From an uncultured Desulfobulbaceae bacterium (GTDB lineage Bacteria; Desulfobacterota; Desulfobulbia; Desulfobulbales; CALZHT01): a stretch of 64,000 nucleotides of DNA. Under the pieces are notes generated by a model. The model was given only the letters and a program-made list of their open reading frames with translations. It was not told the DNA's origin and did not search any database. The first letter of the stretch is position 1. Each line of letters begins with the position of its first letter. The translations under genes and the position numbers were made by a program. Shown here piece by piece: positions 1-64,000 of this stretch. The DNA is taken from NCBI GenBank assembly GCA_945787445.1, contig CALZHT010000012.1, positions 1 to 64,000 of the forward strand, read 5' to 3'.

Positions 1-1082
1 GTGCCAGATGGTCAATACCAACGGTTTAAAATTGAATTTGGCGAGGTGTTTTACAAGAAGGAGGGTAAGAACGTTCCTTTGAAGCTGGACGAGCAAGAGA
101 TTGAAATTTTACTCAGGGATCATGTTTCCATTTCAAATAAAGATAGTCAGTCGGTATTTCTTACCTTAGACTCCAAGGCTTCTCTTTCTGTTCCAGACAC
201 ATTCCAACCGGTAATAAGTATAAAACCATCACAATCGCATCCTCTTTTAACAAATTTGATATATGTGGCATGTCCTGAGATAGATACCATTTATATGGCC
301 AGTGCGGACAAGAATAGGATCATAGGTTCTTTCGGCGTGTCCGGCAATCCTACCTACCTTGGTCTTGATCCATCACGTGACAGATTGTATGTTCTGGCCT
401 CCCAGGAAGCCAGGATAAAGATCTATGAGATGTCATCAAGCCGGCTCATTGATCATGTGAAAATCCCCATGATATACAATCCCAATTACATGATTCTTGA
501 TCCGGATGGGACGAATGCCTACGTGTTGGACAGTCAATCAAACAATATTGTCCGCATTGACCTTGCTTCCGGAACCTTAGCCGGACGTGGACGTTTACCG
601 GAACGTGGGCAGTATATGATACATCTTTCCACGCCAAACCGCGTTGCGGTTTCTTCAGAATTGTCTCAGGCCGTCTATTTCTTTGATCCGCAGAGCCTCG
701 AAATTTTCGAGCAGGAAACCATCCTTTCGGTAAGCTCACCCCAGGGGTTGTATGCAAAAGACAATCTTCTCTATATTGCTGAAAGTTCTACGAATACAGT
801 TACTGTTTATGATCTTGTTGGTAAAATTGTGAAACAGCGTTTGAATGTCGGTTTTTCACCAAAAAGACAGTGTCAATATTAGTACCGGGTCAACTCAGTG
901 TCAGAAAAGAAATACGTATAGGCGGCAAGCCTTTTGAAATTGTAGCTTCCCAAAATCTCCAATGGCTTTATGTGGGCGACACCAAGGGTGAACGCATAAA
1001 CATTATCAATCTTACGCTAGAACGGGTCGCAACCCACATGGATCTGGCCACCCCGCCTCTCGGCATTGCTTTCCTTCAATAA
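1..1082 (+). pseudogene. Beta-propeller (YncE-like) repeat protein, broken by a frameshift; 5' end outside window
   Basis: Two reading frames that abut carry one protein. The first (1-882, from a GTG at the window edge, so probably truncated upstream) has about 65 residues of unknown type and then several propeller blades of the pattern LIYVA...VYDL. The second (870-1082) carries the next blade and the conserved end (GGKPFEIVASQ...WLYVGDTKGERINIINL). In the intact blade just upstream, about 19 residues separate the proline turn from the TVTVYDL strand. At the break, GFSPKR is followed almost at once by TVSILVPGQL, so roughly 16 codons appear lost together with the frame. This suggests a real deletion of about 50 bp rather than a one-base sequencing error. 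Family: seven-bladed propeller, ligand unknown. No stable function should be assumed. Confidence 0.6.
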
Positions 1083-1108
1083 GTAAAATTGAGTTTGTTT
1101 TAGAGGGT

Positions 1109-2740
1109 GTGTCCAGGCTTTTGCCAATGATTGCTGCTAAACAAAAAAATACCCATTTTAGTATATCAGCAGTCGCCATTATTTTTTTTGCAACATTCCT
1201 TGCCTATTCAAACAGTTTCAATTCGCCGTTTGTTTTTGATGATATTGATAATATTGTCAATAATCCATTTCTGCATGTAAACAACCTATCCTTGAACAGC
1301 TTGAAGAAGGCGGCCACCGAAACAATTGCCTCTAGGCACCGCTTTCTGCCGAATATTTCCTTTGCCTTGAACTATTATTTTGGTGGTTTGCAGGTTGCCG
1401 GCTACAACGCCGTCAATACAATTATCCATTTATGCACAGCAATTGTTTTCTTTTTTCTGGCTCGGCTAACTCTAAAGTTACCCTCAGTTGCTGAAACAAC
1501 TAGATATGCAGATGAAATAGCATTGTTTGCCGCCCTATTATGGGCTGTACATCCGGTCCAAACAAATGCAGTAACGTATATTGTGCAAAGAATGACCAGC
1601 ATGGCGGCGCTATTTTTTCTTTGTGCAATATATTGTTATGTAAAAGGCCGCATTTTACATGAAAATAGAAAAAAAATATTTTTTTTCGCAGCATCATTTT
1701 GTTCAGGAATTTTGGCAATTTTCAGTAAAGAAAATGCTGCGATGCTTCCTTTTATCATCCTTGTCTATGAAATCTATTTTTTATCGCAGATAGAATCTTT
1801 TCATGATGCCAAAAAAATCATACTAGTATTTTTCTTATCATGCCTAGCATTTTTGGTAATTGGTTTCATGTATTCCGGTCAAAATCCTTTTGCTGTTGTT
1901 CTTAAAGGGTATGAACACCGTGATTTTACAATGGGTGAAAGACTTTTGACTGAACCTCGGGTAATTATTTACTATTTAAGCCTTCTTGCCTTGCCTTTGC
2001 CGTCAAGGCTTAATCTGAATTATGATTTCGATATTTCCAATTCGCTTTTATTTCCCTTTAAAACTTTTATCGCTTTAACTGGAGTGATAGGTTTTGTCGG
2101 CCTAGCAATTCTTTTATTCAGACAGGAACGTATTCTTTCCTTCGCAATTGTATGGTATCTGACAAATCTTGTTATTGAATCATCCGTTATCCCCTTGGAA
2201 ATAATTTTTGAACACCGCCTTTATCTGCCATCAACTTTTCTTATTCTTGGAGTAATTTGTTTTATCTACCAGAAAACAGCTTTGCTTATAAAATATATAA
2301 GGCCGATTTTCATTGGCCTAATTTGCCTCATGGTTTTTTTTACATGGCAACGCAATAATGTGTGGTCATCTGAAATGAGTCTGTGGTCGGATGTCGTCTC
2401 TAAATCTCCAAATTATGTTAGAGGATATGAATACTTGGGGCGTGCATACTTAGTAAACGGCGAGGCACAAAAGGCATATGATATCTTCAAAGATGCGAAT
2501 GCAAGAAACCTTGAATCCGTGCATATTTTTAATAATTGGGGGAAAGCAGCTTTTTCTCTCGGACGGGTCGATGAAGCAATCAAGTATTTAGAACATGCTG
2601 TGCGCCTCGATCCGAATAGTGCGGAAAGTCATTATAATCTCGGCATAGCATATAGCAGCAAGGGCAAATTACAGGAGGCCCAGGAGGAAATGCGCAAAGG
2701 GATTCATCTGCAAATGCAAGATAATCTGAAGAAGTATTAA
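1109..2740 (+). CDS. Polytopic membrane protein with C-terminal TPR repeats (TMTC / PMT-like)
   Basis: The 543-residue protein starts at GTG 1109 behind an AGAGGG; an in-frame ATG at 1127 is an alternative. It has about ten hydrophobic segments up to residue ~415, then two to three TPR units (YEYLGRAYLVNGEAQKAYDIF, WGKAAFSLGRVDEAIKYLEHA and YNLGIAYSSKGKLQEAQEEM). The N-terminal signature FNSPFVFDDIDNIVNNP, with its two acidic residues in the first external loop, is typical of TMTC-like relatives of GT-C glycosyltransferases that use lipid-linked sugars. By family the role would be protein or lipid glycosylation at the inner membrane, but no substrate can be read from the sequence. It follows the broken propeller gene by 26 bp and is followed after 30 bp by a family A repeat, so it is probably the end of a transcription unit. 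Confidence 0.7.
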   Translation: MSRLLPMIAAKQKNTHFSISAVAIIFFATFLAYSNSFNSPFVFDDIDNIVNNPFLHVNNLSLNSLKKAATETIASRHRFLPNISFALNYYFGGLQVAGYNAVNTIIHLCTAIVFFFLARLTLKLPSVAETTRYADEIALFAALLWAVHPVQTNAVTYIVQRMTSMAALFFLCAIYCYVKGRILHENRKKIFFFAASFCSGILAIFSKENAAMLPFIILVYEIYFLSQIESFHDAKKIILVFFLSCLAFLVIGFMYSGQNPFAVVLKGYEHRDFTMGERLLTEPRVIIYYLSLLALPLPSRLNLNYDFDISNSLLFPFKTFIALTGVIGFVGLAILLFRQERILSFAIVWYLTNLVIESSVIPLEIIFEHRLYLPSTFLILGVICFIYQKTALLIKYIRPIFIGLICLMVFFTWQRNNVWSSEMSLWSDVVSKSPNYVRGYEYLGRAYLVNGEAQKAYDIFKDANARNLESVHIFNNWGKAAFSLGRVDEAIKYLEHAVRLDPNSAESHYNLGIAYSSKGKLQEAQEEMRKGIHLQMQDNLKKY

Positions 2741-2769
2741 CCACATTTTTTTCACATGCTATCAAAATA

Positions 2770-2966
2770 GATAATCCCGTAAAAAATCGGGAAAACGGTT
2801 AACGTGCCATGTAATTTCAACTAGTTACAACGTAATACATCGATGAACTGGCAATAACATGACAAAAAGCACATGCTGAACTTATCGCCTTTTTCATCGT
2901 AAGGACTTAAAAGGATTAACGCGTCCGCACAGCAGACAAATCGTATTTTTTACGATTTCATCAAAA
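2770..2966 (+). repeat. Dispersed repeat family A, copy 1 (full length, ~197 bp)
   Basis: Begins GATAATCCCG and ends near CGATTTCATCAAAA. It shares long blocks with 41772-41874 and 54456-54653, notably CGGTTAACGTGCCATGT and ACATCGATGAACTGGCAATA. It contains a short TCCCG/CGGGA hairpin at the left end and an AAATCGTA/TACGATTT hairpin with a T-rich loop at the right end. It fills most of the 308-bp gap between the TPR membrane protein and the OB-fold gene. No coding capacity is conserved between copies. Confidence 0.85.
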
Positions 2967-3048
2967 TAAACCTTTGTCAGCATTGGATTGCGATTTATAG
3001 TAATTTTTTTTAGTAGGAGATAATTTATATTTACCCTGAGGTGTTATC

Positions 3049-3786
3049 ATGAAGAAAATCAGTATATTTGGAGTAGTCATTTTATTTTCAATAATTTCTA
3101 GTAACTATTTATACAGCAGCACGGTTGTCCCCCCCAAACAACTATCTCTTGAATCGCAACCGCTTGAAAACGTTTCTGGGGGCTATAAAGGAATTGTGCT
3201 GGAAACAATGGATTCAGCCGGTTACACCTATATTTTGGTGGATACAGGAACGGATAAGGTCTGGGCTGCCGCCGCTCAATTCAAAGTTGATGTTGGTGAA
3301 ACCGTTATAATCCCAAAAGGTTTGGCCATGCACAATTTTCATAGCAAAACCCTTAACAAGGATTTTGATCTTATATATTTTGTATCAAGTATTGCAAAAG
3401 AAACTGAGGGAAAATCCACAGGGATGCCTTCACACGCTATTCAAGACACTCCCCCAAACACAACGAAATTTTCGGCTGTTGAAAAAGCTTCCGGCGGCAA
3501 GAATATTGACGAGATTTATTCTGATAAAGAACAACTAGCGGGAAAATTTATCAAAGTCAGGGGTAAAGTGGTGAAATTTGCCGCGAATATTATGGGTAAA
3601 AACTGGGTCCATTTACAGGACGGCAGTGGCAGTGGCAACACAAGCGATTTGACTGTAACAACAACAGATATAGCTTCTGTAGGCGATACTGTGCTTGCCA
3701 AGGGGATGTTGGCTGTCGATAAAGACTTTGGCTCGGGTTACAGATATGATGTTATCCTCGAAGGCGCTCAAGTGACTGTTGAGTAA
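3049..3786 (+). CDS. Exported OB-fold protein (NrfJ-like, two domains)
   Basis: The 245-residue protein has a clear signal peptide (KKISIFGVVILFSIISSNYLYSS). Residues ~45-115 (YKGIVLETMDSAGYTYILV...VWAAA...) resemble the small NrfJ-type domain, and residues ~155-245 form a second OB-fold unit (LAGKFIKVRGKVVKF...NWVHLQDGSG...DTVLAKGML). Proteins of this type are periplasmic and often sit near c-type cytochrome or metal-handling genes; their ligand is not established. Here the gene stands alone behind a family A repeat, starting at an ATG preceded by CCTGAGGTGTT. Function is unassigned; nucleic-acid binding should not be inferred from the OB-fold alone. Confidence 0.6.
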   Translation: MKKISIFGVVILFSIISSNYLYSSTVVPPKQLSLESQPLENVSGGYKGIVLETMDSAGYTYILVDTGTDKVWAAAAQFKVDVGETVIIPKGLAMHNFHSKTLNKDFDLIYFVSSIAKETEGKSTGMPSHAIQDTPPNTTKFSAVEKASGGKNIDEIYSDKEQLAGKFIKVRGKVVKFAANIMGKNWVHLQDGSGSGNTSDLTVTTTDIASVGDTVLAKGMLAVDKDFGSGYRYDVILEGAQVTVE

Positions 3787-3815
3787 GCGTAGATCTTTGG
3801 TTTCAGCAGATAGCC

Positions 3816-5642
3816 TCAGCTCTCCACCAGAAGAAGCATATCATCGATAATTTTCAGCCCTCCTTGCCAGAACTGCGGACTGTCGAGATTTATTCCGAAT
3901 GGCTCGAGAAGCTGATAAGGTGTCCTGCTCCCTCCGGATTTTAGTAGTTCCAGGTACTTGGGAACAAATGGTTCTTTTTCTTTCTGGTAGAGGTTATAGA
4001 GCGAGAGAACCAGTAATTCACCAAACGCATAAGAATAAACATAGCCCGGTGTGCTCAAAAAGTGGGGGATATAGGACCACCAGACGCCATAATCCTCGGT
4101 TAGGGTGACGCTATCACCAAGCATGGCTTTTTGAGTAAGAATCCACTGCCGGGAAAAATCATCTGATGAGAGTTCACCCTTATCCCTGCGCATGGTATGG
4201 ACAAGGTCTTCAAATCTGTTCATGGCAACTTGTCGGAATACGGTGGCAAAGATTGATTCCAGTTTCTGGCAGATATATGCTTTTCGTTGGTCAGGGTTAG
4301 TGAGTGTTGCAAGCTGATGAGTAAACACGAGGAGTTCACCGAACACGGAAGCAGTTTCAGCGAGCACCAAAGGGGTATCACTGTTGTAATATCCTTGCTC
4401 TGCCGCAAGATACTGGTGTATGCCGTGCCCTAATTCGTGGGCCACTGTGGAGACGTCTCTAATGTTGCCGGTATAATTTACCATTATATATGGGTGGACC
4501 TCGGGAACGCAGGGATGTGCAAAGGCACCGCCGCGTTTGCCTGGTTGCACCGGAGCATGGATCCAGTTTCTATCAAAAAACAGACCAGCTATTTCAGCCA
4601 TTTCGGGTGAGAATCCTGCAAAGGCATTGAGCACAATTTTCTTACATTCCTCCCAAGTTATATGACTGTCATGGTTTTCATCATCCTTATTGGAAGCACC
4701 ACGGGTTTCTGCAGTATTTCCGGAAAGATGGGGGAGGGGAGCATAGCGGTCATAATCCAATATCGTATCAAGGCCGATAAGACCCCGTTTCAACTTATAA
4801 TATCGTTGCGGGATATCGTAACGTTCCGTAACTGCTTCGACGAGGATGGCAACGGTTTGATCCTGCAATTCATTATAGAGGTTCATTGAACGCAGCCAGG
4901 AAGGATAGTTGCGCAATCGATCGTCAATCATCTTGTCTGCCAATATTGTATTAAAAATATGGGTGAGAATATGAAGATGTCCGGATAGTCCCTGGGTGAG
5001 TTCGGAAGCTGCCTTTTTTCGGATTTCTCTGTCGGGATTATACAGATCGGCAAGAACTTCTTCTTCAGTTCGTTGATTTTTTCCGAATTTCATATGCCCC
5101 ATAACTTTATCGAAAAGGTTGGTCCAGCTGCTTCTGCCGACCGGAGCCTTTTCCAGCAGCAGTGTTTCTTCAGTCTGAGAAAGCAGGTGTTTAGCATAAC
5201 GACGAAGGTTATCCAGGTAATGTTGGTATTTTTCCAGAACAGAAGATTGTAGAAGTTTGGATGCAGCTTTATTGTCAAGCTTGCTCCACTCCACATCAAA
5301 AAACACTGTCTGTTTTCCGACCGCGCTGCTGATTTCTCTTATTTTTTGCAGTAGAGCGGAAGCCTCAGCATTATTGGTTTGGGTGGAAAAATTAAGAAAT
5401 GCAAAGGTGGCGAGTTTACCCATGCGGGTTGAGAGATTTTCGAGGCGCTTTACTAAACTCAAAAGCTCATGGTCTGAAAGTGTTTTAACTTTTTCTGCAA
5501 ATAGGGTATTAAGAGCTTCAGCTTCTGAACGGCAATGCTCCAAATCTTTATCCATGTCAATATCATTATGCCCCTTGTACATATCGTTCAGTTTCCAAAC
5601 AATTCCGATAGTGCCTAGTTTCTCATTGAGTTTTTCAGACAT
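3816..5642 (-). CDS. pepF: M3 family oligoendopeptidase (PepF-like)
   Basis: The 608-residue protein is of normal length for M3 peptidases of the PepF clade. The zinc site is the HEXXH in TVAHELGHGIHQY (around residue 400), with the third ligand expected in VLAETASVFGE about 25 residues later. Both are the expected M3 signatures. The N-terminal half is helical, as in the family. It is a cytoplasmic metallopeptidase that cleaves short peptides, commonly of 6-18 residues, and has no signal peptide. The gene is monocistronic and converges with the OB-fold gene 30 bp away. Confidence 0.88.
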   Translation of the reverse strand: MSEKLNEKLGTIGIVWKLNDMYKGHNDIDMDKDLEHCRSEAEALNTLFAEKVKTLSDHELLSLVKRLENLSTRMGKLATFAFLNFSTQTNNAEASALLQKIREISSAVGKQTVFFDVEWSKLDNKAASKLLQSSVLEKYQHYLDNLRRYAKHLLSQTEETLLLEKAPVGRSSWTNLFDKVMGHMKFGKNQRTEEEVLADLYNPDREIRKKAASELTQGLSGHLHILTHIFNTILADKMIDDRLRNYPSWLRSMNLYNELQDQTVAILVEAVTERYDIPQRYYKLKRGLIGLDTILDYDRYAPLPHLSGNTAETRGASNKDDENHDSHITWEECKKIVLNAFAGFSPEMAEIAGLFFDRNWIHAPVQPGKRGGAFAHPCVPEVHPYIMVNYTGNIRDVSTVAHELGHGIHQYLAAEQGYYNSDTPLVLAETASVFGELLVFTHQLATLTNPDQRKAYICQKLESIFATVFRQVAMNRFEDLVHTMRRDKGELSSDDFSRQWILTQKAMLGDSVTLTEDYGVWWSYIPHFLSTPGYVYSYAFGELLVLSLYNLYQKEKEPFVPKYLELLKSGGSRTPYQLLEPFGINLDSPQFWQGGLKIIDDMLLLVES

Positions 5643-6007
5643 GAATAGTGCTCCTTACATTTGGTCCAATTGATATAGTTAGTTCCCATTCAGAAAGTTG
5701 CAGACTTGGAGGATGCTGGAACAAGTTGTTTCCAATTCGGCAACTGACAATTTTGCGAAAGGTCAAGGAGATCAAGGAATTGTGCGGAGACATACTCGGG
5801 TAAGTCGCACAAGCAATTGCGTAGATCAACGCAGAGATTTCGCAAAAGGGGCGTTTCCGGATGGAAACTAGTTATGTATACTTAAAGTATTTTTGGTTGT
5901 CTGGCAACCACCGTATCATATGATGCATTTGTATACTCTATCATTTTAAAATTGCTTAAAAAAAATAATTATTATGATTTTCATGCTGGTAGAAAAAGGA
6001 AGGTAAC
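5643..6007. other. Intergenic region between pepF and the parE leader
   Basis: This AT-rich divergent promoter region lies upstream of pepF (minus) and parE (plus). It contains a small hairpin, GGTTG-TCTGG-CAACC, near 5895. I see no gene, repeat copy or convincing sigma-70 box here. Confidence 0.5.
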
Positions 6008-6088
6008 ATGAAAAAAACATTGCCAATAGACGAAAACACAAGATATAGTGTGTTAATGTTCAGCATGGCAATATATGTTGTGGTTTAA
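6008..6088 (+). CDS. Possible 26-residue leader peptide upstream of parE
   Basis: ATG at 6008 follows GGAAGGTAAC, a good ribosome-binding site, and reads MKKTLPIDENTRYSVLMFSM... to a TAA at 6086-6088. It ends 24 bp before the parE start. No known family is recognised; a chance ORF is quite possible. It is listed because of the strong RBS and tight spacing. Confidence 0.25.
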   Translation: MKKTLPIDENTRYSVLMFSMAIYVVV

Positions 6089-6112
6089 CAAAAACAACGG
6101 AGGAAGACGGAA

Positions 6113-7945
6113 TTGACCATGAATATGCCAGCAACTGTCTATGATGAATCCAAGATAAAAACCCTCAGTTCACTTGAACATATCCGATTACGGCCGGGTA
6201 TGTATATCGGTCGTCTCGGAAACGGCAGTCATCCGGATGATGGCATCTATATCCTACTCAAAGAAGTTATAGATAATGCTGTTGATGAATTCATCATGGG
6301 AGCGGGAAAACGAATCAATATCAGAATCCAGGAAGATGGAGCTGTCACTATTCGTGACTATGGCCGTGGCATCCCGCTTGGCAAGCTGGTGGAATGTGTT
6401 TCCGTGATCAATACCGGAGCGAAATACAACACCGATGTCTTCCAATTTTCCGTTGGTCTCAACGGGGTTGGCACCAAGGCAGTCAATGCCCTTTCTGAAA
6501 ATTTTTCTGTCACATCCATCAGGGAAGGGCGCTTTGCCAATGCCGCATTCTCCCGTGGTGTCATGATTAATGAAGAAACAGGGAAAACAGGGGAAAAGGA
6601 CGGCACTGTGATCGAGTATCGTCCTGACCATGATATTTTTCCCGAGTTTTCCTTTAATATGGATTTTATCCGCAAACGACTCTGGCGCTATGCATATTTA
6701 AATGCCGGCCTGAAACTTTATCTGGGTAAAGAATGTTTCTGCTCAACTAATGGGATTCTTGATCTGCTGGACAATGAAATTGAAGGTGTGCAGCTTTATA
6801 ATCCGGTTTATTTTCGAGACAACACCCTGGAATTTGCCTTTTCACATACCGACGGCTATGGAGAATCCTACTTCTCTTTTGTGAACGGCACCTTCACCAA
6901 CGAGGGAGGCACCCATCTTTCCGCCTTCCGGGAGGGTATTTTAAAGGGCATCAATGAATATTCCGGTAAAAAATTTTCCGGGGAGGATGTAAGGGAAGGG
7001 GTAGTCGGTACCATCGCCGTAAAAGTCAAAGACCCTATCTTTGAGTCGCAAACGAAAAATAAACTCGGTAACACTGAAATCCGCGCCGGGATCGTCAACA
7101 CTGTCCGGGATGTTTTGATTAAGTTCCTGTATAAGCATACCGATATCGCGGAAGTACTGATCAATAAAATTCAGTTAAATGCCAGGGTTCGTAAAGAACT
7201 GCAGCAAGTCCGGCGTGAAGCCAAATCCAAGGCCAAAAAGGTCGCGATCAAAATTCCCCAGCTCAAAGATTGCAAGTATCATCCCGCCAAAGGCAACCCA
7301 TCCCCTCCTGGGAAGGAAAATATGGTTTTCATCACCGAGGGGCAGTCTGCTGCCGGATCAATTGTCAGTTCCAGGGACCCTATGACCCAGGCTGTCTTTT
7401 CAATGAAAGGCAAACCCATGAACGTTTTAGGCCACCCTATGACCTTGCTGTATAAAAATGATGAAATGTACAACATGATGCGGGCCTTGAATATTGAGGA
7501 CTCTGTGGGAGGGCTTCGTTATGATAAGGTCATCCTGGCAACCGATGCTGATGTGGATGGACTGCACATCAGAAACCTGCTTCTTACCTTTTTTCTCCAT
7601 TATTTTGAAAATATCGTGAAACGTGGACATGTGTACATCCTTGAAACTCCCATCTTTCGGGTCCGTAACAAGAATGAGACCATTTACTGCTACTCGGACA
7701 AAGACAAAACTGCAGCAGAAAAGAAGCTTGCCGGAAGAGGCTCCTCTCGACGACAGGTTGAAATCACCCGGTTTAAAGGTCTCGGTGAAATATCACCGGC
7801 TGAATTCAAACAATTCATCGGCCCCAAAATGCGCCTGCAACAAGTCAATATTGACAGGTTGAGTGAAGTACCAAAGCTTCTTTCCTTTTACATGGGCAAA
7901 AACACTCCCGATCGAAAAGAGTACATTATGCAGCGTATTTCATAA
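6113..7945 (+). CDS. parE: DNA topoisomerase IV subunit B (type IIA topoisomerase ATPase subunit)
   Basis: The 610-residue protein has a GHKL ATPase domain at the N-terminus (VIDNAVDEF with the catalytic/Mg Asn, DYGRGIPLG, GLNGVGTKAVNALS). A transducer domain follows, then a TOPRIM domain with ITEGQSAAGSI and DADVDGLHIR, the acidic residues that hold Mg2+ for DNA cleavage. It ends close to the usual ParE length and lacks the long GyrB insert. The start is probably TTG at 6113, which lies 8 nt after GGAGGA; ATG 6119 is 14 nt away. It forms the A2B2 enzyme with the ParC encoded 43 bp downstream and decatenates daughter chromosomes. Assignment to ParE rather than a second GyrB rests on length and partner. 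Confidence 0.85.
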   Translation: MTMNMPATVYDESKIKTLSSLEHIRLRPGMYIGRLGNGSHPDDGIYILLKEVIDNAVDEFIMGAGKRINIRIQEDGAVTIRDYGRGIPLGKLVECVSVINTGAKYNTDVFQFSVGLNGVGTKAVNALSENFSVTSIREGRFANAAFSRGVMINEETGKTGEKDGTVIEYRPDHDIFPEFSFNMDFIRKRLWRYAYLNAGLKLYLGKECFCSTNGILDLLDNEIEGVQLYNPVYFRDNTLEFAFSHTDGYGESYFSFVNGTFTNEGGTHLSAFREGILKGINEYSGKKFSGEDVREGVVGTIAVKVKDPIFESQTKNKLGNTEIRAGIVNTVRDVLIKFLYKHTDIAEVLINKIQLNARVRKELQQVRREAKSKAKKVAIKIPQLKDCKYHPAKGNPSPPGKENMVFITEGQSAAGSIVSSRDPMTQAVFSMKGKPMNVLGHPMTLLYKNDEMYNMMRALNIEDSVGGLRYDKVILATDADVDGLHIRNLLLTFFLHYFENIVKRGHVYILETPIFRVRNKNETIYCYSDKDKTAAEKKLAGRGSSRRQVEITRFKGLGEISPAEFKQFIGPKMRLQQVNIDRLSEVPKLLSFYMGKNTPDRKEYIMQRIS

Positions 7946-7988
7946 CAGTTCTTTCCCCTCAACCCAAAAATGATTTCTAAAAGAACCT

Positions 7989-9983
7989 ATGGAAATGGTA
8001 TCAGAAACTACAAATTACGGTGAGCTTCATAAACTTTTTGATGAAAACTTTCTGGACTATTCTTCCTATGTCATAAAGGAAAGGGCCATACCGGATATCA
8101 ACGACGGCTTGAAACCTGTGCAACGCAGGATTCTCCAGACATTGCACAACATGGATGATGGCCGTTTCAACAAGGTGGCGAATGTGGTTGGCGACACCAT
8201 GAAACTCCATCCCCATGGAGACGCTTCCATTTTTTCCGCCTTGGTCAACCTGGCCAATAAAGACTTTCTCATAGACCGACAAGGTAATTTCGGCAATATC
8301 TTCACGGGAGATCAGGCTTCCGCCGCCCGCTATATTGAGTGCCGCCTTTCACCACTTGCTCGGGAGATTCTGTTTAACAAGGATCTCACCGAATTTATTG
8401 ATTCCTACGACGGCCGTCTGCGTGAACCGGTCTCGCTGCCCGCTAAAATCCCTTTGCTTTTATTGCTGGGGGCGGAAGGGATCGCTGTCGGCATGGCCAC
8501 CAAGATTCTGCCCCACAATTTTTGTGAACTTCTCGCGGCGCAGAAAAATATTTTACGCAACGAACCGTTCGTTGTTTACCCGGACTTTCCCCAAGGAGGA
8601 ATGGTCGATATCGCATCCTACGAGAATGGAAACGGACGGGTCAAAAGCCGTGCAAAAATTATTGAGAAGAACGACAAAACAATTGTTATCAAAGAGATAC
8701 CTTATGGAACTACAACCCAGTCACTCATCGAAAGCATTGAAAAGGCTGCCAAAACCGGAAAGATCAAGATCCTTTCCATTGACGATTTTACCGCTGAAGA
8801 GGTGGAAATAGAGATAAAACTTCCACGCGGGGTATATGCGGCAGATACGATAAGAGCCTTGTATGCTTTTACCGACTGTGAATTTTCAATCAGCCCTAAT
8901 TTAAACGTTTTAAAGGAAAACACACCGGTCACCATGTCGGTGGAGGAGGTTTTGCAGTATAACACGGAAAAGCTCCTCAATGACCTTGAAAAAGAACTCA
9001 ACATTGAATTGCACCGCCTTAACGAGAAGCTCCATGCCCATCTCCTGGAGCAGATTTTCATTGAAGAACGGATCTATAAACAGATCGAAGAATGTAAAAG
9101 CTATAAAGAAGTCATTATGACTATTGAAAAAGCTCTCCAACCTTTCCTGCAAAAACTGGTACGGCAGGTTACGCGGGAAGATATTGAAAGGCTTCTGGAA
9201 ATAAAGATCAAGCGGATTTCGCGCTACGATATTAATAAAAAACGTAAAGATATCAAAATGGTAAGCGGATCAATCAAGACAGTTGAGGCCAGTTTGCAGG
9301 ACATGGTAGGTCATGCCATCCGTTTTCTTGACGATCTACTTGCCCGCTATGGCCATTTTTATCCGAGGCGGACCACGATTAAAACTTTTAAGGAGGTTGA
9401 AGCCAGGAAGGTGGCTCTTTCCAATCTCACTATTGGTTATGACCGGAAAGATGGTTTTCTTGGGCACCAGGTAAAAGCAGATGGTGAGATAAGTTTCGCC
9501 TGTTCAGAGTATGACAAATTGCTGCTCATCTTTACGAATGGCTTGTACAAGTTTATCAATGTGACTGATAAAACCTTTGTCGGTCACAACCTTCTCTGGG
9601 CCGGTATTGTTGAAAAAAAACTTTTCACCGTGGTCTACCGGGACGGGAAAGAGGGTTTATCCTATCTTAAACGGTTCTACACCCCGAAATTCATTTTAGA
9701 AAAGGAATACTGGCTCTTCCAAAAACATGGTCGCGCCTCAATCCAGTACTTTTCAATTGATGAGCACCAGAAACTGCGGGTGTATTTGATGCCGAATAAG
9801 CGATCAAAATCTAATATTTTGAATTTTGATTGTGACGATTTTCTTATCAAAGGCCCATCTGCCAGAGGGAAACGAGTTTCCACCCGGGTTGTCCGGCGAA
9901 TTAATGAGATTACTGAAAAAGAAGCTCAGCAGGTTCCCCCGCCGAAAGTTCAACCAAAACTCTTTGATCCGGATAAAAAATAG
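7989..9983 (+). CDS. parC: DNA topoisomerase IV subunit A
   Basis: The 664-residue protein starts with the winged-helix breakage-reunion domain (YSSYVIKERAIPDINDGLKPVQRRIL). The catalytic tyrosine lies in SAARYIECRLSPLA, near residue 115. A tower and coiled-coil segment follows (residues ~330-450), then a shortened C-terminal beta domain (ILNF...ARGKRVSTRVVRRI). It is about 150-200 residues shorter than typical GyrA and lacks a visible GyrA-box, which supports ParC and decatenation rather than supercoiling. It is co-transcribed with parE. It converges with the cyclophilin gene only 5 bp away. Confidence 0.84.
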   Translation: MEMVSETTNYGELHKLFDENFLDYSSYVIKERAIPDINDGLKPVQRRILQTLHNMDDGRFNKVANVVGDTMKLHPHGDASIFSALVNLANKDFLIDRQGNFGNIFTGDQASAARYIECRLSPLAREILFNKDLTEFIDSYDGRLREPVSLPAKIPLLLLLGAEGIAVGMATKILPHNFCELLAAQKNILRNEPFVVYPDFPQGGMVDIASYENGNGRVKSRAKIIEKNDKTIVIKEIPYGTTTQSLIESIEKAAKTGKIKILSIDDFTAEEVEIEIKLPRGVYAADTIRALYAFTDCEFSISPNLNVLKENTPVTMSVEEVLQYNTEKLLNDLEKELNIELHRLNEKLHAHLLEQIFIEERIYKQIEECKSYKEVIMTIEKALQPFLQKLVRQVTREDIERLLEIKIKRISRYDINKKRKDIKMVSGSIKTVEASLQDMVGHAIRFLDDLLARYGHFYPRRTTIKTFKEVEARKVALSNLTIGYDRKDGFLGHQVKADGEISFACSEYDKLLLIFTNGLYKFINVTDKTFVGHNLLWAGIVEKKLFTVVYRDGKEGLSYLKRFYTPKFILEKEYWLFQKHGRASIQYFSIDEHQKLRVYLMPNKRSKSNILNFDCDDFLIKGPSARGKRVSTRVVRRINEITEKEAQQVPPPKVQPKLFDPDKK

Positions 9984-9988
9984 GTCGT

Positions 9989-10570
9989 TTATTCTTCATA
10001 TGCTTTCAGGATCACAACATCCTTCTGGGGAACATCTCTGAAAGCACCGACAGTTTTGGTGGGAACATTCACGATCTTATCGACAATATCCATTCCTTTA
10101 ATCACTTTTCCAAAAACAGCATAACCGAATCCGGCGGGATTCTTGTTTCGATGGTCAAGAGAACTATTGTCCGCCACATTGATAAAAAACTGGCTTGTAG
10201 CGCTGTTTATATCACGAGTTCGGGCCATGGATAACGTTCCACGTTTGTTTTTCAGGCCGTTTGTCGCCTCATTTTCAATGGCAGAATGGGTGGGAGCGCG
10301 TCTTTTCATACCAGGTTCAAAGCCTCCGGCCTGAATGACAAAACCGGGAATAACTCTATGGAATGTCAAGCCGTTATAAAAAGACTCCCGGACGTAGCGT
10401 CTGATATTTGTTGTTGTTTTGGGCGCTTTTTCATCGAAAAGTTCTATGGTTATAGAGCCCAACGTGGTTTCCAGCACTATATTTTTGGGTGGCGGAGTGT
10501 TCACCGCCCCGGCAATCGCGGGTAATGGCAGCAATGCGAAACAAATGCATAAAATAATTTTGGAAAACAT
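9989..10570 (-). CDS. Exported cyclophilin-type peptidyl-prolyl cis-trans isomerase
   Basis: The 193-residue protein has a signal peptide (MFSKIILCICFALLPLPAIAGA). The cyclophilin core follows: VVLETTLGSITIELFDEKAPKT, FYNGLTFHRVIPGFVIQAGG, GTLSMARTRDINSATSQFFINV and FGKVIKGMDIVDKI. The catalytic Arg (FHRVIPGF) and the QFF motif are present. It should isomerise X-Pro bonds in the periplasm to help envelope proteins fold. It is a PpiA/PpiB relative; no operon partner is seen. Confidence 0.9.
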   Translation of the reverse strand: MFSKIILCICFALLPLPAIAGAVNTPPPKNIVLETTLGSITIELFDEKAPKTTTNIRRYVRESFYNGLTFHRVIPGFVIQAGGFEPGMKRRAPTHSAIENEATNGLKNKRGTLSMARTRDINSATSQFFINVADNSSLDHRNKNPAGFGYAVFGKVIKGMDIVDKIVNVPTKTVGAFRDVPQKDVVILKAYEE

Positions 10571-10889
10571 TCATACACCTCCCTGGAAAAAAATTAAAAT
10601 CTAATGAAAATAAATAGTTATGATTATATTCTCTATTTATGTCGCCATAATGGTATAATAGGTATAGATCTTGACAAAAGTTATATTAACAGCTGGACAT
10701 AAAGTAGTACCAAAATTATAGTAAAAACTAAAGTCGGAAAGAAAATATCCGGTTTTTTGTTGCATTTTATCCAATATGTTGTTAGATGAACGCCCTTAAT
10801 TAATTCTCATCTCCTTGCGGGGTGGTGGTTTTAGGGAATAAATACAGAGTACGCTCGTCGGCAAGAAGAATATACAAGGATTCCAGAAA
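10571..10889. promoter_or_regulatory. Divergent AT-rich intergenic region (cyclophilin / Bax-like gene)
   Basis: The 319-bp gap between two divergent genes should carry both promoters. A perfect TTGACA occurs at 10671-10676 on the plus strand, but no good -10 box lies at 16-18 bp from it. A TATAAT occurs at 10654-10659 without a clear -35. No gene or repeat is seen. Confidence 0.3.
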
Positions 10890-11951
10890 ATGGAAACGCA
10901 AAACCTAAACCGTATGCCCGATTCAGAAAATGGGTATTTTATGTCATTTGGTAACAACCAAATGGAAAGACGGTTTGCGCTGGGAAGCATATTTGTTACT
11001 TTTTTGCTATTGTTTGCTGTAGCTGCTTTACTAAAAAACCTAGCCAACAGCACAGCCCATCCTATATACGCTAAGAATACAATTTCCACTGTCTCTGAAC
11101 TAGCCTCGTACGCACCCGCATCAAGCCGTGAACTGCTGCAACAGTTGAAAGAACAGAATCTGTGGGATATTTCACCGCAAACTGAGATCTCCCCCGTGAT
11201 ACTTGCGAGCTATCCTCATGATCTCAAAGCATTGGATCTTCCAAAGAAAAAAAGAGCATTTTTGCACTCCTTGCTTCCTGTTGTCATGTTGGCCTTGGCT
11301 GAAGTGGATCAGGAACGAACAACCCTTTTATCGATCCTCGGAAAAATTTCTCAAGAAACGTCTTTGGGCACTTTAAATTTAGTTCCGCAAGACTGGAGTA
11401 ATCAACTCACCGCATCCGAGATTGAATTTCTAATATTTATCACCAGAAAATACCGGACGCGCAATGTGCCCAAATTACTACGCCGGGTTAATATCCTTCC
11501 GGTGAGTCTTGTTCTGGCCCAGGCTGCTATTGAGTCTTCATGGGGTAGTTCCCGGTTTGTCACGGAAGGCAACAACCTCTTCGGCATGTGGACCTGGGGA
11601 GAAAAAGGGATAGTCCCATCCAGGCGAGATGAAGGAGAAAATCACAAGGTTGCCTCCTATCCATCAATACTTGAATCCGTTCGTGCCTATATTTTGACGC
11701 TCAATAGATTTCCGGCCTACAAAACCTTTCGGGATATTCGCCAACACACCATGGGTTCCCTTGAACTTGCCGATGGCTTGCTTTATTACTCCGAGCGAAG
11801 AAATGCATATATTCGCGATGTAAAGGAAATGATTCTTGTCAATAATCTGAAAAAATATGATACCCATGTTTTTGCCACCAGAATCCCCATTGACGAAACG
11901 GCCCGGATAAACCTGACTTTCCTTAATCAGGGAAAAAATGTCGTTCTCTAA
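10890..11951 (+). CDS. Bax-like glucosaminidase domain protein, membrane anchored
   Basis: The 353-residue protein has one N-terminal membrane segment (RFALGSIFVTFLLLFAVAALL, residues ~30-55). Its C-terminal glucosaminidase domain is recognised by SLVLAQAAIESSWGSSRF, NNLFGMWTWGEKGI and VASYPSILESVRAYILTLNRFPAY. The Glu in AIESSWG is the likely catalytic acid. The family cleaves the glycan strand of peptidoglycan, and the architecture matches Bax-type proteins of proteobacteria. It overlaps the next gene by 14 bp, so the two are translated together as an envelope-remodelling pair. Confidence 0.8.
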   Translation: METQNLNRMPDSENGYFMSFGNNQMERRFALGSIFVTFLLLFAVAALLKNLANSTAHPIYAKNTISTVSELASYAPASSRELLQQLKEQNLWDISPQTEISPVILASYPHDLKALDLPKKKRAFLHSLLPVVMLALAEVDQERTTLLSILGKISQETSLGTLNLVPQDWSNQLTASEIEFLIFITRKYRTRNVPKLLRRVNILPVSLVLAQAAIESSWGSSRFVTEGNNLFGMWTWGEKGIVPSRRDEGENHKVASYPSILESVRAYILTLNRFPAYKTFRDIRQHTMGSLELADGLLYYSERRNAYIRDVKEMILVNNLKKYDTHVFATRIPIDETARINLTFLNQGKNVVL

Positions 11952-13035
11952 GAGTTTTTTTCCAAAGAAACTCAAAGCAACAGCCCTTTTATTTTTCCAC
12001 CTAATTCTTGCTATCTATTTTTCCGCAACGGTTTCCGCCCAGACATATCAAACCTATTCCAACAATAGCATAACAGTATTGATTTATCATCGAGTGGGTG
12101 AGAGTCAGTACCCCACCACAAATGTTTCGGAAACGAAATTCCGGGCCCAGATGACCTTTCTTAAAGACAACGGCTATCAAATACTCTCCATTGACCAACT
12201 GCTCCATACCATGAAAAGAAAAAGGCCCATGCCTGAAAAGGCTGCGGTTATCACCTTTGATGACGGTTATCTCAGTGTTTTCAAAGTGGCGTGGCCCATT
12301 CTCCGGCAATATGGCTTTCCGTTCACAGTTTTTATATATACAAAAGCGGTTAATGATCGGTATCTGAACTTCATCACCTGGGATCAGCTTCGTGAGATGC
12401 AGAAGGCAGGAGCCGACATACAGGATCATGGCTATTCTCATCACCGGATGGCGGACCGGCCCGACAATATGAAAGAAGTAGAATACCGCGCCTGGATCAG
12501 GGAAGATCTTTCAAAAAGCGTGGATATCATGGCACGGGAACTGGAAACTCCGCCGAAATTCTTTGCCATTCCTTATGGTGAATATAATAGAATTGTAATA
12601 GAAGAAGCCAAGAAGCAAGGGTATCAGGCCATTTTCAGCCAGGACCCGGGATCGGTGGGCCTGAAGACTGATCCCTTCCTCATACCACGGGAGCCAATTC
12701 TCGGCAATGAATGGTCCACTGTAGCGCATTTTAAAAAAATTCTCCAACGGGTTGATCTGCCTATTATTGACACTACACCATCTCTGGATCCCCTGACCAC
12801 TGATACTCCGCAAGTTTTTGGGGCAAAACTCCTCTATCCTGAGCGTTATGTGCAGGGAACCCTGGGAATCTATGTGAGCGAATTAGGTTGGCAGCAGGGG
12901 AGACTAGAGGGAGATTTCCTGAGCATTAGAAATGATGCACCTCTGAAACGCCGCCTGAACCGCGTCATAATAAGCGGTAAGGAAAAGGCAACGGAAAAAA
13001 CAGCACTCCGCACCTGGATGATCCTGAAACATTAA
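11938..13035 (+). CDS. Exported polysaccharide deacetylase (NodB/PgaB-like)
   Basis: The 365-residue protein has a signal peptide (KLKATALLFFHLILAIYFSATVSAQ). The NodB domain carries ITVLIYHRVGES, the metal/catalytic motif TFDDGY (AAVITFDDGYLSVF) and the His motif in DHGYSHHRMADRP, followed by FAIPYGEYN. It probably removes N-acetyl groups from an extracytoplasmic polysaccharide. The C-terminal ~80 residues (VQGTLGIYVSELGWQQGRLEGDF) are a separate beta-rich part. Coupling to the Bax-like glucosaminidase suggests peptidoglycan or a related glycan as substrate, but this is inference. Confidence 0.82.
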   Translation: MSFSKSFFPKKLKATALLFFHLILAIYFSATVSAQTYQTYSNNSITVLIYHRVGESQYPTTNVSETKFRAQMTFLKDNGYQILSIDQLLHTMKRKRPMPEKAAVITFDDGYLSVFKVAWPILRQYGFPFTVFIYTKAVNDRYLNFITWDQLREMQKAGADIQDHGYSHHRMADRPDNMKEVEYRAWIREDLSKSVDIMARELETPPKFFAIPYGEYNRIVIEEAKKQGYQAIFSQDPGSVGLKTDPFLIPREPILGNEWSTVAHFKKILQRVDLPIIDTTPSLDPLTTDTPQVFGAKLLYPERYVQGTLGIYVSELGWQQGRLEGDFLSIRNDAPLKRRLNRVIISGKEKATEKTALRTWMILKH

Positions 13036-13904
13036 AAATAGAAATGCAGTCCGCCCCCGTAGTATTCGATGTTGCGCTCGAAGAACTGACCGTTGGGGGA
13101 GTGACCGTTGAAATATTCGAACATGATCTGCAACCGCCGATTGGCGAAAAGGTCATTTCGAATGTCAAACCCGGCGCGTACAGAATAGTTTTCATCCCAG
13201 TCCGTCTCTTCGAAAGTCTGCACATCACCCGCCACTACAGGATAGACCTCTCCGAACAGCGGGGAAGGGCTGGTCAGCTCCATGCCGCCTTGGACGCTAT
13301 GTTTCTCCAGATCTGGCTCGGTGCTGATGAGCCGAGCGCCGCCCCCATAAATCCGCAGTATATCTGCTAGTATATCCAGAGAAAAAAGGAGTTCGACGGC
13401 TTCGTAGGATAAATTGATGCGCTCCGCGCGGTTGCGCAACAAAAACTCATCGCCCAAATGGGAACTCTGGTGGTAGAGATGCACATGGGCTGAGAATAGC
13501 CCATAACGAACGCTCAAGGGCAGCCCAACAAGATAGTCGGCGTTGATGAGAACTTGTGAATCCGAATCCAAATCGAAAATTGAAAACACCCCGGCCTGTA
13601 AGCCGAGTTGCCACTGGCCGCCCAGGGTTTCCCATCCAAACAAGGCGAAACTTGTGCCGAGATTGGCCGAACCAACGGTTTCCAGTTCCTCGTCATTCTG
13701 ATACGCCTGGACCGATGCTGAGAAATGTGGCCAGCGCGGGTCGGCGAGCAAAGGATCAAACAGCTCTGTGGGCGGCAGCATGCCGGTAAACCGTTCTTTC
13801 TCTGCAGCAAGAAGGTTTCCCGGCCCCAAAAGAGTAATGAAAAAAAACAAAGCCGCAACAGCATATGTTAATGCTCGACTGCAGAGTATTTCCAGATTGT
13901 TCAT
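13032..13904 (-). CDS. DUF1207 family outer-membrane protein
   Basis: The 290-residue protein has a signal peptide (ALTYAVAALFFFITLLGPGNLLAAE). The DUF1207 hallmark PPTELFDPLLADPRWPHFSASV follows, then amphipathic beta strands (GQWQLGLQAGVFSIF, YLVGLPLSVRYGLFSAHVHLYHQSSHLGDEF). It ends with a C-terminal ...YGGGLHFYF, an aromatic end typical of BamA-inserted barrels. The function of the family is unknown. It overlaps the 3' end of the deacetylase gene by 4 bp on the other strand. Its higher GC content compared with the upstream genes matches the lexA-dnaE2 block that follows. Confidence 0.75.
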   Translation of the reverse strand: MNNLEILCSRALTYAVAALFFFITLLGPGNLLAAEKERFTGMLPPTELFDPLLADPRWPHFSASVQAYQNDEELETVGSANLGTSFALFGWETLGGQWQLGLQAGVFSIFDLDSDSQVLINADYLVGLPLSVRYGLFSAHVHLYHQSSHLGDEFLLRNRAERINLSYEAVELLFSLDILADILRIYGGGARLISTEPDLEKHSVQGGMELTSPSPLFGEVYPVVAGDVQTFEETDWDENYSVRAGFDIRNDLFANRRLQIMFEYFNGHSPNGQFFERNIEYYGGGLHFYF

Positions 13905-14148
13905 ATCTCCTCCTGATTAAAAAAAAATAGGGCGATGGAAAAAAATATTTGGTAGATCGCTTTGCTCTTTCCCCAAAACAGGAAACAATGCAAGACATTT
14001 CGGCTTGGCAAAATTTTGTTAATGCCAGCTTAATACTTACTGCACAAGCTGCGTTACCCTGAAAATGTTTTGGAGCTATATTTTTTATTACCCTATTCTC
14101 GAAATGATCCCCGGCCGGATGTCAAGGAAAAATAACCGGAAATTCTCA

Positions 14149-17100
14149 TCATGACTCTCTTCCGGAGAAAAGGGTTGTCTCCCTTCTCGTGTCCGCCACC
14201 CTTCGTTGTTTTGTGATTGCTTGAACTGCGTCCACAGTCAAGGTAATGGCGCCGTAGTCCTCCTCCACTTTGCCGCGCAAAAGAAAAGGATGGCCGGTAT
14301 CCAGCATATGGCAGTACCGCTTGTAGGTTTTTGGGAAAAAAGTGGTTTCCACCAAGCCTGTTTCATCTTCAAAGGTTAGAAATTGCATGGCTTCACCATG
14401 TTTGGTGCGCACGGTCTTGCCGGTGATGAGCCAGCCGGCAAACCGGACCTTCCCGCCAATAAAGCGGGGCAGGGTCGCGGCTTTCACAATATGAGCCGTT
14501 TTGAGTTCGTCCGCATAGAGTTCCATGGGGTGGCGGTGGACAAGAAAACCCAAGGCTTCGAATTCCCGGCGCCACCGGTTTATGTTGTTTTCCGGAGGCA
14601 GGGCGGGCAACAGCGTTTCTTGTGGTGTACCGAAAAGATTCATGACAGAAGGACTGCGTTTTTCTTTTTGCCGGCTGGCAAGTTTCCAGAGCAGAGCGGC
14701 TCGGCTTGTCCCGGGATTGAGCCGGTCCAGCGCACCGGCGTGAATCAGGGAACGGGCCTCTGTCTCCGAAGGGGATACGCGGCGCAGGAAGTCGGTCATT
14801 GTCTGATACGGTTGGATTTTGCGCTGGGCAATGATCCGTTTTTGCGTCTCCCGGCAGAGTTGGCTGATTGCCATCAGCCCGACGCGCAAGAATGGGCCGC
14901 AGCCTGTCCAGCGGATATGGCTTTCCATAACATCCGGCGGCAGAATGGTAAGCCCAAGCCGGCGCGCTTCAGACACGTACGCAAAGGTGCTGTAAAATCC
15001 CCCCTGGTTGCTGATCACCGCGGCCATGAATTCGGCACTGTAATGCACCTTCAGGTAGGCGGCCTGGAAGGATACCTTGGCGTAGCTGGCACTGTGCGGT
15101 TTGCAGAAGGAATAGCCGGAAAAACTCATCATCATGTCCCAAATCGCCGCTGTCTGTTCTTCTGCAACACCGCGGGCGCGGGCTCCGATAAAAAAGCGCT
15201 GTTGGTAATCCGCCAGGCGTCGGGTCCGGTCCTTTTTGGACATCACCTTCCGCAACCCGTCGGCCTGGGCATGGGAGAACCCGGCCAGCGCCACCGCCAC
15301 TTTTGAGACATCTTCCTGATACACCATGATGCCGAAGGTTTCTTCGAGTACTTCGGCAAGGTACGGATGCAGCGGTTGCCAGGCGCCGCCGCGCAGACGT
15401 CGGATATATTCCCGGATAAATTCGTTGGCCGCCGGCCGAATAATGCTGGAATGGACAACCAGATGTTCGAAGTCGCCGACACCGGCTTTTTGTTGCAGCA
15501 ATCGCATGGCCGGGCTTTCGATGTAGAAGCAGCCCATAGTTTCACCCCGGGCCACCGCAGTTTGCGTTTTTTCATCATCTTCCGGCTGCCAGCGGGCTTC
15601 ATCAAAAGAAATCTTGTTTTCTCGCACATTGCGGAGCGCATCCCGAATAACCCCCAGACTGCGATTGCCCAGCAGGTCGATCTTGACGAGCCCCGCCTCT
15701 TCGGTGGCGTCTTTTTCCCATTGGATGATCGGCACCCCTTTGGGAGCCCGTTCCACCGGCACATATTCGCCAATGGGACGGGGCGTAATTACCACTCCGC
15801 CGGGATGGACGGACAGATATCGGGGAGTAGTGATAAGGCGTTGAGCTGATGCGAGAATCTCCGGCCAGGGCTGCGGAAAGTCAAAATCCTTCAGGTTCGG
15901 CACCTGTTTCAGTTGTTCCAACAGCTCTGCTTCGCTCAAATTTCCGCGCCAAAGCCAGGGCAGCCGCCGGGTGACATTGCTGATTTCCCGGTCAGGCAGG
16001 CCGTAAACCTTGGCAACTTCACGGATGGCCATACGGGGCTGGAACAATACATGGTTGCAAACCATGGCCGCCCTATCTCCATAGCGTTGCAATACGTTGT
16101 CAAGAACCGCATCCCGTTCGTCCCAGGCAAAATCCACATCAATATCAGGCGGGTCTGTGCGGCCGGGGTTGAGGAAGCGCTCAAAGTAGAGGTTGTGCTT
16201 CAGGGGGCAGACATTGGTGATGCCGAGAGCGTAGGAGACCAGAGAGGCGGCGCCCGATCCCCGGCCGCAGGTTCTGGAGGTTTGGCGCACAATATCCCAC
16301 ACCACCAGGAAATAAGCGGCAAACCCCATGTGGCTGATGATCCGGAGTTCATGCTCCAACCGTTCCACTACAACTTCCGACAGGTCATCGCTGTATCGAC
16401 GCCGCGCTCCTCTATAGGCTGCTTTGCGCAGCTCTGTATCCGCGGTTTGGCCGTCCTTGTTTTCATATGGGGGCATAACTGTTCCGAAACGCGGTCCTCT
16501 GAAACAGCAGCGTTCGGCGATGGTATGCGTGTTGCGGAGCGCCTCCGGCCAGACGGTAAACCGTTGTTGATATGTTGCCGGCGGCGCAAGCCAGGCGTCA
16601 CCACAGGTTGTTTCATGGGGAGAGAGGCGGGAAAGGGAGGTGTTGCCGGCAATGGCCCGGAGAAGGCGGTGCAGGCGGAAATCCGCCGCTTTGAGAAAAA
16701 AATTGGCCGGAACAACCACGGCAGGAACAGCCAACCGTTCGGCCTGCTGCCGCACCCGCCGACCAATCTTGCCGGGCCGATAGGACAGGGCAGCGGCCAC
16801 TGCAACCCCGTGTTCGTGCCAGAAGGCGAGCAGGCCTTCATCCGCTGTCAGTATGATTAAGCCGGCCGCATGATCGGCTACGGCGCGCCGGAAGTCAAAA
16901 GCCTCCTCACAGTGCCGCCTGGTGAGCAGACGGCAGAGATTGCGGTATCCTGCCTCATTTTCCACCAGACATACCGCCCGTTGTTCAGTATGCGGGTCAG
17001 TGACTTCCGCGCCGATAATCGGTGTTATGTTCTCCTGGTCGCAGGCGTTGAGAAACGGCCACAGTCCGTATAGGTTGTCCGTGTCGGTGAGGGCTACCTG

Positions 17101-17196
17101 GATATAGCCAAGCTGCCTGGCCCTCCGGCACAGTTCCGTCACCGAACTTGTGCCCCACATGAGAGAGTAATGGGAATGGGTGGAAAGAGGGATCAT
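14149..17196 (-). CDS. dnaE2: Error-prone DNA polymerase III alpha homologue (DnaE2/ImuC)
   Basis: The 1015-residue protein is shorter than replicative DnaE. It carries an N-terminal PHP domain (IPLSTHSHYSLMWGTSSV...ALTDTDNLYG), then the palm with the catalytic aspartates in DPPDIDVDFAWDERD. Fingers motifs are GYSFCKPHSASYAKVSFQAAYLK and the arginine-rich GRGSGAASLVSYALG. A C-terminal OB-fold follows (VRFAGWLITGKTVRTKHG...FEDETGLVETTFFP). This C-terminus lacks the beta-clamp tail region of replicative DnaE. It is the DNA polymerase of the LexA-controlled mutasome that acts in lesion bypass. Its ATG overlaps the stop of imuB (ATGA), so the two are coupled. It is the last gene of the lexA, DUF72, imuB, dnaE2 series. 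Confidence 0.88.
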   Translation of the reverse strand: MIPLSTHSHYSLMWGTSSVTELCRRARQLGYIQVALTDTDNLYGLWPFLNACDQENITPIIGAEVTDPHTEQRAVCLVENEAGYRNLCRLLTRRHCEEAFDFRRAVADHAAGLIILTADEGLLAFWHEHGVAVAAALSYRPGKIGRRVRQQAERLAVPAVVVPANFFLKAADFRLHRLLRAIAGNTSLSRLSPHETTCGDAWLAPPATYQQRFTVWPEALRNTHTIAERCCFRGPRFGTVMPPYENKDGQTADTELRKAAYRGARRRYSDDLSEVVVERLEHELRIISHMGFAAYFLVVWDIVRQTSRTCGRGSGAASLVSYALGITNVCPLKHNLYFERFLNPGRTDPPDIDVDFAWDERDAVLDNVLQRYGDRAAMVCNHVLFQPRMAIREVAKVYGLPDREISNVTRRLPWLWRGNLSEAELLEQLKQVPNLKDFDFPQPWPEILASAQRLITTPRYLSVHPGGVVITPRPIGEYVPVERAPKGVPIIQWEKDATEEAGLVKIDLLGNRSLGVIRDALRNVRENKISFDEARWQPEDDEKTQTAVARGETMGCFYIESPAMRLLQQKAGVGDFEHLVVHSSIIRPAANEFIREYIRRLRGGAWQPLHPYLAEVLEETFGIMVYQEDVSKVAVALAGFSHAQADGLRKVMSKKDRTRRLADYQQRFFIGARARGVAEEQTAAIWDMMMSFSGYSFCKPHSASYAKVSFQAAYLKVHYSAEFMAAVISNQGGFYSTFAYVSEARRLGLTILPPDVMESHIRWTGCGPFLRVGLMAISQLCRETQKRIIAQRKIQPYQTMTDFLRRVSPSETEARSLIHAGALDRLNPGTSRAALLWKLASRQKEKRSPSVMNLFGTPQETLLPALPPENNINRWRREFEALGFLVHRHPMELYADELKTAHIVKAATLPRFIGGKVRFAGWLITGKTVRTKHGEAMQFLTFEDETGLVETTFFPKTYKRYCHMLDTGHPFLLRGKVEEDYGAITLTVDAVQAITKQRRVADTRRETTLFSGRES

Positions 17197-18419
17197 GCTG
17201 CCAGCCGTCGGCCCGTTTTGATGCTTTCCCGGCCGAAGCGCTGGCGTATTAGGTCGATGGCGGTAACGGTCTTTTCCCTTTTTTCCCTTGCATGCCGGAC
17301 GGCAGGAAACAACTCCAGTTGGGCCGGCGGGAAGGTGAGCCGGTCGCAGAGCAGGTGAATATGCCGTAATCGGACTCTCCGTGTCCAGGCCCGTTTGAGG
17401 GCGATCCGGGCCAGGTCAAACAGTTGAAAGTCATTGGCAGTTGCACGTTTTGTGGTTGCCTGCCGCACCACGTGCACTCCATCTGTATAGTGGAGAAAGA
17501 TGGTGAGCCGCCGGGCGGCCAGCCGTTGGTCGCGCAAGGCAATACCGGCCTGTTCCGCGAGCCAATATACTACACCTGCGACGCGGCGCACTTCGTTGGT
17601 GTCATCAGTGAATGTATGGCTGAACCGAACAGCCGGGGGCGTGGCGCTCTGGGGCTGAACGGGCGAGGAATCAATGCCGCGCGCCAGTTCATAAAGATGC
17701 AGGGCTTTCTTGCCGAACGGTACGGCAAGTTGTTCCAGGGACAATGCCGCCATCTCTCCGGTCTTCGTTATATTGAAGTCCCAGAGGTGCAGGATATCGA
17801 CTCGTTCAAGACCGGGCAGAAGGGTAATCGGCCGGGGCGCCAGGAAAGAGGCTTCTTCACCGGCAGCCACGATATATTCGCCCATTGGCTTCACCAGCCG
17901 GCTGGCCACTTTGGCCACCAGTTTGTTGGGCGCCACGGTCCAGATGGGGGCCAGATTCATACTGCGTCTCACCTCTTTGCCAACCCGCCAGCCAATGTCC
18001 GGCGCCGGTCCGAAGAGGCGGTGGGTGCCGGTCACGTCCATAAATAGATGGCCGTTGTCATCCACCACTTCAAGCAGCGGTGCATAGGGCAGTACCTGTT
18101 TGCAAAGGGTCTGCATGGCTCTTTTGTAACGGTCCGGATGCGGCGGCAGGATAACCGCATCGCGGCAAAGCCGCTGGGCGCGCTTGATCGGCATATCTTT
18201 GCGCACGCCGTTCTGGTAAGCTTCGTCGCTCATGTCGTAGACAACGGCCCGGGCCGACCCGGCGGCCGCGATGACCACCGGCCGTTGCCGCAACCGGATG
18301 TCACATACCCGTTCCACTGCCACGGCAAAATCCGCCACATTGAGATGGATGATCTTTCGTTCGTTATGCATATGGTGTTCAAAAATGTGTTTCATGTGAT
18401 TGTCGGTCCAAAGCCTCAT
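17193..18419 (-). CDS. imuB: Y-family polymerase-like protein ImuB, catalytic acidic residues lost
   Basis: The 408-residue protein has the Y-family fold, but the first active-site motif reads HLNVADFAVAVE where active DinB has VDMDAFYASVE. The second reads VVDDNGHLFMDVTG where DinB has SIDEAYLDVT. The catalytic Asp/Glu set is therefore not intact, as known for ImuB, which acts as an adaptor linking the clamp and DnaE2. The tail (LELFPAVRHAREKREKTV) may contain the clamp-binding segment (QLELFPA). The start is uncertain: ATG 18419 or ATG 18371, just before the conserved core. It lies 44 bp after the DUF72 gene and overlaps dnaE2. Confidence 0.82.
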   Translation of the reverse strand: MRLWTDNHMKHIFEHHMHNERKIIHLNVADFAVAVERVCDIRLRQRPVVIAAAGSARAVVYDMSDEAYQNGVRKDMPIKRAQRLCRDAVILPPHPDRYKRAMQTLCKQVLPYAPLLEVVDDNGHLFMDVTGTHRLFGPAPDIGWRVGKEVRRSMNLAPIWTVAPNKLVAKVASRLVKPMGEYIVAAGEEASFLAPRPITLLPGLERVDILHLWDFNITKTGEMAALSLEQLAVPFGKKALHLYELARGIDSSPVQPQSATPPAVRFSHTFTDDTNEVRRVAGVVYWLAEQAGIALRDQRLAARRLTIFLHYTDGVHVVRQATTKRATANDFQLFDLARIALKRAWTRRVRLRHIHLLCDRLTFPPAQLELFPAVRHAREKREKTVTAIDLIRQRFGRESIKTGRRLAA

Positions 18420-18463
18420 CTTGCTACAAATAAACTTTGTGCCTGCTGACTCTATGCCTGTTT

Positions 18464-19309
18464 TTACACAAGGATATTCACTTGAAATCCTTCCCGGCGC
18501 AGGAGGTTGATCATTGTTTCAGCATTTTTCGGGGCCTGGGCCGCCACGTGATTGTTGAAAAAGATGATGCCGGTGCGGCTTTGGCCGGCCATTTTGACAA
18601 TCTTCTGCTCGACCCAATGGTGCAGCTCGGCGTCGGAGTAGTCGTAATCAAATTTTTTCTGCATATTTCCCGAACGCCAGCCTTTCTGGTTGCGGCCATG
18701 GAAGCGGATGTAGAAAAAATCAGGATTTGTCACAACGTCAAGGGGAGGAAAAAGCCCGGGTAGTTCCGGTTCATCCACCGCCACCAGCGTCACCCGGCGC
18801 CGTTCCAGTTCCGCGAATACCTGGTCGTGCACCCATGAGACATGGCGGAATTCCACGGCCAGCGGTAATCCCTGCAAGGCATCAAGTAGGGCGGCCAGAT
18901 AACGGCGGTTGGCAGCCGTGCGGTCAAAGCCGGGCGGCAACTGGATCAGCAGTGCCGCAAGCTGTTGTGCCTGGATAAACGGCGAGATGCCGTCCCGAAA
19001 ACTTTCTGCCTGGTGTTGCCATTCCCGGGGATCAATCTCATGGGTCAGGGTACGGGTCAATTTGGCAGCGAACAGAAAATGGTCAGGCGCGTTTCTCCGC
19101 ATACGCTCCACCGCCTCTGCCCGCGGCATCTGGTACCAGGTATAATTGAGTTCGGTTATGGGAAAGACCTTGGCATACAGCGGCAGCATCTTGCCTGATT
19201 GGGTGAAAGCCGGATAAAAACCGGCCTCCACCCATTCCGCATATGAGTATCCGCTGGTGCCGACCAACAGGCGGCAGTCGTGTCGGGTTGCTGTTTGGTG
19301 GTTGTTCAT
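18464..19309 (-). CDS. DUF72 family protein in the lexA-imuB-dnaE2 cassette
   Basis: The protein has 281 residues from ATG 19309, which is preceded by a GGAAACAACC ribosome-binding site. A longer frame from 19384 runs into the family B repeat and is rejected. DUF72 features are LLVGTSGYSYAEWVEAGFYP, PITELNYTWYQMP, FLFAAKLTRTLTHE, LLIQLPPGFDRT, VEFRHVSWV and FFYIRFHGR...W. The family is a TIM barrel related to AP-endonuclease-like folds, of unknown biochemistry. It takes the position where imuA or a similar RecA-like accessory gene is often found, which raises the possibility of a DNA-repair role. It is separated from lexA by a family B repeat. Confidence 0.85.
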   Translation of the reverse strand: MNNHQTATRHDCRLLVGTSGYSYAEWVEAGFYPAFTQSGKMLPLYAKVFPITELNYTWYQMPRAEAVERMRRNAPDHFLFAAKLTRTLTHEIDPREWQHQAESFRDGISPFIQAQQLAALLIQLPPGFDRTAANRRYLAALLDALQGLPLAVEFRHVSWVHDQVFAELERRRVTLVAVDEPELPGLFPPLDVVTNPDFFYIRFHGRNQKGWRSGNMQKKFDYDYSDAELHHWVEQKIVKMAGQSRTGIIFFNNHVAAQAPKNAETMINLLRREGFQVNILV

Positions 19310-19338
19310 GGTTGTTTCCTGTTTTTCTATGTCTTTTC

Positions 19339-19500
19339 TATACGCAGCGATATAAGTCCGATACATCCCATAATGCTTCGTCACTTGCTGCGGTGCCTGC
19401 TCATCCCGCTACAGCGGGACTCCGCCGGCTTCTCGCTCGTTCTTTATGCCCGTAGGGTGCTCGCCTGGCTGGGCGCCTCGAACTTATGTCGCTGTGTATA
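19339..19500 (-). mobile_element. MITE-like repeat family B, copy 1, inside the lexA operon
   Basis: A 162-bp element whose ends are inverted repeats: TATACGCAGCGATATAAGT at the left and, on the other strand, TATACACAGCGACATAAGT at the right (17 of 19 match). An inverted copy lies at 24974-25118. A hairpin with arms TCCCGC and GCGGGA lies in the middle. It has no coding capacity. It fills the lexA-DUF72 gap and overlaps the last 17 bp of lexA. No convincing target-site duplication was found. Confidence 0.75.
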
Positions 19501-20125
19501 ACTGTTCCGGACCGCGCTGCACCCCGATCACCTTGCCCTGGATCAGCAACTCATCAAAGCCGTAAAGCATTGACGTGTAGGCCTCGTTCTCCGGCCGCAG
19601 TTCAATGTGATCATGGTGCAGAAAGAAACGTTTGACAGTGGCCTCCTCATGGTCGATCAATGCCACGACGATTTCGTTGTTGACCGCATATTGGCGTGGT
19701 TCGCAGATCACCAGATCGCCTGCTAGAATTCCGGCATTCTGCATGGAGTCGCCTTTAACATGCAGGGCGAACAGATTTTCGCCATGGAATATATTGCGGT
19801 CCACCACAACGCTGCCGTCCCACTCCTGCTGGGCATACATGGGCAGCCCGGCCTGTACCTTGCCGATAATCGGTACCTCCCGCCAACGATGCATTGCCGA
19901 CTGCTGCTGAGTGCGGTTAAGCAGATAAATGGTCCGGCTGTAGCGGCCATCCCGCCGGAGATAGCCCTTTTCCTCCAGGGCGCGGATAAGCTGGGCCACG
20001 GCCCCGTGGCTGACACCAAGGTCTTCGGCAGCCTGGCGCAGGTTGGGGATAGCCCCCCGATTGGCCATGGCATTTTCCAGGTATTCAAGAAACTGCTGCT
20101 GCCTGGGGGTAAGTTTGGAACGCAT
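19484..20125 (-). CDS. lexA: LexA-type SOS repressor
   Basis: The 213-residue protein has an N-terminal winged helix-turn-helix (LTPRQQQFLEYLENAM...NLRQAAEDLGVSHGAVAQLIRALEEKGYL). The S24 self-cleavage domain contains the Ala-Gly scissile site (KVQAGLP), the Ser nucleophile (VKGDSMQNAGI) and the general-base Lys (EEATVKRFF). It should repress the downstream DUF72-imuB-dnaE2 genes until RecA* triggers cleavage. The last residues (LYTAT) and the TAA stop are encoded by the end of the family B repeat, so the native C-terminus has been replaced over a few residues. The HTH differs from E. coli LexA, so the operator is not predictable. RBS: GAGGAAAAAGACC before the ATG. Confidence 0.88.
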   Translation of the reverse strand: MRSKLTPRQQQFLEYLENAMANRGAIPNLRQAAEDLGVSHGAVAQLIRALEEKGYLRRDGRYSRTIYLLNRTQQQSAMHRWREVPIIGKVQAGLPMYAQQEWDGSVVVDRNIFHGENLFALHVKGDSMQNAGILAGDLVICEPRQYAVNNEIVVALIDHEEATVKRFFLHHDHIELRPENEAYTSMLYGFDELLIQGKVIGVQRGPEQLYTAT

Positions 20126-20191
20126 GGTCTTTTTCCTCTTTGTAAGTCTCAGTTAAGATTGCCATCCCTGCTTTTCAGGTAGGCAACGTTA

Positions 20192-20315
20192 GCTCGTATT
20201 TGTTATTTTCGTGCTCGTGCATGTAATCGTAATCGATTTTCCTTGTATTCATCATAGTACAAACACGTAATGCTTCCTTTTCGATTACGAGCACGAACAC
20301 GAGCACGATACAAAC
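20192..20315. repeat. Dispersed repeat family C, copy 1
   Basis: A ~124-bp stretch built from inverted blocks: CGTGCTCGT...AATCGA on the left and TCGATTACGAGCACGAACACGAGCACG on the right in pieces. A shorter, oppositely oriented copy lies at 46631-46730 and shares the outer TATTTGTTATTTTCGTGCTCG. It lies between the lexA start and a palindromic site at 20425, so it may separate lexA from its original promoter region. Confidence 0.75.
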
Positions 20316-20424
20316 AGGCCTATTTGATCCGTATCCGAACTTTCAGTCCTTTTCATTTAAAATCCAACGTCTTTAGAAAGAGGTTGTTGGGTTACAGTCT
20401 GGGCTGATGCTAGGGCCGGACAGC

Positions 20425-20452
20425 AATTGTATATATAAATGTATATGCAATT
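20425..20452. promoter_or_regulatory. Palindromic site in the lexA / membrane protein divergent region, possible operator
   Basis: AATTGTATATA, a 6-bp spacer, then TATATGCAATT: 10 of 11 positions are symmetrical. It lies 300 bp upstream of lexA and 170 bp upstream of the plus-strand membrane gene. Its GTATAT half-sites recall LexA-type operators, but the DNA specificity of this LexA is unknown. No other copy was found at imuB or DUF72. Confidence 0.3.
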
Positions 20453-20625
20453 ATTATAAATGTCAATATAGATAAAACATTATACTTTACAAATATTCTT
20501 TATGACGATGCATTTTCGATTCCTGGGTGGATTTTGTCGGTCAGCGAACTATTTATAGGAGAGAAGGCATATTGCCTTTTAAAAAATCAAGAGGGGGGTG
20601 TACAATTTGCAAAAAGGGGGGAATC

Positions 20626-21255
20626 ATGTTTGTCGGACACTACGCCTTCGGTTTATTGCTGAAGAAGAAATTCAACGAAATATCCTTATGGCTTTTATTT
20701 GTTGCGGTCCAGCTTGTCGACATTCTCGCCTTTATCTTTGTTCTTCTGGGCATAGAAAGGATACGCTATAATCCGAGCCCCAATCCATTCCTGCGGACAA
20801 TTATTGAATATGTTCCCTTTACACACTCTTTGTTCGGTAACGCCATTCTCGCTGGCATGGTTTTCCTGCTTTTCTGGAAACTCAACAGCAGGCGCTGGGC
20901 AAGTGTTCTTGCCATTGGCGTCCTGTCCCACTGGTTCCTGGATGTTCTCGTGCACACACCGGATATGCCTCTTTTCTTTGACAGCTATAAAGTCGGCCTG
21001 GGGCTGTGGCACCTGCCCATTTTGAGCTTTGCAGCCGAAATTGCTTTCCTGCTTCTGGCAGGAATTATCCTCCTCAAAGGCTCCCCGCAGATCAACCGTT
21101 ATATCGTCCTTGTCACTCTCCTGGTAGTAGCATATGGAGGCATGTTCTTTGCGCCGGAAGCGGAAGCAAAAGCGGCAGTAGTTGCTTTTTCCAGTCTCAC
21201 CATTTACTCGTTCTACACTGCCCTGGCGTATTGGTGTGAAAGAAGAAAGGCTTAA
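20626..21255 (+). CDS. Polytopic membrane protein, YdjM/DUF457-like metal-dependent hydrolase family
   Basis: The protein has 209 residues from ATG 20626, behind a strong GGGGGG-type RBS; the upstream in-frame extension to 20527 is not hydrophobic or conserved-looking. It has six or so membrane segments. Conserved polar residues are FVGHYAFGLLLK, QLVDILAF, VPFTHSLFGN and GVLSHWFLDVLVHTPDMPL, the His/Asp pattern of the YdjM-like inner-membrane family. Function is unknown. It stands alone between the lexA region and an unrelated exported protein. Confidence 0.6.
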   Translation: MFVGHYAFGLLLKKKFNEISLWLLFVAVQLVDILAFIFVLLGIERIRYNPSPNPFLRTIIEYVPFTHSLFGNAILAGMVFLLFWKLNSRRWASVLAIGVLSHWFLDVLVHTPDMPLFFDSYKVGLGLWHLPILSFAAEIAFLLLAGIILLKGSPQINRYIVLVTLLVVAYGGMFFAPEAEAKAAVVAFSSLTIYSFYTALAYWCERRKA

Positions 21256-21438
21256 TTTCATTTTTTCGACGATGATATATGCTTGCCATATGGACAAGGT
21301 AGTAGAAAAACACTATGATTCAGGCAAGGCTGTTGGAAAATACAGGGGCTGCCCAGGAGGTAGGATCGTACTTGATATACTGCTGAGAGGAATCAGATAA
21401 TGCTAATATTTGACGGGATAGCGTCAAAAGGAGGGAAT

Positions 21439-21954
21439 ATGAAATCTTCAGCTGTTTCAATTATTTTTTTGTCACTTCTCTTCACTCCATTTTCAATATT
21501 TTCCACCAATAGTTTTGCCGACATAAAGACCGAAGAAAAGGTGGAAATGGAAATCGGCATCAACAGAGAACACAGAGACGTCGGATTGAAGCGTTTGGAA
21601 TTAGTCGATAAGGCGTTAGATCGTGAACTTGTTGAAAGAAAAAGACAGCTCGTCCACAAGATCGAGCAGGATTACAATAAAAAGGTTATCGAGCTTATTA
21701 ACAGCATCATCCCGGCAATCTTTAATAACAAAGTGATGACCCACCTGGATGTCAATTTTTTTGCCCCTGAGTTCGAATCCCAGATTCATGCCAGTCAGAC
21801 TGCTTCTGTGTCAATTATCCTCACGAATGAGGCTTTTGGTACATGGGCCGCGCAAAATTCCAGCGAACAAGATGCCATGGACAAAATGAAGCAATTGCTC
21901 ACTACCACATTTAAAATTCCGCCTGAAAATATTTCCATTCTGGTGGTCAATTAG
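21439..21954 (+). CDS. Small exported protein of unknown function
   Basis: The protein has 171 residues from ATG 21439, preceded by AAGGAGGGAAT. A signal peptide (KSSAVSIIFLSLLFTPFSIFSTNSFA) is followed by a charged helix (residues ~30-80) and a compact domain (TASVSIILTNEAFGTWAA...MKQLLTTTFKIPPENISILVVN). I do not recognise the family. The end resembles in style the small alpha-beta ring-building domains of secretin/YscJ/FliF-type proteins, but that is only an impression. It precedes the lipoprotein esterase by 61 bp and may share its transcript. Confidence 0.55.
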   Translation: MKSSAVSIIFLSLLFTPFSIFSTNSFADIKTEEKVEMEIGINREHRDVGLKRLELVDKALDRELVERKRQLVHKIEQDYNKKVIELINSIIPAIFNNKVMTHLDVNFFAPEFESQIHASQTASVSIILTNEAFGTWAAQNSSEQDAMDKMKQLLTTTFKIPPENISILVVN

Positions 21955-22015
21955 AAGCTCTTTATTTTTACAATCAGAAATTAATTCGGATCATTTGCCC
22001 TATCCGCCATAGACA

Positions 22016-23917
22016 ATGCGTGTAAGTAGAACGGTTTTTTCATTTATTTTTTTTCTCTCTTCTGTGATGACCGGCTGCGCCTTTATCCATCTGCAGAAGG
22101 AAGTTGAAATCATCCACGAGTCCACTATTCTTGTCGGAAACGTTTCAACCAGCATCGTTCCCTGGCAAATGCCGGTTGTCGTTGCTGCATATGCAAAAAA
22201 CAAGGACATCAGAAAAGTTGCTCACTATACAATACTTCATGAACCGGGATCCTATGAATTAATGGTTCCGAAAGGGAACTGTTTTATTTTTGCTTTTGGT
22301 GATACGAATGGAAACCTGGTTTATGAAGCGGGAGAACCGGCCGGCCAGTATATCGGCCCGCAGCCTATTTTTGCGCCAGGCGGCGGAGTTGTTTCAGACC
22401 TGGATTTTATAATTTCCGAGACAAGCAGCGCCAATGTTGATTTTCCGGTAGGTTCTGCAGTTTCTCCAAAACGACCGAAGAAATTGCACAGCACCCTGCC
22501 CGGTGCGTTAGCGGATCTGGATGATGAGTTGTTTTCGGATGCGTATGGAATAAAAGGCTATTGGGAGCCGATGGATTTTTTTAAAGAAGTCGGCGGCAAT
22601 ATCTATTTTCTTGGCGAGTATGATCCGAAGAAGATCCCTATCCTGTTTGTGCACGGTGCGGCAGGATCGCCCCAGAACTGGAAATACTTTTTTGATAATA
22701 TTGATCTAAGCCGCTATCAGCCATGGTTTTATTATTATCCCTCCGGGTCTTCTCTGCAATCCATGTCCCATTTACTGCTCTGGAAGTTACTGAATCTCCG
22801 CATCAAGTATAACTTTGATGAATTGTATATTACGGCCCACAGTATGGGCGGGTTGGTGGTCAGGTCGTTTCTTCTGGATCACGGGCACTATTTTCCGCAA
22901 GTAAAGCTTTTCATTTCAATTTCAACGCCATGGGGCGGTGAGAAGCTCGCGGAAAGCGGGGTGAAATACTCCCCGGCAGTGATTCCGGCATGGAAGGATA
23001 TGCAGCCGGAAGGGGAGTTTATCAAATCTTTATTCCATAAGACAATATCGCCGGAAATCGACTATTATCTCTTTTTCGGACATAAAGGAAACCGCAATCC
23101 GATACGGCCGAATAATGACGGGGCTGTTACTTTGACCAGCCAGTTGGATCTGCGGCCGCAATCAGAAGCTAAAATGATATACGGTTTTAATGAAAATCAT
23201 ATGAGCATTCTTTCGAGCAGGGAAGTACTGGCGCAATATAATGCCATCCTCGCCGCTAGAAATGAACCGAATGGTGATGCCCCACAATTCAAGGGGGGTA
23301 AAATGCAGGTTCATTATTCTTTTGATTATCCTGCAGAAAATCCAAGACCCCGGCCGTCCCTCCTGCTTAGTCCTGTGGACAAAAACCGGGCAGAAATCAT
23401 ACTCTATCATGTGGGCGATACAGGACAGGATTTCGGTCCGTTTCCCGCCGGGGACTACAAGGTGAGTATGATTGCCTCGGCATTTAGAGCTGAACCGCAT
23501 ACAATACCTGTAACCATTGCCGCAGGTAAAATTCCCACTCTCAAATTTTCACTGATACCGCAGGGGAACTTTTTGGGATATATCACGATGCCTCTTGATA
23601 AAAGCGACAACCCGGCGGGAATATTTCGGGCACCGGCTGAAAATGTGCGCATACAGTCCATCACCCTGACCGGGGCCGGTGTAAATCGCACGCTTATCCC
23701 GTTGCAAGGGGAAGTATTCAATTATTCCGACCACTATTTATCGGGAAAAGATTATGCCTTTAAGGCCTGGTTCTGTTTTTTTGATTTGCCGGAGGGGCCA
23801 TACGAACTCACCATCAAGGCCGAGGGTTACGAGCACTCTACGACAGAACATAGGGTTGTGCCTGGGCAACTCAACAGCTCACAGGTTATTGAATTAAACC
23901 CGCTGAAATCACCTTGA
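22016..23917 (+). CDS. Lipoprotein alpha/beta hydrolase (esterase/lipase-like)
   Basis: The 633-residue protein has a lipoprotein signal peptide with lipobox MTGC near residue 20. An N-terminal beta domain (residues ~30-150) precedes an alpha/beta hydrolase domain. This contains the oxyanion-hole region ILFVHGAAGSPQNW and the nucleophile elbow AHSMGGLVVRSF (Ser near residue 282), with FGHKGNRNPIRPNNDGAVT and NENHMSILSS as candidate Asp/His sites. The C-terminal ~200 residues are beta-rich (GDYKVSMIASAF, GPYELTIKAEGYEHST), like carboxypeptidase regulatory or PEGA-type domains. It is probably anchored to the outer membrane and acts on an ester lipid or other ester; the substrate is unknown. Confidence 0.72.
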   Translation: MRVSRTVFSFIFFLSSVMTGCAFIHLQKEVEIIHESTILVGNVSTSIVPWQMPVVVAAYAKNKDIRKVAHYTILHEPGSYELMVPKGNCFIFAFGDTNGNLVYEAGEPAGQYIGPQPIFAPGGGVVSDLDFIISETSSANVDFPVGSAVSPKRPKKLHSTLPGALADLDDELFSDAYGIKGYWEPMDFFKEVGGNIYFLGEYDPKKIPILFVHGAAGSPQNWKYFFDNIDLSRYQPWFYYYPSGSSLQSMSHLLLWKLLNLRIKYNFDELYITAHSMGGLVVRSFLLDHGHYFPQVKLFISISTPWGGEKLAESGVKYSPAVIPAWKDMQPEGEFIKSLFHKTISPEIDYYLFFGHKGNRNPIRPNNDGAVTLTSQLDLRPQSEAKMIYGFNENHMSILSSREVLAQYNAILAARNEPNGDAPQFKGGKMQVHYSFDYPAENPRPRPSLLLSPVDKNRAEIILYHVGDTGQDFGPFPAGDYKVSMIASAFRAEPHTIPVTIAAGKIPTLKFSLIPQGNFLGYITMPLDKSDNPAGIFRAPAENVRIQSITLTGAGVNRTLIPLQGEVFNYSDHYLSGKDYAFKAWFCFFDLPEGPYELTIKAEGYEHSTTEHRVVPGQLNSSQVIELNPLKSP

Positions 23918-23966
23918 GATGCCACAGGAGTATTTTGCCACTAATCCATAATCTCGGGACAGGTCA

Positions 23967-24041
23967 AAGTGCCCAAAGTTAAAGGAAATATCTGATCAGA
24001 AAAGTACCATAATTTTAGGCACTTCAAACTTTAGGCACTTC
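23967..24041. repeat. Short inverted and direct repeat (AAGTGCC..AAAGTT / TTAGGCACTTC)
   Basis: AAGTGCCCAAAGTT at 23967 pairs with AACTTTAGGCACTT at 24027-24040 (one mismatch). TTAGGCACTTC also occurs twice in direct order (24015 and 24031). It lies between the esterase and the aldo/keto reductase. It could fold as a terminator-like stem but has no T-run. Confidence 0.55.
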
Positions 24042-24101
24042 TTTTACGCTCGTATTTTTAGTATCAACTATTAATCTGCCGAGATCAGGTTATCTGAACG
24101 T

Positions 24102-24902
24102 ATGAACTTCAGTGAAAAAATATCATTGGGCAGAACCGGGCTGCAAGTCGGTCGGTTGGGGATTTCTTCGAGTTTCGGCGCGCCGGCAGAGGCCTATGAG
24201 GAGGCGTTTGAGCGAGGTTGCAATTATTTTACCTGGGGCACATTCCTGAAAGGCAGATCATCACAAATGAAAGCAGCCGTAAAGAATATCTGTGCCAGGG
24301 GGGAACAGGATAACCTTGTCCTGGCCATACTGAGCTATGCCCACAACGCCTTTTTAACCGAAACGTTTTTTGTCCGCGGCCTGAAATCGCTTGGCATTGA
24401 GTATGCCGATGTGCTTATTTTAGGATATTTCCCCAAGCGTCCCCCGCAAAAGGTAATAGACGGCGCCCTGAACTTGGTCGAAAAAGGGTTGGTCCGCTTT
24501 ATCGGTATCACCAGTCATAATAGAAAGGTTTTTCCCCAACTTTACCGGGAATCCATTTTTGACATTTTTCATGTCCGTTACAATGCCGCGCACCGCGGGG
24601 CGGAAACGGATGTTTTTCCCGAACTTATCGGCAAAGACCGGCCTGGTTTGGTATCGTTCACTGCCACCTGTTGGAATAAATTGCTTAATCCCAAGAAGAC
24701 GCCGCCTGATGAAAAAACACCCTCAGCTGTTGATTGCTATCGTTTTGTCCTGTCCAACCCGGCAGTGGATATTTGCATGATGGGAGCAAAGACCATTGCC
24801 CAGATGCGGGAAAATCTCACCACCCTCGACTATGGTCCGTTAACGAATGAAGAGTTGAACAGGATGAGGAGAATAGGGGATTTTATATACGGAAAAAAGT
24901 GA
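24102..24902 (+). CDS. Aldo/keto reductase family protein with degenerate active site
   Basis: The 266-residue protein shows the AKR TIM-barrel pattern (LGRTGLQVGRLGISSSFGAP, GCNYFTWGTFLKGRSS, LGIEYADVLILGYF, GLVRFIGITSHNRKVFPQL, NPAVDICMMGAKTIAQMREN). The usual catalytic tetrad is missing: NFFDTA...Y is NYFTWGTF, the strand with the catalytic Lys reads VLAILSYAH, and the D.YLLH His is replaced in DVLILGYF. The C-terminal NADPH site region is partly kept. It is therefore unlikely to be a normal reductase and may bind a ligand or nucleotide without classical chemistry. Monocistronic. Confidence 0.72.
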   Translation: MNFSEKISLGRTGLQVGRLGISSSFGAPAEAYEEAFERGCNYFTWGTFLKGRSSQMKAAVKNICARGEQDNLVLAILSYAHNAFLTETFFVRGLKSLGIEYADVLILGYFPKRPPQKVIDGALNLVEKGLVRFIGITSHNRKVFPQLYRESIFDIFHVRYNAAHRGAETDVFPELIGKDRPGLVSFTATCWNKLLNPKKTPPDEKTPSAVDCYRFVLSNPAVDICMMGAKTIAQMRENLTTLDYGPLTNEELNRMRRIGDFIYGKK

Positions 24903-24973
24903 TTAAAACGACCTCCGTTAAATTGCAGACCGTTCCGATCAAATCATAAAGGTGATGCACAATATCATTCACC

Positions 24974-25118
24974 TATACATAGCGACATAAGTTCGAGGCG
25001 CCCATCCAGAGAAGGAACGAGCGAGGAGCCAGCAGAGTCCCGCTTTAGTGGGATGAGCAAGCACAGCAGCGAGTGACAAAGCCTGATGGGATGTATCGGA
25101 CTTATGGTATTGTGTATA
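24974..25118 (+). mobile_element. MITE-like repeat family B, copy 2
   Basis: A 145-bp element, inverted relative to 19339-19500. It begins TATACATAGCGACATAAGT and ends ACTTATGGTATTGTGTATA. Shared internal blocks include GTTCGAGGCGCCCA, AACGAGCGAG, GTCCCGCT and GGGATGTATCGGACTTAT. The right terminal repeat has decayed more than in copy 1. It fills most of the gap upstream of the radical SAM gene. Confidence 0.75.
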
Positions 25119-25275
25119 GATCCGTAATCCCTATAAAAGAGTTTTCCTTGCATTCTCTTCTCCTGCCTTATCATAATGAAGTACTCTGCATTAAATAAAC
25201 GGAGTACCATGTTGTAAAATAGTAATAGTTTCAATAATATATATAATAAGAATCATAATTCCCTCTAAAATTATC

Positions 25276-26586
25276 ATGGTCAGTTATAGAGAACTTGCAG
25301 AGAAGCTCCCTAAGCTTCTGCAGCGTAAAGGTTTAGTGCATGAGCAATATGGTGATCTAAATCAGAAACAATCTGTTACTTTGCAATGCAATGGCACGCC
25401 GATTCTTTCTTATAACGAAAAGGAACCTTTTTATATCCATATTTCAGTGACCGGCCGCTGTTATGCAAGATGCAAGGGGTGTGTTAATGGTTCAATAACA
25501 CTCACTTGTAAAGATGGAAGGTCTAACAGACCATCGATTCGTGATACAATCCCCGAAAGAGATGCTAAAGCAGTTATCAATCTGCTGGACAAACATGCAA
25601 AAAAGGAAGCGGTTCTCTGCTTTTACGGCGGTGAACCCCTCCTTGCCGTACAGGCCATTGAGGAAATTGTTGCGTATCTTGAGCAGAATGGTGACGTAAG
25701 AATGCCGCAATTGATGCTCTATACCAATGGTGATTTGCTGGAGATGGTTGCAGATAAGCATTCCGGTTTGATTGCAAAACTCTGGCTCATCTCTGTTTCT
25801 ATTGATGGTCGAAAAAAGCAGCATGATGCAACCAGGCTAGGCACAAGTTTAGACAAAATTCACAAAGGTCTAACAAAAATACGAGGCCATAGACAGTCCA
25901 CTGTGCTCATGTGGTCCACCCTACGGGAGGAACAATCCCTATTTGATTGTTTTATGGAGTTTCTCTACTTATATAAACATGGAGATGCGGACCAATTTTT
26001 CTGGCACTGGATTGAGACGGTAGAGCCATATACTCAATTTTTCGAGTATGCTGCATCTTATGAAACCGGCCTGCACTCTATTATGGATCATTATCTTGAA
26101 TTCCTGCAAAGAGGCAGAATTTTACCTGTTGTGCATATCAACGAACTTCTGCTCTATATTTTAACTGGAAATGAGCGTAATTCTTCAGCATGTGGAGTGG
26201 AACTGGCGGGGAATTATGACCTTATAGATGGTAAAGTGCATTCTTGCGCGGATTTGCCGCCTGAATTAGCTATAGGGGAAATAGGTGATGATGGCACCGT
26301 CTATTTCCATGACCACGATTTGTCACCCCTTGTATTGTATAAGGAATTACTCGGCTGTTCCGAATGTGGAGTTCATGGCTATTGTGGAGGAAGGTGCCCC
26401 GTGCAAGCGCAGGTGGGTTCTGCTGAGCGGCTTGTGCAGTATTGTCAGCTCATGCGGCTGCATGTTGCGGTCGTAAAACAATATGTCCCGCAGATCCTGC
26501 CATTAATGGCTGAAAAAGATATCAGTGTCCAGCAACTCTATGATGAGTCCGCCTGCTTTGCCCAATTTACAGACGTTACTCCGTAA
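25276..26586 (+). CDS. Radical SAM/SPASM domain protein
   Basis: The 436-residue protein has an N-terminal radical SAM domain with the cluster motif in TGRCYARCKGCVNG (C-x3-C-x2-C) and the GGEP motif (CFYGGEPLLA). The C-terminal SPASM-like part has extra cysteines: SACGVE, SCADLP, GCSECGVHGYCGGRCPVQ and QYCQ. Such enzymes commonly modify peptides or mature enzymes with auxiliary Fe-S clusters; no precursor peptide or partner gene is seen nearby. The gene is isolated between a family B repeat and a 107-bp palindrome that overlaps its stop codon. Its AT-rich leader suggests it may be an insertion in this chromosome. The reaction is unknown. Confidence 0.8.
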   Translation: MVSYRELAEKLPKLLQRKGLVHEQYGDLNQKQSVTLQCNGTPILSYNEKEPFYIHISVTGRCYARCKGCVNGSITLTCKDGRSNRPSIRDTIPERDAKAVINLLDKHAKKEAVLCFYGGEPLLAVQAIEEIVAYLEQNGDVRMPQLMLYTNGDLLEMVADKHSGLIAKLWLISVSIDGRKKQHDATRLGTSLDKIHKGLTKIRGHRQSTVLMWSTLREEQSLFDCFMEFLYLYKHGDADQFFWHWIETVEPYTQFFEYAASYETGLHSIMDHYLEFLQRGRILPVVHINELLLYILTGNERNSSACGVELAGNYDLIDGKVHSCADLPPELAIGEIGDDGTVYFHDHDLSPLVLYKELLGCSECGVHGYCGGRCPVQAQVGSAERLVQYCQLMRLHVAVVKQYVPQILPLMAEKDISVQQLYDESACFAQFTDVTP

Positions 26587-26689
26587 GTGACTGCATGCAC
26601 CGCATCTTCGCACGATCGCTCCTGTCCGCATAGCAGGCTATAGCGAACAGTCGCGCTTGTCCGAATCTACGGCACCTGTAGTCACTTAC
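26583..26689. repeat. 107-bp imperfect palindrome overlapping the radical SAM stop codon
   Basis: Outer arms GTAAGTGACT (26583-26592) and AGTCACTTAC (26680-26689) are exact. The inner arms CTGTCCGCATAG and CTATAGCGAACAG meet at a CAGG centre. In between the arms are only partly matched. It can form a single long hairpin of about 50 bp. The TAA stop of the radical SAM gene lies inside the left arm. No T-run follows, so it resembles a MITE or other repeat element more than an intrinsic terminator. Confidence 0.65.
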
Positions 26690-26802
26690 AGCTTTTAATG
26701 AATACGAAAAGCGAGCTTCAATAACAATGTTTTTAAGGAATTTTATTCTGTTTTAGGACTTACTGCCTCGCAGCTTGTTGAGAGGTAGTCCATTTGGATT
26801 GG

Positions 26803-28308
26803 TTAGAGCTCAAGATAGCGCACATCACCGCCTCTCCGTGGGTCTCCACCGCCTTTTCCTCGGGCAATGGCATGCACCCCTCCAAAATAAACGTCTTGCA
26901 CCCCCCAGATATTCACTGGCCATTTTTTGCGGAGTGACCCTACGGTAGCTTCAGGATAGTCAGGCTCTGTTTGCAGGATCTTGCCGTCCCAGTGTAGTCG
27001 AGGCGCCTTGACCGCTTGATCCACATCCATGTCAAAATCGATAATATTGCTGATAACCTGGGTTATTGCGGTGCGGATGCGCTTGCTGCCGCCGCTGCCC
27101 AGGATCAATTCAGGGATGTTGTCACGCACCAGGATGGACGGCGCCATCATGGAACAGACCCTTTGTCCGGGGGGACCGGCATGGAATCCATCCGGATGCA
27201 GATCGTCTTCTCCAAGCATGTTGTTGAGCATGATGCCGGTACCGGGCACAATATACCCTGAACCTTCACCGTTTGAAGTGGTCATGGATGCCACATTGCC
27301 GTAACTGTCCATAACGCTTATATGGGTTGTGCCGCGGCTGAAGGTCCTAAGATTTTTTGAAGCATTAGGCACCCAATCAGAAGACATGGGGTCGAAGCCG
27401 TTTTGCCGCAATCCTTCAATGGTAACCATCACGGTTGCAAGTGCGTCCAAATGCTCGGATGACGACCACGAGTATTCTGACAATGGAAGTTTTTCCAGCA
27501 ACCGCAGAGCTGCACAGATCAAGTTGCCGCCAAAAGAAGGAGGAGGATTTGTGAGCAGCTGTCTGCCTCGGTAATTTGCCGCCAATGGCTTTCGTTCTAT
27601 GACTTGATAGGAATGGAGATCCGCTGCGGTCAACAGCCCTTGTCCATGTTCCATATCTGCAGCAATTCTTTGTGCCAGATCTCCTTCATAAAAATTTTTT
27701 TCCATGTCTTTGGGGAGATCTTCGAGAAAGTCTGCATAGTCCCGGTTCACAAGGAAATCACCATCTTTCAGAAATCGGCCGTTGGGGGCAAAGAGTTTTT
27801 TCCCTGCATTTGTGAGGATCATGATTGGTTTGAGCAGATCCAGGAAATAGGCTTGCTGACCGCTTATTCTGACGCCGCGCCGGGCAAGTTCAATGGCCGG
27901 ACCGACAATTTCGCTAAATGGTAACTTGCCTAACTTTTTGTGGATATGCAAAAAACCTTTGAGATTTCCAGGTACCGCCACAGAGCCCAAACCAATATTG
28001 AAATCCTGATCAGAACCAGAGAAACGGACGGTCACGGGAAAAAAGTGAGGTTCACGGTTTTGATTGTTTAAGCCTCGCCCCGGTGTATCGGCAAAAAAAT
28101 CAAAAAGAGTTGCCTGGCCTGCAGCGGTTCTTGACAGAAGGAAACCACCACCGCCGAGGCTGGTTAAAGCCGGTTCAGCCAAAGGACTCACTAGCCCGGC
28201 TGCGATGGTGGCATCAAAAGCATTGCCGCCTTTTTTGAGTGTTGCAATGGCTGCCATGCTCACTTCGGGATGTCCGCAGGCAACAATTGCTTTGTTTTGT
28301 GAGATCAT
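26803..28308 (-). CDS. ggt: Gamma-glutamyltransferase family protein
   Basis: The 501-residue Ntn-hydrolase family protein is a precursor that cleaves itself before a Thr; here the site is FSRGTTHISVMDSYGNVASMTTSNGEGSG, with the nucleophile Thr in TTHISV. Other family motifs are GGNAFDATIAAGLVSPLAEPALTSLGGGGFLL, NPPPSFGGNLI, MLNNMLGED and RVCSMMAPSI. There is no signal peptide and the protein is shorter than E. coli Ggt, so a cytoplasmic enzyme acting on gamma-glutamyl peptides or related amides is likely. The ATG overlaps the stop of the M20 gene (ATGA), linking it to peptide or amide catabolism. Confidence 0.82.
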   Translation of the reverse strand: MISQNKAIVACGHPEVSMAAIATLKKGGNAFDATIAAGLVSPLAEPALTSLGGGGFLLSRTAAGQATLFDFFADTPGRGLNNQNREPHFFPVTVRFSGSDQDFNIGLGSVAVPGNLKGFLHIHKKLGKLPFSEIVGPAIELARRGVRISGQQAYFLDLLKPIMILTNAGKKLFAPNGRFLKDGDFLVNRDYADFLEDLPKDMEKNFYEGDLAQRIAADMEHGQGLLTAADLHSYQVIERKPLAANYRGRQLLTNPPPSFGGNLICAALRLLEKLPLSEYSWSSSEHLDALATVMVTIEGLRQNGFDPMSSDWVPNASKNLRTFSRGTTHISVMDSYGNVASMTTSNGEGSGYIVPGTGIMLNNMLGEDDLHPDGFHAGPPGQRVCSMMAPSILVRDNIPELILGSGGSKRIRTAITQVISNIIDFDMDVDQAVKAPRLHWDGKILQTEPDYPEATVGSLRKKWPVNIWGVQDVYFGGVHAIARGKGGGDPRRGGDVRYLEL

Positions 28309-29510
28309 TGGGATTTATTCTTAATTGCGGAAATGTCATGCAGGGCATTATGGGCTACATGGGCAAAAAAATTGGCCCCCACCGGGAGCACATCTTCATT
28401 GAAATCAAAACGAGGGCTGTGGGCAGGTGCACTTTCATGTTTTTTCTTCCTGGCGCCAAACCGGACAAAACATCCACGAACGTGTTTAAGATAAAAAGAA
28501 AAATCTTCACCCCCCAGGCTGGGGAAGGGGAGACCGAGCACTCCTTCTTTGCCCACTGTTTGTTCAGCAGCTTGCTCTGCGATCCGTGTTGCTTTCACAT
28601 CATTTATTACCGGCGGGTAGCCTTCTGTTAAAATCATTGTCGCTTCCGCATTATGGAGCCCTTCCATGGCATTTACCATACGGGAAAGTCCATCGATTAT
28701 CTGCTGTCTCACCTTAGGATGAGTAGTTCTGATGGTGCCTTCAAGTACTGCCATATCTGCAATGACATTGGCGGCCGTGCCGCCCTGAATGCGCCCCACT
28801 GTAATTACCGTGGGATATGACGGGTTCACTTCCCTTGACACCAAGGTCTGGATGGCCATAACCAGAAGGCTGGCCACGACTATGGAGTCCACTGTTTCAT
28901 GTGGTTTGGCAGCATGACCGCCTCGGCCTTTGACTGTTATTGAAAATTTGTCAGTCTGGGCACAGATTTGACCAGGTTGGACGCAGATTTCACCAACGCG
29001 ATAGTGCCGGTCAATGTGGCCGCCAAATATAGCATCAACACATTCCAGTGCACCTTCCCGGATCATGACCTGCGCCCCGCCTTCTCCTTCTTCCGCCGGT
29101 TGGAAAAGGAGTATAACTTTGCCTGGCAATGATGTCTTGGTAAGCATGGAAGCCGCACCCAGGACCATGGCAATATGGCCGTCGTGTCCGCAGGCATGCA
29201 TTACGCCCGAATTTTTTGAGGAAAAGGGAAGGCCGGTCTGTTCTTCAACCGGCAGGGCATCCATGTCAGCCCTGAGAGCTATGCATGGGCCGTCCATATT
29301 TGTATCACCCAGGGTTGCGACAATACCCGTACCACCGATATGAGTTATATAGTTAATGCCAAGCTCATCAAGCTTTCCGGTAATAAACTTTGCGGTTTCA
29401 TGTTCTTGAAAACCTAGCTCGGGATTCTGGTGAATAGTCCGCCGAATCTCCTGCATCCAGGTTATTAGTTTTTGGTCCGGGCCGAATTTTTTCATACAAG
29501 GTACACTCAT
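28305..29510 (-). CDS. M20 family amidohydrolase (hippurate hydrolase-like)
   Basis: The protein has 401 residues from ATG 29510; an ATG at 29495 (MKKFGPDQ) is equally good, and the longer frame from TTG 29585 overlaps the upstream gene and lacks an RBS. M20D motifs are RRTIHQNPELGFQEHETA, LRADMDALPVEEQTGLPFSS, MHACGHDGHIAM, LFQPAEEGEGGA and LGGEDFSFYL, which supply the metal-binding Cys/His/Glu set. It is a cytoplasmic metalloenzyme that hydrolyses N-acyl or N-aryl amino acids. It is co-transcribed with ggt and preceded by the MoeA-like gene. Confidence 0.87.
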   Translation of the reverse strand: MSVPCMKKFGPDQKLITWMQEIRRTIHQNPELGFQEHETAKFITGKLDELGINYITHIGGTGIVATLGDTNMDGPCIALRADMDALPVEEQTGLPFSSKNSGVMHACGHDGHIAMVLGAASMLTKTSLPGKVILLFQPAEEGEGGAQVMIREGALECVDAIFGGHIDRHYRVGEICVQPGQICAQTDKFSITVKGRGGHAAKPHETVDSIVVASLLVMAIQTLVSREVNPSYPTVITVGRIQGGTAANVIADMAVLEGTIRTTHPKVRQQIIDGLSRMVNAMEGLHNAEATMILTEGYPPVINDVKATRIAEQAAEQTVGKEGVLGLPFPSLGGEDFSFYLKHVRGCFVRFGARKKKHESAPAHSPRFDFNEDVLPVGANFFAHVAHNALHDISAIKNKSQ

Positions 29511-29566
29511 AAATTGTGAGTTGGTTCTGTATTGGAAATAACTGTATATCGGACTAAAAAAGCCGG

Positions 29567-30619
29567 TTATTTGCCGAATCCACAAATTGGGTATTTACAC
29601 GTAGCGCAGTTGCGGCAAAGTCCGCCATGTCCCAGGGCCGCAATATCTTGACGGCTGATTTTCTCACCTGCCAATAGTCGCGGCAAAATGAGATCGAAAA
29701 TCGTAATCTTATGAAACATACCACAGGCGGGCAGACCCACTACGGGGATTTGTCCGCAATATCCCACCAGGAACATGGCGCCCGGAAGCACCGGGGTACC
29801 GTACACAATATCATGGGCGCCGGCAAGAGTAATACCCTCCCTGGTGACATCGTCGGGGTCCACCGACATGCCGCCGCTTGTAATAATAAGGTCAACCCCT
29901 TGATCCCGACAGAATGTAATCTGTTCTGCGATAACCTCCGCGTCATCCGGAGCCATACGGACAATGTGCAATGCAGATCCGAAGCGTGCCAGTTTTTCTC
30001 GCAGTAACGGCTCGAATCCATCATCAACTCTGCCTTCATAGACCTCCCTGCCAGTGATGACAAGTCCGGCCTTCACGGAATTAAGCGGTAAGACCTTGAT
30101 TATTCCATCCGTCTTGGTGGCAATTTCTACTGCCTCTTCCACGACTTTTATCTGAGCGACAAGGGGAATCAACCTGGTGGCAGCAACCTGATCTCCTTTG
30201 TTGACAGGAGTGTTGTTGTGGAGGGTGGCGCACATGACCTCGCCGAGCATATTAAATGCAAACAGCATTTCTGTATTAATTTTTACCAGACCGTCGTGAG
30301 CTGCCACCATATTTATCTTTCCTTCCACAGCCTGGCCCGAGATTTCGGTGCCGCCGCCGGCAAGCGCTTTGGCCATGAGAGCAGCAGCTTCATTTTCATG
30401 GATTTCATCCGGTCCTAAATCGAGAACATAAACATGCTCCTTGCCAAGACGCTTAAGGTGCGGGATGTCTGCTGAACAAATTATATGGCCTTTTCTGAAG
30501 GCAGGCCCTTTAAAAGCATCCTGCTCTTCTGTCGGGCCGCGGTGGTGAGGCCGTATTTCAGTAATATCGTGGGGCAATACCATACCCACTGCATTATCAA
30601 TAGGGATTTTTCTTGTCAT
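29567..30619 (-). CDS. MoeA/MoaB-like molybdopterin-binding protein with cysteine-rich tail
   Basis: The 350-residue protein has a molybdopterin-binding (MoCF) domain at residues ~170-310 (VITGREVYEGRVDDGF, DLIITSGGMSVDPDDVTREGI, LPGAMFLVGYCGQIPVVGLPACGMFH). The N-terminal ~160 residues (AVGMVLPHDITEI...KGPAFRKGHII, HVYVLDLGPDEIHENEAA) match a group found beside FmdE genes rather than standard MoeA. The C-terminus GHGGLCRNCATCKYPICGFG has a four-cysteine cluster that could bind zinc or Fe-S. It may handle Mo/W-pterin for a formylmethanofuran/formate-type dehydrogenase. It follows the FmdE gene by 67 bp. Confidence 0.75.
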   Translation of the reverse strand: MTRKIPIDNAVGMVLPHDITEIRPHHRGPTEEQDAFKGPAFRKGHIICSADIPHLKRLGKEHVYVLDLGPDEIHENEAAALMAKALAGGGTEISGQAVEGKINMVAAHDGLVKINTEMLFAFNMLGEVMCATLHNNTPVNKGDQVAATRLIPLVAQIKVVEEAVEIATKTDGIIKVLPLNSVKAGLVITGREVYEGRVDDGFEPLLREKLARFGSALHIVRMAPDDAEVIAEQITFCRDQGVDLIITSGGMSVDPDDVTREGITLAGAHDIVYGTPVLPGAMFLVGYCGQIPVVGLPACGMFHKITIFDLILPRLLAGEKISRQDIAALGHGGLCRNCATCKYPICGFGK

Positions 30620-30686
30620 CTAAGAATCTCAATGTTTTTTGTACATAGTACATTCTTACTCACAAACAGATAAGGAGAAAATCGTA

Positions 30687-31271
30687 TCAGGAAAACTTCT
30701 TATAGTACCTACCTTCCACACACGGTTTGCACAAAGTTGTATTGTTTTTTTTTACATCACGGTTGTCCTGCACCCAATCACCGCATTGTTGGCACTGTAC
30801 TCGCCGTTTGGGTCTACCCGGCAAGTCAAATTCCGGCACCTCAATTTTCACTATTTCGATTTTGAAGAGTTCGGTTTCCGGCATAACCCGGTATGCTTCC
30901 AATTGCTGCGTGTATCTGTCCGTTATTTCAGGACAATACCGTGTTGAATTTCCCCGGGCTTCTTCTAAGGCCGTAATGCGTGCGGCGTCACCTGTTTTCA
31001 GGTTTACAAAGGTCGCAGCCATTATCCCGTAATCCAGCCATTTCAGGGAGCGTTTGCCGAGGCTGGCGCCGGTAACGCTCTGAATAGCATCAGTTGCGCA
31101 GCGGTCAATTTCTACGATCACATAGAGGTTTTTCCTGTCTTTTCCTTGCGGATCAACAATCCCGATTTCCCGCAGACCAACCATTGCCATACGGACACCC
31201 AGGACTTGACCTGCGCAGATATGGCCATGGATTTCTGTCGACTTTTCAAGAAGTGTTTCAAATGCTTCCAT
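30687..31271 (-). CDS. FmdE family protein with C-terminal zinc ribbon
   Basis: The 194-residue protein has the N-terminal FmdE core with STEIHGHICAGQVLGVRMAMVGL (His/Cys metal site) and RCATDAIQSVTGASLGKRSL. The C-terminal zinc finger is VQCQQCGDWV...TTLCKPC. FmdE proteins were first noted with tungsten/molybdenum formylmethanofuran dehydrogenases, but in bacteria their role is unsettled. Pairing with a MoeA-like protein supports a part in Mo/W cofactor supply or insertion. It is the first gene of the minus-strand series FmdE, MoeA-like, M20, ggt. Confidence 0.85.
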   Translation of the reverse strand: MEAFETLLEKSTEIHGHICAGQVLGVRMAMVGLREIGIVDPQGKDRKNLYVIVEIDRCATDAIQSVTGASLGKRSLKWLDYGIMAATFVNLKTGDAARITALEEARGNSTRYCPEITDRYTQQLEAYRVMPETELFKIEIVKIEVPEFDLPGRPKRRVQCQQCGDWVQDNRDVKKNNTTLCKPCVEGRYYKKFS

Positions 31272-31511
31272 ACAACATTACCTTTGCGTTAAGAATATTG
31301 CGGGCTTGAGCTTGATAGTAATGGTACCAAAATAGTGTAAAGATACCAGCCTTTGGTTATTTCGTAATATACTATATTCAATAAAATTTTCTTTTGAGTA
31401 CGCTTGCATATGCTTTTGCTTTCGGCTACCATTTCAATTCCCGAATTTTGGGGGACTTCAATAATCAATTGAGCTTTCATGCACTTAATTGCATGACTCT
31501 GGGAGCATTTC

Positions 31512-32012
31512 ATGAATAAAGCTGTCCGTGGTCTGTTCGTTGTTTTTTTTGTCTCCTCTGTTCTCTTATCTGTAAATCCTTGCAAATCTGATCCGCAGGA
31601 AACTGTAAAATCGGACACGCGCTGTCCGGTCTGTGGTATGTTTGTAGCAAAATTTCCTTCCTGGATCACCCAAATCCGTCATACTGATGGGACGGTCAGT
31701 TATTTTGACGGCATGAAGGACATGATGGCCTACTACTATAATCCGGAAAAATTTAGCAAACAGCATAAAGATTTCATAATAGAAATTTGGGTAAAAGATT
31801 ATTATTCACTGGCCTGGCTTGAGGCCCACAAGGCTTTTTATGTTTCAGGCAGCGATATTTACGGACCCATGGGCCATGAATTAATACCGTTTGCATCCAA
31901 AGAGGCGGCTCAAAGCTTTAAAAATGACCATGCCGGCAAAAAAGTATTTTCTTTTAAAGAAATTCCTCCAGAAGTAATTGAAAGACTCCGTTCCGGACGT
32001 ACCATGAAGTGA
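31512..32012 (+). CDS. nosL: NosL family protein
   Basis: The 166-residue protein has a signal peptide (KAVRGLFVVFFVSSVLLSVNP). The copper-binding motif is TRCPVCGMFVAKFPSWITQI. The remaining NosL pattern is SYFDGMKDMMAYYY, VKDYYSLAWLEAHKAFYV and MGHELIPFASKEAAQSF. NosL delivers Cu(I) to nitrous oxide reductase in denitrifiers. Here no nosZ, nosD or nosR is present in the window, and the gene heads an ABC-transporter cluster, so another metal-dependent target is likely. Confidence 0.85.
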   Translation: MNKAVRGLFVVFFVSSVLLSVNPCKSDPQETVKSDTRCPVCGMFVAKFPSWITQIRHTDGTVSYFDGMKDMMAYYYNPEKFSKQHKDFIIEIWVKDYYSLAWLEAHKAFYVSGSDIYGPMGHELIPFASKEAAQSFKNDHAGKKVFSFKEIPPEVIERLRSGRTMK

Positions 32013-32025
32013 CAGACATTAAAAA

Positions 32026-32307
32026 ATGAGACCGGTACATCTTCTTCTTGCTATTGTTTTTGTGCTATTTGTTGCAGATACTGCTTTATTCTTTCATGCC
32101 AGAATCCAACGCCACCAATTTTATGCCAATAAAAAAATACTAGACATTACTACTGCCGGTCTTGGCTTGACAGACTTGTGTGTCTCTACTGAAGCGCGAT
32201 ATACCCGCCATCCGGCTGTAAGTGACAAAATTGTGCCGTTTATGGATCACCCCGGAGCCATAGAACATTTCCCGACAGGTTCTTTCTGGGCCCCGGCCTT
32301 CCCATAA
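32026..32307 (+). CDS. Small membrane-anchored protein of the NosL-ABC cluster
   Basis: The 93-residue protein starts 13 bp after nosL. An N-terminal membrane segment (RPVHLLLAIVFVLFVADTALFF) is followed by a hydrophilic, His-containing tail: TDLCVSTEARYTRHPAVSDKIVPFMDHPGAIEHFPTGSF (in parts). No known family is recognised. The rigid-looking, proline/histidine-rich tail and position make it a candidate metal-handling or docking subunit. Confidence 0.6.
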   Translation: MRPVHLLLAIVFVLFVADTALFFHARIQRHQFYANKKILDITTAGLGLTDLCVSTEARYTRHPAVSDKIVPFMDHPGAIEHFPTGSFWAPAFP

Positions 32308-32395
32308 TATTTCAACAAATACCGTGAATGTGGGGCGAAGCGAAGATGAAAACCAGCTATTTCAGGAGGTACCGGTTGCATCAGAGTTATAGATT

Positions 32396-33589
32396 ATGCT
32401 GAAAACAGTTTTTGAAAAACACCTCAACATTTTAGATTACTCCCTTTCCTCGCTGTGGCGTCGCAGATTAAAAAATGCCAGTGTCCTGCTGGTTTTTGCC
32501 GGGGTAATTTTTCTGCTGGCATCATTTCAAATGGTAACCCAGGCCTTGACCCAGCTTGCCAAAGATTCTCTAGAAAACACCCCTGAAATCACAATACAGC
32601 GAATGTCAGCCGGTCGGCAGGAAGCAATACCGCTGGCCTATATGGATGAACTGTCCACCATCTTCGGCATCCAGAAAGTAGTGCCGAGGATTTGGGGATA
32701 TTACTTTGATGAGGCAAATCTCGCTAATTACACGGTAATGGGGCTTGATGTTTCCGCCATGCCATTTGGCAAGAAACTTAACCTGGCATTGCGCGAAGGA
32801 CGCTTTCCGGAAAGGGAAGGGACGGGGGAGTCCGTTATCGGTCAATCGGTTTATACAGCAAAAGATTTGAAAAATAGGCGGGTTATCTCCTTTTTCCGGC
32901 CTGACCTCTCATTGAAATCCTTTAAAGTTGTCGGTATATTCAGCAGCATTGTCGACCTGCTGACTAGTGATCTGATTGTGATGAATATCGAAGATGCGCG
33001 GGATCTTTTTGCCATAGCGCCAGGATTTGTTACAGACTTATGTGTATATGTAGCCAATCCAATGGAAGTTGACACCATCGCCAAAAAAATTGCTGACCGT
33101 CTTTCGGATACCAGAGTGCTTACCAGGTCCCAGATTATGAAGACGTATCAAGTTGTTTTCGGCTGGCGTAGCGGTTTTGCCTCAGTCTGTCTTTTGACGG
33201 CCCTTGCCGCTTTTATTATCCTGGCATGGGACAAGGCTTCCGGGCTTTCACCCGAGGAGCGCCGGGAAATAAGTATACTGAAAATATTAGGATGGGAGAC
33301 GACAGATGTTTTGGCGGTCCGCTTTTGGGAAAGCTTTTTAGTGGCTGCCCTGGCTTTTGTGATCGGCTGTACCTTTGCTTATATTCATGTTGCTTTTTTT
33401 GATGCCACCCTCTTCAGACCGGTTCTTTTGGGATGGTCGGTGATTTATCCGTCCTTCCAGCTCATTCCCAATATATCCGTCGATGATTTGCTTCTTATTT
33501 TTTGTTTTACCGTTATCCCGTATTTGGCTGCCACTGTAATTCCGGCATGGCGTTGTGCCATTGTTCCGGCGGATTCTGCTATACGGTAA
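32396..33589 (+). CDS. ABC transporter permease (FtsX/MacB/LolC-like)
   Basis: The 397-residue protein has an N-terminal TM (NASVLLVFAGVIFLLASFQMV), a large extracytoplasmic MacB-type domain (residues ~50-250) and three C-terminal TMs. The FtsX signature EERREISILKILGWETTDVLAVRFWESFLVAALAF (in parts) is present. The start ATG 32396 has no good RBS close by; an AGGAGGT lies 25 nt upstream. It couples ATP hydrolysis by the next gene product to work on a periplasmic or membrane substrate. Confidence 0.8.
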   Translation: MLKTVFEKHLNILDYSLSSLWRRRLKNASVLLVFAGVIFLLASFQMVTQALTQLAKDSLENTPEITIQRMSAGRQEAIPLAYMDELSTIFGIQKVVPRIWGYYFDEANLANYTVMGLDVSAMPFGKKLNLALREGRFPEREGTGESVIGQSVYTAKDLKNRRVISFFRPDLSLKSFKVVGIFSSIVDLLTSDLIVMNIEDARDLFAIAPGFVTDLCVYVANPMEVDTIAKKIADRLSDTRVLTRSQIMKTYQVVFGWRSGFASVCLLTALAAFIILAWDKASGLSPEERREISILKILGWETTDVLAVRFWESFLVAALAFVIGCTFAYIHVAFFDATLFRPVLLGWSVIYPSFQLIPNISVDDLLLIFCFTVIPYLAATVIPAWRCAIVPADSAIR

Positions 33590-33612
33590 TGAAGGCGGGG
33601 TAGGGGACGATA

Positions 33613-34290
33613 ATGCTGATCGAACTGGAATCGGTTACTAAAATATATAATAAGGGAAGACCAAACGAAGTAAAGGCCCTCACCGGAGTAAGCCTCACCA
33701 TAGAACCTCAAACCATGGTATGCCTCAAAGGGGCAAGCGGTTCAGGCAAAAGTACTTTACTTTCCATTGTCGGTTGCGTATTCCCACCAACCAGCGGCAG
33801 GGCCTCCATAGCCGGAAAGCAGCTATCCAGGCTGCCGGACCGATTCCTTACCATCCATCGCAGGGAGACGATCGGCTTTATATTTCAACAATTCAATATT
33901 CTTCCCGGATTGACTGTGATGGATAATATTACCTTGCCGCTTCTTCCTCTTGGTGTATCACCCCGGGAGCGGAGAAAAAAAGCACGGATTCTTACCGAGC
34001 AACTTTCCATTACGCACCGTGAAAATTTTCTTGCCAATCAGATATCAGGAGGGGAGCTGCAGAGGGTGGCCATTGCCAGGGCGCTTATCAATAATCCTCC
34101 CATTATTCTGGCAGACGAACCCACCGCCCATCTGGACAGCAGGCTCAGCATGGAATTTATGAGTATAATGAACGACCTCAGGTTGGCCGGCAAAACAATT
34201 ATAATTGCTTCTCACGATACCCTGGTAACAGATCATCCTCAAGTGCATCATATTGTCGGGGTGAAGGACGGACGAATTCATGTTCCTTAA
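33613..34290 (+). CDS. ABC transporter ATP-binding protein (MacB/LolD-like)
   Basis: The 225-residue protein has Walker A (GASGSGKST), Q-loop (IFQQFNILPGLTV), signature (ISGGELQRVAIARAL), Walker B (IILADEPTAHLD) and H-loop (IIIASHDTLV), all intact. Its small size is typical of FtsE/LolD-type ATPases. It overlaps the next membrane gene by 11 bp and is 23 bp from the permease, so it is the energising subunit of this system. Confidence 0.9.
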   Translation: MLIELESVTKIYNKGRPNEVKALTGVSLTIEPQTMVCLKGASGSGKSTLLSIVGCVFPPTSGRASIAGKQLSRLPDRFLTIHRRETIGFIFQQFNILPGLTVMDNITLPLLPLGVSPRERRKKARILTEQLSITHRENFLANQISGGELQRVAIARALINNPPIILADEPTAHLDSRLSMEFMSIMNDLRLAGKTIIIASHDTLVTDHPQVHHIVGVKDGRIHVP

Positions 34291-35290
34291 TTCATGGAGC
34301 CTGACCCTTTGCTTGTGCAGTCTTGTGGTCTTCTTTTTACTGGCTTTTGCCAGCCGAACAGCAGTAAGAGTGCTCCGTTTCTGGAATCCTGCCAGCGACA
34401 GCAACCGGCAAATCCGTCTTGAAAATGAAATATGGCTCTCATCAACCATGGTGGCATATGGTCTGGGCTTCCAGATTGTCTCCCTGCTTTTGTTCGTGCT
34501 TGCCGCGAACCATTATTGCCAGATGATTGTCGGGGCAATGTGTGCCACCGGTGCTTTAACGGCGAACAGTTTTGGCGTGCCGGCCCTGATGGTCAAGGTT
34601 GCCGGTGTCTTTTTATACGGATTCTGGATTGTGATGCATCAACTGGATATAAGGTCGGAAAGATATCCTCTGGTCCGGGTAAAATATATCTTCCTGCTGT
34701 TGTTGTTACCCCTGCTTTTCGTAGACATATCTTTGCAAACCCTTTATATTTCTGGGCTTAAGCCGGACATTATCACTTCATGCTGTGCAGTGGTGTTCAG
34801 TTCTTCAAGCGGGACAGGCAGTCAGAGTTTTTTGGCCAATGTATCCCAGCAGACCCTATTGGTCCTATTTTACTCGGGTATTGCAGCTCTTTTTACTTGT
34901 GGCATTTTGCTCTTACGGTATAAACATGCCCTGCTTGCCGGTTTGTATTCACTGCTGTGGATGGTATTTTTCGGCGTTGCCATCGTCACTATTATTGCCG
35001 CTCTCTCTTCATATATTTATGCCATGCCGTATCATAACTGTCCCTTCTGTATTTTTAAGACGCAATACTATTACATAGGTTTTGCAATTTTCGGTACCCT
35101 GATCCCTGCTGTTTTTTTGGGGATAAGTTTGAGTTTGGTCCAACTTTTTTTGGGTAAAAGTGATCTGGTTTTTTATATACGGAAATTCCAAACCTATGCT
35201 GTATGTTTTTCATTACTGTTTTTAACTGTTTTTGCTTTTCTGTCCTCATATCATTATATTGTGTATAAAATAATGGGCGGAGAAGTTTGA
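34280..35290 (+). CDS. Polytopic membrane protein of the NosL-ABC cluster
   Basis: The 336-residue protein has about nine hydrophobic segments. Cysteines occur in or near the membrane or loops (NHYCQMIVGAMCATGALTANSFGVP, TSCCAVVFSSSS, YHNCPFCIFK). The CPFC motif in YHNCPFCIFKTQYYYIGF is a likely metal or thiol site. The short charged loops include QLDIRSERYPLVRVKY. I do not recognise the family. By position it is the second membrane subunit of the ABC system and may receive or export metal or a thiol compound. Confidence 0.65.
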   Translation: MFLNSWSLTLCLCSLVVFFLLAFASRTAVRVLRFWNPASDSNRQIRLENEIWLSSTMVAYGLGFQIVSLLLFVLAANHYCQMIVGAMCATGALTANSFGVPALMVKVAGVFLYGFWIVMHQLDIRSERYPLVRVKYIFLLLLLPLLFVDISLQTLYISGLKPDIITSCCAVVFSSSSGTGSQSFLANVSQQTLLVLFYSGIAALFTCGILLLRYKHALLAGLYSLLWMVFFGVAIVTIIAALSSYIYAMPYHNCPFCIFKTQYYYIGFAIFGTLIPAVFLGISLSLVQLFLGKSDLVFYIRKFQTYAVCFSLLFLTVFAFLSSYHYIVYKIMGGEV

Positions 35291-35425
35291 AGGGGTAATT
35301 GGGAGCGTTCCTTTTAAAAGAGATGCATCAGTTTTACTTCTATATCAGTAATCGTTTGTCATAATTTCAATGTATCATTCTTGAGATTTCCCAATATTTT
35401 TGTCAGGTTAATTGCCTTTTTGCAG

Positions 35426-35455
35426 TTGACTGTCCCTGAAAATATGTGATATTCT
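35426..35455 (+). promoter_or_regulatory. Putative sigma-70 promoter of the TolQR-like operon
   Basis: TTGACT (35426-35431), an 18-bp spacer, then TATTCT (35450-35455). It lies in the 331-bp gap upstream of the six-gene operon, which otherwise shows no gene or repeat. The -10 match is weak (4 of 6), and the 5' leader would be about 160 nt. Confidence 0.3.
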
Positions 35456-35621
35456 TAACCTGTAATTATTTAAAAAGTTGCCATTTCAGCTGATGAATTT
35501 CATACTAAAGGCCATATTTGATCATTTCTTACTTCCCAGGTCTTGACGCCAAAACGAGATACAAGAAGCACATCTGGTACCGGTCAAACTGGCAAACAAT
35601 CAAACCAAAAAAGAATTATTA

Positions 35622-36545
35622 ATGATACATAAAAAAATGAGCATTTTTGCCGGCATTTCTGCTCTTAAATTTGTAATTGTTAATTGCAGCAATTTTTTAT
35701 TTTGTATTTCCTTGTTTGTTGTTTTCATGGTTTTAACAGGATGCGGCACAACGCAAGTTCAGGCACCAGACGTTGAACCGCTGGCAGTTGATATAATGGA
35801 GCCCCCACCTCCCCCACCCCTAAAGCCAGAGGCTATTCACTATAAGGATATCGTTCACAGGCTCAAAAAAAAGGGCAATCGGCGGGGAGTGGATTTCTAT
35901 CAAAATGATACCGGTAACTACGTGCTGTATGCCATTGAGAGTAAGGAAAAATTCACCTTTGCCGATAAAACTGGCACCTGTCTCTATAATGCGGAAATAT
36001 CAAAAAACGTTGAAAATGCGCTCACTAATACAAAGAATTATGATGTTACTTTAGCATCAGGAATATGTGGAATCAAATATCCAGACGCATCGCCTGATGT
36101 CTTGCTGTTAATAGACGCCATGGCAAGGGATCTGCTAGGATCTCTCATGAGCAGGCTTGATGGCGGCCCTTGGATGTGGAAATGCTCTGATGAAAGCTTC
36201 CTCAAACAGACCGTGCTGTATCAGTTTCCTTTTGAAGTGTTGGATGGTTCCGAAGATCTAGAAAAGTCGATTTCCCGAATCAGCAGAAAAATTCATGACC
36301 CGCTTGATATCGCCTTTGGCGATGTTGTTTTCTATAGATCTCAGGAAAACCAGACTAAAGTAGGTGTTTATGCAGGCTACGGACTTATTGTTTCTAATCA
36401 AGACTGTCAACATGCGGGCCTGCACCGTTTGACAGGTGAAAATAATTATCGAATTTACCGGATCCTCATGGGATATGCTTGGACCCGGTATCAAGCCAAC
36501 GACCCGCTATTCCTTAAGAAATACGTAGCAGACAGCCCTCAATGA
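35622..36545 (+). CDS. Lipoprotein with degenerate NlpC/P60-like C-terminus; first gene of TolQR-like operon
   Basis: The 307-residue protein has lipobox VLTGC with Cys at residue 41, followed by a polyproline run (EPPPPPPLKPE, residues ~60-70). The middle domain (residues ~75-180) is unknown. The C-terminal segment IAFGDVVFYRSQENQTKVGVYAGYGLIV has the GD-V-F...VG-Y-G-G pattern of NlpC/P60 or CHAP folds, but the catalytic His position is replaced (KVGVYAG) and no catalytic Cys is clear. It is therefore likely a binding domain, perhaps for peptidoglycan. Its stop overlaps the next start (ATGA). Confidence 0.6.
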   Translation: MIHKKMSIFAGISALKFVIVNCSNFLFCISLFVVFMVLTGCGTTQVQAPDVEPLAVDIMEPPPPPPLKPEAIHYKDIVHRLKKKGNRRGVDFYQNDTGNYVLYAIESKEKFTFADKTGTCLYNAEISKNVENALTNTKNYDVTLASGICGIKYPDASPDVLLLIDAMARDLLGSLMSRLDGGPWMWKCSDESFLKQTVLYQFPFEVLDGSEDLEKSISRISRKIHDPLDIAFGDVVFYRSQENQTKVGVYAGYGLIVSNQDCQHAGLHRLTGENNYRIYRILMGYAWTRYQANDPLFLKKYVADSPQ

Positions 36546-37783
36546 ACAGCAGATCCGCTGACCAATCAGAAGCAACAAAAAATATTTTCCCGTCGGTACC
36601 TGATCTTACAGATGAGGATTCAACGGATATTTTCTTTTCCTTTGATGTAACCGCCTGGGCATTTTTATGGGAGCATAAACACCAAGGCGTTAATGGCATA
36701 ACGTCTCTTACCAGGCTGGAACCCAAGAAGAAAGAAAATGATTTTGAAAAAATCGGCGTAGTGGTCTTATACTTTCTACGGGATTTCTTTTGTAATCCAA
36801 CGAGTTACGGCTACATACTTCTTTTTCTCCTTATCGCTATTCTGGCTTTGAATCCGGCAAGTATCCAGGAAAAAGTTCGAGAAACCATGACCATTATGCT
36901 TGCTCCGGAAGTCGATGTGCCGAAACCGAAACCCGCACCTCCACCTCCGCCACCCAAACCAATCAAGAAAGAGAAAATTGCGAAGCCGAAACCTGTAAAA
37001 AAAGAACTGCCTAAACCCAAACCTCCGAAACAGAGAAAAATAAAGGAAGAGCAGGTTAAATTGAAACTGCAGCAGCCAAAAGCATTAAAGAAAGAAGCGC
37101 CAAAAACAAAGCCGATTGCCAAGAAGAGGCTTATGGCAAAGCCGATGGATGAGAAGAAACTCGGAATGCTGGGGAGCAAAGCGGATCGCAAGGCAGAGGA
37201 TTTTCGTTTGGATAATCTTTCAACTACACGCCGGGTCGACGAAGCAGCTCAAGGTTTCAAAGTCAGGGCGCGCAGCTCTTCAGACGCACCGGCAGACCTT
37301 CCCACCTCCTTTGCTGTGACCTCACCCCAAAGAAAACTGGAAGAAGAAAATGTCACGACCTCCCTATCATCAATAGGAAAAAAAGAACGGCGCCTTGAAG
37401 ATGATACGGAGAAGTTAAAAATCGAAACAGCTAAAAGAACGGATGTTGAGCTTGAAAACACTGCCCTTGAGGTAGGAGTTGGCCGTAGAGGCGAGAGCGA
37501 TATTGAAAACGTTGATTTGAATATTCAGGTAGCGCAAAGAGATGAACCTGTTGAATCAGCTCCTGATGCATTGTCTCTTCCAGAAGCATCTAAATCTGAT
37601 GATCTCCGCTATGATGAAGAATATAAAGGTGTATGGCAAAAACTCGAAAACATTGGGCCGGTGGCACATTTAAATGCCAAGTGTTTTGGCATATCTGACA
37701 ATAGGATTGTCAGATACAGACAGTACAAATTCAGGTGTGCAAAAAACCAAATTCGTGAAGCTTGGAAGCAGGTACAGAAATGA
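36542..37783 (+). CDS. TonB/TolA-like spanning protein with proline/lysine-rich periplasmic arm
   Basis: The 413-residue protein has a cytoplasmic N-terminus of ~85 residues and one TM (YGYILLFLLIAILALNP, residues 90-105). A Pro/Lys-rich arm follows at residues ~126-200 (PKPKPAPPPPPPKP, KPKPVKKELPKPKPPKQ). The C-terminal part is charged and helical, ending in VAHLNAKCFGISDNRIVRYR. The arm is the hallmark of TonB/TolA proteins, which carry ExbBD/TolQR energy across the periplasm. No typical TonB C-terminal beta domain is visible. The long cytoplasmic N-terminus is unusual for TonB. ATGA overlaps occur at both ends. I infer it is the force-transmitting subunit. Confidence 0.6.
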   Translation: MNSRSADQSEATKNIFPSVPDLTDEDSTDIFFSFDVTAWAFLWEHKHQGVNGITSLTRLEPKKKENDFEKIGVVVLYFLRDFFCNPTSYGYILLFLLIAILALNPASIQEKVRETMTIMLAPEVDVPKPKPAPPPPPPKPIKKEKIAKPKPVKKELPKPKPPKQRKIKEEQVKLKLQQPKALKKEAPKTKPIAKKRLMAKPMDEKKLGMLGSKADRKAEDFRLDNLSTTRRVDEAAQGFKVRARSSSDAPADLPTSFAVTSPQRKLEEENVTTSLSSIGKKERRLEDDTEKLKIETAKRTDVELENTALEVGVGRRGESDIENVDLNIQVAQRDEPVESAPDALSLPEASKSDDLRYDEEYKGVWQKLENIGPVAHLNAKCFGISDNRIVRYRQYKFRCAKNQIREAWKQVQK

Positions 37784-39366
37784 CTATGACAAAGCCAAGA
37801 ATGATGGGAAAGCATTTAGCCAATTTCATGGTATGTAAATTTCGACCACTGATAATTACATCAGGATGGATTATTGCCATTTTGGTCATGACAAATTCAT
37901 CGTATGCCCTGGAAGTCCAGAAGTTTCGTGACATGTATGGAGCTGAGGATTATGAAGAGCTTGTCATCCTCTGCACCGATATGAGGACGGAAATAGAAGC
38001 GGATGAATATGTGGACCGACTTCTTTATTATTGCGGCCAAGCAAAGTTCATGATTTTTCAGAAAGGTGGACCTGAAACTTTTGTGGGCGAAGGCGGTCCG
38101 GAAAAATTCCTTGAAGACGCCATTGATGATCTCGAACGATCAACGTATTCCTACTACCTTCCCTCCACTGTCTTTGCTCTTGGTAAAGCCCGTATGCTTT
38201 CCATCTCCAAAGAAATGGAACCCCGGGAATCTCTTTCCATCCAACGCCGCGCCTTGGGAGAAATGTGGGATGCCATCCAGAAAAAACATGCCCAGGAGGA
38301 TTTTAACGCAGAGTTGCTTTCAGATCAGATTCTGGGATGGACCATTGAATATTATAAGGCACTTATTGATGGTCTGATAAAGGATGATAATCTTACAAGC
38401 GGATGGTTAACCGCCCGAATCCGCATGATTTGTGACCGATACACAGATATTAAACCCAAAAAAGCCAAAGATCAAACCCGGAAAGGGAACTTGGAAACAG
38501 TTACTGGTTGGATGCATGATCTGTATGAATCGACCTATTTTGACGGAAATTCCGTGATAGGTATTTACAAGTTTATGGGGGACCGATCCAAGGAAGAGTA
38601 TGATCAAACTGAAACTACGGAACCGAAATTTATTGAGGCCCTGGAACACTATAAAAAAGGACTGTCCATGGCAGGGTCACTCAAGGCTAAAGCCGTGCTC
38701 ATGGAAAAAATTAGCGACCTTACCCAATGGATAATAACCGAAGAGAAGGAAAAGAAAATCAATTACTACATGTTGGGATTCCAGCATGCCAGAGACGCTT
38801 ATAAACTTTTAGCATCCGAGCAGAATGAATCCAAAATGGCCTATCACTTTGAGCCTGATACCAAATCCCTTATAGGACTGGTGGAGAAAGATTACGGCCA
38901 GAACCTCTCAGGACTATTATACTTTCTCTGGGAAAAAGAGAATTATAAAGGTGTCGTTGCTCTCCGCAACGCATTTCAAATAGATTTTGACTGGAAAACC
39001 AAGCTGCATGACATGCTTCGTGTTTCTGATGCAGCGGCAAAACTCGCCCGCGCAGTTTATGAACTCCCTAAAAATCAGCGTAATCTCTTTGTTTTCCAGA
39101 ACTACCAAGGTATTTGTCTAACCTATGCCTCGCACGCTTTCAATTATGTCCTGAAGAAATATGAACAAGACAGCAAAACTCATCAGGAAGATTTTTGCAC
39201 CACCCTTGATGCCTACACCGCTTTCCTCGTAGGGTTTGGCGAAATTGCCGAAAATCGTCAAATGACCAATCTCTATGAACCGCGCTGTAAAGATAAGAGT
39301 ACAGCGAAAAAGAAGAAGAAAGCAGTAAAAAAGGGAACGAAACTAGCAAAAGGGGGGGAAAAATAA
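37780..39366 (+). CDS. Exported helical-repeat protein of the TolQR-like operon
   Basis: The protein has 528 residues from ATG 37780, which overlaps the previous stop (ATGA); the longer TTG start at 37762 is less likely. An N-terminal hydrophobic signal (PLIITSGWIIAILVMTNSSYALEV) leads to a mostly alpha-helical TPR/Sel1-like array (DDLERSTYSYYLPSTVFALGKA, IEALEHYKKGLSMAG). The C-terminus is a lysine-rich tail (STAKKKKKAVKKGTKLAKG). The family is not recognised. It is probably periplasmic, a scaffold for protein or glycan contacts. It is joined to the next gene by a TAATG overlap. Confidence 0.6.
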   Translation: MTMTKPRMMGKHLANFMVCKFRPLIITSGWIIAILVMTNSSYALEVQKFRDMYGAEDYEELVILCTDMRTEIEADEYVDRLLYYCGQAKFMIFQKGGPETFVGEGGPEKFLEDAIDDLERSTYSYYLPSTVFALGKARMLSISKEMEPRESLSIQRRALGEMWDAIQKKHAQEDFNAELLSDQILGWTIEYYKALIDGLIKDDNLTSGWLTARIRMICDRYTDIKPKKAKDQTRKGNLETVTGWMHDLYESTYFDGNSVIGIYKFMGDRSKEEYDQTETTEPKFIEALEHYKKGLSMAGSLKAKAVLMEKISDLTQWIITEEKEKKINYYMLGFQHARDAYKLLASEQNESKMAYHFEPDTKSLIGLVEKDYGQNLSGLLYFLWEKENYKGVVALRNAFQIDFDWKTKLHDMLRVSDAAAKLARAVYELPKNQRNLFVFQNYQGICLTYASHAFNYVLKKYEQDSKTHQEDFCTTLDAYTAFLVGFGEIAENRQMTNLYEPRCKDKSTAKKKKKAVKKGTKLAKGGEK

Positions 39367-40358
39367 TGAGATTGATGGCTAATCATATGAAAAAATATGT
39401 ATTGTTCTTCAGCATGGTTGGTTTTGTTGTTTTTACCAACGGTTCCGTCTCAGCCCAACTCGGGTCCTATAAGGGCGAATCACTCCTTCTGCAGAAAAAA
39501 ATCCAATTGGCTCTACATGACATGGAACGCCTTGTCGAAGAAATACGGCGAATCGATGAGCCCTGGTCTAAAAGACTTTTACTCGAAGAGGTTGAAACAA
39601 TCCTCTATAAAGAAGTGGAATTTCCCCTCTCTGTTCAAGGTGGCGGCATAAGTAAACAGAATGTTGACAATGTCGCCGAGTTGCTTGGCATAGAGCAACG
39701 TCTGCTGTCAGAACTTTTCGCCAGAGCTTTTGCGCTGGTCGGTATTGCCAAGGCATATGAAGGATTCGTTGCCGCAGGCGAAGATTTTCTTGTAATTGCC
39801 CAGGAAATTTTTCCTGATACGCCGTCATTAACTATGAAAATTGATAGTTTTGAAAGTGCCAAGACTGTGAGGGAATGGATGTCTGATGCGTCCAGGATTG
39901 AAGGGGGTAGCCTGCCGGTCAGGATTTCATTTAAAGGGAAAACACTTCCATCTTCAGAGGTTGTGGAGAACCTCAATCACGCAACCGTCCGTTTTATTAC
40001 TGAACAACCAGATCAAGATATGGACTATGTTCTTTATGTTGCCGCCCATGATTTTATCAAAGGTGTGCTCCGTAAAGCCACATTGGCAGATATTTTGACA
40101 GACCAAGATTCTCGTTGGTTTACTATTTATCTGCCACCGGGAAAATACCAGTTGGTGATTAATCTTTTAGAGAAATTCACTAGCAATATCGTTGCCCACC
40201 CCGATCCAAACAGCAATGAACATCTCATTGAGGGTTTGTCGCAGGGAATTACTGTGTATCCATCTCCCTCAATCAAGAATAATCCTCAGAGAAGCAGCCG
40301 TCCGGGAAAAAAAAATAACATGGGTCAAAAACCTACTACTTCAAGCATCAAGGAGTGA
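39366..40358 (+). CDS. Exported protein of unknown family in the TolQR-like operon
   Basis: The 330-residue protein has a signal peptide (MKKYVLFFSMVGFVVFTNGSVSAQ). It has a helical N-terminal half (LLLQKKIQLALHDMERLVEEIRRI, GIEQRLLSELFARAFALVG) and a beta-sandwich-like C-terminal half (VRFITEQPDQDMDYVLYVAAHDF, DSRWFTIYLPPGKYQLVINLLEKF). The tail (SSRPGKKNNMGQKP) is basic. The start ATG overlaps the previous stop as TAATG. An internal ATG at 39372 or 39387 may be the signal-peptide start. Function is unassigned. Confidence 0.55.
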   Translation: MRLMANHMKKYVLFFSMVGFVVFTNGSVSAQLGSYKGESLLLQKKIQLALHDMERLVEEIRRIDEPWSKRLLLEEVETILYKEVEFPLSVQGGGISKQNVDNVAELLGIEQRLLSELFARAFALVGIAKAYEGFVAAGEDFLVIAQEIFPDTPSLTMKIDSFESAKTVREWMSDASRIEGGSLPVRISFKGKTLPSSEVVENLNHATVRFITEQPDQDMDYVLYVAAHDFIKGVLRKATLADILTDQDSRWFTIYLPPGKYQLVINLLEKFTSNIVAHPDPNSNEHLIEGLSQGITVYPSPSIKNNPQRSSRPGKKNNMGQKPTTSSIKE

Positions 40359-40385
40359 AGCTGGGTCCAAGTTTAGGAGGAATAC

Positions 40386-41165
40386 ATGCAAGAAAACAAT
40401 CTGATAACCAGTAAATTTAGACAGTTAAACGTCTGGGTGGTTATTGTAATCACCGCCGGCCTCACTGGCCTGAGTATATACAAGCCAAATATTCTAGACT
40501 CCCAGAATTTGGCGACATTTATTGTGCCGACCATTCATAAAATGAGCCTTCTTACCATGTTCATCCTCTATGCCATGGCCATAATCCTGGTAGTCAACTG
40601 GGTCTATTACAGCGTATTCAAGCTCACGCGAACCAAATACTACGATCCCGTACAGAGAACAGATCTGATCCGCATTCTTAAAGATCCAAGTGTTCATGGA
40701 GATTATGAGGTATTTCAAAAGAAAACTGTTCGTTTGGTGATGAATTACTCAAATTATTTAAGTGAAATCATCGGTGCTATCCTGCCCAATGCCATCAAAC
40801 AACCATTCATGCTTGAACAGTATTTCAGGGCAAAAGTGGATAACATCAACGAAAAATACATTGAAGGTATTAATACCATCAACCTGTTTTCCAACATTGC
40901 GCCGGTGGTAGGTTTTTTTGGCACTCTTCTGGGCCTTATCCAAGCATTCAGGGCATCTTCAAACGCAATGCTGGCCGAAGGACAGATGACCCCTGAAAGT
41001 TTTGCAACGCTTCAAGCTTCGATAATGATCGCAATCATTACCAGTCTTTTTGGGGTCAGCCTCAAGATAGTCGGGTCTATAATGCGTCATCATCTAGTAG
41101 CGCAGATCCCCATTGAGGTCTTATATAGGGATTTCGGCCGTCGCCAAAGCGATGCTGTTGAGTGA
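40386..41165 (+). CDS. MotA/TolQ/ExbB family proton channel protein
   Basis: The 259-residue protein starts at ATG 40386 behind AGGAGG. TMs lie at residues ~15-35 and ~55-78 (MSLLTMFILYAMAIILVVNWVYYSV), with two more in the family core (INLFSNIAPVVGFFGTLLGLIQAF and LQASIMIAIITSLFGVSLKIV). APVVGFFGTLLGLIQAF is the MotA_ExbB signature. It lacks MotA length or charge pattern, so it is closest to TolQ/ExbB. With the next protein it should form a proton-driven channel that energises the TonB-like arm. Confidence 0.82.
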   Translation: MQENNLITSKFRQLNVWVVIVITAGLTGLSIYKPNILDSQNLATFIVPTIHKMSLLTMFILYAMAIILVVNWVYYSVFKLTRTKYYDPVQRTDLIRILKDPSVHGDYEVFQKKTVRLVMNYSNYLSEIIGAILPNAIKQPFMLEQYFRAKVDNINEKYIEGINTINLFSNIAPVVGFFGTLLGLIQAFRASSNAMLAEGQMTPESFATLQASIMIAIITSLFGVSLKIVGSIMRHHLVAQIPIEVLYRDFGRRQSDAVE

Positions 41166-41199
41166 TTTTCTTTCCTTCAAAGTATAAAGGAAAAATGAT

Positions 41200-41769
41200 A
41201 TGAAACGACTGGTTGAAGACGAAGATCTCAATTTACAGGACTTGATATTCATTCTACTTTTTTTCTTTGTTATCTCGCAAACACTCATTGTTTTCAAAGT
41301 TCAGAAGGATGTAATCGTACCTCCCAAGGTTGATAAAAATCCCGAACTTGTGGTGAACGAGAACAAGAGGGAACTGATCACCTTGGTGATCGATGAAAAG
41401 TCCGGGGTTTCAATATTAGCAGGCGAGGTAAAGAAAACAGTTCTCCAGGGCTTGGATCCTGCGGCCATGGGAATCACCTATGAGGAGTACCTTGATCCTG
41501 AAAAGAGCAAGGATCTTTTCCTGCCAACAGAGGATGCAACGGCATACAAAAATATTATTGGAGCAATCAAGGAATTTAAGAAATCAAATCGTTTCAAAAA
41601 ACCACGGATTGGTCTTGTTGCAGACCACAGAGCGCGATATGGTACTATTTTTCAGGTTAATATCGCGGTGCAGGAACTCATTAAGGAGGAGATAATTGAT
41701 CCGTCGGTGAAATGGAAAGTTTATGTGGACAAACGTTCTGAAACAAAAAAGACTCTAGGTTTTGAATAA
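41200..41769 (+). CDS. ExbD/TolR-like proton channel partner
   Basis: The 189-residue protein has one N-terminal TM (DLIFILLFFFVISQTLIVF, residues 14-32) preceded by acidic residues. Asp14, at the start of this segment (NLQDLIFILLFFF), aligns with the essential Asp of ExbD/TolR. The periplasmic domain has GEVKKTVLQGLDPA and ...RARYGTIFQVNIAVQELIKEE, which is somewhat like TolR. It follows the channel gene by 34 bp and ends the operon at a family A repeat and terminator. Confidence 0.75.
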   Translation: MKRLVEDEDLNLQDLIFILLFFFVISQTLIVFKVQKDVIVPPKVDKNPELVVNENKRELITLVIDEKSGVSILAGEVKKTVLQGLDPAAMGITYEEYLDPEKSKDLFLPTEDATAYKNIIGAIKEFKKSNRFKKPRIGLVADHRARYGTIFQVNIAVQELIKEEIIDPSVKWKVYVDKRSETKKTLGFE

Positions 41770-41771
41770 TT

Positions 41772-41874
41772 GATGATCCTACAAAAAGTCGGGAAAACGG
41801 TTAACGTGCCATGTGATTTCAACCAGTTACAACGTAATACATCGATGAAATCGTATTTTTTACGATTTCATCAA
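41772..41874 (+). repeat. Dispersed repeat family A, copy 2 (internally deleted)
   Basis: About 103 bp, matching both ends of the ~197-bp family A element. The middle ~94 bp, between GATGAA and AAATCGTA, is missing, with AA at the joint on both sides. The deletion creates a perfect stem GATGAAATCGTA/TACGATTTCATC with a TTTTT loop (41844-41872). It starts 2 bp after the ExbD-like stop codon. Confidence 0.85.
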
Positions 41875-41906
41875 TAAGTAAGTATTTTACTGTTTCGAAT
41901 TAAAGA

Positions 41907-41939
41907 GGGGGGCAGGAAACAACCTGGCCCCTTTTTTTT
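41907..41939 (+). terminator. Rho-independent terminator of the TolQR-like operon
   Basis: GGGGGGCAGG, a 6-nt loop, CCTGGCCCC, then eight T residues. The stem has one bulge. It follows the family A copy and should end transcription of the six-gene operon. It may also help separate it from the convergent regA gene. Confidence 0.85.
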
Positions 41940-41956
41940 GCGCCGGCATTAAATTT

Positions 41957-42490
41957 TTATTTGTTGGGAGCATACTTATACAGCTTCCTTTGCAATGTTC
42001 TTCTGTGGATACCGAGTTTTTTTGCCGCCGCTGATATGTTACCTTTACAGTCGCTCAACACCCGATTTATATGCTCCCATTCGGCCCTGGCAAGAGATGG
42101 CGGCGTGAATTCATCCTGTTCAACAGATGTTTCATGATCTTGATTATTGGAAAACGCTTTCAGGATATCATCAACATCAGCAGGTTTTGGGAGATAGTAA
42201 AGGGCACCAAGTTTTATTGCCTCGGTAGCAGTGGCAATACTTCCGTAACCTGTTAAAACGACGATCTGCATATCCGGAAAGATGGCCAGTCCATCCTTAA
42301 TGATATCAAGCCCTGATTTTCCGGGCATTTTCAAATCTACAACCGCTCGTGCCGGTTTTTTTTTGATGATTACCTGCAGAGCTTCTTCATAGTTTTCCGC
42401 TGAATGGACAATAAATCCCCTGTCAGCAAAGGCCTTGCTCAGCCTTTCCCTAAAATAATCTTCGTCATCTACGAGAAGAATGGTATGCAT
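41957..42490 (-). CDS. regA: RegA/ActR/PrrA-type response regulator
   Basis: The protein has 177 residues from ATG 42490, which follows GGGGGAGTTG; the longer frame to 42655 is not homologous-looking. The receiver domain has ILLVDDEDYFRERL, the phospho-acceptor Asp in ARAVVDLKMPGKSG, VLTGYGSIATATEA and the Lys in YYLPKPAD. A linker with proline (TPPSLARAEWEHINRVL) leads to a Fis-type helix-turn-helix (CKGNISAAAKKLGIHRRTLQRKLYK). This is the standard RegA arrangement. It regulates redox-dependent genes together with RegB, which is encoded upstream in the same direction. Confidence 0.88.
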   Translation of the reverse strand: MHTILLVDDEDYFRERLSKAFADRGFIVHSAENYEEALQVIIKKKPARAVVDLKMPGKSGLDIIKDGLAIFPDMQIVVLTGYGSIATATEAIKLGALYYLPKPADVDDILKAFSNNQDHETSVEQDEFTPPSLARAEWEHINRVLSDCKGNISAAAKKLGIHRRTLQRKLYKYAPNK

Positions 42491-42680
42491 CAACTCCCCC
42501 ATAAACATAATAAATGCATTGAAGCTCCCCACTTTAGCAGGGAAGCTCCCTAGAATTTTTTTCTTTCGTTCGTTATGCCCTTTACAGTGCTGAACTTTGC
42601 TGGCTTGCCGCTCCGCCGCCACACGTAACAGGGATCGTTTTACTCCGACACGCAACGGGAAATCTACCTACCATGCCTCC

Positions 42681-44048
42681 TCATTCCGCCGTTATGTGGG
42701 AAAGTGAAAAACGTACTCCAACAATTGTGCCTTGTGCCGGAACCGAATGTATAGTTACTCCCCCTCCGAAACGTTCTGCAATGGATTTTGCTAAAAAAAG
42801 TCCCAATCCCAGGCCTTTGCCGGGATCTTTTGTAGTGAAAAAAGGTTCTGTGGCCCTGGCAAGAGTGTCTTTATGCATTCCGGCCCCTTTATCTTCAACC
42901 TCAATTACAAGAAAACCATGCTCTGTTTTGCAACGCAGAAAAATTGGCGAATCATCTTGCGTAGCATCGAAGCCGTTTTTTACAATTCCCTTTATAGCTC
43001 TTTTGATGGTGCGGTGCGGGAATCGAACAAAAAGATCACCAACTTCGTTTGTGGTCTCAATGCGATCTCGATATCCCGATGGAAAGGTGTGTTCGATTTC
43101 TGCCAGAAAATCTTTGATATTTCTTTCTTCACTAAGTTCACCCAGTGGTTCTCCGGCATCGGCCGCCAATTGATAGAGTATATCCTTGCATCTATTAACC
43201 TGCTCTCTTATGAGTTGAGCATCCTCTGTGAGTTCCTGGCTTGCCCCATTTTTTTTGAGCGCACGAATCATTTCTCCAGAAGCAACCGCTATGGTAGACA
43301 GTGGGGTTGAGAATTCATGAGCAGCCCCTGCGGAAAAAGTTGCAAGCGCTGCAAGTTTTTCAGTCTTAAGCCTTTCGTCTTTCAGGATTGCCAACGTTTC
43401 CTGATGTTTGTCCAATGCTTTTTGGATTTTTCCGACAAAAAACACAATAAAAAAGGCGGTAATTGAGAAAGCTACCCACATGCCCTGCAGGTGCATGGTA
43501 AGTTCGTCGCTTTGCATCGGAACGGACGAGGGAAAAGAGTAATGGCACAACTCTTGGATTTCATGAGTTACGCCGAGTGAGGAATCAAGAAATACCATTA
43601 TATCGGGGAAATAAAAAAAACTAGCATAACAAAAGATGGTGAAAAATGTTAAACTCCACGACCACCTAGTGGGAGTCAGGATCGCTCCTAGGGCTATGTG
43701 GATAAGATAAAGAAAGGTGAAAGGATTCATCGGGCCGCCGGTCTGCGACAACAAAAGCGTCAGCAGACTCACATCCAAAAACATGACCAGGGCGGTCAGC
43801 CAACCGGGGATTATAAGTTTTTTTCGCGTCCAGACATGGAAAAAAATGTTGCTTGCTGCAGCAAAGGCAATAATTGCAAATAAGATGAAAAATGGAAGCT
43901 TTGTGTCAAAAAAAAGATACACAGCCAGAATGAGTATGATTTGACAGGCCAGCGCACCCCATCTGAGATACAACAGCCAAGAAAAAGCAATTCTGGATGT
44001 TGCCCTTTCTGTTTCTGAAACGGATATGGTTTGCGTATTTGATGTCAC
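42681..44048 (-). CDS. regB: RegB/PrrB-type redox sensor histidine kinase
   Basis: The 455-residue protein has an N-terminal domain of about six TMs with TGGPMNPF (residues 103-110). This is the GGxxNPF motif that binds ubiquinone in RegB. The cytoplasmic H-box is GAAHEFSTPLSTIAVAS (His244), and the redox-sensing cysteine lies in VNRCKDIL (Cys287), matching the RegB redox box. The ATPase domain has NGFDA, DKGAGM and GKGLGLGLFLAKSIAERFGG. All known sensing features are kept. It responds to quinone pool redox state and phosphorylates RegA; in anaerobes the quinone would be menaquinone. Confidence 0.88.
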   Translation of the reverse strand: MTSNTQTISVSETERATSRIAFSWLLYLRWGALACQIILILAVYLFFDTKLPFFILFAIIAFAAASNIFFHVWTRKKLIIPGWLTALVMFLDVSLLTLLLSQTGGPMNPFTFLYLIHIALGAILTPTRWSWSLTFFTIFCYASFFYFPDIMVFLDSSLGVTHEIQELCHYSFPSSVPMQSDELTMHLQGMWVAFSITAFFIVFFVGKIQKALDKHQETLAILKDERLKTEKLAALATFSAGAAHEFSTPLSTIAVASGEMIRALKKNGASQELTEDAQLIREQVNRCKDILYQLAADAGEPLGELSEERNIKDFLAEIEHTFPSGYRDRIETTNEVGDLFVRFPHRTIKRAIKGIVKNGFDATQDDSPIFLRCKTEHGFLVIEVEDKGAGMHKDTLARATEPFFTTKDPGKGLGLGLFLAKSIAERFGGGVTIHSVPAQGTIVGVRFSLSHITAE

Positions 44049-44280
44049 GTGAATTCCAGCAATATTTACATAAATTGTAATATTTACGATTTGTTATGAA
44101 ATAAGTACCATTACTTCTCTATACATTATAGCGCAAGTTTTTTTCGTATCATTACTCCTGCTGCGACAATTTGCCACATTTCCATGCTGTTTGTCCTGTG
44201 CTAAGGTTCAGCAAAAGTATTTGAGAGTCAGGTCAAGGACATGCCTCCCCGTTTGTCCTCCTGTAAGCCTCTCAACATTT

Positions 44281-44444
44281 TCTTCACCGCCCTGAATTGT
44301 TCCCCGGGGCGGTGAAGAATACCAACTGAAACCTGAATTAACTATACGGAGTGCCATGGTGATGGAGTTCTTACGCTAATTACCTGATTGATATACTTTC
44401 TATTTGTCATTACAAAAAGGAGCGGCCTTGCCACTCCTTTTTTT
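44281..44444 (+). ncRNA. Candidate structured leader or small RNA ending in a terminator
   Basis: Within the 683-bp gap between regB and uvrC (no gene seen) lies a perfect 13-bp stem, TTCTTCACCGCCC (44281) with GGGCGGTGAAGAA (44308). It is followed 96 nt later by an intrinsic terminator (44416-44444). Such a hairpin-then-terminator unit without an ORF could be a small RNA. A very short frame, MVMEFLR, lies between. No known RNA family was recognised. Confidence 0.3.
44416..44444 (+). terminator. Rho-independent terminator upstream of uvrC
   Basis: AAAGGAGCGG, loop CCTTG, CCACTCCTTT, then TTTT: a 10-bp stem with one mismatch. Since no gene precedes it on this strand within several hundred bases, it points to an untranslated transcript or serves the opposite strand's regB promoter region. 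Confidence 0.75.
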
Positions 44445-44731
44445 GAAAAAACATGGCACAATAACCGCATCCCCGACCTTTTTCAGCAGCATCATATTTT
44501 TCCAGTTTGTACATGTAAGGCCCTAGAATTTTACCGGAAGCCTCGGACTATTGCGATTTTTTGAATCGTATCACTATTGATTTTTTGTTCAGGAGCGAAT
44601 AGATTTTATTTTGCCATTCAGAGGTCTACATTCGTTGGTTTTTTTCTACTGAGTCATCGCCAAGGTTTTTCCATGCACCCGTAAATAAGTGTGCTTGGCA
44701 CTATTAGCAGCTCAATGTCCCCTCCCTACAC

Positions 44732-46564
44732 ATGGATTCAAGAAAAATTAATACTCCGTTCACTCCTATTTTTTTAAAAGGAATCCCCAAAAATCCTGGC
44801 GTCTATCTTATGATAAGCCGAACCGGGAAGGTTCTTTATGTCGGCAAGGCGAGAGATCTCAGGAAAAGGCTTTCATCCTATTCCCGTCACCTGGGTGACC
44901 TCCACTTAAAAACCGGTAAGATGCTCAGTATAGTTCACAAGATTGACACCATCTTAACAAATACGGAAAAAGAGGCGCTTATTTTAGAAGCCTCCCTGAT
45001 CAAAAAATTCCGGCCCAAATATAATGTTATTCTTCGCGATGACAAAAATTATCCCTATATAAAGGTGACACTGAACGAAGAATGGCCGCGCCTGATAATG
45101 ACCCGCAGACGTAAAAAAGATGGTGCCAGGTGTTTCGGCCCCTTTTCATCCTCTGCAGCCATGTGGAAAACCATAAGTTACCTTAACACCTTGTTTCCGC
45201 TCAGACGCTGCAAAGAGAAGAACCTCAGAGTAAAAACAAGGCCTTGTCTCAATTTCCAGATGGATCGCTGCCTGGCACCCTGTGTGGGTATGGCAGACCA
45301 TCAACAATATATGGAAATGGTTCACAATATCACCATGGCCCTTGAAGGGAGAAACCAGCAGGTAGTCAAAAAACTCAAACTAAAAATGGATAGGGCCTCG
45401 CGCGATCTCAATTTTGAGGAGGCAGCCATGCTCAGGGATCGGATAGTTGCCATACAAAAAACCATGGAAAAACAGATAGTGGTTACTTCGCATTTTCTCG
45501 ATCAAGATGTAATCAGCCTCATTCGTCACGATTCTCTCGTTGCCGTATCTTTTGTATTTGTAAGGGAGGGTATTGTTAATGGGAAACATGCATATTTTCT
45601 TGATGATCCCATTGGAGGTGACGCGCAAATACTGAGCGCGGTTATCGAGGGATATTACAGTGATGATCGTCCGCTGCCCCATGAAGTCATTCTTCCCCTT
45701 ACCCCCGGGAACAAAGAACTCTATGAGGAATGGCTCTCTGAACTTAAAGGCTCCAGAGTTGTCGTAAAGGTTCCAATTCGCGGTGACCGGAAAAATCTTC
45801 TTGAGATGGCAAAAAACAATGCAAAACAACTCCTTTTTGAAAGGACCAGCAAGATTGCAGATCTTCAAAAAATACTAATGGCCTTGAAGGATGATTTGCA
45901 CCTTAGGAAGCTGCCTCTAAAAATTGAATGCCTTGATATTGCAAATTTAGGAGGGGAAATGGCGGTTGGCTCCCTTGTTGCTTATGAAAATGGCAGCAAA
46001 TCAAAAAGCGGCTTCAGACACTATACGATCCAATCGGTTGCCGGTCAGGACGATTACGCCATGATGGCGGAAGTACTCAGACGGCGTTTTTCCAAGGTTG
46101 TTGATCAAAATGAGTTGCCGGATATGCTCCTGTTGGATGGCGGAAAGGGGCAGCTGCATATCGGCATGAATGTTCTTGCCGAATCAGGTCTGGAGAATAG
46201 CATTGATATAGTAAGTATTGCCAAAGAAAGAGCAGATGAGGGAGAAAAGATATACCGGCCTGGCAGGAAGAATCCCATTACATTTGCCAAGAATTCTGCC
46301 GCGCTTCATCTGCTCATGCGAATAAGGGATGAAGCGCATCGTTTCGGCATAACCTTCCATCGGAAATTGAGAAAAAAGAAAACCCTGCATTCACTCCTTG
46401 ATGAGATCCCAGGCATCGGTCCAACCAGGAAGAGAAATTTATTGTCGCGCCTTGGCAGCCTCAAGAAAATTAAAGATGCCGAAATTGAGACACTTTCGCA
46501 GGTGGAGGGAATCGGTCCTGAACTCGCAGAAACAGTTTGGCATTTTCTCAAAGGCAAACAATGA
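44732..46564 (+). CDS. uvrC: Excinuclease ABC subunit C
   Basis: The 610-residue protein is full length. The N-terminal GIY-YIG nuclease is GVYLMISRTGKVLYVGKARDLRKRL. Then come the cysteine region (CLNFQMDRCLAPCVG), the UVR helix pair that contacts UvrB (DRASRDLNFEEAAMLRDRIVAI) and the RNase H-like C-terminal nuclease (IECLDIANLGGEMAVGSLV, LLLDGGKGQLHIGMNVL). Two helix-hairpin-helix units end the protein (IPGIGPTRKRNLLSRLGS, VEGIGPELAETVW). It makes both incisions in nucleotide-excision repair with UvrA/UvrB, which are not in the window. Confidence 0.95.
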   Translation: MDSRKINTPFTPIFLKGIPKNPGVYLMISRTGKVLYVGKARDLRKRLSSYSRHLGDLHLKTGKMLSIVHKIDTILTNTEKEALILEASLIKKFRPKYNVILRDDKNYPYIKVTLNEEWPRLIMTRRRKKDGARCFGPFSSSAAMWKTISYLNTLFPLRRCKEKNLRVKTRPCLNFQMDRCLAPCVGMADHQQYMEMVHNITMALEGRNQQVVKKLKLKMDRASRDLNFEEAAMLRDRIVAIQKTMEKQIVVTSHFLDQDVISLIRHDSLVAVSFVFVREGIVNGKHAYFLDDPIGGDAQILSAVIEGYYSDDRPLPHEVILPLTPGNKELYEEWLSELKGSRVVVKVPIRGDRKNLLEMAKNNAKQLLFERTSKIADLQKILMALKDDLHLRKLPLKIECLDIANLGGEMAVGSLVAYENGSKSKSGFRHYTIQSVAGQDDYAMMAEVLRRRFSKVVDQNELPDMLLLDGGKGQLHIGMNVLAESGLENSIDIVSIAKERADEGEKIYRPGRKNPITFAKNSAALHLLMRIRDEAHRFGITFHRKLRKKKTLHSLLDEIPGIGPTRKRNLLSRLGSLKKIKDAEIETLSQVEGIGPELAETVWHFLKGKQ

Positions 46565-46630
46565 TGGCGTCGCAAAAAGCACCCAAAGGGCATTCGTTTC
46601 ACAGCACCTCCGCTTCCTCTCAAACAGAGC

Positions 46631-46730
46631 CGTTCGTGCTCGTGTTCGTAATCGAAAAGAAAACAACATTACATGTTTGATCATGAATAAAAGAAGATCG
46701 ATTACGAGCACGAAAATAACAAATACAAGC
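46631..46730. repeat. Dispersed repeat family C, copy 2
   Basis: About 100 bp, inverted relative to 20192-20315. The outer arms are CGTTCGTGCTCGTGTTCGTAATCGAAAAG and CGATTACGAGCACGAAAATAACAAATAC (in parts). The middle is less alike. It starts 67 bp after uvrC and fills much of the gap before nifU. The rest of the gap (46731-46879) shows no gene. Confidence 0.75.
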
Positions 46731-46879
46731 TATTGAAGAGAAATAGTATGGCTTAAAATGAATGAGGGCTTGCCTGTGGCGGTTTTGATAAAATGTTGCT
46801 TTTTGGCTATCAAGAAATTATGATGATCTGCTTTCAAGTAAATATTATTCCCAATCTTTTCAGGAGTTCAAAATAAAAT

Positions 46880-47719
46880 ATGTGGGATTATACCGATAAA
46901 GTTAAACAGCACTTTTTAGAGCCAAAAAATGTTGGCGAAATAGAAAATCCAAGCGGGGTGGGGGAAGTGGGTTCCCTTGCTTGCGGCGATGCGCTTAAAC
47001 TCACCCTGGAAGTGGATGACCAGGGTATAATTACTGACGCAAAATTCAAAACATTTGGCTGCGCCAGTGCCATAGCCTCCTCCTCAGCCCTAACTGAAAT
47101 GGTTAAAGGACTCAAGCTGGAAGAGGCGGAAAAAATTTCCAATGAGGATATTGCAAATTATCTTGGCGGCCTGCCCAAGGAAAAAATGCACTGTTCCGTT
47201 ATGGGGCGGGAAGCTTTGGAGGCGGCCATTGCCAATTTTCGCGGTTTTACCTTTCCCATGGCTGAAGGTGAAGTGGTCTGTGAATGTTTTGGGGTTACCG
47301 ACCTTGAAATACGGCGAGCTATAGAGGAAAGCAATTTACGGACAGTAGAGGAAGTCACCAACTTCACCAAAGCCGGCGGCGGATGTGGCAACTGTCATGA
47401 CAGAATCCAGGAAATCATCCTCGAAGTGCGCAAAGAATCCAGAAAGGAAGAAGTTGAAAAGAAACGTCCCAAAAAAATGACTACCATCCAGAAAATTAAA
47501 CTGATCGAAGAAGTACTTGAAAGGGAAATCCGGCCCGCCCTGCGCCAGGACGGCGGTGACATTGAGCTTGTTGATGTGGATGGAGACTATGTCCTGGTAT
47601 CGCTGCGAGGAGCCTGTGTAAGTTGTGTCGCTTCCCAAACAACTCTCAAGGATTATGTGGAAAAGAAATTACGGGAACAGGTGCTCGACACCCTCATCGT
47701 TGAGGAGGAAAAACCATGA
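46880..47719 (+). CDS. nifU: NifU-type Fe-S cluster assembly scaffold
   Basis: The 279-residue, three-domain NifU has an IscU-like N-terminus with scaffold cysteines in SLACGDALK, FGCASAIASSSALTEM and MHCSVMG. A BFD-like [2Fe-2S] domain follows (residues ~125-175: VCECFGVTDLE, GGGCGNCHDRI). The Nfu domain is at the C-terminus with CVSC (SLRGACVSCVASQTTL). The NifU architecture is used by many anaerobes as the general Fe-S system. It should supply clusters for CODH/ACS and other enzymes here. It overlaps nifS by 4 bp (ATGA). Confidence 0.92.
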   Translation: MWDYTDKVKQHFLEPKNVGEIENPSGVGEVGSLACGDALKLTLEVDDQGIITDAKFKTFGCASAIASSSALTEMVKGLKLEEAEKISNEDIANYLGGLPKEKMHCSVMGREALEAAIANFRGFTFPMAEGEVVCECFGVTDLEIRRAIEESNLRTVEEVTNFTKAGGGCGNCHDRIQEIILEVRKESRKEEVEKKRPKKMTTIQKIKLIEEVLEREIRPALRQDGGDIELVDVDGDYVLVSLRGACVSCVASQTTLKDYVEKKLREQVLDTLIVEEEKP

Positions 47720-48948
47720 TCAGCAGCGGCCCAGACCATGTTATATATATGGACAATAATGCCACAACCAGGGTTGCGCCGGAAGTGTTGGAAGAAATGC
47801 TCCCTTATTTTTCTGATGTTTACGGCAATCCCTCAAGCATGCATTCATTTGGCGGCCAGGTCGGCAAAAAAATAATCGAGTCCCGGGAAAAAATCGCCTC
47901 ACTTATTGGTGCTTCTCCTGAGGAAATAGTATTCACCAGTTGCGGAACGGAAAGCGACTCAACGGCTATCTTATCTGCCTTGCAATCCTTTCCGGACAAG
48001 CGGCACATTGTTACCACCAGGGTGGAGCATCCTGCTGTCAAGAATTTATGTGAAAGACTTGATTCTCTTACAGGCCATAAACACCGGATTACTCAACTTC
48101 CCGTAGACCGGGAAGGATTGATTGATCTTGAGCACTATGAAGAAAGCCTGACAGATGACACCTCCATAGTCAGTGTAATGTGGGCAAATAATGAAACAGG
48201 TGTGATATTCCCCATTCATGAAATGGCGGAAATAGCCAAGAGCCGTGGGATCCTTTTTCATTCTGATGCTGTTCAGGCCATCGGCAAAATACCTGTTGAT
48301 CTTTCCGACTTGCCGATTGACTTTATTTCTTTGTCCGGACATAAGCTTCACGCACCAAAAGGGATTGGGGCGCTTTATGTTCGTAAGGGAACTCCTTTTG
48401 TGCCATTTATGATCGGTGGCCACCAGGAAAAGGGAAGAAGGGGTGGAACCGAGAATGTTGCTGCCATTATAGGCCTTGGCAAAGCCTGTGAATTCGCTGC
48501 CGCCCATATCGAAGAAGAAAACACCCGGATCAAGGGTTTGCGAGACAAACTTGAAAACGGCCTGCTTGAAAAAGTTACCAACTCCATGTTAAATGGGCAT
48601 AAAACCAAGAGGCTTCCAAACACAACCAGCGTGAGTTTTGAATATGTGGAAGGAGAATCTATCCTCTTACATCTTGACCGCTATAACATCTGTGCCTCCT
48701 CCGGTTCAGCCTGTACTTCGGGTTCTCTTGAGCCGTCTCATGTATTACGGGCAATGGGAGTGCCTTTCACAGCCGCGCATGGTTCGGTTCGCTTAAGTTT
48801 GAGTATATTCAACACAGAAGAGGAAGTGGACTTGGTCCTTGAAAAACTTCCCCCCATTATAGAAAATTTACGCGGTATGTCCCCCTTCTGGCAAAGTGAA
48901 CATAAAGGTAACGTTGGACGGGGCGGAAGCCATTGCGGATGCCCATAA
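47716..48948 (+). CDS. nifS: Cysteine desulfurase NifS
   Basis: The 410-residue fold-type I PLP enzyme starts MDNNATTRVAPEVLEEMLPYF about 11 residues in. The PLP lysine is in SLSGHKLHAPKG and the catalytic cysteine loop reads CASSGSACTSGSLEPSHVL, near residue 335. It mobilises sulfur from cysteine as a persulfide for NifU. The C-terminal end (GGRGGSHCGCP) is a Gly/Cys-rich tail not usual for NifS, perhaps a sulfur or metal relay. It overlaps nifU. Confidence 0.92.
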   Translation: MISSGPDHVIYMDNNATTRVAPEVLEEMLPYFSDVYGNPSSMHSFGGQVGKKIIESREKIASLIGASPEEIVFTSCGTESDSTAILSALQSFPDKRHIVTTRVEHPAVKNLCERLDSLTGHKHRITQLPVDREGLIDLEHYEESLTDDTSIVSVMWANNETGVIFPIHEMAEIAKSRGILFHSDAVQAIGKIPVDLSDLPIDFISLSGHKLHAPKGIGALYVRKGTPFVPFMIGGHQEKGRRGGTENVAAIIGLGKACEFAAAHIEEENTRIKGLRDKLENGLLEKVTNSMLNGHKTKRLPNTTSVSFEYVEGESILLHLDRYNICASSGSACTSGSLEPSHVLRAMGVPFTAAHGSVRLSLSIFNTEEEVDLVLEKLPPIIENLRGMSPFWQSEHKGNVGRGGSHCGCP

Positions 48949-48973
48949 CTCTGGACCTGTTTGAGGAAATTTC

Positions 48974-49927
48974 ATGAAAGTTGTTCCACCGTCATTTCAA
49001 ATTCTTGACGACCTTGACCAACAAAGCTTGGCCATCAGAATAGAAGCCTGCGGCAGGGTGTGTTACAAAAGTGAAGATAAAATCACCGAAGGCTCTGCCG
49101 AGCCATTTATAAAAAATATTATCAAACGGGCCCACAACTCGGTTCTTGAGATGGCTGTGTTGACCATACGGGTATCATTTGATAGCGAATCGCTCGCTGT
49201 CCAGTTCATGAGTACTCTCCCCAAATATCTGCATATTGACCGAACAGAAAAAAAGGTGCTTCTTATAACCGGAAGCGTTCGTGCCTTCCGGGAAATATAC
49301 ATGTCTCATCCCACTGTCAAAATGGTCAAAGCGATAACCGGATTTTTGGCCCAGCGCCATCCCTTGTTTTTTACAGATATTGCGCCAAAAATGGGATGGG
49401 TCCCGCAAGAGAGAGTCATGGTTGAAAAAATATCCCTTGAGGAAATTGACGCCCTGCCAACAGACCTTCTTGCCAAACATCGTCATCTGGCCGTAAAGTT
49501 TATTGTCAATCGGGCGATTACCCACGAAATTGTCAGGCACAGACCTGTTTCCTATCTGCAGGAAAGTCAGCGATATTGCAGATACAGTGAAAGCAAGTTT
49601 GGCAGTCAGGTCACTTTCATCAAGCCCCTGTTTTATAAAGAGGGCAATGAAGAATATCACCTCTGGGAAACAGCCATGCTGGAGACGGAAAAAATCTATA
49701 GTAAACTCCTCAAGACGTCTTCTCCCCAGGCAGCAAGGACAGTATTGCCCAATTCGTGCAAAACAGAACTCATAACCTATGCGAACCTAATAGAATGGTT
49801 CCACATCTTCAAATTGCGCACTTCACCAGGGGCTGAACCGACCATGCGCGAAATAATGAATCCGCTCCTTGATAAATTTACAGAACGTTTTCCCTCGGTA
49901 TTCGAGGACATAAGACCTGCTCCATAA
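48974..49927 (+). CDS. thyX: FAD-dependent thymidylate synthase (ThyX)
   Basis: The 317-residue protein carries the ThyX signature in EIVRHRPVSYLQESQRYCRYS (RHRxxSxxxxSxR, residues ~195-210). An early SVLEMAVLTIRV and the C-terminal ARTVLPNSCKTELITYANLIEWFHIFKLR (in parts) also fit the family. It is longer than the ~220-260 residues usual for ThyX, the extra lying in the central part (KYLHIDRTEKK...QERVMVEKISLEEI). It makes dTMP from dUMP with methylene-H4folate and FAD, linking nucleotide synthesis to the folate pool of the Wood-Ljungdahl genes downstream. Confidence 0.87.
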   Translation: MKVVPPSFQILDDLDQQSLAIRIEACGRVCYKSEDKITEGSAEPFIKNIIKRAHNSVLEMAVLTIRVSFDSESLAVQFMSTLPKYLHIDRTEKKVLLITGSVRAFREIYMSHPTVKMVKAITGFLAQRHPLFFTDIAPKMGWVPQERVMVEKISLEEIDALPTDLLAKHRHLAVKFIVNRAITHEIVRHRPVSYLQESQRYCRYSESKFGSQVTFIKPLFYKEGNEEYHLWETAMLETEKIYSKLLKTSSPQAARTVLPNSCKTELITYANLIEWFHIFKLRTSPGAEPTMREIMNPLLDKFTERFPSVFEDIRPAP

Positions 49928-50014
49928 AGGAACTTTTTGCAAAAGGGAAGGGAAGTTTCTTGTCTAACGTTATAGCTCTTTAAGATGAACAAGAAAAATT
50001 ACAGGAGGAAGTAA

Positions 50015-51778
50015 ATGGTTCTTGATCCAACCAAACACCAAGACTGGGAAATAGCTGAAGAAGCGGAAAGCCGCATGAAGACGGTCTACGAACTTGCGGA
50101 TACGCTCGGCTTAGAAAAGGAAGAATTGCTGCCCCATGGCCATTATGTTGCAAAGCTCGATTATCGGAAAATTCTCGATCGTCTCAAAGACAAACCGGAC
50201 GGCAAATATGTTGATGTGACGGCCATCACCCCCACACCGCTGGGAGAAGGCAAAAGCACCTGCGCCATGGGCCTGGTTCAAGGGCTCGGCAAAAGAAACA
50301 AGAGTGTGGTCGGCGCGATCCGCCAGCCTTCCGGCGGGCCGACCATGAATATCAAGGGCAGCGCCGCCGGCGGCGGTCTCGCCCAATGTATACCCCTGAC
50401 TCCTTTTTCTCTGGGGCTCACCGGTGACATTAATGCCATTATGAACGCGCATAACTTAGCCATGGTTGCTCTCACTTCCAGGATGCAGCATGAAAATAAT
50501 TACACCGATGAACAGCTTGCAAAAAGAAGTTTGAAAAGACTTGATATCCATCCCAAAAAAGTGGAAATGGGGTGGATCCTTGATTTCTGCGCCCAGGCCC
50601 TCCGAAACATCACCATCGGTTTGGGCGGCAAGATGGACGGCTACACAATGCAGTCCAAATTTGCCATTGCTGTGAGTTCCGAGATCATGGCTATTCTTTC
50701 CATTGCTTCCGACCTACAGGATATGCGCGACAGAATGGGTAAGATTGTTGTCGCATACGACAAACAGGATCGTCCGATTACCACGGCGGATCTTGAGGTT
50801 GACGGCGCCATGACCGCCTGGATGGTCGAGGCGTTAAATCCCAATCTCATGCAGTCCCTGGAGGGACAACCGGTGGTTGTTCACGCCGGGCCGTTTGCAA
50901 ATATTGCTATCGGCCAGTCTTCTGTCATAGCCGACAAAGTCGCTCTGAAGCTCGCTGATTACAATGTTACCGAAAGCGGTTTTGGTGCGGATATCGGCTT
51001 TGAAAAATTCTGGAATCTGAAATGCCGCTTCAGTGGCCTGAAACCAAATTGCGCCGTAGTCGTTGCTACCATCCGGGCCCTGAAATGCCACGGCGGTGCC
51101 CCGATTCCTGTGCCAGGCAAACCCATGCCGGAAGAATATGGCTCGGAAAATGTCGGTTGGGTTGAAGAAGGCTGCAAGAACTTGATTCATCATATTGAGA
51201 CGGTAAAGAAGGCCGGTATTAATCCGGTGGTCTGCATCAATGCCTTCTATACGGATACCGATGCCGAAATCAAAGCTGTCCGCCGCTTGAGCGAGGCAGC
51301 CGGTGCCCGGGTCGCTCTTTCGAGACATTGGGAGCATGGCGGCGATGGTGCCCTTGAGTTTGCCGATGCCGTTGTAGATGCCTGTGAAGAGCCTAACGAC
51401 TTCAAATTCCTCTATGATCTGAATACGCCGTTGAGCAAACGCATTGAGTTGATTGCCAAAGAAGTATATGGTGCCGATGGGGTGAGCTATTCCCCCGAAG
51501 CACAGACCAAGCTGAAGAGGATGGAAAATGATCCTGAACTTAAAGAAATGGGGACCTGCATGGTAAAAAGCCATCTCAGCCTGTCCCATGATCCAAAACT
51601 CAAAGGCGTTCCCAAAGGTTGGACTTTGCCGGTTCGGGATATCCTTACCTATAAAGGCGCTGGGTTTGTTGTTCCAGTGGCAGGGGCTATCAGCCTCATG
51701 CCGGGAACGGCCTCGGATCCGGCATACCGCCGTATAGACGTTGATGTAAAGACGGGTAAGGTAAAAGGATTGTTCTAA
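50015..51778 (+). CDS. fhs: Formate-tetrahydrofolate ligase
   Basis: The 587-residue protein has the P-loop [24 protein letters not shown] (in parts), [18 protein letters not shown] and the C-terminal [16 protein letters not shown] (around residue 490). It catalyses ATP-dependent formation of 10-formyl-H4folate from formate, the first folate step of the Wood-Ljungdahl methyl branch. The RBS is AGGAGG (ACAGGAGGAAGTAA). It is followed by a strong terminator, so it is transcribed apart from folD and the acs genes. Confidence 0.95.
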
Positions 51779-51839
51779 TTATTAATTATACTGCCCATCG
51801 ATGAGAAAGTACGCATACTGCATTGTTTAACCAACATAT

Positions 51840-51888
51840 AAAGGCGAACCGAGAAAAATTATCATTTTCGGTTCGCCTTTTGTTTTTC
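51840..51888 (+). terminator. Rho-independent terminator of fhs
   Basis: AAAGGCGAACCGA, loop of 15 nt, TCGGTTCGCCTTT, then TTGTTTTT. A perfect 13-bp stem. It should separate fhs from the PilB-like gene. Confidence 0.92.
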
Positions 51889-52041
51889 TGCTGTATTTCT
51901 TATTGTCAGATTGAGTAAATAATACTAAGATATTAGTATTAATAATATTTTTTTATTCGGTTTAACTATAATTCGTTAAAATACCTGATTTTATTCAACT
52001 ATTTCTCAATAATCTCTTCTACTTAATTTGATCAGATCTCT

Positions 52042-54273
52042 ATGGCAAAAGCGGCCCTTAAACAGAATGCCACCCAACAAAAATCAAGCCTAAGAGCCAC
52101 GGTTAAAGACCAATCCGGTGCAGGAAAAATGCGCATCGGTGAGTTGCTCCGTAAGCAGGGTTACATTACCACCCAACAACTTGATAAGGCGCTGGCACAC
52201 CAGAAAAAGCACAAGGGACGGCTTGGCAGTATCCTGATCAGGATGGGCTACATTGAAGAAGATACCATTCTTAATGTACTGACAAGGCTCCACAACTTTC
52301 CTGCCATTAACATCAGCCGGGAGCCCCCCCAACCTGAAGTACTTCAGATAATGACCTATGAAATTGCCAAGAAGTACACGGCATTTCCCTTACGGCTACT
52401 CGGCAAGTCCCTGCAGGTGACCATGGCCGAGCCCACGGATACCTCCCTGGTCGAGGACCTCCAACAAGAAGTAAAGCGCAGTCTATCGGTCTGCGTTTCA
52501 ACGGAAAGAGATATTTTTGAGGCATATAAAAAGCATTACCAGATCAGTGATGAAGAATATAAAGCACTGGTAGGGGGGGATGAAGAGGATTCAGAAGAAG
52601 AAGAACAGGTCACCCAAATCGATGACTTTGGCGCCCTTGCTTCAGAGGCCGCCGAAAGTTTTGAGCTGGAAACCCTGGAAGAAGATGACTCAATATTTGA
52701 TCAGTACTCTGCCTCTGACGCGCCCATCATCAAGCTGGTCAACGGCATCCTTGTTAAGGCGGTAACCGATGGTGTGAGCGATATCCATATTGAGCCGTTT
52801 GAAAAATCGTTGCAGGTTCGCTACCGTCTGGACGGCAGCTTATACAAATCAATGAACCTGCCGCTGACCATCAAAAATGCCTTGAACTCCCGTATAAAAA
52901 TTCTTGCCGATCTGGATATTACCGAGCGCCGCGTTCCCCAAGACGGCCGTATCAAAATGCGGGTCGGCAGGAACAAGGCGGTTGATTTTCGGGTGTCATC
53001 TCTGCCCACCTTGTTTGGTGAAAGTATTGTTCTTCGTATTCTGGACAAAAGCAGCCTTAATGTCGATCTCACCAAACTGGGCTTTCAAGTAGATACCTTT
53101 GAAGCGCTTAAACGCTGTTTGCAAAGGCCTCAAGGCCTTTTACTGGTTACCGGTCCCACCGGTAGCGGTAAAACGGTAACTTTGTATTCAGCCCTCAATT
53201 CCTTGAACAGCGAAGATACCAAGATCCTCACGGCAGAAGATCCGGTTGAATTTAACTTTAAAGGGATCAACCAGGTTAACGTCCATCAGGAAGTGGGGAT
53301 GACCTTTGCCGCCGCGCTCAAGGCTTTTCTGCGCCAAGATCCTGATATCATCATGGTTGGCGAGATCCGCGATATGGAAACCGCGGAAATTGCCATTAAG
53401 GCCGCCATGACCGGTCATCTTGTCTTCAGTACCCTGCATACCAATGACAGTGCCGCCACAATCGGCCGCTTGATCGACATTGGCATCCCTCCCTATATGC
53501 TTGCCTCATCAGTAACCATGGTCTTATCCCAGCGTCTAGGCCGTAGGCTTTGTACCCAATGCAAGCAGGTAGTTCCTGATCTCAATGTGGAAGAGCTGAT
53601 GAGCATGGGATTTAAGGAAGAAGAGATACCCGATCTTACTCTCTATGGATCAAAGGGGTGTCAAGCGTGCAATGGAGGCGGGTACAAGGGGCGGGTTGGT
53701 TTTTTTGAATTGATGGAAGTCACCGATGAGGTGGCCAAGGCCATCAGTGCCCAACTCCCGGAAGATCAGTTGAGGAAAATTTCTATCCAGGAAGGGATGG
53801 CACCTCTTCGTATGGCGGCAATCCAGAAGGCCAAGGAAGGCATAACAAGTGTTGATGAAGTATTGCGCAAAACGGTCATCACTGAAGAGAGCCTGCCGGC
53901 CTACCTGGTAAATCCCGATGTCGAGAAGTATGAAGACGGCGATACCATAATACGAGAAGGCAACACCGACAAAGATTTTTATAAGTTAATACAGGGCGCC
54001 TTGATGGTCATCAAGGACGGCAAAAAGATAGCAGAAATCACCCAGCCTGGTGAATACTTCGGCGAAATGTCGGCGATAACGGCCGAAGCGCGCTCAGCTT
54101 CCATCGTTTCCAAGGGCCGTAGCACCATTAAACGGTATCCCGGTGATAGTCTTCCTGAGATAATCGAGAAATTTCCTGATGTTAGTAACCATTTGTTCTG
54201 GGCGCTGGCATCAAGGCTTGAACAAGCGAACAGCCTGATTTTGAAACTTGCCCAAACCCGACCCAAGAAATAA
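52042..54273 (+). CDS. PilB/GspE-type assembly ATPase with MshEN and cyclic-nucleotide-binding domains
   Basis: The 743-residue protein has an N-terminal MshEN-like tandem (RIGELLRKQGYITTQQLDKALAHQ then RLGSILIRMGYIEEDTILNVL, residues ~30-80); in MshE this type of motif binds c-di-GMP. The T2SSE core follows: Walker A GPTGSGKT (near residue 372), the DPDIIMVGEIRD box and the zinc tetracysteine (LCTQC...GCQAC). Residues ~633-735 form a cNMP-binding domain (DGDTIIREGNTDKDFYKL, PGEYFGEMSAITAEARSASIV) with the phosphate-cassette Glu and Arg kept. It powers type IV pilus or type II secretion assembly. No other pilus genes are in the window. Confidence 0.86.
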   Translation: MAKAALKQNATQQKSSLRATVKDQSGAGKMRIGELLRKQGYITTQQLDKALAHQKKHKGRLGSILIRMGYIEEDTILNVLTRLHNFPAINISREPPQPEVLQIMTYEIAKKYTAFPLRLLGKSLQVTMAEPTDTSLVEDLQQEVKRSLSVCVSTERDIFEAYKKHYQISDEEYKALVGGDEEDSEEEEQVTQIDDFGALASEAAESFELETLEEDDSIFDQYSASDAPIIKLVNGILVKAVTDGVSDIHIEPFEKSLQVRYRLDGSLYKSMNLPLTIKNALNSRIKILADLDITERRVPQDGRIKMRVGRNKAVDFRVSSLPTLFGESIVLRILDKSSLNVDLTKLGFQVDTFEALKRCLQRPQGLLLVTGPTGSGKTVTLYSALNSLNSEDTKILTAEDPVEFNFKGINQVNVHQEVGMTFAAALKAFLRQDPDIIMVGEIRDMETAEIAIKAAMTGHLVFSTLHTNDSAATIGRLIDIGIPPYMLASSVTMVLSQRLGRRLCTQCKQVVPDLNVEELMSMGFKEEEIPDLTLYGSKGCQACNGGGYKGRVGFFELMEVTDEVAKAISAQLPEDQLRKISIQEGMAPLRMAAIQKAKEGITSVDEVLRKTVITEESLPAYLVNPDVEKYEDGDTIIREGNTDKDFYKLIQGALMVIKDGKKIAEITQPGEYFGEMSAITAEARSASIVSKGRSTIKRYPGDSLPEIIEKFPDVSNHLFWALASRLEQANSLILKLAQTRPKK

Positions 54274-54455
54274 GCCCCATTTTGTAGAGGTATTTGTTAT
54301 TTTCTAAAAACTCTACAAATATTCTTGAAAACTGATCTGGAATTCATTATAGTCCCTTCCTTTAGCTTCAAATTTCCACATCCTCTGACCACATACTGAA
54401 AACATTATAATGTAATGGTTACTTCCTGTTTGAGGGTGTAGTGTACTCAAAATTT

Positions 54456-54653
54456 GATAATCCCGCCAAAAATCGGGAAAGCGGTTAACGTGCCATGTAA
54501 TGTCAACTGGTTACAACGCAATACATCGATGAACTGGCAATAGCTTTTCAAGAAATCACGGCTATTCTTATCGCCCGTTTCATCGCATGGAATCAAGGCG
54601 GCAAACGCGTCGGCGTAGCAGACAAATCGTAATTTTTGCGATTTCATCAAAAT
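54456..54653 (+). repeat. Dispersed repeat family A, copy 3 (full length)
   Basis: About 198 bp. It begins GATAATCCCGCC and ends CGATTTCATCAAAAT, like 2770-2966 and partly like 41772-41874. The right-end hairpin AAATCGTA/TGCGATTT keeps pairing through a U-G wobble where copy 1 has U-A. It lies in the 446-bp gap between the PilB-like gene and folD; the remainder of that gap has no gene. Confidence 0.85.
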
Positions 54654-54719
54654 TTAGTGTTTTCTAGAATAGAGCTTTGCCTTTAAATTATTGATATTAA
54701 TGAACAAGGAGATGAAGGG

Positions 54720-55607
54720 ATGAGTGCTAAAATCATCAGCGGAACCGAAACCGCGAAAGTCATTCGCGAAGAGCTTCAGCAGGAGGTGGCTGAACTCAAG
54801 GATAAACATAATATTGTCCCTGGCCTGGTTACAATTCTCGTGGGTGAGGATCCTGCCTCGCAGTCATACGTTACAGCAAAAAATAAGACCGCAAAAGCGC
54901 TTGGCATTTATTCCGAGCAGATAACCTTGTCTGCAGATACCAGCGAGCAAGAGCTGATTGACCTGGTAAAAAAATGTAATTATGATGACAAAATCAACGG
55001 CATTTTGGTTCAACTTCCCCTGCCTAAACATATAAATGAAACAAACGTTCTGTATGCCATTGATCCGGATAAGGATGTTGATGGCTTTCATCCCGTCAAT
55101 GTCGGCAAAATGGTGGTCGGTGAGCAATGTTTTCTTCCCTGTACTCCGCATGGTATTCTTGAACTCCTTACGCGCAGCGGGGTTGAAACCAGTGGCGCTG
55201 AAGTTGTGGTTGTCGGTCGCAGCAACATTGTGGGCAAACCCATTGCCAACCTCATGCTGCAGAAGCGCGATGCAGGAAATTCCACTGTGACGATTTGCCA
55301 TACCCGCACCAAAGATATGGCTCTGCATACCAAACGAGCCGATATCATTATTGCCGCTGTCGGCGTGCCCAAAATGATTACCGCGGACATGGTTAAGGAT
55401 GGTGTTGTTATTATAGACGTTGGTGTCAACCGAATTGGCATGACTGACGCGGGTAAAGCCATTCTTGCCGGTGACGTGGACTTTGAGGCTGTTAAAGAGA
55501 AGGCCGCTGCAATTACTCCGGTACCGGGCGGTGTTGGCCCCATGACCATCACCATGCTCATGAAAAATACCATCCAGGCTGCAAAGCAGGCCGCGGGGCT
55601 GGTATAG
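54720..55607 (+). CDS. folD: Bifunctional methylene-H4folate dehydrogenase / methenyl-H4folate cyclohydrolase
   Basis: The 295-residue protein shows FolD motifs: ILVGEDPASQSYVTAKNKTAKALGI with the catalytic Lys of the YxxxK (YVTAKNK), GILVQLPLPKHI, DPDKDVDGFHP and VVVGRSNIVGKP. It ends GGVGPMTITMLMKNT. It converts methylene-H4folate to methenyl- and formyl-H4folate using NAD(P). It follows the PilB-like gene after a family A repeat and precedes cooS by 107 bp, so it likely shares control with the CODH genes. Confidence 0.95.
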   Translation: MSAKIISGTETAKVIREELQQEVAELKDKHNIVPGLVTILVGEDPASQSYVTAKNKTAKALGIYSEQITLSADTSEQELIDLVKKCNYDDKINGILVQLPLPKHINETNVLYAIDPDKDVDGFHPVNVGKMVVGEQCFLPCTPHGILELLTRSGVETSGAEVVVVGRSNIVGKPIANLMLQKRDAGNSTVTICHTRTKDMALHTKRADIIIAAVGVPKMITADMVKDGVVIIDVGVNRIGMTDAGKAILAGDVDFEAVKEKAAAITPVPGGVGPMTITMLMKNTIQAAKQAAGLV

Positions 55608-55642
55608 CGTCTATTCTCCGGCGTTAGGCCGAACAAATTGTC

Positions 55643-55692
55643 TTTGCCAATTGTCATATTATGTTATGTTATTAGTAACTATTATTGGCAAA
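55643..55692. promoter_or_regulatory. Inverted repeat upstream of cooS
   Basis: TTTGCCAAT (55643-55651) and ATTGGCAAA (55684-55692) are perfect inverted arms separated by 32 bp of AT-rich DNA, ending 22 bp before the cooS ATG. It could be two operator half-sites or a leader stem. No factor can be named. Confidence 0.3.
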
Positions 55693-55714
55693 TTTTATTC
55701 ATTGAGGTGTTACT

Positions 55715-57715
55715 ATGTCTATCAAAAGAAACGGATGTGAAGGGTGTTCTGAAATTACCTGTACGTCCACCAAAGAAGTACTGTCTAAGGATATCGCCAA
55801 GAATGTGATAACGGCATATGATCGGGTGCAGGCCCGCGGCATGTCGGCTTGTTTATTCGGCTCCGGCGGAACGTGTTGTCGGAACTGCAATATGGGACCA
55901 TGCCAGATTATCGAAGGGGTCGATGATCTGATCGGCATTTGTGGCGCGACGGCCGATACCGTGGCGGCCCGAAATTTTGCCAGGACCATTGCTTCAGGGA
56001 CGTCCGCCCATACAGACCATGCCCGTGAGATGGTGAAAGGATTTATTGAAACCGCTAAAGGCGAAACGCCTCATGAAATTAAAGATGAGGTCAAATTGCA
56101 TATGTTGGCAGAGGTCTTTGGTGTCGAGACTGAAGGCAAAGACAAAAATGAGATTGCCTTGGAAATCGGCAAAATGGCCCTGAATGATTTTGGCAAACAG
56201 GATGACGAACCGGTGACCATGGTAAAAAGAGCGCCGGCCAAACGTCAGGAAATCTGGAAGAAATACAATATCGCTCCCCGTGGTGTTGATCGTGAGGTGG
56301 TTGAGATGATGCACCGGACCCATATGGGGGTGGATCAGGATTACCGAAACCTCATGCTGCAGGGAGCACGATGCGCACTGGCTGATGGCTGGGGCTCTTC
56401 CATGCTCTCCACCGAACTGACCGACATCATGTTCGGTACCCCGGTACCCCGCCGCGCCATAGTCGACCTGGGTGTTCTCAAAGAAGATCAAGTGAATGTA
56501 ACGGTGCACGGCCATGAGCCCTTACTGGCAGAGGCCTTATGTCTTGCCGCCCAGGAGCCGGACATGCTGGAGCTTGCCAAAAAAGCCGGAGCCAAGGGCA
56601 TCAATCTGGCCGGCGTCTGCTGTACCGGGAATGAAATCTTGATGCGGCGCGGAATCCCTGTTGCCGCGGGATTCATCCAGCAGGAGATGGCAATTGCCAC
56701 CGGCGCCGTAGAGGCAATGGTGGTTGATGTGCAATGTATCATGCAGTCTGTTGCTGAAGTCGCAAAATCTTTTCATACAGATGTTATTACCACCAATTAC
56801 CGGGCCAAGATGCCCGGCGCCGTCCATATTCAGTTTGAAGAGGAAGAGGCCCTGCAAAGCGCCAAAGAAATATTAACCCATGCCATCAAAAACTATAAGA
56901 AACGTGGTGATTGTTTTATCCCCACGGAAAATAAACTTGATGTTGTTGTGGGTTTCAGCCACGAGACCATTAATTATATGCTTGGCGGTCGATTCCGGTC
57001 CAGTTACCGTCCATTGAATGACAATATTATCAACGGCCGCATCCGCGGGGTTGCCGCTATTGTCGGCTGTGATAATTATAAACTTCCTGATGACCGGCAT
57101 GAGATCATCGCCAGGGAATTGATCAAAAATGATGTGTTGGTGCTGGCCACCGGTTGTGCGGCCACAGCTTTGGGACGGGTTGGACTTCTGAGACCGGAAG
57201 CCGCCAGGGAAGCGGGCCCGGGCTTGGCTGAAATCTGTGAAACCGTGGGCATGCCGCCTGTCCTGCATTGCGGTTCCTGTGTTGACAACAGCCGCCTGTT
57301 GATCGCTGCCACAGAAATGGTTAGGGAAGGCGGTCTTGGTGAAGATATTTCCGAATTGCCGCTTGCCGGGACCGCGCCCCTGTGGATGAGTGAAAAAGCG
57401 GTGGCAATCGGCCAATATTTTGTGTCAAGCGGCGCGTACGTTTGCTTTCAGAACTTACCTACTTCCGGCTCCAAAGTATTCACCAAGCACCTTTTCGAGG
57501 AAATGGAAGAAATGTACGGCGGGCGTTGGGATGTTGCGGAAGATCCGTTGGAACTTGCCAAGCAGATGATTGCCCACATCGACAAGAAACGAGCCGCCCT
57601 CGGAATTGACAAGAAACGTGAAAGGGTACTCTTTGATATGGAAATGCGCCGGGACCTGGGAACCGGTTCCGGTATCGGTGATGTTGGCTGCCACGGGCAA
57701 CAGCATCTTTCATAG
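55715..57715 (+). CDS. cooS: Anaerobic carbon monoxide dehydrogenase, catalytic subunit
   Basis: The 666-residue protein has the N-terminal iron-sulfur ligands (CEGCSEITC, CLFGSGGTCCRNCNMGPCQI). C-cluster residues occur in LAGVCCTGNEILMRRG, VDVQCIM, AIVGCDNYKLP, ATGCAATALG and LHCGSCVDNSR. It interconverts CO2 and CO at a NiFe4S4 C-cluster and passes CO to acetyl-CoA synthase. The length fits bacterial CooS/AcsA. No cooC or cooF lies beside it. A hairpin terminator follows before metF-acsD. Confidence 0.95.
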   Translation: MSIKRNGCEGCSEITCTSTKEVLSKDIAKNVITAYDRVQARGMSACLFGSGGTCCRNCNMGPCQIIEGVDDLIGICGATADTVAARNFARTIASGTSAHTDHAREMVKGFIETAKGETPHEIKDEVKLHMLAEVFGVETEGKDKNEIALEIGKMALNDFGKQDDEPVTMVKRAPAKRQEIWKKYNIAPRGVDREVVEMMHRTHMGVDQDYRNLMLQGARCALADGWGSSMLSTELTDIMFGTPVPRRAIVDLGVLKEDQVNVTVHGHEPLLAEALCLAAQEPDMLELAKKAGAKGINLAGVCCTGNEILMRRGIPVAAGFIQQEMAIATGAVEAMVVDVQCIMQSVAEVAKSFHTDVITTNYRAKMPGAVHIQFEEEEALQSAKEILTHAIKNYKKRGDCFIPTENKLDVVVGFSHETINYMLGGRFRSSYRPLNDNIINGRIRGVAAIVGCDNYKLPDDRHEIIARELIKNDVLVLATGCAATALGRVGLLRPEAAREAGPGLAEICETVGMPPVLHCGSCVDNSRLLIAATEMVREGGLGEDISELPLAGTAPLWMSEKAVAIGQYFVSSGAYVCFQNLPTSGSKVFTKHLFEEMEEMYGGRWDVAEDPLELAKQMIAHIDKKRAALGIDKKRERVLFDMEMRRDLGTGSGIGDVGCHGQQHLS

Positions 57716-57734
57716 GTGAGAAAAAAGATATTTT

Positions 57735-57770
57735 GAGTTACTGTGGCCTGTGCCACAGTAACTCATTTTT
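57735..57770 (+). terminator. Terminator/attenuator between cooS and metF-acsD
   Basis: GAGTTACTGTGGC, loop CTGT, GCCACAGTAACTC, then ATTTTT. A perfect 13-bp stem with a 4-nt loop and a short T-run. It lies inside the CODH/ACS gene series, 20 bp after the cooS stop. It may lower expression of the downstream ACS genes relative to cooS or define an RNA processing site. Confidence 0.8.
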
Positions 57771-57821
57771 ATACCGAAGAATAACTAAATACTAAAATAG
57801 AGTGGAAGGATACATCTACCG

Positions 57822-60467
57822 ATGAAATCGGGAAGCCGTTTGGAACGGGTATTAACATCAGGAGAGTTTGCTGTAACAGGGGAATTGGGACCGCCTAAAA
57901 ACAGCGATCCGGAAGTGGTTCGCAAGAAAGCCAAGATTTTAAAAGGCCACGTTGATGCGGTAAATATCACTGACTGCCAAACCGCCATTGTCAGAATGTC
58001 GAGTATCGGTGCAGGGCTCATTGTCCATTCCGAAGGCGTTGAGCCGGTTATCCAGATGACCTGCCGGGACCGGAACCGTATCGGCATGCAGAGTGATATC
58101 CTGGGTGCTTCCGCCCTAGGGTTGAAGAATCTTCTCTGTCTTACCGGCGATCACCAAAAATTTGGAAATCATCCGGGCGCCAAGGGCGTCTTTGACATGG
58201 ACTCTATCCAGATGCTCGGCATGGGGAAGGCCCTGCGTGATGACAAGAAGTTCCAATGCGGTGAAGAGATAAAGGGGGATGCGCCCGGACTATTCTTGGG
58301 TGCCGCCGCTAATCCCTTTGCCAATCCTTTTGAATACCGCGCTGCCCGTCTGGGGAAAAAAGTTGCCAATGGAGCGGATTTCATCCAGACCCAAATTATC
58401 TATAATGTTGAAAAATTCACCAAGTTCATGGAAATGGTCGCTGACCTCGACCTTGATGATAAGGTGTACATACTTGCCGGGGTTACGCCACCACGATCGC
58501 TGGGAATGGCCCGTTACATGAAGAAGTTTGTGCCGGGTATGGATGTAACCGATGATGTGATACAACGCATGAAAGATGCCAAGGATAAAGAGGATGAGGG
58601 CATTAATATCTGCGTGGATATCATCAACCAAGTCAGAGAAATCAAAGGGGTTTCGGGCGTCCATATTATGGCGATCGAATGGGAAAGTGCGGTCCCCGAG
58701 ATAGTTAAGAGGGCCAATCTCTCGTCACGACCGGTCTTTGAAGATGAGGAACAAGAATCTGTTGTTGTCTCCAAACCAGTTATTGAAGTACGCGAAGGAG
58801 AACTAGTAACCTCAGCTCCTACGCCTGAGGTCGAAGATATTCTTAGTTCGGCTAGGGCGGAAGCCGAGCACATTATTGCTGCGGCCAGGGATGAAGCCAT
58901 GAGGCTCGGCGTTCAAGCAGTGGTGGAGACAGTTGAAATTGATGAAGCGGGAGAAGATGAGATGAATGAAAGAGAACGTCAATTGGCGTTGGATTCTGTC
59001 CGAATGGGTCTGGATTCATTGAAGAAGGCTTTCGGGTTGTCGGAAGATCAATTCGAGGCCTTGGCCAAGTTCGCCGGCGCAGAGGCAATTCTTGCCCGAG
59101 AGCCCGCCAAAATGCCAACCATGCCTCCAGTGAGCACTCCTCCGCCCAAACCTGCACCGCCTGCAGAAACCAAGGTAGATGATGCCGAAGCCAAGAAGGC
59201 TGAAGAGACTAAGAAAGCAGAGGAAGCCAAAAAGGCTGAAGAAGCAAAAAAAGCTGCGGAAACCAAGGCTGTAGAAGAGGCAAAAAAAGCCGAGCAAGCC
59301 AAGCAGGCGGAAGAAGCAAAAAAGGCGGTGGAAGCTCAGGCCGCCGAAGAGGCGAAAAAGGTCAATGAGGCAAAGAAAGCTGAAGAGGCCAAGAAGAAGG
59401 AAGAGACCCAAAAGGCCGAGGAAATCAAGAAGGCGGCTGAAGAAGTGAAAAAGCCGACTCCTGCGGCAGATTTAGGTGTTGCTGCCCTTAAACACGAGGA
59501 AATAGCTCTTGTAGACAGGGCAACAAAGATTTCTGCAGACACCTATAAAGTTACTTACAGCGGCGCCATTGGCGAAACCATATTGGGTAGCGGCGAAAAG
59601 ACAATTACCGTCGGCGGCGCCAACTCTCTGCCTTTTAACCTGTTTGAAGGCAGCATGCCGAACAAGCCCGTTATAGCCATGGATATCCCTGATAGCAAAC
59701 CTGATGAATGGCCTGAGACACTTATCCGTCATTTCAGTGATGTTCTGGATAATCCTGCAGCGTGGGCCCAAAAATGCGTCAATGAATACCAGGCAGACGC
59801 GATCTGTATATCCTTAGTCTCCACAGATCCCAATGGCATGAACCGTCCTTCAAGCGAAGCTGCTCAAGTTGCAACCGAGGTGATTAACACTGTTGACGTG
59901 CCAATCATCGTCTGGGGTTGCGGCAATGCTGAAAAAGATACGGAAACCCTCCGTGATATCACCGCGATGATCGGGGACAAGAAAGTATGCCTGGCTCCTC
60001 TCTCCGATACCAATTATCGGTCTATTGGCGCTACGGCCATGGCATTTCAACATCCCATGGTAGCGTCATCACCCATTGATGTGAACCTGGCCAAACAACT
60101 TAACATTCTGCTGGAAAACCTTGGTGCATCACTTGATACAATTTTGATTGACCCGTCAATCGGCGCCCTGGGGTACGGCATTGAATATACCTATTCCGTC
60201 ATGGAGAGGATCAGGCTTGCTGCCCTGACCCAGAAAGATGAAAAACTGCAAGTTCCGTTTATCTGCAATCTTGGCCGCGAGGTCTGGAAGGCAAAAGAAA
60301 CCCGTTTACCCTCCGATGCAGTGTTAGGGGATCAGGAGCGCCGCGGTGTCTTGATGGAGGCCATTACCGCTTCGTCAATGCTGATGGCTGGTGGTGAAGT
60401 CCTGATTATGCGGCATCCGCAGGCTATCGCCCTTACCAGATCACTCATCGATGGTCTTTTAGGTTAA
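57822..60467 (+). CDS. MetF-AcsD fusion: methylene-H4folate reductase joined to corrinoid Fe-S protein small subunit
   Basis: One unbroken 881-residue frame. Residues 1-~303 are a MetF-like TIM barrel (VTGELGPPKNSDPEVV, NLLCLTGDHQKFGNH, GADFIQTQIIYNVEKF, VYILAGVTPPRSLGMARYM). Residues ~304-430 are a helical linker of unknown type (VEDILSSARAEAEHIIAAA). Residues ~450-545 are a KAEEAKKAEEAKK-type Lys/Ala/Glu helix (59170-59457). Residues ~555-881 are the CdhD/AcsD small subunit (VIAMDIPDSKPDEWPETL, ADAICISLVSTDPNG, VPIIVWGCGNAEKD, DTILIDPSIGALGYGIEY). It would make methyl-H4folate and pass the methyl group to the corrinoid of AcsCD. A separate metV zinc/flavin partner is not seen. Confidence 0.85.
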   Translation: MKSGSRLERVLTSGEFAVTGELGPPKNSDPEVVRKKAKILKGHVDAVNITDCQTAIVRMSSIGAGLIVHSEGVEPVIQMTCRDRNRIGMQSDILGASALGLKNLLCLTGDHQKFGNHPGAKGVFDMDSIQMLGMGKALRDDKKFQCGEEIKGDAPGLFLGAAANPFANPFEYRAARLGKKVANGADFIQTQIIYNVEKFTKFMEMVADLDLDDKVYILAGVTPPRSLGMARYMKKFVPGMDVTDDVIQRMKDAKDKEDEGINICVDIINQVREIKGVSGVHIMAIEWESAVPEIVKRANLSSRPVFEDEEQESVVVSKPVIEVREGELVTSAPTPEVEDILSSARAEAEHIIAAARDEAMRLGVQAVVETVEIDEAGEDEMNERERQLALDSVRMGLDSLKKAFGLSEDQFEALAKFAGAEAILAREPAKMPTMPPVSTPPPKPAPPAETKVDDAEAKKAEETKKAEEAKKAEEAKKAAETKAVEEAKKAEQAKQAEEAKKAVEAQAAEEAKKVNEAKKAEEAKKKEETQKAEEIKKAAEEVKKPTPAADLGVAALKHEEIALVDRATKISADTYKVTYSGAIGETILGSGEKTITVGGANSLPFNLFEGSMPNKPVIAMDIPDSKPDEWPETLIRHFSDVLDNPAAWAQKCVNEYQADAICISLVSTDPNGMNRPSSEAAQVATEVINTVDVPIIVWGCGNAEKDTETLRDITAMIGDKKVCLAPLSDTNYRSIGATAMAFQHPMVASSPIDVNLAKQLNILLENLGASLDTILIDPSIGALGYGIEYTYSVMERIRLAALTQKDEKLQVPFICNLGREVWKAKETRLPSDAVLGDQERRGVLMEAITASSMLMAGGEVLIMRHPQAIALTRSLIDGLLG

Positions 60468-60512
60468 CAAATTCAGAATAGCAATCTTTGAAGATAGAGA
60501 GGAGTTTTTCCA

Positions 60513-62717
60513 ATGTCGAAAATCATATGTTCAGCCGCTATCCGAGGCGCCCACAAAATAGTGGACATGGCCGAGGAAAAATATGAAGAGGCCCTGAAAA
60601 AGTTTGGCCCTGAACAGGAGGTTTCCTTTCCAAACACCGCTTATTTTTTACCGGTCATCTACAGCATGCTCGGCGCCAAGGTTCAAAATATTGGTGATAT
60701 GAAGGACATATTTCAGGAATGCAGGAAGCTCCTGCCGCCGATTGTGTCTGATACTATCTGGCTGCCATATCTCGCGCCGGCCTTGGATGCCGGCATGGCT
60801 ACCTTTTTTGCCGAAGAGATGTATGAATCGATCCGCTATCTGAATGAACCGGAGTTTTATACGAAAACAGAAGATCCGGGCTCTGAAAATATCTGGCTGG
60901 GGGCGGCCGATGACCTTATTTTTCGGAAACGTGGCGTTGAATTTGTTGACGGCACAGCACCGGGTTTTGCCGCCATTATGGGGGCACCGCCCAACAAAGA
61001 GATTGCCAGCAAGATCGCCTTGGAACTTCAGGAAAAAAATCTTTATATCTTCATGCATGATCATACCGACGGTGTACGCATTGCTGAACAGCTCATTGAT
61101 AACGAGGTGCAGATTGGCTGGAATACCCGGTTGGTACCTTTTGGACCGACATACACCTCAGCGGTTTTTGCCATTGGTTTTGCCTGCCGGGTCGCCATGG
61201 CCTTTGGCGGCATCAAACCGGGCGATTATAAGGGGAACCTTATCTATAACAAAGACAGAACCTTTGCATTTGTCATGGCCTTCGGTCCTGTTAGCGATGA
61301 ATGGTATGCCAATGCGGCAGGCGCCATTAACTGGGGATTTCCCACCATTTCTGATTACGATATTCCGGAAGTATTACCGACCGGTATCTGTACATACGAA
61401 CATGTGGTCAGCCAGGTTCCCCATGAAGAAATCGTCCAAAAGGCTATTGAGGTTCGCGGTCTTAAAGTTACGGTTTCCAAGATCGATATACCGCTCTCAT
61501 ATGGCCCCGCTTTCGAGGGCGAACGTATTCGTAAAGACGATCTGTTTATGGAATGCGGCGGTGGTCGGACCACAGGGGTGGAGGTCCTGATTTCCAAAGA
61601 CATGGAAGAAGTACAGGATGGTCTTGTTACGGTTGAAGGACCGGACATTAAGGACATCAAGGAAGGGGAGAATCTGCCCCTTGCCATCCTTGTCGAGGTG
61701 GCCGGCCGTGAGATGCAGTCAGACTTCGAACCTATTCTCGAACGCCAATTCCATCATCTGATCAACTATGTTCAGGGCATTATGCATATCGGCCAGCGCA
61801 ACATTATGTGGGTGCGGATCGGCAAGGCCGCGGTTGAGAAAGGCTTTTCCTTTGAACATGTCGGAAAAGTCTTGCATGGCAAGCTCCACCAGGAATTCGG
61901 TGCAATCCTTGATAAGATTCAGGTAAAAATATATACCATTCAGGAAAAGGTCGAAGAGGTTGTCGAACTGGCCAAGAAGGTCTATACCGAGCGTGACGAA
62001 CGCCTCGGCACCATGACCGACGACACAGAGGATATTTTCTACTCCTGCACCCTTTGCCAATCATTTGCTCCAAGTCACGTCTGCGTTATTACTCCCGAAC
62101 GGGTGGGGATGTGCGGCGCATACAACTGGCTGGACGGCAAGGCCTCATTTCAGATCAATCCAACCGGCCCCAACCAGCCCATTGAAAAAGGTGAATGCAT
62201 TGATCCTGATATCGGATTTTTCACCGGCATCAACGAATTTGTCAATCAGGCCTCACGTGGTGCGGTTACTGATGTAAGCTGCTATTCCCTTATGACAGAT
62301 CCCATGACCGCGTGTGGCTGTTTTGAGGCGATTGCCGCCATGTTACCTCAATGTAACGGTATTATGGTGGTGAATCGCGACTATATGGGGATGACGCCCA
62401 GTGGCATGAAGTTCACCACCCTTGCCGGTATGGCAGGTGGTGGCGCGCAAACCCCCGGGTTCATGGGAGTCAGTAAGCATTATCTGACGAGCCGTAAGTT
62501 GTTTAAGGCCGAAGGTGGTTTGAAAAGAGTAGTCTGGCTTCCCAAGATGCTTAAAGAGGAGCTGAAAGACAAGCTTATTGAGCGTTGCAATGAGGAAGGT
62601 ATGCCGGAACTGTTCGATATGATAGCTACGGAAGAGCAGGGCATAACTGAAGAAGAAATTCTCAAATTCCTCAAGGAAAAAGGGCATCCGGCCCTGAGCA
62701 TGGAAACAGCAGTTTAA
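60513..62717 (+). CDS. acsB: Acetyl-CoA synthase subunit (CODH/ACS beta)
   Basis: The 734-residue protein has A-cluster ligands: CTLC (Cys512, Cys515) in FYSCTLCQSFAPSHVCVI, the following HVC and MCGAYNW cysteines, and the Cys601-Gly-Cys603 motif in MTACGCFEAIAAML that holds the Ni sites. PNTAYFLPVIY at the N-terminus and the CoA/CO domain FMGVSKHYLTS near the end also match AcsB. It joins CO, a methyl group from the corrinoid protein and CoA into acetyl-CoA. The RBS is GAGAGGAG. It is transcribed after metF-acsD with a 45-bp gap. Confidence 0.95.
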   Translation: MSKIICSAAIRGAHKIVDMAEEKYEEALKKFGPEQEVSFPNTAYFLPVIYSMLGAKVQNIGDMKDIFQECRKLLPPIVSDTIWLPYLAPALDAGMATFFAEEMYESIRYLNEPEFYTKTEDPGSENIWLGAADDLIFRKRGVEFVDGTAPGFAAIMGAPPNKEIASKIALELQEKNLYIFMHDHTDGVRIAEQLIDNEVQIGWNTRLVPFGPTYTSAVFAIGFACRVAMAFGGIKPGDYKGNLIYNKDRTFAFVMAFGPVSDEWYANAAGAINWGFPTISDYDIPEVLPTGICTYEHVVSQVPHEEIVQKAIEVRGLKVTVSKIDIPLSYGPAFEGERIRKDDLFMECGGGRTTGVEVLISKDMEEVQDGLVTVEGPDIKDIKEGENLPLAILVEVAGREMQSDFEPILERQFHHLINYVQGIMHIGQRNIMWVRIGKAAVEKGFSFEHVGKVLHGKLHQEFGAILDKIQVKIYTIQEKVEEVVELAKKVYTERDERLGTMTDDTEDIFYSCTLCQSFAPSHVCVITPERVGMCGAYNWLDGKASFQINPTGPNQPIEKGECIDPDIGFFTGINEFVNQASRGAVTDVSCYSLMTDPMTACGCFEAIAAMLPQCNGIMVVNRDYMGMTPSGMKFTTLAGMAGGGAQTPGFMGVSKHYLTSRKLFKAEGGLKRVVWLPKMLKEELKDKLIERCNEEGMPELFDMIATEEQGITEEEILKFLKEKGHPALSMETAV

Positions 62718-62790
62718 TACAACAATCAGGCCAGGCGTATTACAAAATAAAGTTTAGAAAAGTCGATTTAGTGAGTGGAGGAACAAACAG

Positions 62791-64000
62791 ATGGCTTTAA
62801 CCGGTATACAAATCCTCAAGATGCTTCCCAAGACCAATTGTGGAGACTGTGGGATTCCAACATGTCTTGCCTTTGGCATGAAGGTGGCAGCCGGGCAAAT
62901 TGAAATCAGCGCCTGCCCGCATGTAAGTGATGAAGTAAAAGAAACCATTGGCGAGGCATCGGCGCCGCCGATTCGCACTATCAAGATGGGAGCAGGGGAC
63001 ACGGCTTTCACCGCCGGGGGTGAAACATGTTTGTTCCGCCACGAAAAACGTTTTGAGAATCCGACCGGTCTGGCAGTGCTGGTATCAACAGACATGGGCA
63101 GCGCCGATATAGACGGCCGTATTGAGCGGTTTACATCATTGCGCTACGAAAGGGTTGGTGTATTGCTCAAGCCGGAAATTATTGCAGTTAAAGACGCCAA
63201 CGGCGATGAGAAAGCATACACAGGGCTTGTCCAAAAGGTATTGGACGGTGCTGAAGATGCCAATATCATTCTTATCAGTGATAACAGCGGCAACATGGCT
63301 GCGGCCGCAAAGCTTTGTGGTGACCGCAAACCCCTTCTTTTTGCAGCAACCGCGGATAATGGCGAAGCCATGGCAGAAGTTGCTACTGAAATGGGGTGCC
63401 CTTTGGGCGTAAAAGGCGCGAATTTAGACGAGGCGGTTTCTATTTCCGAATCATTGGCCGGTAAAGGTCTCAAAGACATGGTGATCGACACTGGTGCGAG
63501 AACCGTGCGGGCGGCTTTGGAGGATAATGTGGTTGCCCGCCGTGCCGCTGTCACCAAAAAATTCAAACCTTTGGGGTTTCCAACCATTACTTTTCCGTGT
63601 GAGATGACCGATGATCCACTAATGGAAGCCATGATCGCTTCGGTGCTCATTGCCAAATATGCTGGAATCGTAGTTTTGTCGGACCTTCAGGGCGACACTC
63701 TTTTTCCGTTGCTTTTGGAGAGGTTAAATATCTTCACCGATCCGCAAAGGCCGATGGTGGTTCAGGAAGACATTTATTCCATTAACGGTCCGGCCGAGGA
63801 TTCGCCTGTGCTGATTACCTGCAATTTCTCGCTTACCTACTTCATCGTCTCCGGCGAGATCGAAGGGAGTAATGTGCCATCCTGGTTGTTAATCAAAGAC
63901 ACCGAAGGTCTTTCTGTGCTGACCGCCTGGGCGGCAGGTAAATTCGGTGCAGATTTAATCGCCCAGTTCATGAAAAAATCCGGCATTGAAGACAAAGTGA
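62791..64000 (+). CDS. acsC: Corrinoid iron-sulfur protein large subunit (gamma), truncated by window end
   Basis: This open frame starts at ATG 62791 behind GTGGAGGAAC and runs in frame to the window end (403 full codons). The N-terminal four-cysteine motif binding a [4Fe-4S] cluster is LPKTNCGDCGIPTCLAFGMKV...ACPHVS. A TIM-barrel core follows (ADIDGRIERFTSLRYERVGV, GFPTITFPCEM, AGIVVLSDLQGDTLFPLLLERLNIFTDPQRP in parts). By family it carries the corrinoid that accepts the methyl group, together with AcsD. The C-terminal cobalamin-binding part lies beyond the window. Confidence 0.93.
   Translation, partial: MALTGIQILKMLPKTNCGDCGIPTCLAFGMKVAAGQIEISACPHVSDEVKETIGEASAPPIRTIKMGAGDTAFTAGGETCLFRHEKRFENPTGLAVLVSTDMGSADIDGRIERFTSLRYERVGVLLKPEIIAVKDANGDEKAYTGLVQKVLDGAEDANIILISDNSGNMAAAAKLCGDRKPLLFAATADNGEAMAEVATEMGCPLGVKGANLDEAVSISESLAGKGLKDMVIDTGARTVRAALEDNVVARRAAVTKKFKPLGFPTITFPCEMTDDPLMEAMIASVLIAKYAGIVVLSDLQGDTLFPLLLERLNIFTDPQRPMVVQEDIYSINGPAEDSPVLITCNFSLTYFIVSGEIEGSNVPSWLLIKDTEGLSVLTAWAAGKFGADLIAQFMKKSGIEDKV

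Follow-up and report, generated by a model that had tools for sequence, protein, structure and literature searches.

Six genes in the window, that is, the whole 64,000-nt stretch of DNA analysed here, combine an ExbB-like and an ExbD-like protein with four proteins of no assigned family. This locus raises the question of whether the pair powers one of the known Ton, Tol, Glt or Gld machines or is fitted to a different load. The 5:2 motors have been classed as generic ion transporters, and a recent survey reports ExbBD-like proteins without known function (PMC12505986). In the open-access literature, no description of an operon like the present one was found; one may exist elsewhere.

Organization of the six-gene operon

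According to the ORF listing, all six genes are co-directional on the + strand and span 35622-41769 (Table 1). The first four genes meet at the junctions TCAATGAAC, GAAATGACT and AAAATAATGAG, and gaps of 27 nt and 34 nt separate gene 4 from gene 5 and gene 5 from gene 6, respectively, matching the overlaps and short gaps noted in a preliminary description of this DNA. Hydropathy profiles showed a single N-terminal segment in each of proteins 1, 3 and 4 and one N-terminal transmembrane segment (TM) in the ExbD-like protein (gene 6); for the ExbB-like protein (gene 5) they gave four or five hydrophobic segments. In gene 2, one TM is preceded by 89 residues, close to the cytoplasmic N-terminus of about 85 residues estimated earlier. 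ORFs, hydropathy and Pfam together agree with the makeup first described, namely a lipoprotein, a one-TM protein with a Pro/Lys arm, two exported proteins, and an ExbB-like and an ExbD-like protein. The terminator proposed to close the set stood in part: a hairpin with a U tract (z -2.9) is present, but the strict consensus terminator scan did not list it. Neither the consensus terminator scan nor the promoter scan gave an excess over shuffles.

On the 5' side of the operon (31512-35290) lie a NosL-like protein (by eye), a LolC/MacB-type permease, an ABC ATPase and a membrane protein without an assigned family. These genes were rejected as operon members, being absent beside the operon in other genomes. 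On the other side, a response regulator and a sensor histidine kinase, a RegA/RegB-type pair by eye, are convergent with the operon (41957-44048, minus strand).

Table 1. Features of the six-gene operon; positions refer to the window
Feature	Position	Strand	Basis or remark
Gene 1, exported lipoprotein, 307 aa	35622..36545	+	Lipobox LTGC at Cys41; 4 further Cys conserved in 3 orthologs
NlpC/P60-like block of gene 1, residues 229-261, DIAFGDVVFY...VGVYAGYG	36306..36404	+	Sub-cut-off Pfam matches
Gene 2, envelope-spanning protein, 413 aa	36542..37783	+	89 cytoplasmic residues, then one TM, a Pro/Lys arm and a C-terminal tip carrying two Cys
Cytoplasmic block of gene 2, residues 22-44, LxDExSxDIFFSFDxTxxAxLxE	36605..36673	+	Pattern residues identical in 3 orthologs
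Single TM of gene 2, residues 90-108	36809..36865	+	No His in 3/3 orthologs
C-terminal tip of gene 2, residues 370-411, NxGPxAHLNAxCxG...RCxxNQIxExW	37649..37774	+	Two conserved Cys
Gene 3, exported all-alpha TPR-like solenoid protein, 528 aa	37780..39366	+	5 conserved Cys past the signal sequence
Gene 4, exported protein without family match, 330 aa	39366..40358	+	Hydropathy, family scans
Gene 5, ExbB/TolQ/MotA-family pore subunit, 259 aa	40386..41165	+	Pfam PF01618, 2.3e-11
Gene 6, ExbD/TolR-family axle subunit, 189 aa	41200..41769	+	Pfam PF02472, 2.4e-07
Asp14 codon of gene 6	41239..41241	+	Counterpart, by alignment, of the Asp that carries protons in ExbD/TolR
Terminator-like hairpin with U tract	41902-41937	+	G+C stem, -24.6 kcal/mol, z -2.9

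The motor pair, the spanning protein and their partners

Gene 5 matched the Pfam family MotA_ExbB with 44.0 bits (cut-off 22.9, E 2.3e-11) and gene 6 matched ExbD with 31.3 bits (cut-off 25.4, E 2.4e-07); the copies of both genes in SZUA-242, a second genome carrying the set (see below), were also above the Pfam cut-offs. Thr180 of gene 5, which aligns with the corresponding TolQ/ExbB residue, is invariant in the family alignment, and Thr219/Ser220 align at the second polar site. Judged by sequence, genes 5 and 6 are true members of the MotA_ExbB and ExbD/TolR families. The equivalog models for TolQ, ExbB, PomA, MotA and TolR scored far below their own cut-offs on these genes, indicating that they are not TolQ, ExbB, PomA, MotA or TolR proper.

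The pair has PF01618, PF02472 and the channel Asp and Thr in common with the ExbB-ExbD/TolQ-TolR 5:2 motors, but differs from them in an extra N-terminal hydrophobic segment of gene 5, a longer insert in the periplasmic domain of gene 6, and a separate and long gene 5 clade. In a maximum-likelihood tree of 21 sequences, the three operon ExbB-like proteins formed one clade (100/100) on a stem of 3.2 changes per site, apart from the TolQ, ExbB, Glt-type and MotA proteins of the same genomes; some deep forks of this tree are open, so no sister group was assigned.

Including that of the operon, the host genome encodes five MotA_ExbB proteins. Its TolQ belongs to a TolQ-TolR-TolA-TolB-CpoB-like run on contig C79, its ExbB accompanies ExbD and TonB in a canonical set outside the operon, and its MotA is paired with MotB. 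The fifth is the ExbB of a locus (L018 11031-18005, contig 33 of the host assembly G000) that resembles the Glt core (PMC3169522), with two ExbD proteins, a GltG-like protein bearing FHA and a TonB tail, an outer-membrane barrel and a TPR protein. The operon is a locus distinct from the Tol, Ton and Glt-like ones that this genome carries. Neither TolB nor Pal was found among the six operon products by Pfam; as had been claimed, no TolB is encoded nearby, the TolB-like gene instead following TolQRA on contig C79. Likewise, no TonB-dependent receptor was found on the contig of the operon, and the sole match in the genome is on contig C93. This single receptor barrel match (G000 contig 93, 1111-2154) compares with seven in G007, a related genome.

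Gene 2 contains one TM followed by a Pro-rich periplasmic arm, as in the TonB/TolA force transducers. The TM position and both conserved blocks (Table 1) are common to three orthologs, and the NP..YGY stretch leading into the TM and the Pro/Lys arm are also conserved. Pfam found neither TonB_C nor FHA in any of the three orthologs, which bears out the earlier remark that the spanning protein has no visible TonB domain, and hhalign gave less than 1% probability for gene 2 against the TonB and TolA of the host. TonB and TolA dock on their motors through an SHLS box (PMC12204202). This box is not present in the TM of gene 2, nor is there a His in the TM of any ortholog; because the SHLS His is missing, docking of gene 2 may differ or may not occur. 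Matches to cytochrome b562 in a PDB sequence search fall on the TM/arm region and were dismissed.

The lipobox of gene 1 reads LTGC at Cys41 in the window, and SAGC and LAGC in the relatives. All three orthologs scored under the NlpC/P60 Pfam cut-off of 23 (15.7, 16.6 and 14.0 bits; E 0.015, 0.0079 and 0.049), and hhalign of gene 1 against three real NlpC/P60 proteins of relatives reached 91% probability over 32 columns. Compared with NlpC/P60 lipoproteins (MepS/Spr, CwlO), gene 1 weakly matches the GDVVFF...VGIY block, but across the three orthologs K, V or Q replaces the canonical His of HVGIY. Because of this replacement, catalysis of the usual type is unlikely, and the fragment is probably a non-catalytic binding module. 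Cys188, conserved as CS/CT, and the invariant His268 may nevertheless allow some catalysis. The AlphaFold model of gene 1 has a pLDDT of 41.

The model of gene 3 is an all-alpha solenoid of mid confidence (pLDDT 63), for which a fold search returned generic TPR/solenoid matches with low TM-scores and no specific relative. Gene 4 is exported and carries a conserved C-terminal YLPxGxY segment. Searches of genes 1-4 against Pfam, NCBIfam, PHROGs and PADLOC gave nothing above cut-off, and PDB sequence searches gave low-complexity or weak matches only. Profile searches had been named as a check in the preliminary description; those made here, hhalign to proteins of the host's own loci included, matched the four unassigned proteins to no characterised TolQR/Glt system.

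Conservation and distribution

In G007, which represents another genus of the same family, the six genes occur in identical order (L011 6668-12936), with a Sel1-type gene on one side and an MTHFR-type gene on the other (both names by eye). In SZUA-242, a MAG labelled 'Nitrospirae', the set is split over two contigs, with genes 1-4 on one, and genes 5-6 together with the end of gene 4 on the other. The two contig ends overlap inside gene 4 with an 84-base exact match, and the gene 4 ORF translations agree across about 100 residues, with two differences. A gene-neighbourhood survey had been proposed earlier, with the prospect that the arrangement might be conserved nowhere else; the survey found the same six-gene order in both of these genomes. 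This recurrence places the gene order above chance. Moreover, the flanks are unlike in all three genomes, which delimits the unit to the six genes.

Between the window and G007, 59-66% of third codon positions are changed, against far lower fractions of first and second positions in every gene, a substitution pattern that indicates selection on the proteins. Protein identity between the two is 76% for ExbB and 69% for ExbD. The ExbB identity of 67% to the SZUA-242 copy, versus 76% within the family, together with the patchy presence of the operon, suggests lateral transfer.

No further copies were found among 258 genomes of the host's class, in a 395-genome sample of its phylum, in a 296-genome sample of the phylum of SZUA-242, or among 231 genomes of the class of SZUA-242 (searched with gene 3). 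A scan of 84,980 GTDB genomes with two strict peptide patterns, by which diverged copies may be missed, returned SZUA-242 alone, and viral contigs and plasmid collections yielded no relative. In all, the operon was found in three genomes, two of them in one family. It is rare and not a widespread Desulfobacterota system. Additionally, gene 3 in the class of SZUA-242 and gene 5 in the class of the window were seen only in genomes with the whole set.

Several other motor genes were encountered during these searches. A weak ExbB match in G021 was rejected as an operon copy, being an ordinary ExbBD in another context, and MotA-type matches in G007 and G020 were rejected as operon motors, being MotAB pairs. 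L039 (G007) and L032 (G020) each encode a second MotA and a MotB-like protein with a long N-terminal extension, distinct from the usual flagellar stator type. In SZUA-242, CxxCH-rich genes resembling multihaem cytochromes c lie on both sides of the operon (L014 3227-5638 and L016 10193-11002). Divergent from the operon in the same genome (L016 5187-10036, contig 172) are genes for a FliG-domain protein, MotA, two MotB/OmpA-like proteins and a TPR protein. The FliG-domain protein has an N-terminal hydrophobic segment followed by the FliG middle and C-terminal domains and is the only FliG_C match of the genome, so this locus may encode a non-flagellar FliG-MotAB motor.

A candidate force machine and its alternatives

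The motor of the operon belongs to the known 5:2 kind, and the set fails the tested defining features of the Ton/Tol arms and of the Glt core. On balance, we regard it as rather likely that the products of all six genes make up a single proton-driven machine that exerts force across the envelope and whose arm pulls on a complex at the outer-membrane side. Gene 5, as the wheel, and gene 6, as the axle, would constitute an inner-membrane motor of ExbB/ExbD type, on which the single TM of gene 2 would dock. The cytoplasmic block of gene 2 may couple to the motor or regulate it, and the Pro/Lys arm would cross the periplasm to end in the tip with the Cys pair. This tip would pull on a complex in which the lipoprotein (gene 1) is joined by the solenoid (gene 3) and the product of gene 4. 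For this scheme we infer motor stoichiometry, proton use, the contacts of arm with motor and of tip with lipoprotein, the outer-membrane location of the lipoprotein, the direction of force and the cargo.

A proton-driven machine had already been proposed in the preliminary description. The motor of ExbBD/TolQR kind, the spanning arm, the lipoprotein and the periplasmic partners do recur as a conserved unit, but the link to peptidoglycan that was part of the proposal is suggested by the NlpC/P60-like fragment, which is below the cut-off. The absence of TonB_C, the absence of a nearby receptor and the single receptor match in the genome make an uptake role less likely, and a mechanical role would be the better reading. 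A lipoprotein with a wall-enzyme-like and probably inactive domain would speak, if thinly, for a machine that moves the wall or outer membrane or changes its shape.

Several known systems share parts with the operon. The six-gene TonB2/TonB3 systems of Vibrio, comprising TtpB, TtpC, ExbB, ExbD, TonB and the TPR protein TtpD (PMC6957404), raise the possibility of a specialised Ton-type uptake system, with gene 2 as a highly diverged TonB opening a receptor encoded elsewhere. ExbB, ExbD, a Pro/Lys arm and a TPR-like protein do stand together in one operon, as in TonB2 (PMC6957404), and TonB-dependent receptors occur in both relatives, with one match in the host. However, TonB_C is missing from 3/3 orthologs, profile comparison did not match gene 2 to the TonB of the host, the contig lacks a receptor, and the host has a canonical ExbBD-TonB with only one receptor match. 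Moreover, the operon differs from TonB2/TonB3 in having one ExbB-type protein (no TtpC), a lipoprotein and a cytoplasmic block, and no lipoprotein of the gene 1 kind is described for the TonB2 operon; we therefore judge Ton-type uptake unlikely. Tol-Pal has a motor, an arm, a lipoprotein and periplasmic solenoid parts in common with the operon, but TolB, Pal and the TolA domain are missing from it, and the host's TolQRA-TolB is elsewhere.

The Agl-Glt core (AglRQS, GltG, GltC/D/E; PMC3169522) is likewise patchy across phyla and likewise built from a motor, an arm with a cytoplasmic N-terminus and solenoids. The operon could be a diverged core of this type that serves gliding or the transport of adhesins, gene 2 taking the part of GltG and gene 3 that of GltD/E. 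The two sets agree in a single TM preceded by a cytoplasmic N-terminus, in an arm rich in Pro and in having TPR partners, and Glt core sets move between phyla (PMC3169522). GltG, however, bears FHA and TonB domains and works beside two TolR-like subunits, whereas gene 2 has neither domain and the operon has one ExbD. Considering also that the host already has a Glt-like locus, that profile comparison with the GltG-like and TPR proteins of this locus detected no similarity and that the gene 5 branch is separate from the Glt-type ExbB, this identity appears quite improbable. About equally improbable is a drive for secretion or surface export analogous to GldKLMN (type IX), in which the motor would turn a lipoprotein/periplasmic ring and energise an outer-membrane translocon encoded elsewhere. 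The logic of the parts is the same, an outer-membrane lipoprotein, a periplasmic protein and a 5:2 motor (PMC8986121), but the likeness is one of analogy: family scans found no match to Gld/Por proteins, no nearby translocon was found, and the operon has a separate spanning arm in place of the large GldM axle. Finally, genes 1-4 and genes 5-6 might be mere neighbours without a shared machine. In the window and in G007, genes 4, 5 and 6 are set apart by gaps of 27 to 200 nt, which would allow this, and nothing direct speaks for it; the identical order in three genomes despite different flanks, and the finding of genes 3 and 5 only in whole-set genomes of the classes searched with them, make it very improbable.

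If the six genes form one force machine, it might constitute a further class beside Tol, Ton, Glt and Gld. An arm that docks differently, has a conserved block for control in the cytoplasm and bears Cys in a tip of a new kind would drive a pseudo-peptidase lipoprotein of the outer membrane and a periplasmic solenoid, and the wall or the outer membrane would be remodelled or moved as a result; we hold this extended proposal to be possible, with the balance somewhat against it. Among the families of proton-driven envelope machines, few have been tied to a function. The DIFFSFD block, conserved on the cytoplasmic side, hints that control may act directly from the cell interior, and since the set is compact and complete, with an arm and a candidate outer-membrane partner of its own, it could show how a shared motor is fitted to a new load.
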